25,282 bases of DNA, taken from positions 1 through 25,282 of the IMG/VR virus record IMGVR_UViG_3300021963_000601; one strand, given 5' to 3'. Made by a program: the position numbers and the translations under genes. Numbering within the stretch: position 1 is the first letter of the stretch; each line of letters starts with the position of its first letter. Positions 1-25,282 of this stretch are shown in pieces. Origin of the DNA: a virus. The notes beneath the pieces are model-generated. The model saw nothing but the letters and a program-made list of their open reading frames with translations. It ran no database searches and was not told the DNA's origin.

Positions 1-67
1 CTTGTTCGATGCTGGCATCAGAAAAGACTCTTACATAAACCTCATCGAGTTTCTCAATTTTTATCAT
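1..67 (-). CDS. uvsW: Start of probable UvsW helicase (cut by window edge)
   Basis: Only the first 22 codons lie in the window (MIKIEKLDEVYVRVFSDASI...). The ATG overlaps the stop of uvsY as TAATG, so it is translationally coupled to it. In T4 and its relatives the gene directly after uvsY is uvsW, a superfamily 2 DNA/RNA helicase that unwinds R-loops and branched recombination intermediates. The fragment resembles the start of T4 UvsW, which also opens with a short beta-strand pattern and a VRI/VRV motif. The helicase motifs are outside the window, so the call rests on gene order and this weak N-terminal likeness. Confidence 0.6.
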   Translation of the reverse strand, partial: MIKIEKLDEVYVRVFSDASIEQ

Positions 68-504
68 TACATCCCTGCTAGGAACTTCTTCCATTCAACG
101 GCAGTCTTGATTTGCCAGTCTCTGGCTTTAATCTGTCCGAGGATTGATTCCAAAAAGTATATCATTGTTTCAAGGTAGTCGATCTTAACTTTCATTGTGT
201 TGAGATCGCTGTCGCCTGAGAGGAATTCATCCATCTCATTCTTTAGTGGTTTAACACCCTGCCATTGTGGCCAGTCGAGTGCAGTCAACTCTTCGCGTGA
301 GAGTTCACCACGATAGTATCTGAATTTGTTTTTGCGTAAGATGTTGTAGTCAGAACTGAACTTTGTGTGTTTCAGTTTCACATTGACTAGAAGTTTGACG
401 TACTTAGCGTGTAGCTTTGGTGTAGCGGTGGTAGTCTCACCGAGGTAGTTGTCGTCGATCTCGCAATCAACGTCCCACATTTCTTGTATCTGCTCAATAT
501 TCAT
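67..504 (-). CDS. uvsY: UvsY-like recombination mediator
   Basis: A 145-aa protein, close to the 137 aa of T4 UvsY. UvsY loads the UvsX recombinase on single-stranded DNA coated with gp32 during recombination-dependent replication and repair. The family pattern is visible: a charged helical N-terminal half, a central Lys/Arg-rich stretch ending in YYRGELSRE (T4 has YYSGRGDGDE at the same place), and a C-terminal helix with IKARDWQIKTAVEWKKF, which parallels T4 IKSRGFAIKHIQDMRAF. A GGAG ribosome site lies about 6 nt before the ATG. It is followed by an overlapping gene that is probably uvsW, as in T4. Confidence 0.85.
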   Translation of the reverse strand: MNIEQIQEMWDVDCEIDDNYLGETTTATPKLHAKYVKLLVNVKLKHTKFSSDYNILRKNKFRYYRGELSREELTALDWPQWQGVKPLKNEMDEFLSGDSDLNTMKVKIDYLETMIYFLESILGQIKARDWQIKTAVEWKKFLAGM

Positions 505-544
505 AATAACTCCATTTTATAATAGCCTCGTGGCTAAACATCAA

Positions 545-1063
545 TTACAATAATTTATACCATCCAAACTTAAATGTTACAGAAGCAACAACGTAGTTGA
601 CATCATCATTGGTAGAAGCGAATGTCAATGAATCGATAGTAGTCGGAAACACATCATAGAACTGCATTGTCTGGATAGCTTGGTTGTTACTATCTAGGAT
701 TTGTAGCGTAGCGTCAGAGTAGTTCTTAGCCAGTTCACCGTAAGCAGTTGTGTCGTTTGCGTTACCTGAGATGTATTGGTCATAACTTTCTGGGAACCCT
801 AGAGCAACAATCCAGTTGTATAGTGTTCTGTAATTGGTCATGTTCTCATCAACTAAAAACTGCACCACCAGAGGATCGTACTGTAATGTATCACCTGGAA
901 CTGGTTGTGTAGAGAATGGCGTAGAAAACGCTGGTTCTCCAAGATTAATCCCTGGAAGATTTGCCTGCTGACAATTGAATGAAATTTCAGGTAGCTTAGT
1001 TATACTAAACTTGAACCCATTCGGTGACAGTGGATTTAGATTTGAAGGAATAGATGTAGCCAT
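545..1063 (-). CDS. Second tail-tube-fold protein (gp19-like)
   Basis: A 172-aa protein with the organisation of the T4 gp19 tail-tube family: an N-terminal segment with F-x-C-Q-x-A-x-LPG (residues about 29-38), a PFSTQPVPGD strand, a YRTLYNWIVALGFPE helix and a C-terminal paired-strand region ending in FKFGWYKL. It is clearly distinct from the main tube protein at 7191-7778. Similar proteins are known in distant T4 relatives and carried in virions. Whether this one starts or ends the tube, or sits in the baseplate, cannot be read here. It follows the capsid gene but is separated from it by a hairpin terminator. It has no recognisable ribosome site, and a late-promoter-like box ends only 5 nt before the ATG. 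Confidence 0.7.
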   Translation of the reverse strand: MATSIPSNLNPLSPNGFKFSITKLPEISFNCQQANLPGINLGEPAFSTPFSTQPVPGDTLQYDPLVVQFLVDENMTNYRTLYNWIVALGFPESYDQYISGNANDTTAYGELAKNYSDATLQILDSNNQAIQTMQFYDVFPTTIDSLTFASTNDDVNYVVASVTFKFGWYKLL

Positions 1064-1068
1064 ACTAT

Positions 1069-1076
1069 TATTTAGG
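1069..1076 (-). promoter_or_regulatory. Late-promoter-like box (CCTAAATA) abutting a start codon
   Basis: The minus strand reads CCTAAATA followed by ATAGT and then the ATG of the 172-aa tube-fold gene. It matches the last six bases of the T4 late consensus TATAAATA. T4 late boxes occupy -13 to -6, which would put +1 exactly on the A of this ATG. CTAAATA also precedes two other genes here (18094-18101 and 21336-21343). Not proven active. Confidence 0.45.
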
Positions 1077-1081
1077 AAATG

Positions 1082-1108
1082 AAAAAAGGGAGCCGAAGCT
1101 CCCTTTTT
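1082..1108 (-). terminator. Intrinsic terminator after major capsid gene
   Basis: On the minus strand a perfect 6-bp stem GGGAGC / GCTCCC is closed by the very stable TTCG tetraloop (C-UUCG-G) and followed by six T. Flanking A and T runs can extend the stem, so it may also act on the plus strand. It begins about 27 nt after the capsid gene stop and is the clearest terminator in the window. Confidence 0.9.
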
Positions 1109-1134
1109 AGTACCTAGTAACAGGCTCTTGCTGA

Positions 1135-2451
1135 TTACAGCAAGTTAGTTACTTTAACCTTACGGTAGTAGTAGTTTGCGTTAGCAGTCAAGTTGTCTTG
1201 ACCAGCAGCGCCGTCATCCAAGTTAACGAATGGGTTAGCAACTAGACCGTAACGAGTCTTGAAACCAATCTTTGGTTGGAAGCTGTTTGGATCAACAGCA
1301 CGAACCATTTGCAATGGAACGTATGGGCAGTAGAACAAACCAGCGTCAAAAGCAGAAGCGCCTTTGTAACCAACAACGAAGAACTGGCTGTTAGAAACGT
1401 TAGAAGTATATGGATCAACATACACTTTGTACTTGCCGTTTAGAACACCAGCGAAAGTAGTAGATGTGTCATCTACGTTTAGAGCATTCTTACCAGTGAT
1501 ACCAGAAGAATAGTCAAGAACACCAGCCATCGCTAGAGCAGAAGCAACGTCTGCAGAAGTGATGATGATGTTACCACGTCCACGACGAGTTTGTTGACCG
1601 ATAGCATTGGCTTCACGTTCGATTTGGAACATTAGACCTTTGAACTTTTCAACAGACCAACGACCGTTAGAGTCAACGTCCAAGTCGAAAGTACCAGCAG
1701 TAGCAGTACCAACTGCAGCACCTTGCTTAGCAGCAGTGTAAACAGTACGAACAACTTCACGGTTGATTTCAGAAAGGATTTCTGTAGAAAGGATGTTGCT
1801 CAATTCGCCTTCAGCGTCAAGACCGTGAACAGATTTCAAGTCTTGTGCCAATTCGATAGAGTATTCAGCCTTCAAAGCACGAGTCTTTGCAGTTACAGAA
1901 GTCTTTTCGATAGAGAATGCCATCTCACCGAAAGCACCGTCACCGTTACCGCCTTGACCAAGACGCTCAGCAGCGGCAGTAGCCATACCAGTACCAGTAG
2001 TGTTGTTTGCTGGATCCCAAGAAGAACCAGCGTGAGTGCCAGTACCAGAGAAGTCAGTATCTGCTTCGTTGAACAACGCTTCAGTACCGTTTTGAGCAGC
2101 GTAGCGAGACTTCATTGCGAAGATCAAGCCAGTTGGCTGAGTCATTGGCTGAACACCAGCGATATCATAAGCGATAAGCTGTGGCATTGCACGACGAACT
2201 AGGGAGATCAATACTGGGTCGAAACCAGCCATTTGACCGTTAGTACCTGCACCGCCCATGGAGACGCCAGTACCACCAAAGTTAGTTGGAGCAGTTTCGA
2301 AAAGTGCTTCAGCTTGCTTTTGCATTTCACGTTCTTGGTTTTCCAAAAGAACGGCAGTAACCTCTTTACGGTACTGATCTTTGAAAGCTGGTGCACCTTC
2401 GTGATTCAACACTGGTGCCCATTTTTCCATTAGAGCTTGACGAGTTGTCAT
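1135..2451 (-). CDS. 23: Major capsid protein gp23
   Basis: A 438-aa homologue of T4 gp23, the HK97-fold subunit of the capsid hexamers. Colinear T4-like blocks include the N-terminal LMEKWAPVLNHEGAP segment, LVRRAMPQLIAYDIAGVQPM (about residues 83-102), the AEYSIELAQDLKSVHGLDAEGELSNILSTEI type region, GRGNIIITSADV, FAGVLNGKYKVYVDPY, VGYKG and FQPKIGFKTRYGLVANPF. It is about 80 residues shorter than T4 gp23 (521 aa), as in other distant T4 relatives, with the loss mainly in the central insertion region. The N-terminal about 52 residues are a likely propeptide removed by the gp21 protease, with a candidate site after LFE52. The ribosome site AAAGGA lies about 9 nt before the ATG. It is followed by a strong terminator. 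Confidence 0.97.
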   Translation of the reverse strand: MTTRQALMEKWAPVLNHEGAPAFKDQYRKEVTAVLLENQEREMQKQAEALFETAPTNFGGTGVSMGGAGTNGQMAGFDPVLISLVRRAMPQLIAYDIAGVQPMTQPTGLIFAMKSRYAAQNGTEALFNEADTDFSGTGTHAGSSWDPANNTTGTGMATAAAERLGQGGNGDGAFGEMAFSIEKTSVTAKTRALKAEYSIELAQDLKSVHGLDAEGELSNILSTEILSEINREVVRTVYTAAKQGAAVGTATAGTFDLDVDSNGRWSVEKFKGLMFQIEREANAIGQQTRRGRGNIIITSADVASALAMAGVLDYSSGITGKNALNVDDTSTTFAGVLNGKYKVYVDPYTSNVSNSQFFVVGYKGASAFDAGLFYCPYVPLQMVRAVDPNSFQPKIGFKTRYGLVANPFVNLDDGAAGQDNLTANANYYYRKVKVTNLL

Positions 2452-2468
2452 TTTTGTTTTCCTTTAAA

Positions 2469-3485
2469 TTAGATTTTGTTGAGTGCTGATAGATATGCAG
2501 ACATTTTTGGATCGACAGGGGCTACCTTCTTTTCCTCAGTCAACACTTCTACTGGAGCGTCAGTAACAACAGATGCTACTTCAGTCTTCTTACCAGAGAA
2601 ATAATTCTCACGGATAGTCTTGACTTTAGTCTCATAAGTTCCTGCGTCTTCATAAGAAAGTTCTTCAACTAGGCTCATGAACTTTTCAGTTTCAGAGTCA
2701 GTCAAACCTTCGCTGATTTGTTTAACAATCTCTTGACGCTTAGCTTCTGCCAAAGTCTTAGTCAACTCAACGTTGGTTTCGACTTGTTCATTTAGCTTAG
2801 CTTCCAAAGCAGTAATTTTTTCTTCCATTTCGCCAAGTACATCGTACTTTTCTTCTGGAATATCAATATAATGCTCTTCAAAGAGACCTTTCAAGCCAGT
2901 AATGAAACCTTCTAAGATCTCAGACTTGATACCACGCTCAAGGGCTAATTCATTCTGTGCAATCCACTGCTCGGCAATATAGCCAAGATATCCATCAACT
3001 TGTTCAACAATTCCCTGAGTATTCTGCTCGACTTGCTCAGCAAGTTTAGCTTCGAATTCTTCGCTAATACGTGCAACTTCTTCGTTAACACGTGCTAAAA
3101 CAGCTGCTTCATAAATTGTAGCTGCTTTAGATTTAAAATCTTCTGTTAGCTCTTCACCATTGAAAAGAGCATCCATATCTTCTTTCATGCCTTTAGAGGC
3201 AGTTCCTTGACGGATAGGAGCTTGGTCACCATTTTTAGGATTTTGAGATCCTTGTGGTGCAACTTCAGCTTGCTTCTCGTCGTCCACGTTATTACGTGCA
3301 GAGTCTGGATTAGGTGTTTCACCACCGCTTGGTACTGCGTCACCTTGACGGATGACAGCTTTCTCACCAGATGCGCCAGCAGCAACATCTTTAGCGCCTG
3401 TCTCAGCACCACCTAGTTTTGCTTCATCTAGTTTTTGCTTTTTAGATTCAGCTAGAATCTGTGCAATCTTTTGTTCGATAGACAT
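2469..3485 (-). CDS. 22: Prohead core scaffold protein gp22
   Basis: A 338-aa, highly charged, mostly helical protein directly between the protease and capsid genes, which is the place of T4 gp22, the main internal scaffold of the prohead. An N-terminal Gly/Pro/Asn-rich linker (about residues 25-100) leads into MDALFNGEELTEDFKSK, then a long helical section with IYEAAVLARVNEEVARISEEFEAKL and a conserved YLGYIAEQWIAQNELALERGIK block. T4 gp22 is 269 aa, so this one is longer. It contains [LI]xE motifs of the type cut by gp21: ILAE13 and LDE21-AKL. The ribosome site AGGAG is 7 nt before the ATG, and two overlapping late boxes lie upstream at 3522-3536. Confidence 0.92.
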   Translation of the reverse strand: MSIEQKIAQILAESKKQKLDEAKLGGAETGAKDVAAGASGEKAVIRQGDAVPSGGETPNPDSARNNVDDEKQAEVAPQGSQNPKNGDQAPIRQGTASKGMKEDMDALFNGEELTEDFKSKAATIYEAAVLARVNEEVARISEEFEAKLAEQVEQNTQGIVEQVDGYLGYIAEQWIAQNELALERGIKSEILEGFITGLKGLFEEHYIDIPEEKYDVLGEMEEKITALEAKLNEQVETNVELTKTLAEAKRQEIVKQISEGLTDSETEKFMSLVEELSYEDAGTYETKVKTIRENYFSGKKTEVASVVTDAPVEVLTEEKKVAPVDPKMSAYLSALNKI

Positions 3486-3521
3486 TCGTTATCTCCTGTA
3501 ACTGGATTAGTTCTATTAAAT

Positions 3522-3536
3522 TATTTATTATTTATC
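3522..3536 (-). promoter_or_regulatory. Tandem late-promoter boxes for gp22
   Basis: On the minus strand GATAAATA (3529-3536) and AATAAATA (3522-3529) overlap by one base. Each matches seven of eight bases of the T4 late consensus TATAAATA. Expected starts are near 3523 and 3516, giving a 31-38 nt leader that contains the AGGAG site of gp22. The boxes overlap the last codons of the protease gene. Confidence 0.75.
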
Positions 3537-4185
3537 TGATTTTACTCAGAAAATTTTGGAAAGCGTGCAATTTAGCTTCCTCTAGTTGTCGAGTAGAAGC
3601 CTTTCTGATTGAAGCCTTAGCAGCTTCGATTTGTTGCTCCACAAACTTTCCATCAATATAAATCCACTCTTTGTTTTCCATAATACCACGGACAAAAGCG
3701 TCTGGGGCAGATGGGTCTGCCACGATGTCCGCAGCAGTGGATAACATAAAGTCATCCTGAACAACATTAACCCCTTCTTTATTTAATTGAAGAGAGCCAA
3801 GTGCTCTTGAAGAAACACCAAGATTAGCGCCACCGTCTAGAAGACCTCTAGCGATGTTGCCCATTGGAGTCTCTAAAATCTTTGCCTTACCGATGTAGTT
3901 AGTACCTTCTTTGCGAAGGTCAACGATAAGATGGGAGACACGGTCCAAGTTAATAGATGGAGTGTCTGGGTGACCAAGTTCACCGTAAGCACGGTTGTTC
4001 TGAACTTGTTCTTGTAAGTAACGTGCAACTTCCTTGTCCATAACATGCTCTGGGTACATACGCTTGTTACGGTTCTGGATGTTTGACTGTAGGAAGACAC
4101 CTTCAATAAAGTATGTCTTGCCTTTGCCTAGCTTCTCTTCAACGATCAGCTTGGCTTCTTGGATGTCTTCTCTAATTAGTTTCAT
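3532..4185 (-). CDS. 21: Prohead protease gp21
   Basis: A 217-aa homologue of T4 gp21 (212 aa), the serine protease that matures the prohead by cutting scaffold and capsid proteins after [LI]xE. Family hallmarks are YFIEGVFLQSNIQNRNKRMYP (residues 25-45), the catalytic-His motif GELGHP (His72), the catalytic-Ser motif GVSSRALGS (Ser125/126) and SAPDAFV. I set the start at 4185 (MKLIRED...), just after the upstream stop and with AAGG about 7 nt before it. An in-frame ATG at 4233 would add 16 residues encoded inside the preceding gene and is not family-like. Possible self-cleavage sites are IQE10-AKL and LEE203-AKL. Confidence 0.95.
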   Translation of the reverse strand: MKLIREDIQEAKLIVEEKLGKGKTYFIEGVFLQSNIQNRNKRMYPEHVMDKEVARYLQEQVQNNRAYGELGHPDTPSINLDRVSHLIVDLRKEGTNYIGKAKILETPMGNIARGLLDGGANLGVSSRALGSLQLNKEGVNVVQDDFMLSTAADIVADPSAPDAFVRGIMENKEWIYIDGKFVEQQIEAAKASIRKASTRQLEEAKLHAFQNFLSKIR

Positions 4186-4186
4186 T

Positions 4187-4648
4187 TTAGACCTTATCTG
4201 GAGAACCTGACACAGTAGTAGAAGCACCAACACGAGTCACATCATCGTAAGAACCGTAAGTAGCAGTTTCAACTTTAGTGTTCCAACCAGCAAGTTTACG
4301 AAGAACTAACCATCCAGTAACATCTTTTGCTGAGTGGTTATCAATAACAATGTCAGATGTGTTGTCGTTATTAACAGGGATGCCAACTGTATTGAATTCA
4401 ATATTAATATCGTTCTCAGGAGCGCAAGAAATAACACGTTTGTTATTTCTATCAATTCTAACATGCGCACCCAATTCACCTGAACATACAAATTTAACTA
4501 TGTCAACTTTTGGTGCGTCAGAGTTTCTTTGCTGTGTTGGCGCAGTTAGATCAGCGATAGTAATAGTGCCTGTTTCTGCAGCAGAAGATGAGAAATGAAT
4601 CACAGTCTCCTGGTTTGTGTTTTTGGTTGTTGTGAAAATGACAGCCAT
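4187..4648 (-). CDS. Beta-rich protein of unknown function in capsid module
   Basis: A 153-aa protein that I do not recognise from T4. It is rich in Thr, Val, Asn and Asp with alternating hydrophobic residues, which suggests an all-beta fold. There is no signal peptide, no membrane segment and no obvious catalytic motif. Two Cys occur (in FVCSGELG and ISCAPEND). Its C-terminus is a flexible Ser/Thr/Gly stretch. It lies between a probable prohead-core gene and the protease gene, starts from a clear GAGG site, and ends one base before the protease ATG, so it is co-expressed with capsid assembly. A small virion or capsid-decoration protein is a reasonable guess, but only a guess. Confidence 0.55.
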   Translation of the reverse strand: MAVIFTTTKNTNQETVIHFSSSAAETGTITIADLTAPTQQRNSDAPKVDIVKFVCSGELGAHVRIDRNNKRVISCAPENDINIEFNTVGIPVNNDNTSDIVIDNHSAKDVTGWLVLRKLAGWNTKVETATYGSYDDVTRVGASTTVSGSPDKV

Positions 4649-4650
4649 TT

Positions 4651-5196
4651 TTATTCCTCTATTTGTTCAAGCACATGAAGGAAATTGCTACTGCTTTCTC
4701 TCATGTACTCGATAATCTCTGCTTGATCAGATAATAAGTTATTTAGGCGTTCTTGCGTTTGTTCAGAGATTGCGATGATACATTCGTCATTAAGTACATA
4801 ATGAAGTTTCCCCTCAACAATCTTATCTAACTTATTAAGCTGACGGATTCTTTGTACGACTGGGTCTACTGTAAAAATGTTGGAAGAAGCCAGTTTAATA
4901 TAATTCTCTATAAGTGTATCTGTTACTTTGATTTCGTAATATTCTTTAATAATACTAGCTACTTTGTTGCCAGATAGTTCTTCATATAAATCTTTTGATA
5001 CTTGTTGTTCTAATTTTTCACTAATATATTCTTGCTTAACGTATTGTCTAGCTTCTTCCAAACTTTTGAATTGAGTTTCAGATCCATCAATTAGCACTTT
5101 TCCTTCATCTGTTTTTTCAATCAGATGCATATAAGAACGAACACTCTCTGCGATGTTCGCTTTTTTAACTGACTTTGTGAACTCTGAGTAGTACAT
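4651..5196 (-). CDS. Helical protein in prohead-core position
   Basis: A 181-aa charged, mainly helical protein without membrane segments. It lies between a probable core gene and the unknown beta-rich gene, in the T4 interval between portal (gp20) and protease (gp21) that holds the prohead-core genes 67 and 68. It contains SLEEARQYVKQEYISEKLEQQ and a C-terminal helix QERLNNLLSDQAEIIEYM. One LEE-AR site could be a gp21 substrate. The ATG overlaps the preceding stop as TAATG, implying coupled translation. Assignment to prohead assembly is from position and composition only; no clear T4 homologue is recognised. Confidence 0.5.
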   Translation of the reverse strand: MYYSEFTKSVKKANIAESVRSYMHLIEKTDEGKVLIDGSETQFKSLEEARQYVKQEYISEKLEQQVSKDLYEELSGNKVASIIKEYYEIKVTDTLIENYIKLASSNIFTVDPVVQRIRQLNKLDKIVEGKLHYVLNDECIIAISEQTQERLNNLLSDQAEIIEYMRESSSNFLHVLEQIEE

Positions 5197-5585
5197 TACT
5201 TGTTAGACTTTTCTGGATGTTTAGCGTAATATGCACCTAGTGCCATTTTGATTCGCTCTTTTTTAGACTTACCTTCAAATTTAGGATTGTCACTGTGAAC
5301 GAAATCTTTAATAACATTACTTGCTGGAGTTTTCTTAGTTAAAACTTCATCAAGTTGTTCTTCAGTCAAAGAATCAATGGTTTCTAAATCGTAATCTTCT
5401 TCAACAACTGTATTACCAGATGATTCTTCTGTAGGAGATCTGAACATACTTTGCGCCATATTTTGACGCATATCATCTAATTTAGCAGAAATCTTTTCTG
5501 CCATGGCTGCTTGAAATGCATTCTCTGTTCGAGTAGCATCTTTAGCCATCATCGCATTCACTAGTTCTTGTACATTTTGGTTCAT
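5196..5585 (-). CDS. Probable prohead core protein (gp68-like position)
   Basis: A 129-aa protein directly after the portal gene, overlapping it as ATGA. The N-terminal half is a predicted helix (residues 1-48) with AFQAAMAEKISAKLDDMRQNMAQSMF. This pattern of repeated small residues and KISAKL-type helix is seen in small core proteins at this locus in T4 relatives. The middle is acidic (EEDYDLETIDSLTEEQLDEV, about residues 61-80). The C-terminus is basic (KSKKERIKMALGAYYAKHPEK). The ribosome site AGGAG lies inside the portal gene end. Role in the prohead core is inferred from position and this pattern. Confidence 0.6.
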   Translation of the reverse strand: MNQNVQELVNAMMAKDATRTENAFQAAMAEKISAKLDDMRQNMAQSMFRSPTEESSGNTVVEEDYDLETIDSLTEEQLDEVLTKKTPASNVIKDFVHSDNPKFEGKSKKERIKMALGAYYAKHPEKSNK

Positions 5586-7171
5586 TTGTTATCTCCTGTT
5601 TGTGTGTCGCTCGTTGGGGCTTCAAGTGCCTGTGGAGCATTCGCTTGTAAATAATTTTGCTGAGCAGCTTGAGTAGCACCTGCTATCTCACCATCACGTG
5701 AAGCAAAGTCCATATGGAAGTCTTCTTCAGCATCCATTTCTTTTTGCATCTGCTCGATATCTTCTTCAGTCTGTTGAAGAACATTCTTCTTAACCCAGTT
5801 CATAGAGAAGAACTTGCCGATGTATGGCTCCATCTGTTGGATAGTAGCAATACGAGCCATCATCACTTCATTGTCTTTCAACTCTGAATAGTGGTTGTCT
5901 TCTACGAAGTCATAGCGGATATCTTGTTTGATCTCGTCCCACTCTTCTGGGCGCATGATATTCTTTGCAGCCAACTGAACACGTAGTGCGTCAGTGAACA
6001 TAGTTGCAAATTTCTTACGCAAACGAGAAACAAACTTGTGAAACTTAATTTCATCTCTAGAGATTTCAACAGAACGACCAATAGAGAACCCTTGTTGTTC
6101 TTGCAAACGACCAACTGGTACGTTGAGTGCGTGATACAACTTGTTCTGGAAGTATTGAATATCTTCGATATCACCAAGATTTTGTCCACCTGGAAGTGTA
6201 GTAATTTCTGTACCTTTACCACCTTCACGGCGAGGCATCCAGAAGTCTTCCATCATAGACATATGTTTACGATCGTCACGCACTTCGCCAGTTGTAGCGT
6301 CATAAACAATCTTATTACGGAACTTATTCATAATGTCCGTAACATATTGCTCAGCCTTAACCTTAGGTAAGTTACCAACGTCGATGTAGAAAATACGACG
6401 TTCTGGTGCACGAGAAATACGATAGATGACCAATGCGTCTTCAATCATCTTCAGCTGATTAACAGCTTTAATTGCTTTGTGTAGGTATGACATCATCATA
6501 CCAGTATTCTGGTCTAGATAACCAGATGGAACATAAACGATAGAGTCAATGGATAACTTGATCCCTTGTGTCGTTTGTTCAGTAATACCTTTGTCGTTAA
6601 ACAGATAGAACTCTTCAACAGCTTTGATAACTTCAACACCTTGTTGGTTCTTTTCTTTAATAACGTTTTTAATACGACGAATCTTACGTGGGTCAATGTA
6701 TCGCAATTCAACGATACCTTGCTTTAAATTCTTTTCGTCGATTAGAATCTGATAGTAAAGGCGTCCATCAATATACCAAGAACGGAAGATATCATGTGCA
6801 CGCTCTTCAAACTTTAAAACTTTGAGAACATTGTCAAATTCTTCGTTAATCTTTTTCTTGATATTTGGAGAAACATCTACTGCGTCTAAGTTCATCTTGA
6901 CGCACTTACCCTGCTCGTCTACAACAATTGCTTCGTTGACGATGTCTTCAATTGCTGAATCGCAATCGGAATATTGTGCGACTTCACGGTAACGGCGGAT
7001 AAGGTCATTTTCGTTTTTAACGACGCCTTCGACGTCCATAACCATACCGTAATAACCACCAGCATTAACACCAGTGTTTATTACGGTACTGCCGTCAACT
7101 GGAGGGGGAGCTACGACACTGTCAAGCTCCCTCTCTTTTTTACGTGTAATCTCGAATCCAAAAAATTGCAT
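5582..7171 (-). CDS. 20: Portal vertex protein gp20
   Basis: A 529-aa homologue of T4 gp20 (524 aa), the dodecameric ring at the unique capsid vertex through which DNA is packaged and to which the neck binds. Recognisable blocks are YREVAQYSDCDSAIEDIVNEAIV (about residues 61-83), WYIDGRLYYQ, ELRYIDPRKIRRI, SGYLDQNTGMMMSYLHKAIKAVNQLKMIEDALVIYRISRAPERRIFYIDVGNLPK, EDFWMPRREGGKGTEITTLPGG and YHALNVPVGRL. The C-terminal tail is acidic and then Ala/Gln-rich. A good AGAAGGA site lies about 9 nt before the ATG. The gene is followed by the core gene with ATGA overlap. Confidence 0.97.
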   Translation of the reverse strand: MQFFGFEITRKKERELDSVVAPPPVDGSTVINTGVNAGGYYGMVMDVEGVVKNENDLIRRYREVAQYSDCDSAIEDIVNEAIVVDEQGKCVKMNLDAVDVSPNIKKKINEEFDNVLKVLKFEERAHDIFRSWYIDGRLYYQILIDEKNLKQGIVELRYIDPRKIRRIKNVIKEKNQQGVEVIKAVEEFYLFNDKGITEQTTQGIKLSIDSIVYVPSGYLDQNTGMMMSYLHKAIKAVNQLKMIEDALVIYRISRAPERRIFYIDVGNLPKVKAEQYVTDIMNKFRNKIVYDATTGEVRDDRKHMSMMEDFWMPRREGGKGTEITTLPGGQNLGDIEDIQYFQNKLYHALNVPVGRLQEQQGFSIGRSVEISRDEIKFHKFVSRLRKKFATMFTDALRVQLAAKNIMRPEEWDEIKQDIRYDFVEDNHYSELKDNEVMMARIATIQQMEPYIGKFFSMNWVKKNVLQQTEEDIEQMQKEMDAEEDFHMDFASRDGEIAGATQAAQQNYLQANAPQALEAPTSDTQTGDNK

Positions 7172-7190
7172 TATATAATCCTTCTATCAA

Positions 7191-7778
7191 TTATAGAGGA
7201 ATAGAGCCAACTGGTGTATCAATAGAAACATTAACTCCGAATCCAGAAGAAGCACCAGTGCCAGATGTGAAGAAGTTGTATGTAAACTCTACATCAAACT
7301 GCTCAATCGCATTTTGTTGCTCATAATCCAAACCGATAGCAGAGATTGATGTTGGGAATGCATCAACGAACTTATATGTTTTGATAATAGAACCAGAACG
7401 GTCTAGTTGGTGAACCTGTAAGTCTACTTGGTAGTCAGTTGGGTTTACCTTACCACGAGTACTGTCATAGTTCTGGATACCAGATTGCCACTGTTCTAGT
7501 GCATTACGGATACCGAAAGTAGTATCGTTGTAAATCGTAACAGTCCAAGGTGCGAAAGTACGCTCACCAGCAAAGTTTACTGGACGACCCTTGAATAATA
7601 CAGGGATAGTCTCAATAGTAGAAGCTGGTAGTTGGGCAGCTTTACACAAAAATTGTGCACGTTGTCCTGCTACTGCACCAAGAGTTACGAATGATGGGAA
7701 TGTCAGTTCAACACGGAACTGATTAGGGCGAGCACCGCCCCCAATCATTTGTGACTTAAAATCAGCAATATTTGCCAT
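7191..7778 (-). CDS. 19: Tail tube protein gp19
   Basis: A 195-aa homologue of T4 gp19 (163 aa), the subunit of the inner tail tube. It has the family series: RPNQFRVELTFPSF (about residues 17-30), FLCKAAQLPASTIETIPV (T4 has FQCKATALPAGIVEKIPV), NFAGERTFAPWTVTIYND, and the C-terminal FPTSISAIGLDYEQQNAIEQFDVEFTYNFF. It is about 30 residues longer than T4 gp19, mostly in a Gly/Ser-rich C-terminal tail after the last tube strand. GGAG lies 7 nt before the ATG and a late box 21 nt upstream. Confidence 0.96.
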   Translation of the reverse strand: MANIADFKSQMIGGGARPNQFRVELTFPSFVTLGAVAGQRAQFLCKAAQLPASTIETIPVLFKGRPVNFAGERTFAPWTVTIYNDTTFGIRNALEQWQSGIQNYDSTRGKVNPTDYQVDLQVHQLDRSGSIIKTYKFVDAFPTSISAIGLDYEQQNAIEQFDVEFTYNFFTSGTGASSGFGVNVSIDTPVGSIPL

Positions 7779-7799
7779 TTAATTCTCCTTTGTTCTTCT

Positions 7800-7807
7800 T
7801 ATTTATT
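7800..7807 (-). promoter_or_regulatory. Late-promoter box for gp19
   Basis: Minus-strand AATAAATA, seven of eight matches to T4 TATAAATA. With T4 spacing, +1 falls near 7794 and gives a 16-nt leader that still carries AAAGGAG. It sits in the short gap between sheath and tube genes. Confidence 0.75.
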
Positions 7808-7813
7808 CTCTAA

Positions 7814-9985
7814 TTACGCACCTAGCTCAGTGAAGCTAATGCTAGAACGAGCAGCCACGAAGTTCAGAGTAATAAAGTTGATAGAACGGTTTGGCTTGAC
7901 GAAGATGTCTGCAACAAATTGGTTGGAGTCAATGACTTGACCAGTGTTGTTAGACTCATCGCACTTAACAGCGAAATCTGTAATACCACGGCGACCTTGA
8001 ATGTCACGTAGGAATGGTTCGATCAAATTCTTGAACTGAGCACGTGTGAACGGATCGTTGAATTCGAACAGCTGGAACTTGGCAGCAGTAGCGATAGCCT
8101 TTTCCATAACGATGAACAGACGACGAACGTTGATACGATCGAAAGCACTTGGCTTAGCCAATAGAGTCTTGTCACCGAATAGAACAGTACCTTCACCTGG
8201 GAAGGAAACCACTGGGTTAACGCCAATCTTGTACAGAACATCACGGTCTGCTTTAGTTGGGTTGTGAGCCAATTTAACAACGTTCTTGATCTGACCACGG
8301 TTTAGACCAGATGGAGAGAACCATGGGTCATTAGTGTAATCAGTACGAGCACATAGACCAGCAGTATCACCGTTCAATGGGATCCAACGGTACTTGTCGT
8401 TGTAACGGTCGTACTGGTACTTGTAACCAGAGTCAAGCACAGCGTAAGAAGTGCTTGGTAGAGCGTTACGGTAAGCAACGATCTTGTCAGTAGCAGCAGA
8501 GCCAGTACCGATAACTGGGTCACCAGAAGATACATCTTGTGCAGATACAAACACAACGCAGTCTAGGCGAGATTCTGCAATACCGATAACGTAGTTAGCA
8601 ACAGTTGGAGAAGCCTTACCTACTGGAATTAAAGAAATGTCGTATTGCACATCGTCAGCAAATTGAGCGAACGCAGTCATTGTTTCACCGTCAGTAGCAG
8701 TCAAGCTATCAACACCACCACCTAGAGAGCGAGTAACCGCAGCACTCAAAGAAGAGAATGCTTTAGCTGCAGCTTGTGTACCCCAGTTAGCTGCAACAGC
8801 TGCTGGGTGATCCATCCAATAGATGTATTCAGAACCTGCGTTAATAGCGTCTTTGTAGTAGTTGTTAGTACCATCAGATTTCTTAGCATCAGATGCTTTA
8901 GAAACGAATGCAAATTTTTCTAGAACAGTTCCTGGAGTACCAGTCCATAGACCATCTTCGTCGATAACTACAACGTGTACTTCGTCGTTAGAACCATTAA
9001 CAGAAGCAGAGTATGTAGATGTGCTTGGGGCGCTATCGAAGTTAGCTTTGTATGCCCAAGTAGCAAATGTTGCAGAGTCAGCCATAGAAACTAACAAAGA
9101 GTTTCCTAGAGCACCTGGATAACGAGCAGCCCATTCACCAAACACACCAGCGCCGTTAGCGAAAGATGTTAGGTAATCTTGAGAGTTATTGATCTTAACA
9201 CCAGACACTGCAGCAGTTGCAGTTGCAGTCGCAGTAGTACCAGATGATGGAGCAGCGATAGTAACTGATGGAGCAGAAGTGTAACCAGAACCAGCGTTAG
9301 TGATAGTAAAACCAACAACGCTAGAACCAGAGATAGTTACAGTACCAGCAGTTGCGCCAGTACCAGTACCAGTAATGCTCACTGTTGGAGCAGAAGTGTA
9401 ACCAGAACCAGCATTAGTGATAGTGATACCAGTAACTGCACCACCTGCTATAGTGACTGTACCAGTAGCAGCAACACCACCTTGAGTTTGTGGATTGCTA
9501 AATGTGGCAGTAACAGTACCGCTATAACCAGATCCGCCAGAAGCGATAGTTACTGCAGTAACACCACCACCAGAAAGAACGGCAGTAGCAGTTGCTTGAG
9601 TACCGCCTGCATCTTGAGGGGCAGAAAGAGAAACTGCTGGGATGCTAGTGTAACCAGAACCAGCAACGTTAATTGCAATACTAGAAACGCTACCAGACTG
9701 AATAGCGACAGAATTTCTTGCTGCTGCGCTATCAGTACGGCTGATAAGCATACTGTTTGTGTAAGATAGGAAGTTAGCAGCAGTAAAGAATGCCTGAGCG
9801 TTAGCGTCAGATGGTTTACCGAAGATACGAACTAATTCATTCTCGGAAGTGACACTAGTAGGAGCCAAGACTGGACCCCACGCAAAAGGACCAGCGAAAG
9901 CGCCACGAGAGCTAGAAACAGCTGGAACGATTGCTGAAAAATCTTTTTCAACGACTGCAACGCCTGGAGATAGTTGGAAAGGCAT
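7814..9985 (-). CDS. 18: Contractile tail sheath protein gp18 with repeat insert
   Basis: A 723-aa sheath subunit (T4 gp18 has 659 aa). The N-terminus (LSPGVAVVEKDFSAIVPAVSSSRGAFAG, residues 5-32) and C-terminal half, with INVRRLFIVMEKAIATAAKFQLFEFND, FTRAQFKNLIEPFLRDIQGRRGITDFAVKCDESNNT and the end SFTELGA, are typical of the family and form the contractile core. Residues about 95-263 are an array of Gly/Ser/Thr-rich units, each with a GSGY motif (Tyr112, 154, 196, 235). The array replaces or enlarges the part that in T4 gp18 forms the outermost domain I. AGGAG lies about 8 nt before the ATG, and a late box plus a hairpin leader lie upstream. Confidence 0.96.
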   Translation of the reverse strand: MPFQLSPGVAVVEKDFSAIVPAVSSSRGAFAGPFAWGPVLAPTSVTSENELVRIFGKPSDANAQAFFTAANFLSYTNSMLISRTDSAAARNSVAIQSGSVSSIAINVAGSGYTSIPAVSLSAPQDAGGTQATATAVLSGGGVTAVTIASGGSGYSGTVTATFSNPQTQGGVAATGTVTIAGGAVTGITITNAGSGYTSAPTVSITGTGTGATAGTVTISGSSVVGFTITNAGSGYTSAPSVTIAAPSSGTTATATATAAVSGVKINNSQDYLTSFANGAGVFGEWAARYPGALGNSLLVSMADSATFATWAYKANFDSAPSTSTYSASVNGSNDEVHVVVIDEDGLWTGTPGTVLEKFAFVSKASDAKKSDGTNNYYKDAINAGSEYIYWMDHPAAVAANWGTQAAAKAFSSLSAAVTRSLGGGVDSLTATDGETMTAFAQFADDVQYDISLIPVGKASPTVANYVIGIAESRLDCVVFVSAQDVSSGDPVIGTGSAATDKIVAYRNALPSTSYAVLDSGYKYQYDRYNDKYRWIPLNGDTAGLCARTDYTNDPWFSPSGLNRGQIKNVVKLAHNPTKADRDVLYKIGVNPVVSFPGEGTVLFGDKTLLAKPSAFDRINVRRLFIVMEKAIATAAKFQLFEFNDPFTRAQFKNLIEPFLRDIQGRRGITDFAVKCDESNNTGQVIDSNQFVADIFVKPNRSINFITLNFVAARSSISFTELGA
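9197..9703 (-). repeat. GSGY repeat array inserted in tail sheath gene
   Basis: It encodes four units of about 39-42 residues with consensus (A/N)xGSGYtSxPxVsi followed by a Thr/Ala/Gly strand region. At the DNA level the last two units share a 38-bp stretch with one mismatch, at 9270-9307 and 9387-9424, 117 bp (39 codons) apart. This points to recent unit duplication. Confidence 0.85.
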
Positions 9986-10016
9986 TGTAATTCTCCTTAT
10001 TTGATAAGTTTTACTC

Positions 10017-10035
10017 TAGACAGGTTTTATGTCTA
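10017..10035 (-). promoter_or_regulatory. 5'-proximal hairpin in sheath mRNA leader
   Basis: On the minus strand TAGACA and TGTCTA pair as a 6-bp stem with a 7-nt loop (TAAAACC). The stem begins about 2 nt after the transcription start predicted from the late box at 10043-10050. There is no T run after it, so it is not a terminator. It may protect the 5' end of the sheath message. Confidence 0.4.
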
Positions 10036-10042
10036 CATATTT

Positions 10043-10050
10043 TATTTATG
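10043..10050 (-). promoter_or_regulatory. Late-promoter box for gp18
   Basis: Minus-strand CATAAATA, seven of eight matches to the T4 late consensus. Predicted +1 is near 10037, with a leader of about 52 nt containing a hairpin and the AAGGAG site of gp18. It lies between the terminase and sheath genes. Confidence 0.75.
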
Positions 10051-10065
10051 ATTTACAAGTTTTCA

Positions 10066-11640
10066 TTAGAAGTTTAATGGGGCAGCTTCCTGCCCGTCAT
10101 CATAAAACCCAAATGGAGTCAATTCTTCTTCGATAGCCTGAATTTTCTTTTCATACATAACTCGTCGAAGATCTACATTATTTAGCTCTTTGAAATACGG
10201 CTGGGTTGTTAGCCAACCGAATAGCACAAGAGGCATAACCAAGTCATCATGATATCCTTCATCCGCCTCATAAGAACCCTTCTTTTCGATAAAAGTAGAG
10301 ATTTCGGAGATGGTATCAGCATCACTAATAATCATCTTTTTCTCTTCAACCATAGACTTAAAGTTATGGCATCCGATTCTTTTAACACGTCTGTCTGTAT
10401 TAACACCTAAACGTGTCTTTCCTCCACCAAATCCACCACCGACTTGTTGACCAGTAGATGAACTATTAACCATTAGGATATTTTCATATTCTAATTCGGC
10501 GTGAAGGATATATGCAACCTGTTCACTGATATTAGTTTCGATCAGGACATAGGCTTCGTTGTATTCTTTTGCAACCTTGTGTATAACGTTAGGATACAAT
10601 AGTGGGCTAATCTCATTATTTCTATACTTAGCCACGATTCTGTAAGGCGTTTCTGTAATATCGACTACTTGGAACGCAGAGTGGTCGCCGCCAACACCCT
10701 TTGCAACGTCTGCGACTAAACAGTAAGTATGACCAGCTGATGGTCTAACATAAACATCCAATCCTTCTTTCTGATAGATTGTTGGGTCTATGGACATCTG
10801 AGCGATAGTGTCGGCGTTGATTAGGGTTAAGCTAGAACCCAAGAACTTACAAGCAACCTCTTGGTTGTACTTGAGTTCACCAAGCATAGCCTTTTGTTCT
10901 TCAGCCCACTTCTCATCACGACCTGGAATTTCCCAGTAAGGAATGAATAATGGGACGAATCCATTACGACCATTCTCAGCGTCATTCCAGAACTTCCAGA
11001 AATGGTTATAACCTAGTGGAGTTGAAGAAAGTAGAATCTTGGTTGTCTGTCCAGCAGAAATGGTTGGGTAAACAGAAGTAAAGAATTGCTCAGCTACGCC
11101 ATTTGGAATGATCGCAGCTTCGTCAACATACAATAAGTTAACAGACTTACCACGAATACCAGACGCAGAAGTTGCTGCAGTAAATACCTTAGAGCCGTTT
11201 TCCAATTCAATGTCACCCTTGTTCCAAGTAGTGACACCTTGTTGAAGCCATATAGGTAATGCTTCATACATAATCTGGTAACGATCTAAAACTTCTCGAG
11301 CAGCAGTAGCTTTGTTAGCTAAGATGGCTACGTTCTTATTTGGTTGGAATAAGGTATACCACAAGATATATGCCGCAGATGTAGTGGTTTTACCTTGTTG
11401 ACGCCCTTCCATAAGAATAACTCGACGGTTATTATGGATAACATCAATTTTCTTTTTCTGGCAGTCGTACAGTGCAAATTTAACTAAACCATGATCAAGA
11501 GAAACGATGTAGCAATAATTTTCAATAAAGTAAACTGGATCCTGTGAACACTTAATATATTCTTGGATCTGTTCTGGCGTGAAGCTAATCTGAACGCCAG
11601 CTGCTTTCAGGTTCGGGTTGTTATTATAAAACTCAGCCAT
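10066..11640 (-). CDS. 17: Terminase large subunit gp17
   Basis: A 524-aa DNA-packaging motor (T4 gp17 has 610 aa). The N-terminal ATPase has Walker A GRQQGKTTT (residues 79-87), Walker B LLYVDEAA (Asp173, Glu174) and the coupling motif SSTP (205-208). The C-terminal nuclease has the three acidic residues of the RNase H-like fold in VADVAKG (Asp311), IETN (Glu368) and HDD (Asp465/466), which line up with T4 D401, E458 and D542. It therefore looks complete and active. It is preceded directly by gp15 (stop TAA then ATG), with no clear ribosome site, so translation is probably coupled. T4 has the small subunit gp16 at this junction; here none is present. Confidence 0.97.
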   Translation of the reverse strand: MAEFYNNNPNLKAAGVQISFTPEQIQEYIKCSQDPVYFIENYCYIVSLDHGLVKFALYDCQKKKIDVIHNNRRVILMEGRQQGKTTTSAAYILWYTLFQPNKNVAILANKATAAREVLDRYQIMYEALPIWLQQGVTTWNKGDIELENGSKVFTAATSASGIRGKSVNLLYVDEAAIIPNGVAEQFFTSVYPTISAGQTTKILLSSTPLGYNHFWKFWNDAENGRNGFVPLFIPYWEIPGRDEKWAEEQKAMLGELKYNQEVACKFLGSSLTLINADTIAQMSIDPTIYQKEGLDVYVRPSAGHTYCLVADVAKGVGGDHSAFQVVDITETPYRIVAKYRNNEISPLLYPNVIHKVAKEYNEAYVLIETNISEQVAYILHAELEYENILMVNSSSTGQQVGGGFGGGKTRLGVNTDRRVKRIGCHNFKSMVEEKKMIISDADTISEISTFIEKKGSYEADEGYHDDLVMPLVLFGWLTTQPYFKELNNVDLRRVMYEKKIQAIEEELTPFGFYDDGQEAAPLNF

Positions 11641-12384
11641 TTAGAATGTGTCTAACCAATTCTCACTAGTTACTGTTACAGATTGAGTATCACCTTCAGC
11701 TGTATATACTCTATTTGGGTTTGAATAATCTTCGTTGTTGCCAACAGAAGCATTAACTTGGGTGATAACTCCCTGTCCAGATACTGGACCAAATAAATTC
11801 ATCTTCATAGTGAAGTTCAGTGTATGTGTAACGAATCTTCTTTCTTGGAAAGAACCGTCGTATTCGTCTTGAACTGACACTGCATTTAGAACGATAGGAA
11901 CATCAGTTTTAATACCTAGAGTGTCAATGGTATTTATAGTCAACGTATATTCTGGTGTGAATGTTGGCAGAATCTGCTCAAGAATCTGTAAACCATCTTC
12001 TTGAGTTTTTGTTAGAATGTACAAATTAACGCTAACATTATATGGCACTGGTGTGTAAACAGTAGACTGAATAGTCGATTCGCCAGATTTAATCTTCTGC
12101 ATACGGTTAGTCTTACGAGCAGAGTCGTATGCATAATCTGTTATTTCAAAAGACATTCTTGGAAGAGAAATCATTGTATGATTCTCTAGGGTTGGGTCAG
12201 AGTCCAAGCGAACTAACCATTTTTCTTTTGGAGCATATGCTAGTGGAACTTGTAATCTTTGTAAAGTTGTTCCATTAACAGAATCGCCCTGTTTACGATC
12301 AATATAAATGTCACTGAATAAACGACCAAACGCTACGATACCCTTTCGGATAGTGCCATGGTAATAAACACTTCCATTAAGCAT
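11641..12384 (-). CDS. 15: Tail terminator / sheath stabiliser gp15
   Basis: A 247-aa homologue of T4 gp15 (272 aa), the ring that caps the finished tail and joins it to the neck. Matching blocks are the N-terminus YYHGTIRKGIVAFGRLFSDIYIDR, VPLAYAPKEKW (T4 VPITYASKEHF), LPRMSFEITDYAYDSARKTNRM, YTPVPYNVSVNLYILTKTQEDGLQILEQILPTFTPEYT and RRFVTHTLNFTMKM. The Pro-rich tail of the T4 protein is absent. The ATG overlaps the end of gp14 by 8 nt, so translation is coupled. Confidence 0.93.
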   Translation of the reverse strand: MLNGSVYYHGTIRKGIVAFGRLFSDIYIDRKQGDSVNGTTLQRLQVPLAYAPKEKWLVRLDSDPTLENHTMISLPRMSFEITDYAYDSARKTNRMQKIKSGESTIQSTVYTPVPYNVSVNLYILTKTQEDGLQILEQILPTFTPEYTLTINTIDTLGIKTDVPIVLNAVSVQDEYDGSFQERRFVTHTLNFTMKMNLFGPVSGQGVITQVNASVGNNEDYSNPNRVYTAEGDTQSVTVTSENWLDTF

Positions 12385-13288
12385 TGTTTATTTCTCCGAA
12401 TGGATTAGAGTCGTCAAAATTAAGTACAGTTGAAGACTGTTGCTTGAATTTATTATTATCGCCGAATGAATCTGCTTTATCGATATTGATGTCAATAGCG
12501 CAAGTAGCAGCAGCACCACTACCAGTTGTACCAGTGATCACTATTGATGGTGTTGTTTGGTAACCAGATCCACCAGAAAGAAGGTTTATAGAAGTGACTT
12601 GTCCATTGTTAACAACAGCTTCAGCTAGTGCACCCCTACCAGTCGAACTAACAAATGTCACTGTTGGGGCATTAATATATCCACTTCCGTTAGATGTAAG
12701 ACTAATAGATTTAACTTCGCCAGTGTGGTTTCTAGTGGTGTTGGTATTGAAAGTTTTAAGAGTTTCAAACGCATCTACTGCAGCAATACCAGTATCAATA
12801 GCTTCAGAAGCATACTGGAATAGTTCTACTTGAAGTTTGTAGACGTATAGTTTACCTAACTGATAGAATGGATCCTGATGCTGAACAAACTTGATTTCAA
12901 ATAAACCCTTAGAAAGAGGGAAGTAGATTAAGTCGCCTTCATTTGGTCTATTTGGAACTGTAGTTACTCCATAACGACCAACAAATTGATCCCAGCGACG
13001 ACGAGCAACTACTAGAGTAGCAGACTGCTCCATCATCAAACCAAACTTTTGAATAAAGGCTCCTTGCCCACCGAACGAATCAACGTTCTCGAAATACATT
13101 TCGATAGGAAACGCAGACTTAAATTTACTTAGACGATCTTCACCAAGAATTTCATCTTTAGAAACTAATGTTCTTGGAATGTACATAACCTCTTGACCAT
13201 AGATTCGTAGAGATTCTATGATCAAGTCTTCGATTAGGTACTGTTCATTTCTAGTACCATGAGAAAAGTAAACATTAGTTGTAGTCAT
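12377..13288 (-). CDS. 14: Neck protein gp14 with GSGY insert
   Basis: A 303-aa homologue of T4 gp14 (256 aa), part of the neck between head and tail. Shared blocks are the N-terminal LIEDLIIESLRIYGQEVMYIPR (T4 LVAESIQMRGVECYYVPR), ILGEDRLSKFKSAF, EGDLIYFPLSKGLFEIKFV, QDPFYQLGKLYVYK and the C-terminal SNPFGE motif (T4 SSPFDND). Residues about 190-268 are an extra domain of two GSGY units (201-204 and 240-243, 39 residues apart), like those in the sheath. The ribosome site is weak (TGGG), and the start follows the gp13 stop directly, so translation may be coupled. Confidence 0.93.
   Translation of the reverse strand: MTTTNVYFSHGTRNEQYLIEDLIIESLRIYGQEVMYIPRTLVSKDEILGEDRLSKFKSAFPIEMYFENVDSFGGQGAFIQKFGLMMEQSATLVVARRRWDQFVGRYGVTTVPNRPNEGDLIYFPLSKGLFEIKFVQHQDPFYQLGKLYVYKLQVELFQYASEAIDTGIAAVDAFETLKTFNTNTTRNHTGEVKSISLTSNGSGYINAPTVTFVSSTGRGALAEAVVNNGQVTSINLLSGGSGYQTTPSIVITGTTGSGAAATCAIDINIDKADSFGDNNKFKQQSSTVLNFDDSNPFGEINNA
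12485..12721 (-). repeat. GSGY repeat pair inserted in neck gene
   Basis: It encodes two units of about 39 residues with NGSGYINAPTVTF and GGSGYQTTPSIVI. They have the same motif and period as the array in the sheath gene at 9197-9703. The insert lies just before the conserved C-terminal SNPFGE motif and explains most of the extra length relative to T4 gp14. Confidence 0.8.
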
Positions 13289-13289
13289 T

Positions 13290-14249
13290 TTAACCCATCA
13301 TAAAGTTTAATGGCGCAGACTTATTAGTTAGGTCTTCTTTTAGTTTAGAGATTTCTTCTACAGCTTCTTGGTATAAAGAATCACCATCAAGAATAACGCC
13401 ACCTGGAAGTTGAATACCTTTAAACTTTTTAATGTTAATAGCCCATTGACGTTTGAATAATGCGATCGTATAATCTTTTAACCAATTATCATTCCATACT
13501 TTAGACCATTCATTTGGATCCATGGCACGGTATCCTTTAATGATCATAAAGTCACCTAAGACCACGTTCTGTTTCCAGTTAATATCAAGATATAGACGAT
13601 CTTGTAATCTGTTATATCTAAAGCTGTCCTTACCATTCAAAGTGAAGTCCAACAAAGATAGATGATTCATAACAGTTTGGTAGTAGATGATAGACGTAGA
13701 AGTCAAATCATACAAGTCATTCAAACGTAGTTGATATTGTAAGTCGAAGATATTTCTAGAAGATGATGCAGATCCGATAGAAAGAACATCTGTCACACCG
13801 AACACGTGGTCTGGAATATTGATATACTTGTTGTCATATTCACGAAGTGTGAATGGTGTATTGCTGTCTAAAGTTGCTGTTATAGATGTACCAGCTAAGA
13901 CCTCACCGCCTTGAAATGTTCCTTTTACATCTCTAACCAACAACAGGTTACCAGTAGAAGTTCTATGGTCTTTTGTAACTGTTGCTTTGGCACCAGAAGA
14001 TAGACCAGTAACGATCTCTCCAATATTGAATGCAGCTGCATTATTCGTAGTTAGAGTCATTTCTGAAGCACGAATCTGTTGCTTCATATACATTTCTTCG
14101 ATACCATCATAGTGGTATAGACGCCAATAATCAATAGCTTCATCTAGGCGATCTTCTAGCTGATCATCGTCTACGTTAATTTCTACCACAGGAGCACCAA
14201 GTGCTCTCAGTGCATATTGTTTTAATTGTTCTCTTGAATTAACTGCCAT
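13290..14249 (-). CDS. 13: Neck protein gp13 with small beta insert
   Basis: A 319-aa homologue of T4 gp13 (309 aa), which with gp14 completes the neck after DNA packaging. Family features are the N-terminal REQLKQYALRALGAPVVEINV (T4 LKDVILRRLGAPIINVEL), a helix with IDYWRLYHYDGI, and the C-terminal WVKDYTIALFKRQWAINIKKF plus IQLPGGVILDGDSLYQEA (T4 MLPGGVTIDGQRLIEEA). Residues about 70-133 are extra and contain two half-repeats, GEIVTGLSSGAKATV and GEVLAGTSITATL. AGGAG lies 8 nt before the ATG. Confidence 0.94.
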   Translation of the reverse strand: MAVNSREQLKQYALRALGAPVVEINVDDDQLEDRLDEAIDYWRLYHYDGIEEMYMKQQIRASEMTLTTNNAAAFNIGEIVTGLSSGAKATVTKDHRTSTGNLLLVRDVKGTFQGGEVLAGTSITATLDSNTPFTLREYDNKYINIPDHVFGVTDVLSIGSASSSRNIFDLQYQLRLNDLYDLTSTSIIYYQTVMNHLSLLDFTLNGKDSFRYNRLQDRLYLDINWKQNVVLGDFMIIKGYRAMDPNEWSKVWNDNWLKDYTIALFKRQWAINIKKFKGIQLPGGVILDGDSLYQEAVEEISKLKEDLTNKSAPLNFMMG

Positions 14250-14250
14250 T

Positions 14251-17200
14251 TTATTCTCCTAATCTAGAACGTAGTTCATCAACTTCAGCTTTAAGTTCTT
14301 GAACAGCTTTGATGAGCACTGAAACCATCTGAGCGTAATTTAGAGACTTAAACCCGTCGGTTTGCTCTCCGACGAACTCTGGCATAACCTGTTCTACTTC
14401 TTGAGCGATTAAACCAATTTCTGTTGCGTTATTCTTAACATATTTAACAGGACGTAATTGTAGAACCTCATCTAAACCATAAGATAAATCTACGATGTCT
14501 GTTTTTAGATTTATGTCAGAAGAAACTTGGAATCCTGAGCCGTTAAATACACCCCCAGAACTAATGAAGCCTGCTTGTCCACTAGCTCCGTTACCAATAT
14601 AAATACCACCAGTACCACTATACCAGTTTAAATAAATTCCACGAGATGAACCAGCATCTAGGTGTAAGTTACCATTTGTAGTAACAACAGAAGTAATAGA
14701 GTCGTTTCTGCTGATACCATTAACACCATCGCCACCTACGTGTAGGTAAGAACCCCAGCTAGAGTTTGGTCCATATATTGATTTATTATTTCCACTGAAT
14801 GCCAAGTTGCCACTCATAGTTCCACCAGTAGCTGCCAACGCATAGCTACCAACGTTACCTGAATGTACTGCTTGACGAATGTTAGCGCTTAATGCCACTT
14901 CCTTAGCTGTGGTGGGTTTTGCAACCCCAGTAATAGATGTTACTCTATTAGAAGCTCTTGATCCGTATGCAGTATAAACTTTAACATTATATCCATTCCA
15001 ATATCCTTGACTTGGGAACCAGAAGCAAAGATTTCCACCGTTATTAATAGCAACAAGCCCAGTGATATTTAAACCATTAGAAATACCACCATGGTTAATT
15101 ATCGTATCAGAGTAGATATAACCTTGATATAGCAGATCTACAGGGATAATATTACCATAACTATTACCTCTGATCTCAAGAACAAATGGGTCACCGTTGG
15201 TGACTGCGTAGTTGATATTCGTTGTGATTAGCGTACCATTTGGGAAGTCTCTGTCAGAATGGTACCATTCAGTTATATCAATATTTGCAGAACCATTAAA
15301 CGAAGCACCATTTATATTTCTAGCTGTTTGTAAAACAGTAGCTGTAGCAGCATTACCATTGATGTTGATACCCCAAGTACCACTTGCGCCAGATCCAGAC
15401 AGAGATGGTGAATAGCTGGTGTAGTTACCTGCATGCAGGGCTTGGTTGCCACCGACAGTGACTGCACCAGTAGAGCCAGTTACTTTGAATTTCTCGCTGC
15501 CTTTACCGTCGAATACGGTAAAGTTGCGAAAGTAAGAGGCACCTCCGTTGTATCCGAAGTAATTGACCGCAACACCAGCGGTGTCACTTGCGTCAGCACG
15601 TTGCTCAAGACTGTCATCACGCAACGTAATGCGAGCAGAACCCACGTTGCCAGATGTGTACCAGTTGCCAGTGCCAGTACCGCCACTTAGCGATAAGTAG
15701 CTCGACAGCGCAGAGCTAGTGATATATCCACTTGGGTTAGTGCTGTTGTATGGTGTGAAGCCAAGAGCAGTAGTAACCTGGCTTGAGCTGATTGATCCAG
15801 TATAAGTTGGTAAGTCAGCAGACGTTAATGTAGTACCACTAGTTGCACGCCCTTTAGCGTCAACAGTAATCTTAGTATATGTACCAGCAGTCACACCAGA
15901 TGCTGCTAAGGTAGCATTAGTGATTGCTGTTCCAGTAGTACCAGAAAGAGTTAAATCGCCACCAGTTACAGAAATTGATCCAGAAGGAATTGATACTGCT
16001 GTAGTAGAAACTGCTGTTACCAAACCTTTAGCGTTAACAGTAACTGTTGGAATTTGAGTAGAAGAACCAAATGTACCTACATTTGCATTAACTGTTGCTA
16101 GAGTAAGAGCAGTAGATCCACCAGTAGAACCAGTGCCCGTTACGTCACCAGTGAATGTCAAAGATCCAGAAATAGTAGCAGTAGATGCACTTGTAATACG
16201 ACCTTGTGCGTCAACAGTGATAACAGGTACAGATGTTGACGAACCGTAAGAACCTGCTGTTACTGTAGTGTTTGCTAGTGCAATAGTTACTGCAGAGGAA
16301 CCAGTATAAGAAGTTCCTGATAAACCAGTACCAATAGTTAGAGCGTTTGGATTTGCTGCAGTAATAGTAATATCAGCAGATCCGTTAAATGCTACACCGT
16401 TAATGTTGCGAGAAGTTGCAAGAGTAGTGGCAGTCGATGCATTACCACTCAATGCTGCAGTAATAGTACCAGCAGAGAAGTTACCACTTGCGTCACGAGC
16501 AACAATAGTAGAAGCTGTGTTCAAGTTAGTAGCATTACTTGTTACTGTGAATGTAGCAGCGCCAGAACCGTTATATGTAGCTGAACCAGAAAGACCAGTT
16601 CCAGAAACGCCTAATGTTAATGTGTTAAGAGTGCCACCTAGCGCAACACCAGAGATAGTGCTGTTGGCTAATTGAGTATTAAGGATACCAGCTGTAGCAC
16701 TTAGCTGACTGGTTGTAATGCCACTTAAACGAGCTAGTGGTAATGTACCGCTACTGATGTTAGCTGCGTTAGTTGTATCTGTTGTAGCTGACGCAGCTAG
16801 CCCAGTAATTTTGCTGGTTGCGATAGAACCAGCCAACATTGTATTAGTAACTGTACCAGTATCACCTGTTGTTACGATAGTTCCTGTGGTAGCTGGGATT
16901 GTTAAAACTGTACCAGTACCTACAGCAGCAGTCGGAATAATCTGTACAGTACCAGAAGTAGAACCTGGAAGTGTTACACTAGAAATACCAGTTAACGCTA
17001 AGTTGGCACTAGCACGGTTTAGAGCGACTGCAGTAGTACCAATGTTAACAGTAGAGTTGCCAAGGACTGCAGAAGGAATAGTTCCTGTCAAGTTGCCCGC
17101 AGTTAGAGATGTCAAGTTTGCGCCAGAAACTGCGCCAAAAGAAGCAGACCAAGTACCACTAGTGATTGTACCGACAGTTGCTAAGTTGACTGCAGAAGTA

Positions 17201-18039
17201 ATAGAGGCTTGCGCAGCGCCAGTAACTGTTGCCGCAGTCCCAGTAGTATTTTGGTTAAGTGTTGGAATATCAGCTGCTACTAATGCTCTGAACGTTGGAG
17301 CACCTGCAGCACCGTTCGGCGCTGCAAAAACAGTGTTAGCTGTTTGAGAAGCTAAGGCAGCAGTTAATGTTCCAGTTGTTGTTACTGGAGAACCGCTAAC
17401 GCTGAAAATATTGGGAAGAGATAGAGCGACTGAAGTTACAGTACCAGTACCACCAACTGTAATCCACTGCAATCCACTACCAGTTGATGCTAAAACTTGT
17501 CCATTAGATCCAACATTTCCGCCAATACTAATAGCTGGCACAGATAATGCACCAGCATCAGTAAGAGCAAGAATAGTTGAAGTATACGCACTATTGACGA
17601 TTTCTAGAGCGCCAGTACTATTAATTCTAAAATACTTGTTTGGATTTGTTGCGGTTCCAAACGTATTGGTTGCTTCTAAGAACCCATGATATCCAGCACC
17701 ACCACGCTGATTATAACCAGCCAGCTTAACTGAAGAGTTATTTCCATCACCACCAGAGAATGTAGTGATACCAGATAAAGTCACTGCCCCAGAAAGAGTA
17801 CCAGAAAGCACACCACCGTTAATTGTCGGTGATGTTAGAGTTTTATTTGTTAGGGTTTGAGTTCCAGCTAGTGTTACGACGTTGTCGTCGATCGTGAAAC
17901 TCTTGATGACGTTTGATGCGTTCTTAAAGAACAGTTTACCATCGGTGTAATTTAACGCTAATTCACCGTAGTCTAAGTCTGTAGTTAGAGGAACTTTTGA
18001 TGTGACTGAAGACTTCTTCAGTAATACTTTATTTGCCAT
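14251..18039 (-). CDS. Long tail-fibre protein with C-terminal S74 chaperone
   Basis: A 1262-aa repetitive fibre protein, probably involved in host recognition. The N-terminus (MANKVLLKKSSVTSKVPLTT..DYGELALNY) is a fibre attachment type seen in marine T4 relatives. The long middle is Gly/Ser/Thr/Ala-rich beta repeats (TLTNKTLTSPTI, GTLTAAL, GNASTATTLATSRNINGV). ALHAGNYTS and AVHSGN motifs occur in the distal part. The last about 90 residues are an intramolecular chaperone of the peptidase S74 family: SDINLKTDI, IGLIAQEVEQVMPEFV and a C-terminal coiled coil. Ser1174 and Lys1179 have the 5-residue spacing of the endosialidase catalytic dyad, so self-cleavage before Ser1174 is expected. A patch at about 15430-15720 is richer in GC. 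The start has AAGGG upstream. Confidence 0.88.
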   Translation of the reverse strand: MANKVLLKKSSVTSKVPLTTDLDYGELALNYTDGKLFFKNASNVIKSFTIDDNVVTLAGTQTLTNKTLTSPTINGGVLSGTLSGAVTLSGITTFSGGDGNNSSVKLAGYNQRGGAGYHGFLEATNTFGTATNPNKYFRINSTGALEIVNSAYTSTILALTDAGALSVPAISIGGNVGSNGQVLASTGSGLQWITVGGTGTVTSVALSLPNIFSVSGSPVTTTGTLTAALASQTANTVFAAPNGAAGAPTFRALVAADIPTLNQNTTGTAATVTGAAQASITSAVNLATVGTITSGTWSASFGAVSGANLTSLTAGNLTGTIPSAVLGNSTVNIGTTAVALNRASANLALTGISSVTLPGSTSGTVQIIPTAAVGTGTVLTIPATTGTIVTTGDTGTVTNTMLAGSIATSKITGLAASATTDTTNAANISSGTLPLARLSGITTSQLSATAGILNTQLANSTISGVALGGTLNTLTLGVSGTGLSGSATYNGSGAATFTVTSNATNLNTASTIVARDASGNFSAGTITAALSGNASTATTLATSRNINGVAFNGSADITITAANPNALTIGTGLSGTSYTGSSAVTIALANTTVTAGSYGSSTSVPVITVDAQGRITSASTATISGSLTFTGDVTGTGSTGGSTALTLATVNANVGTFGSSTQIPTVTVNAKGLVTAVSTTAVSIPSGSISVTGGDLTLSGTTGTAITNATLAASGVTAGTYTKITVDAKGRATSGTTLTSADLPTYTGSISSSQVTTALGFTPYNSTNPSGYITSSALSSYLSLSGGTGTGNWYTSGNVGSARITLRDDSLEQRADASDTAGVAVNYFGYNGGASYFRNFTVFDGKGSEKFKVTGSTGAVTVGGNQALHAGNYTSYSPSLSGSGASGTWGININGNAATATVLQTARNINGASFNGSANIDITEWYHSDRDFPNGTLITTNINYAVTNGDPFVLEIRGNSYGNIIPVDLLYQGYIYSDTIINHGGISNGLNITGLVAINNGGNLCFWFPSQGYWNGYNVKVYTAYGSRASNRVTSITGVAKPTTAKEVALSANIRQAVHSGNVGSYALAATGGTMSGNLAFSGNNKSIYGPNSSWGSYLHVGGDGVNGISRNDSITSVVTTNGNLHLDAGSSRGIYLNWYSGTGGIYIGNGASGQAGFISSGGVFNGSGFQVSSDINLKTDIVDLSYGLDEVLQLRPVKYVKNNATEIGLIAQEVEQVMPEFVGEQTDGFKSLNYAQMVSVLIKAVQELKAEVDELRSRLGE
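14254..14520 (-). other. S74 self-cleaving chaperone domain of fibre gene
   Basis: It encodes residues 1174-1262 of the fibre protein. The S74 family folds trimeric fibres and then cuts itself off. The SDINLK motif with Ser and Lys five residues apart and the IGLIAQEVEQVMPE core are visible. The final MVSVLIKAVQELKAEVDELRSR stretch is a coiled coil. Confidence 0.85.
17825..17850 (-). repeat. 26-bp repeat shared by the two fibre genes
   Basis: It is identical to 18323-18348 in the neighbouring fibre gene, in the same orientation, and encodes the TNKTLTSPT fibre motif in both proteins. It could allow recombination between the two genes. Confidence 0.8.
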
Positions 18040-18063
18040 TGCAATCCCTTAAAAAAGGTAAGA

Positions 18064-18083
18064 GGGGTAGTAAAAACTACCCC
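18064..18083 (-). promoter_or_regulatory. Intergenic hairpin between the fibre genes
   Basis: On the minus strand GGGGTAG and CTACCCC pair as a perfect 7-bp stem with a 6-nt loop (TTTTTA). The T run comes only after seven intervening bases (TCTTACC), so it is a poor intrinsic terminator. It starts about 5 nt after the transcription start predicted from the box at 18094-18101, so it may instead be a 5'-end hairpin on the next message. A weak terminator of the upstream gene remains possible. Confidence 0.6.
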
Positions 18084-18093
18084 ATTACTCAAT

Positions 18094-18101
18094 TATTTAG
18101 T
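18094..18101 (-). promoter_or_regulatory. Late-promoter-like box (ACTAAATA) before S74 fibre gene
   Basis: Minus-strand ACTAAATA overlaps the stop codon of the upstream fibre gene. It matches the last six bases of the T4 late consensus. Predicted +1 is near 18088, with a 49-nt leader holding the hairpin at 18064-18083 and the AAGGG site. The same CTAAATA variant appears before two other genes in the window. Confidence 0.45.
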
Positions 18102-20712
18102 ATGTTCCACCATCGATGTTGAAGTTATCTAATGTTGAAACAGAAACGCCAGCACCGTTTAGGTTACCACCAATATTAACAGTACCGCCGATACCAACAC
18201 CGCCTGTCACAACAACAGCGCCACTTGTATTGCTAGAAGATGCTGTGATGTTAGAGAATGTTACAACACCAGAATTTGTGTGGTTACCAGAGAAAGTACC
18301 AGACAGCGCACCAGCGTTAATAGTCGGTGATGTTAGAGTTTTATTTGTGAACGTTTCTGCGCCAGCTAAAGTAGCTAGAGTACCAGTAGTAGGTAGTGTT
18401 ACGCTAGTTGTACCAGTTACAGTTAGTGTGGTAGCAAATGCACCACTAGTAGTAAGGTTACCACCTAGAGTAATAGTGCTAGAACCGTTGTTTACACCAG
18501 TACCACCGTAGACTGGAGAAACGATAGTGCCTTGCCAAGTACCAGTACCGATAGTACCAAGGGTGGTGATAGAGCTTTGACCAACGTACGTAGAAGCGAT
18601 GTCAATAGCATCAGCAGTAATAGAAATACGGTTTGCGGTTCCAACTGCATCTATTGTATTGCCGTTCTTAGTTAAACCAGCACCAGCAGTGATTTGGCCA
18701 GCGCCAGAGAACTGAACGAAAGTAATACCAGTAGTGCCAATAGTGATAGCGCCAGTGTTAGTGCAAACGTATCCGTTATCGTTACCTACAGTACCTTCTT
18801 CGACGAAAGTGAATGCGCCTGGAGTAATTTCAGTGTTTTGGTCAGCGTCTACTGAACGAGTCAACACCCAGTTTGTAGAAGCAGAACCGACGTTGCTAAC
18901 TACGTAGAAGCCGTTCTGTAACGAAGTTGTTTGATCCTTAACAAGAACACGATCACCAACAGAAAGAACGATACTGTCAATCGTAAGCGCTGCTTGTGTT
19001 CCAGAGTTAGTAAGAGTTGCACCAACACCAGAAGAGCCGTTAGAATAAGTAGCTGTTAAGTTAGAAGTAGTTGTTACACGAACTGAATCTTTAACATCTA
19101 GACCAGTCTTAACTGCATCAACGTATGACTTTGTTGCGGCATCGCTAGACTGAGTAGGTTCAGCAACAGAAGTGATTCTCTTGTTAGCAACATCAACAGT
19201 ACCAGTACCAGTTGGAACCAAGTTAACACTATTGTTACCTGCGGCAGCAGTAACAGAAAGGTTACCAGAAGCACCAGTAATACTTGTGACAGTTGCTACA
19301 CCAAGTGTTGGTGTTGTTAACGTTGGACTATTAGCGAAAACTAGAGCACCAGAACCTGTTTCGTCGGAGATAACTCCAGCCAACTCAGCAGAACTAGTAG
19401 AAGCAAATACGTTTAGTTTATTTGCCACATAAGCAACAGTTCCACCAGAACCGAATGCTACAGATGACCCATCAGTACCACTAAATGTTAATGTATTGCT
19501 TGCAGTTAGAGTTTTAGCATTAGCGACAGTTAATGTGCCAGTAGTTGAGCTAATTGTTAAACCGTTGATAGATGTAGCAGTTGCAGCACCAAGAACAGGC
19601 GTTACAAGAGTTGGACTATTAGCGAAAACTAGAGCACCAGAACCTGTTTCGTCAGAAACAGCAGTCGCCAGCTGAGCAGACGTCATAGTAATGGTATTAG
19701 AACCAAAGCTAATAGTCTTGTTTGTAAATGTATCAGCAGTATTCTTACCAACTAGTGTATCAGTTGCTGCTGGTAGAGTTAGTGTAGTAGAACCTGCAGC
19801 AGCACTTGCAACTACAGTAGTAGTACCAGATGTTGAACCAGTGAAAATCGCACCAGCAGAACCGATTGTTGGAGTAGTTAACTGTGCGCTAGTTAGAGTC
19901 TTATTTGTAAGAGTCTGAGTACCAGTTAGTGTAGCAACTGTACCATCGATATTAAAGGTTACGCTAGTTGCAGCACCAACTTTGGAAACGATGGAATCGA
20001 TACCAGTTCCACCAACAAACGTCATTGTATCTGTTAGTAGTGCAAACGCTGAAGTGCCAGTATCACCAGCAATGTTTAGGTTAGATGCTACCGAAGCAGT
20101 AGAAGCTGCAGTTATCTGTCCTTGCGCATTGATAGTTAAAATTGGGATCGAAGTAGCAGAACCATAACTACCCGCAGTAACACCAGTGTTGGTGATAGAA
20201 AGAGTTGTGGTATTACCAGCATCGTTCACAGTAGAAGTGATACCTGTGCCAGCAACAACAGTACCACCAACTAAGTCATAGATGTACTCGGCAAGAGTAT
20301 CAGTTGTGCCGTTAACATATGCATTATTAAGAACTAGCTTGCCTGTACCGTTCGGGGATAGAACGATATCGCCGTTAGTATTAGTAGAAGATAGCGTGTT
20401 TGATGTTAGTTGTAAGTTACCAACCAACCATCTGTCTATAGTTCCTGTTGCAGAAAGAATAGGAATAGACTTAGCGCTTGTGTTTAATGTACCGCCAGCG
20501 CCAGCTGCGTCGATAAGACCAGTGTAATACTTACCACCGATAACGATACGGTTAGCAGCGTTACCAGCAGTTTCTGTTCCCATACCGATGTATAGGCGAT
20601 CACCACCATTTGAACCGTTGTCGGCTAGTGCTGAATATGCTAATTCACCAGCAGCTAGGGTACTTGGATTACCGCTAACTGAGGAACGCTTAATTCTAAT
20701 AATAGAAGCCAT
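18097..20712 (-). CDS. Long repetitive tail-fibre protein
   Basis: An 871-aa fibre-type protein. The N-terminus MASIIRIKRSSVSGNPSTLAAGELAYS followed by GGDRLYIGMG and RIVIGGKYYTGLID is an attachment module found in tail fibres of marine T4 relatives. The body is beta-repeat sequence with TLTNKTLTS, GTGTWQGTIVSPVYGGTG and a duplicated DETGSGALVFANSPTL unit. A separate domain near residues 535-680 reads AATKSYVDAVKTGLDVKDSVRV...GDRVLVKDQ...NGFYVVSNVG...WVLTRSVDAD, which is recurrent in phage fibres. No S74 domain is present, so folding may need another chaperone. A GGAG ribosome site lies 10 nt before the ATG. Confidence 0.85.
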   Translation of the reverse strand: MASIIRIKRSSVSGNPSTLAAGELAYSALADNGSNGGDRLYIGMGTETAGNAANRIVIGGKYYTGLIDAAGAGGTLNTSAKSIPILSATGTIDRWLVGNLQLTSNTLSSTNTNGDIVLSPNGTGKLVLNNAYVNGTTDTLAEYIYDLVGGTVVAGTGITSTVNDAGNTTTLSITNTGVTAGSYGSATSIPILTINAQGQITAASTASVASNLNIAGDTGTSAFALLTDTMTFVGGTGIDSIVSKVGAATSVTFNIDGTVATLTGTQTLTNKTLTSAQLTTPTIGSAGAIFTGSTSGTTTVVASAAAGSTTLTLPAATDTLVGKNTADTFTNKTISFGSNTITMTSAQLATAVSDETGSGALVFANSPTLVTPVLGAATATSINGLTISSTTGTLTVANAKTLTASNTLTFSGTDGSSVAFGSGGTVAYVANKLNVFASTSSAELAGVISDETGSGALVFANSPTLTTPTLGVATVTSITGASGNLSVTAAAGNNSVNLVPTGTGTVDVANKRITSVAEPTQSSDAATKSYVDAVKTGLDVKDSVRVTTTSNLTATYSNGSSGVGATLTNSGTQAALTIDSIVLSVGDRVLVKDQTTSLQNGFYVVSNVGSASTNWVLTRSVDADQNTEITPGAFTFVEEGTVGNDNGYVCTNTGAITIGTTGITFVQFSGAGQITAGAGLTKNGNTIDAVGTANRISITADAIDIASTYVGQSSITTLGTIGTGTWQGTIVSPVYGGTGVNNGSSTITLGGNLTTSGAFATTLTVTGTTSVTLPTTGTLATLAGAETFTNKTLTSPTINAGALSGTFSGNHTNSGVVTFSNITASSSNTSGAVVVTGGVGIGGTVNIGGNLNGAGVSVSTLDNFNIDGGTY
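19322..19365 (-). repeat. 44-bp perfect direct repeat in fibre gene (copy 1)
   Basis: It is identical to 19610-19653, with an offset of 288 bp (96 codons), so recombination between copies keeps the frame. It encodes DETGSGALVFANSPT in both units. Confidence 0.9.
19610..19653 (-). repeat. 44-bp perfect direct repeat in fibre gene (copy 2)
   Basis: The second copy of the unit at 19322-19365. The regions around both copies are similar but not identical, which suggests duplication followed by divergence with the 44-bp core kept or recently converted. Confidence 0.9.
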
Positions 20713-20726
20713 CTTTTATTTCTCCG

Positions 20727-20954
20727 TTAATATTCTCCAGCTTCCATATTCTGTGCATCTAGCGTAGTGGAAGCTGTCCATTTATTAGTTGTTGTTTTAT
20801 ACACTAACACCGCCCCGTTAGTTAATTGTTGCAAATCTACGTCTAACATATTTTCAATGCTATTTGGCGCTATAGAAGTTGTGGCTGCAGTAACAGCTAC
20901 ACCTTCATTAGATGTTCCATACGGGTCGGAAACAATTGCAATGATGTCAGACAT
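20727..20954 (-). CDS. Small fibre-associated protein
   Basis: A 75-aa protein. The C-terminal half (DVDLQQLTNGAVLVYKTTTNKWTAST) is the 'L-x-N/D-G-x-VLVY-x-x-x-x-x-x-W' motif common in phage fibre and fibre-linker proteins. The N-terminal half (MSDIIAIVSDPYGTSN) is short and beta-like. It starts 1 nt after the stop of the preceding gene, without a clear ribosome site, which suggests coupled translation. It precedes the long fibre genes and probably connects or decorates the fibre. The exact role is unknown. Confidence 0.6.
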   Translation of the reverse strand: MSDIIAIVSDPYGTSNEGVAVTAATTSIAPNSIENMLDVDLQQLTNGAVLVYKTTTNKWTASTTLDAQNMEAGEY

Positions 20955-20955
20955 G

Positions 20956-21291
20956 TTAAATTTTTGTTATTTCGGGGTTCACTAAAACAATACCTTCTAC
21001 AACACGTGTTCGTTCGCCATTGGGTGAACGAACTTCTACATCGTACAGGTATCTTCCTGCGGGGATTAGTCTAGATTCTTCTGAAGACAGTTCAATACGA
21101 ACTCTTCCTTGTACTGGATTCGTTATAGAACTAGTAAAATTATACGCAGTCGAAGACTGGTATGACTTTCTCATCTGAGAAGCAACAGTGAAATTTGTTA
21201 GGTCCAGGGGTGTGCCGTCGGTGCCAGATACCGTGACATATGTTCTATAGAAAGAACCCTGATCTACATATAGGTTTGAAACTGTGGCCAC
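20956..21291 (-). CDS. Small beta-sandwich virion protein (BppU N-domain-like)
   Basis: A 111-aa protein starting at a GTG codon with GGAG 8 nt before it; no ATG lies nearby in frame. The sequence has the pattern of Ig-like baseplate N-terminal domains: YVDQGSFYRTYVTVSGTDGTPLDLTNFTVASQMRK, then RVRIELSSEESRLIPAGRYLYDVEV and a final VVEGIVLVNPEITK. In such domains the D-G-x-P-x-D-L turn and the P-A-G-x-Y-x-Y-D-V strand are characteristic. It is the first gene of the long minus-strand late operon and probably contributes to the tail tip or fibre base. Confidence 0.65.
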   Translation of the reverse strand: MATVSNLYVDQGSFYRTYVTVSGTDGTPLDLTNFTVASQMRKSYQSSTAYNFTSSITNPVQGRVRIELSSEESRLIPAGRYLYDVEVRSPNGERTRVVEGIVLVNPEITKI

Positions 21292-21315
21292 TTAAAATCT
21301 CCCAATATACAATCT

Positions 21316-21323
21316 TATTTATG
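21316..21323 (-). promoter_or_regulatory. Late-promoter box for tail-fibre operon
   Basis: Minus-strand CATAAATA, seven of eight matches to the T4 late consensus. Predicted +1 near 21310 gives a 19-nt leader with GGGAG before the GTG start at 21291. It is the first box of the run of minus-strand genes down to gp17. Confidence 0.75.
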
Positions 21324-21335
21324 TTATTTGAGAAC

Positions 21336-21343
21336 GCTAAATA
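21336..21343 (+). promoter_or_regulatory. Late-promoter-like box (GCTAAATA) for plus-strand gene
   Basis: GCTAAATA on the plus strand, back-to-back with the minus-strand box at 21316-21323. Predicted +1 near 21349, giving a leader of about 37 nt with GGAG before the ATG at 21386. It is the CTAAATA variant and less certain than the ATAAATA boxes. Confidence 0.4.
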
Positions 21344-21385
21344 TAAAAGCTGCGAAGCGATAACATCACTTTTAATGGAGATAAT

Positions 21386-22036
21386 ATGGAAAATAACCAA
21401 GCACCACAAAACGAAACATCGTCAGCAGACGAACCTAATGTGGTCAAATTTTTTGAAAAACAGGCGTTCGCCACCCCAATTATTAGCTATATCAATCAAA
21501 AACACGACGAGTTCAAACTAGAATTCATCAAGTTGGCTGATAAAATGCAATCTTCTGGGTTCGATGGCGACATCCTTCAACTTGAAGATGAGCCAGCTGT
21601 AAAATTGTTAAAAGAAGCAATTTTCTCAGTTTGTGCAGAGTTGAAAGAATTTGGCTTTGATAACAGATACCCGTTTATTATGGGATCTAACGTTATCTAC
21701 CAACAAAGAAACGAACACATTCCAGCGCACTCGTATGAGTTCGTTCCGCTCGTTCTAACATATATTGTCAATGAGCCTGAGCAAGTGACACCGACTACAT
21801 ATTATATCGACCCTCGTGGTGGTGTCCAAACACTTCGTGAAAAGGTTAGTCAAAACCTAGTCGGAACTTATTTTGGAATCAACGCCCACGAAGGCGAAAT
21901 TATTGCAACTCCAGGTTACCTAACTCGATATACTGAGAGTAACCTAGATAGCCAAACATATCTTTCCATCAATGTTATGGTAGGTTACACCTCAGGGTCT
22001 GCAACAGCAACTTCTAAGAATGCCAATGCTGTTTAA
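21386..22036 (+). CDS. Degenerate 2OG-oxygenase-fold protein
   Basis: A 216-aa protein. Its C-terminal half looks like the double-stranded beta-helix of the putative 2OG-Fe(II) oxygenase families common in marine phages: EHIPAHSYEFVPLVLTYIV (110-128), TTYYIDPRGG (137-146, family 'f-x-DPR'), GEIIATPGYLTRYTESN (170-186) and TYLSINVMV (191-199). The expected iron ligands are not there: no HxD/E in the first motif, Arg181 where the distal His normally lies, and Tyr192 where an Arg binds 2-oxoglutarate. So it may be non-catalytic, or use other residues. The N-terminal about 95 residues are helical, and the C-terminus is a Ser/Ala/Asn tail. GGAG lies 5 nt before the ATG. Its stop overlaps that of the radical SAM gene, tail to tail. 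Confidence 0.6.
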   Translation: MENNQAPQNETSSADEPNVVKFFEKQAFATPIISYINQKHDEFKLEFIKLADKMQSSGFDGDILQLEDEPAVKLLKEAIFSVCAELKEFGFDNRYPFIMGSNVIYQQRNEHIPAHSYEFVPLVLTYIVNEPEQVTPTTYYIDPRGGVQTLREKVSQNLVGTYFGINAHEGEIIATPGYLTRYTESNLDSQTYLSINVMVGYTSGSATATSKNANAV

Positions 22037-23463
22037 CCAGCAACAACTGGAATTCCTACAGACTTTCGGACTTTCCAAGAACGCTTAGTTCCATTCGACT
22101 TAACAAAGTCGATATCAATTACGGGGACAGATGTGATGCCATCTCGGCGGATCTTCTGTCCCCTAATTTCTGTTAGGATTAGTCCATCAGTCATAAAGAA
22201 TAAACTAGCGGCTAACATGGCGTTATTGTACCAGAACAAGTTCTCACAAGCCTGCTCCCAGTATTGATTCTCTAGGAACAAACACGCACCTTGGCACAGT
22301 TGAACAACTGGACAGTTAGGGCATTCTGGACGAGTAGACCAATGATAAGAAGTATGAAGACGGATATTATCAAAGTCTTCGATGTTTCCAAGATTGTGCT
22401 TCGTTAAAGAAGAAGTGTTCTGACAAGTTGTGACGTTACCCTTCATATCAATCGCAATGTTATCGTCACGATCCATACCGCACTTCTGTCCGATAGTGTT
22501 TGCTGGGCGACCCTGTGCAATACCCTCGAAAAAGCTCTTTAATTTAGTATGAATAGTCATACTAAAGTGATTCTCGCCTTTGATTGTTTCCCAGAATAAA
22601 GCGTGAAGAATTTCTTTCTGCTCGTCAGTAGTTCTTAAGGAGTGTTGCATTCCAGATTCATCGTAAGGTAGCATCAATTCTTCAGTAGTTACATGAATTT
22701 GCCCTTGTTCTATCTCAGGCTTTAGTTTCTCCCAAATAAAGTCACGAACTGCAACAAGAGAGACGTTCTCTCGAGTCAACACTGCATTAAACCCTACTCG
22801 ATTTTGACCCATAACTTTTAAGGCTGTTACAATACCTTCACGCATTTGAGGGTCGTCTAGTGGATCAGGACCACGGTTTTGCGCATGAAGAGGTCCATCG
22901 TGAGAAATGCCGATACTGAACGCCAAATCATTGAGCCACTTAACCTTTTCTTTATCCAGCAAAGAACCATTAGTGACCATATTGAATGACGCATTTGGGA
23001 AGAAGTCACGAATTCTCTCTGCCAGAGGCTTCAGGGTTTTCCAATACACCATTGGTTCGCCACCCCAAAATTCAATACGAACTTTATCGTATTTACTGAT
23101 ATTGAAGTTATTGCGAATCTTATTAACCAATTCTTCAGCGTCTTCTGGACCACCGACTGGATCGTGCGGTTGGTGTGCTTGGTTACAATAAGAGCAAGCA
23201 AAGTTGCACTTTAATCCCATCGTAATCTTCAGAATCTTAACAGATTTTGTTTTCTTACCGTGCGTTTCTGGTGAAGATGGGTTGGTAACTGGCGCTGGAC
23301 GCCATACCTTGAGGTTTACATTATACTGTAAGTTAGGCGAGATAACTGTTAAGTCTGGTTTATCGGAAGTCTCTTCCCAATACATCTCAGAAGTCATTGG
23401 GTCGTAGACCATGATCTGCTCAACATCATTCGAACCACGCATTACTAATTGAAATGCTGACAT
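22033..23463 (-). CDS. Radical SAM/SPASM protein-modifying enzyme
   Basis: A 476-aa radical SAM enzyme with three predicted iron-sulphur clusters. The SAM-binding cluster is CNFACSYC (Cys86, 90, 93), followed by WGGEPM (133-138), the TNGSLL strand (164-169) and ISHDGP (186-191). The C-terminal SPASM domain has a full Cys set: Cys328, Cys347 (in DMKGNVTTC), the C-x2-C-x5-C-x3-C block at 381/384/390/394, and Cys406. SPASM enzymes modify peptides or proteins, for example sulfatase maturases and ribosomal-peptide maturases. No typical short precursor peptide is seen nearby, so the substrate is unknown; a virion protein is possible. An extra N-terminal part (1-75) and C-terminal part (about 425-476) flank the core. 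AGGAG and a late box precede it. Confidence 0.9.
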   Translation of the reverse strand: MSAFQLVMRGSNDVEQIMVYDPMTSEMYWEETSDKPDLTVISPNLQYNVNLKVWRPAPVTNPSSPETHGKKTKSVKILKITMGLKCNFACSYCNQAHQPHDPVGGPEDAEELVNKIRNNFNISKYDKVRIEFWGGEPMVYWKTLKPLAERIRDFFPNASFNMVTNGSLLDKEKVKWLNDLAFSIGISHDGPLHAQNRGPDPLDDPQMREGIVTALKVMGQNRVGFNAVLTRENVSLVAVRDFIWEKLKPEIEQGQIHVTTEELMLPYDESGMQHSLRTTDEQKEILHALFWETIKGENHFSMTIHTKLKSFFEGIAQGRPANTIGQKCGMDRDDNIAIDMKGNVTTCQNTSSLTKHNLGNIEDFDNIRLHTSYHWSTRPECPNCPVVQLCQGACLFLENQYWEQACENLFWYNNAMLAASLFFMTDGLILTEIRGQKIRRDGITSVPVIDIDFVKSNGTKRSWKVRKSVGIPVVAG

Positions 23464-23483
23464 AAAAAACTCCTATAATTTAA

Positions 23484-23491
23484 CATAAATA
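23484..23491 (+). promoter_or_regulatory. Late-promoter box for 2OG oxygenase gene
   Basis: Plus-strand CATAAATA, seven of eight matches to the T4 late consensus. Predicted +1 near 23497, a 25-nt leader. It faces the minus-strand box at 23504-23511 across 12 bp. Confidence 0.7.
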
Positions 23492-23503
23492 AATCTTACC
23501 TAC

Positions 23504-23511
23504 TATTTATT
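23504..23511 (-). promoter_or_regulatory. Late-promoter box for radical SAM gene
   Basis: Minus-strand AATAAATA, seven of eight matches to the T4 late consensus. Predicted +1 near 23498, with a 35-nt leader carrying AGGAG. It forms an inverted repeat with the plus-strand box at 23484-23491. Confidence 0.7.
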
Positions 23512-23521
23512 CTTCTCTACT

Positions 23522-24292
23522 ATGAAACAATTTGACGTTGACTACTGCGAATCGCCATTAGACATGGAACTATTGAGTCCATACAAAAACCTACTGTATT
23601 GTAAATTAGATTTGCCTGAACTTCCAGATTTCAATAAAATAGATTTAGAACGTTTTGTGAATGAGACCAATGATTCCGTTGTATTAAAAAACATAGAATC
23701 TGCAGGATCGGATAGGTTTGCGTCTTGGGCGAATGTAAAATATCCTTGGAAAACCGCTTGGATAAAGTCTAGAGACAATGTTTGGTTTAATGGATTTGAT
23801 ACAAAATTCCCACAGCTGGTAAACTATATATCAAACTTCCCAATAGACTCAATAGATGATTTAGCTTCGGGTCAAATACTAGCTCAAAAAGAAAACACAG
23901 AAGCATTTCCGCACACAGACCCTGATCCTTGGTTTGGGTTTAGGGTTTACCTTTCAGAAGAATCCAATAGATCTACATTATATTACCATCCAAGTTACAC
24001 TGAACTTGAAACAAGACCGACCACTTGGATTATTGAAAATGGAATAACAAAAAAGAATGATCTGAGCAAATATTACGATTATTCTAAAAAACTATGTGTG
24101 AAAAATAATACAGGTAAGTTTGCGTTTATGTTAAATTCAATCAGAGGTTGCCATGGGGTTGAGGGTAACATAGAGAGAGAATGTGACAGATTAGTGTTAT
24201 TGCTATTTTTCAGAAAGATTAATTCTAGCAAATTATCTGACTTGTTTAGCCGAAGCGTAGTTAAGTATAAAGATTCTTGTATTTGGAGATAA
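23522..24292 (+). CDS. 2OG-Fe(II) oxygenase-like hydroxylase
   Basis: A 256-aa protein with the residue pattern of 2-oxoglutarate/iron dioxygenases. FPHTDPDPWFGFRVYLSE (129-146) gives the HxD ligands His131 and Asp133. IRGCHGVEGNIERECDRLVLLLFF (207-230) gives the distal His211 and, twelve residues on, Arg223 for 2-oxoglutarate. Strands between them (STLYYHP, GKFAFMLN) fit the double-stranded beta-helix. Such enzymes hydroxylate proteins, small molecules or nucleic acids; the substrate is not evident. No ribosome site is seen before the ATG. It is followed after 3 nt by the next plus-strand gene, whose GGAG lies in its last codons. Base composition looks more AT-rich than the structural genes. 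Confidence 0.72.
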   Translation: MKQFDVDYCESPLDMELLSPYKNLLYCKLDLPELPDFNKIDLERFVNETNDSVVLKNIESAGSDRFASWANVKYPWKTAWIKSRDNVWFNGFDTKFPQLVNYISNFPIDSIDDLASGQILAQKENTEAFPHTDPDPWFGFRVYLSEESNRSTLYYHPSYTELETRPTTWIIENGITKKNDLSKYYDYSKKLCVKNNTGKFAFMLNSIRGCHGVEGNIERECDRLVLLLFFRKINSSKLSDLFSRSVVKYKDSCIWR

Positions 24293-24295
24293 TAT

Positions 24296-24895
24296 ATGAT
24301 AAAAGTTTTAACGAAAGAGCACGAGTCTCAAATTATTGAGATTATTAATTCTCATGAAAAGTCTGTAAAGACTGTTAAATCTGAGTATAGAAACCAAAAA
24401 ATAATTTCATACACGCTTAGATCTCTAGGCGCTGAAAACAATTATATTATTGGCTGGTTTGACGGGGAACAACTAATTTCATTTTTACACGCAAAAGTTA
24501 TTTTAGGAATTCCATTCTGGCAATTAGTATACTGGACAACTAGAAATACTAGTAGGCATTTTTCCAAATCTGGTATAATACAATTACTGGATAATTGCTG
24601 CGAGGTTATGGAAGATAATAAACTTTATAATTTTTATCTTGCAAGACCTCTGAAATATGGAATAACAAAATACTTTGTTCAAGCTAAAATGACTAGTAGA
24701 TATAATATGTCTTACGAAGAAATTGTGTTTGAGGGTAGTAAATCTAACTACGCTTTGTTTAATTCCATATTCTTCGGAGATATGAAATCACCATCAGATA
24801 TGGTTATTATGTCTATATGCTTAAAGCCAGAACATAGAAAATTTGACACTATGCCAGAATCGTATTATAAGTACGAAAATCCCTTACCCAAATAA
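24296..24895 (+). CDS. Unassigned protein, possible GNAT acyltransferase
   Basis: A 199-aa protein I cannot assign firmly. The N-terminus MIKVLTKEHESQIIEIINSH, the strand pair NNYIIGWFDGEQLISFLHAKV (about 48-68) and the helix SGIIQLLDNCCEVMEDNKLYNFYLAR (about 92-117) resemble the order of elements in GNAT N-acetyltransferases. The usual acetyl-CoA loop (Q/R-x-x-G-x-G/A) is not clear; the nearest stretch is RHFSKSGI. It starts from GGAG and is coupled to the 2OG oxygenase gene, so the two probably act together. It is AT-rich. Its last 31 nt overlap the convergent desaturase gene. Confidence 0.45.
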   Translation: MIKVLTKEHESQIIEIINSHEKSVKTVKSEYRNQKIISYTLRSLGAENNYIIGWFDGEQLISFLHAKVILGIPFWQLVYWTTRNTSRHFSKSGIIQLLDNCCEVMEDNKLYNFYLARPLKYGITKYFVQAKMTSRYNMSYEEIVFEGSKSNYALFNSIFFGDMKSPSDMVIMSICLKPEHRKFDTMPESYYKYENPLPK

Positions 24896-25282
24896 CCTTC
24901 AATATCAATTTCCCACCAGTTTTCAGTTAAAATCAATTTACCTGGAGATGCATGGTGATTATTGTGCCACCCAAATCCCATGCCAAATATACCAAGCCAA
25001 AAGTTATTGGTAGATTTATCAGCAGTTTCGTGATTTCTATAACCACTTCTGTGACAAAAATAGTTAATTAAACCCAATCTTAAAAAATCAATACAATAAG
25101 CCAAACAATAAAGACTCAATAAAACTGGGTCTATTAAAAATAAAATAGCACAGAATGCATAAATTATTTTATAGTGGTGTTTGTGGAAAAACGAATAAAA
25201 CTTATCTCTAGATATTTCAATTGCTAATCTCTTAGCGAACCTTTCCTGCATATACTCTTTATCGTTGCTGCCTTGTGGGAAA
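24865..25282 (-). CDS. Fatty acid desaturase, C-terminal part (cut by window edge)
   Basis: The frame is open from the right window edge, so the true start lies outside; the Met at 25251 is probably internal because the family is about 300 aa and its first His boxes are missing here. About 139 codons are visible. Two membrane segments (IIYAFCAILFLIDPVLLSLYCLAYCI region) are followed by NYFCHRSGYRNHETADKSTNN and the third histidine box GWHNNHHASP, then WWEIDI. This is the end of DesC-like delta-9 acyl-lipid/acyl-CoA desaturases, di-iron membrane enzymes that add a double bond to fatty acids. After WWEIDI only about 15 residues remain, somewhat short. The end overlaps the convergent gene at 24296-24895 by 31 nt. 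Confidence 0.85.
   Translation of the reverse strand, partial: FPQGSNDKEYMQERFAKRLAIEISRDKFYSFFHKHHYKIIYAFCAILFLIDPVLLSLYCLAYCIDFLRLGLINYFCHRSGYRNHETADKSTNNFWLGIFGMGFGWHNNHHASPGKLILTENWWEIDIEGYLGKGFSYL

Follow-up and report, generated by a model that had tools for sequence, protein, structure and literature searches.

A phage radical SAM/SPASM enzyme paired with C-terminal (Asn-Cys)n tail proteins: a probable maturase of tail-fibre tips

Known SPASM maturases and the phage enzyme

Radical SAM maturation has so far been described for peptides of bacteria and for a small number of their proteins, and the closest described systems are SPASM enzymes of this kind. The ranthipeptide maturase PapB joins cysteines to Asp or Glu side chains by thioethers at spacings of 0-6 residues (PMC9413430), and NxxcA carries beta-thioethers (PMC8326336). 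QhpD, the maturase of quinohemoprotein amine dehydrogenase, works on a whole protein and makes Cys thioethers to Asp or Glu; the thioether former AlbA has seven SPASM cysteines and the anaerobic sulfatase maturase anSME has eight (PMC5682303). In phages, radical SAM genes have been reported in the host-recognition clusters of pelagimyophages (PMC7029224) and noted in Campylobacter phages (PMC2853527); both sets were treated as cassettes or metabolic genes. Our search of the open-access literature returned no paper linking a phage radical SAM enzyme to an (Asn-Cys)n, or (NC)n, tail protein and no report of a virus particle matured by radical SAM chemistry; of 5.39 million open-access papers, none contains NCNCNC or CNCNCN in connection with such phages.

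The window, by which we mean the whole stretch of DNA analyzed, is a complete IMG/VR virus record of 25,282 bases and a fragment of a T4-like phage. The product of its minus-strand gene at 22033-23463 is a complete radical SAM/SPASM enzyme of the dicluster type. A full Cys triad and seven SPASM cysteines had been read from the sequence in the initial annotation, and both hold. The triad is CNFACSYC (C86, C90, C93), and the SPASM pattern runs C328-X13-G-X4-C347 ... C381-X2-C384-X5-C390-X3-C394 ... C406. These ten are the only cysteines of the protein, all are cluster ligands, and all ten are invariant in an alignment of 37 relatives, in which the EFWGGE and SHD core motifs are likewise kept. 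The protein scores above the cut-offs of both the radical SAM superfamily (PF04055, 44.4 bits versus 29.5) and the SPASM dicluster subgroup (TIGR04085, 36.9 bits versus 27).

Comparison with the known maturases places the enzyme near several of them and within none. PapB (NF047865) is its top NCBIfam match (2e-22) and shares the radical SAM and SPASM domains, but the enzyme reaches only 79.9 bits against a cut-off of 340, and two of its relatives score 67.8 and 55.7 bits. PapB also acts on a peptide with a leader and CX3D/E motifs, whereas the candidate substrate here is a C-terminal (NC)n run on a phage tail protein. QhpD (TIGR03906), which likewise has a protein substrate, matches at 3e-18 over most of the enzyme's length, yet the score is 65.6 bits against 453 and the QhpD substrate is a cellular dehydrogenase subunit, not a virion protein. 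The founding SPASM enzyme anSME (TIGR03942; PDB 4k36-4k39) has the same fold, and the homologue in Achromobacter phage JWF carries an anSME annotation; however, the enzyme scores 73.2 bits against 349.5, the substrate motif differs, and its SPASM cysteines number seven rather than eight. Because the scores lie far under every curated maturase cut-off, including those of the nearest sequence models (PapB, anSME, QhpD and other peptide maturases), we regard the enzyme as a separate family. PHROG 1802, 'radical SAM domain-containing protein', is the same phage family (7.5e-66; Achromobacter phages JWF and 2-1), but PHROG assigns it no function. A profile of the enzyme gives 558-622 bits for family members and at most 34 for other radical SAM proteins in two genomes.

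An AlphaFold2 model of the enzyme (pLDDT 91) has as its closest PDB fold the SCIFF maturase CteB (TIGR03974; PDB 5why and 5wgg, 'Thioether Bond Formation'; E 2e-13), also a dicluster SPASM enzyme, and the matches that follow are anSME (ranks 4-11), ChlB, TigE and SuiB. Sequence identity to CteB is only 16%, though, and the score against its model is 48 bits versus 425. CteB has an N-terminal RRE (wHTH), a domain that many but not all thioether-forming maturases have, whereas none is seen in the phage enzyme, whose residues 1-75 are modelled as three strands without RRE helices. With no canonical RRE seen at this end, substrate recognition must differ from that of most RiPP maturases. A close match to a small-molecule or nucleoside-modifying SPASM enzyme, which would count against a protein maturase, appeared in neither the family-model nor the fold searches.

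The locus in the window and in a sister contig

On its minus strand the window carries what we take, from our reading of the translations, to be portal, tail tube, sheath, terminase and neck genes, together with tail-fibre genes. The features used below are as follows.

22033..23463 (-): radical SAM/SPASM enzyme gene, predicted protein maturase, 476 aa, ATG start
23185..23208 (-): radical SAM CX3CX2C motif, C86/C90/C93, invariant in 37/37 relatives
22246..22482 (-): SPASM segment with seven Cys (C328, C347, C381, C384, C390, C394, C406), TIGR04085 above cut-off
23504..23511 (-): T4-late-type promoter box AATAAATA ahead of the enzyme gene
23470..23474 (-): ribosome-binding site AGGAG of the enzyme gene
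21386..22036 (+): 2OG-Fe(II) oxygenase gene (phrog_81, 8.6e-12)
23522..24292 (+): divergent gene, 256 aa, with HxD...H residues as in 2OG oxygenases
14251..21291 (-): tail-fibre block, after the cassette
14251-18039 (-): S74 fibre, member of the block
18097-20712 (-): fibre, member of the block
20727-20954 (-): unnamed member of the block
20956-21291 (-): L-shaped fibre assembly-like gene, member of the block
25282: right edge of the record, equal to position 6169 of the sister contig L014

The late-type box, the AGGAG site and the neighboring tail-fibre genes that the initial annotation had pointed out are all in place. Six of the seven ATAAATA cores on the structural-gene strand sit 22-58 bases upstream of gene starts (binomial p = 2e-7), and the genes behind them are the enzyme, the tail sheath, the tail tube, 20956-21291 and, twice, 2469-3485. 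A TATAAATA-like box of the T4 late type, common to the structural genes, thus precedes the enzyme gene, which is by its box type a predicted late gene. The divergent gene at 23522-24292 matched no family in a search; a late-type box of its own, CATAAATA, precedes it at 23484-23491. At the other end, the 2OG-Fe(II) oxygenase gene is convergent with the enzyme gene, overlaps its 3' end by 4 bases and is a conserved neighbor among T4-like relatives. We considered such oxygenases as an obligatory partner and rejected the idea: four such or similar families lie near only 11 of the 27 clusters, which makes them accessory at most. Two further ORFs complete this end of the window: 24296-24895 (+), of 199 aa, divergent to the enzyme, conserved in L014 and without a family match (possibly GNAT-like by eye), and 24865-25251 (-) at the contig end, the C-terminal part only of a fatty-acid desaturase gene.

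The initial annotation saw no leader-core precursor. This stands within the window, where no ORF of at least 50 aa holds a Cys-repeat run and hence no substrate is encoded; it does not stand for the locus, because the 25.3-kb fragment ends before the partner gene. Sister contig L014 encodes an enzyme that is 100% identical, in DNA that is 96.6% identical over window positions 21348-23609. Ahead of the enzyme L014 has a fibre, an (NC)n protein (2771-3172), an Ig-like partner that we call f0 (3188-4171), another conserved gene, two desaturases and divergent genes. By synteny rather than direct observation, the (NC)n protein and f0 map 3.0-3.4 kb and 2.0-3.0 kb past the right edge of the window. 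Since base 25282 corresponds to L014:6169, we expect the window phage's own (NC)n gene some 3 kb past that edge, on the enzyme's strand. The desaturases, a tandem pair at L014:5078-6585, lie between the (NC)n protein and the enzyme.

Among T4-like relatives the gene order runs as follows: a large structural gene, a gene for about 80 aa, a tail fibre with an S74 chaperone, the (NC)n protein, f0 (about 310-390 aa), the radical SAM gene, further genes, an opposite-strand 2OG oxygenase and more tail fibres. The (NC)n protein of this group has 117-133 aa and ends in NCNCNCACNCNCACNCNC, directly before the stop, or in a near variant. In the relatives, then, a Cys-rich gene lies next to the enzyme gene, as for thioether maturases in general.

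Pairing of the enzyme with C-terminal (Asn-Cys)n runs

The enzyme family and a C-terminal (NC)n tail co-occur almost always, in fixed order and on the same strand. In a forward test, 80 loci were fetched with an enzyme-only profile, and the 56 new loci with at least 3 kb upstream were counted. A (CX)3+C run lies upstream on the same strand in 46 of these, and shorter C-terminal NCNC tails are found upstream in 5 more, for a total of 51. One locus has a CNC protein downstream, 4 enzyme loci with long upstream flanks have no such tail, and tails on the opposite strand number zero. Such a run occurs in only 4 of 106 control loci, with either strand counted. All 13 enzyme clusters (60% identity) contain at least one member locus with a CNC gene.

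The reverse test started from the run. A degenerate (NC)n DNA pattern scanned over IMG/VR gave 104 stretches, and 50 records were examined whole; a PF04055 radical SAM protein is present in 40 of them. Among the 10 others, 3 have no such ORF, 5 are off-frame or of low complexity, and 2 are contigs that end less than 400 bases from the run. With Ser in place of Cys, an (Asn-Ser)n control pattern gives a radical SAM protein in 1 of 50 records. The search for a co-occurring partner gene in related phages, proposed in the initial annotation, therefore succeeds in both directions (51/56 versus 4/106, and 40/50 versus 1/50), with the caveat that the two tests are not fully independent, the enzyme profile having been built partly from pattern-found members. 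A first enzyme-only scan, independent of the DNA pattern, yields the same picture. In loci with both genes, the enzyme is always downstream of the run on the same strand, at a gap of 4 bases to about 5.4 kb.

The pairing spans T4-like phages, siphovirus-like phages and a few bacterial genomes. In bacterial genomes the (NC)n DNA pattern mostly hits simple (AACTGC)n-type repeats without a radical SAM gene, which serve as an internal negative control; the only convincing coding runs in that scan, loci L314 and L317, both have one. In the bacterial class sampled with the enzyme profile, 2 of 289 genomes encode the family, and in a bacterial genome found blind by the profile a fibre ending in ...NCNCNCNCNCDCSNCWNCK is followed by the Ig-like partner and then by the enzyme. 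The (AACTGC)n-type microsatellites of Noviherbaspirillum, Paraburkholderia and others (L254, L263, L274, L302) mimic (NC)n in translation and are unrelated. The radical SAM proteins of Campylobacter phages were considered as members of the same system and rejected, their similarity covering residues 77-197 only and the inspected locus, L029, having no (NC)n.

The (NC)n tail caps either tail-fibre proteins, recognized by PHROG tail-fibre domains, or small separate proteins encoded right after the fibre. The intervening residue of its CXC units is Asn in 63%, Ala in 14%, Asp in 13% and Gln in 5%. The run lies 0-7 residues before the stop or is followed by a Hint (intein-like) autoprocessing domain that starts at its last cysteine, as in CTC-FPAGT (L018:5721-7220, L028:7679-9130, L087:2-847, L402, L421 and Achromobacter phages JWF and 2-1). 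This position suggests that Hint self-cleavage could free the tip or expose a modified C-terminus. The Ig-like partner f0 is conserved in 19 of 27 clusters, usually between the (NC)n and enzyme genes, and in some phages families f26 and f29 replace it beside the enzyme. Its C-terminal domain is predicted well as Ig-like, with intimin domains among the nearest (E 0.007), and a fold search against the PDB gave no significant match. Only G and K or P residues are near-invariant in f0, so that no reactive residue is invariant. Neither the repeat nor the partner has a PHROG, Pfam or NCBIfam model.

At the level of gene pairing, these loci support the earlier proposal that a late-expressed maturase modifies a component of the virion, possibly a fibre or the tip of the tail. 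The alternative offered alongside it, late modification of a host protein, gains nothing from these data.

Proposed chemistry, its alternatives and accessory genes

We consider it probable that the enzyme is a phage-specific maturase of tail-fibre tips that staples the (NC)n run by thioethers. The parts of this model differ in strength. The co-occurrence argues strongly that the run is the substrate; analogy to known enzymes makes a thioether a reasonable candidate for the bond; and what the modification would do at the fibre tip we can only suggest. Late in infection, the phage would produce the enzyme and the Ig-like partner along with the fibre or small tail protein that ends in the (Asn-Cys)n run. 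With SAM, the enzyme would generate a 5'-deoxyadenosyl radical that takes hydrogen from Asn, Asp or Ala side chains, or from alpha carbons, in the run, and the resulting carbon would be joined to neighboring Cys sulfurs with the SPASM clusters assisting. The tip, at the end of the tail that faces the receptor or the membrane, would then be held by several thioether staples, which would make it rigid and protect it from reduction.

We favor thioethers from Cys to Asn or Asp, perhaps also Ala, because of the fold, the seven SPASM cysteines and the precedents of PapB, NxxcA and QhpD. Exactly seven such cysteines fit the thioether formers. The run has N-x-x-C at nearly every Asn, and the X residues of its CXC units include acceptor types known from ranthipeptides.

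These features bear differently on the other explanations. The run could remain unmodified, binding metal or forming disulfides, while the enzyme acts elsewhere on the fibre, for example on the Ig-like partner or on another Cys-rich segment. CXC repeats can bind metals, the partner is widely kept and usually encoded between the two genes, and the (NC)n proteins of the T4-like group and of several other phages carry a further Cys-rich segment ahead of the run. However, the partner family lacks invariant reactive residues, some clusters with enzyme and (NC)n have no such partner, and no other feature follows the enzyme as closely as the run does, so we find this explanation quite unlikely. Oxidation or rebuilding of the run's cysteines, to formylglycine or by another Cys conversion as in anaerobic sulfatase maturases, would account for the full-length similarity to TIGR03942 (2e-20), the rank of the anSME folds and the annotation of the JWF gene. 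It is disfavored because of the cluster pattern, with seven and not eight SPASM cysteines, the TIGR03942 score is far below its cut-off, and a sulfatase-type motif leaves the Asn/Asp/Ala alternation unexplained; we judge it very unlikely.

To epimerization of alternate residues, which would give a D/L-alternating beta-helix as a polytheonamide-like tip or pore, we give even less credence. The run does alternate strictly every two residues, T4-like members often have Ala every six residues (CNCNCACNCNCAC), close to the beta-6.3 periodicity, and PoyD epimerizations are two residues apart (PMC8326336). Yet known radical SAM epimerases such as PoyD and EpeE need an additional conserved Cys as hydrogen donor (PMC8326336), and the reading is disfavored because the family has no conserved Cys beyond its ten ligands. 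EpeE also comes far lower than CteB and anSME in the fold search, and epimerization leaves the obligatory Cys unexplained. That the enzyme is an auxiliary metabolic or host-directed one, acting on a host protein, cofactor or small molecule and merely parked near tail genes, is scarcely credible: previous treatments of phage radical SAM genes as cassettes or metabolic genes (PMC7029224, PMC2853527) and metabolic-looking neighbors such as the desaturases and a DctP protein speak for it, but the (NC)n pairing is near-universal and keeps its order and strand in phage loci that otherwise differ greatly, and the family is rare in the bacterial class sampled. A bolder idea, which we regard as unlikely, is a RiPP-like warhead at the tail tip: the enzyme and its Ig-like partner, joined in some phages by 2OG oxygenases, would turn (Asn-Cys)n into a needle, either covalently stapled or D/L-alternating, and this needle would anchor in the outer membrane or pass through it. 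If true, such post-translational construction would be a class of virion chemistry without known counterpart.

For the preferred model of thioether stapling, the kind of enzyme, a SPASM protein or peptide maturase, is known; the novelty lies in the class of substrate, in the setting at a phage tail tip and in the cassette being conserved. If fibre tips are indeed matured in this way, they would provide the first case, in the literature that we searched, of a virus particle matured by a radical enzyme dedicated to it. For the many phage 'radical SAM domain' proteins that are listed with no function (PHROG 1802) or have been taken for metabolic cassettes, the pairing points to a definite substrate and partner and to chemistry that can be tested. 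Should the tip prove to be crosslinked, the functional form would be missed by any fibre model, receptor study or recombinant fibre preparation that leaves the modification out. With two isolated phages that have the system, JWF and 2-1 of Achromobacter, tests can begin now.

Several loci have additional or duplicated genes. A protein of about 400 aa, ATP-grasp-like by eye and without a Pfam match, lies directly after the radical SAM gene at L031:3520-4740 and in the same position in L439 (one cluster and a bacterial genome). A TRAP-type solute-binding protein, DctP (PF03480, 8.5e-44; L003:9794-10741), has equivalents in about 20 relatives; in T4-like relatives its gene lies two genes after the radical SAM gene, and with no obvious signal peptide it is odd cargo for a tail module. 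Near the radical SAM gene in three enzyme clusters is a protein of about 350 aa with a PP-loop ATPase signature (SGGIDST) and a weak QueC-like match only (L003:10759-11820, L017:474-1577, L128:1823-2851), which together with family f8 (about 108 aa) may be a further modifying factor. In L049, L060, L079, L088, L102, L104, L131 and L133, two or three genes for (NC)n proteins of about 90-170 aa lie in tandem upstream of a single radical SAM gene, and each protein has its own C-terminal run. Conversely, two radical SAM genes in tandem follow one (NC)n fibre in L042, L092, L094 and L099, possibly for two successive modifications.
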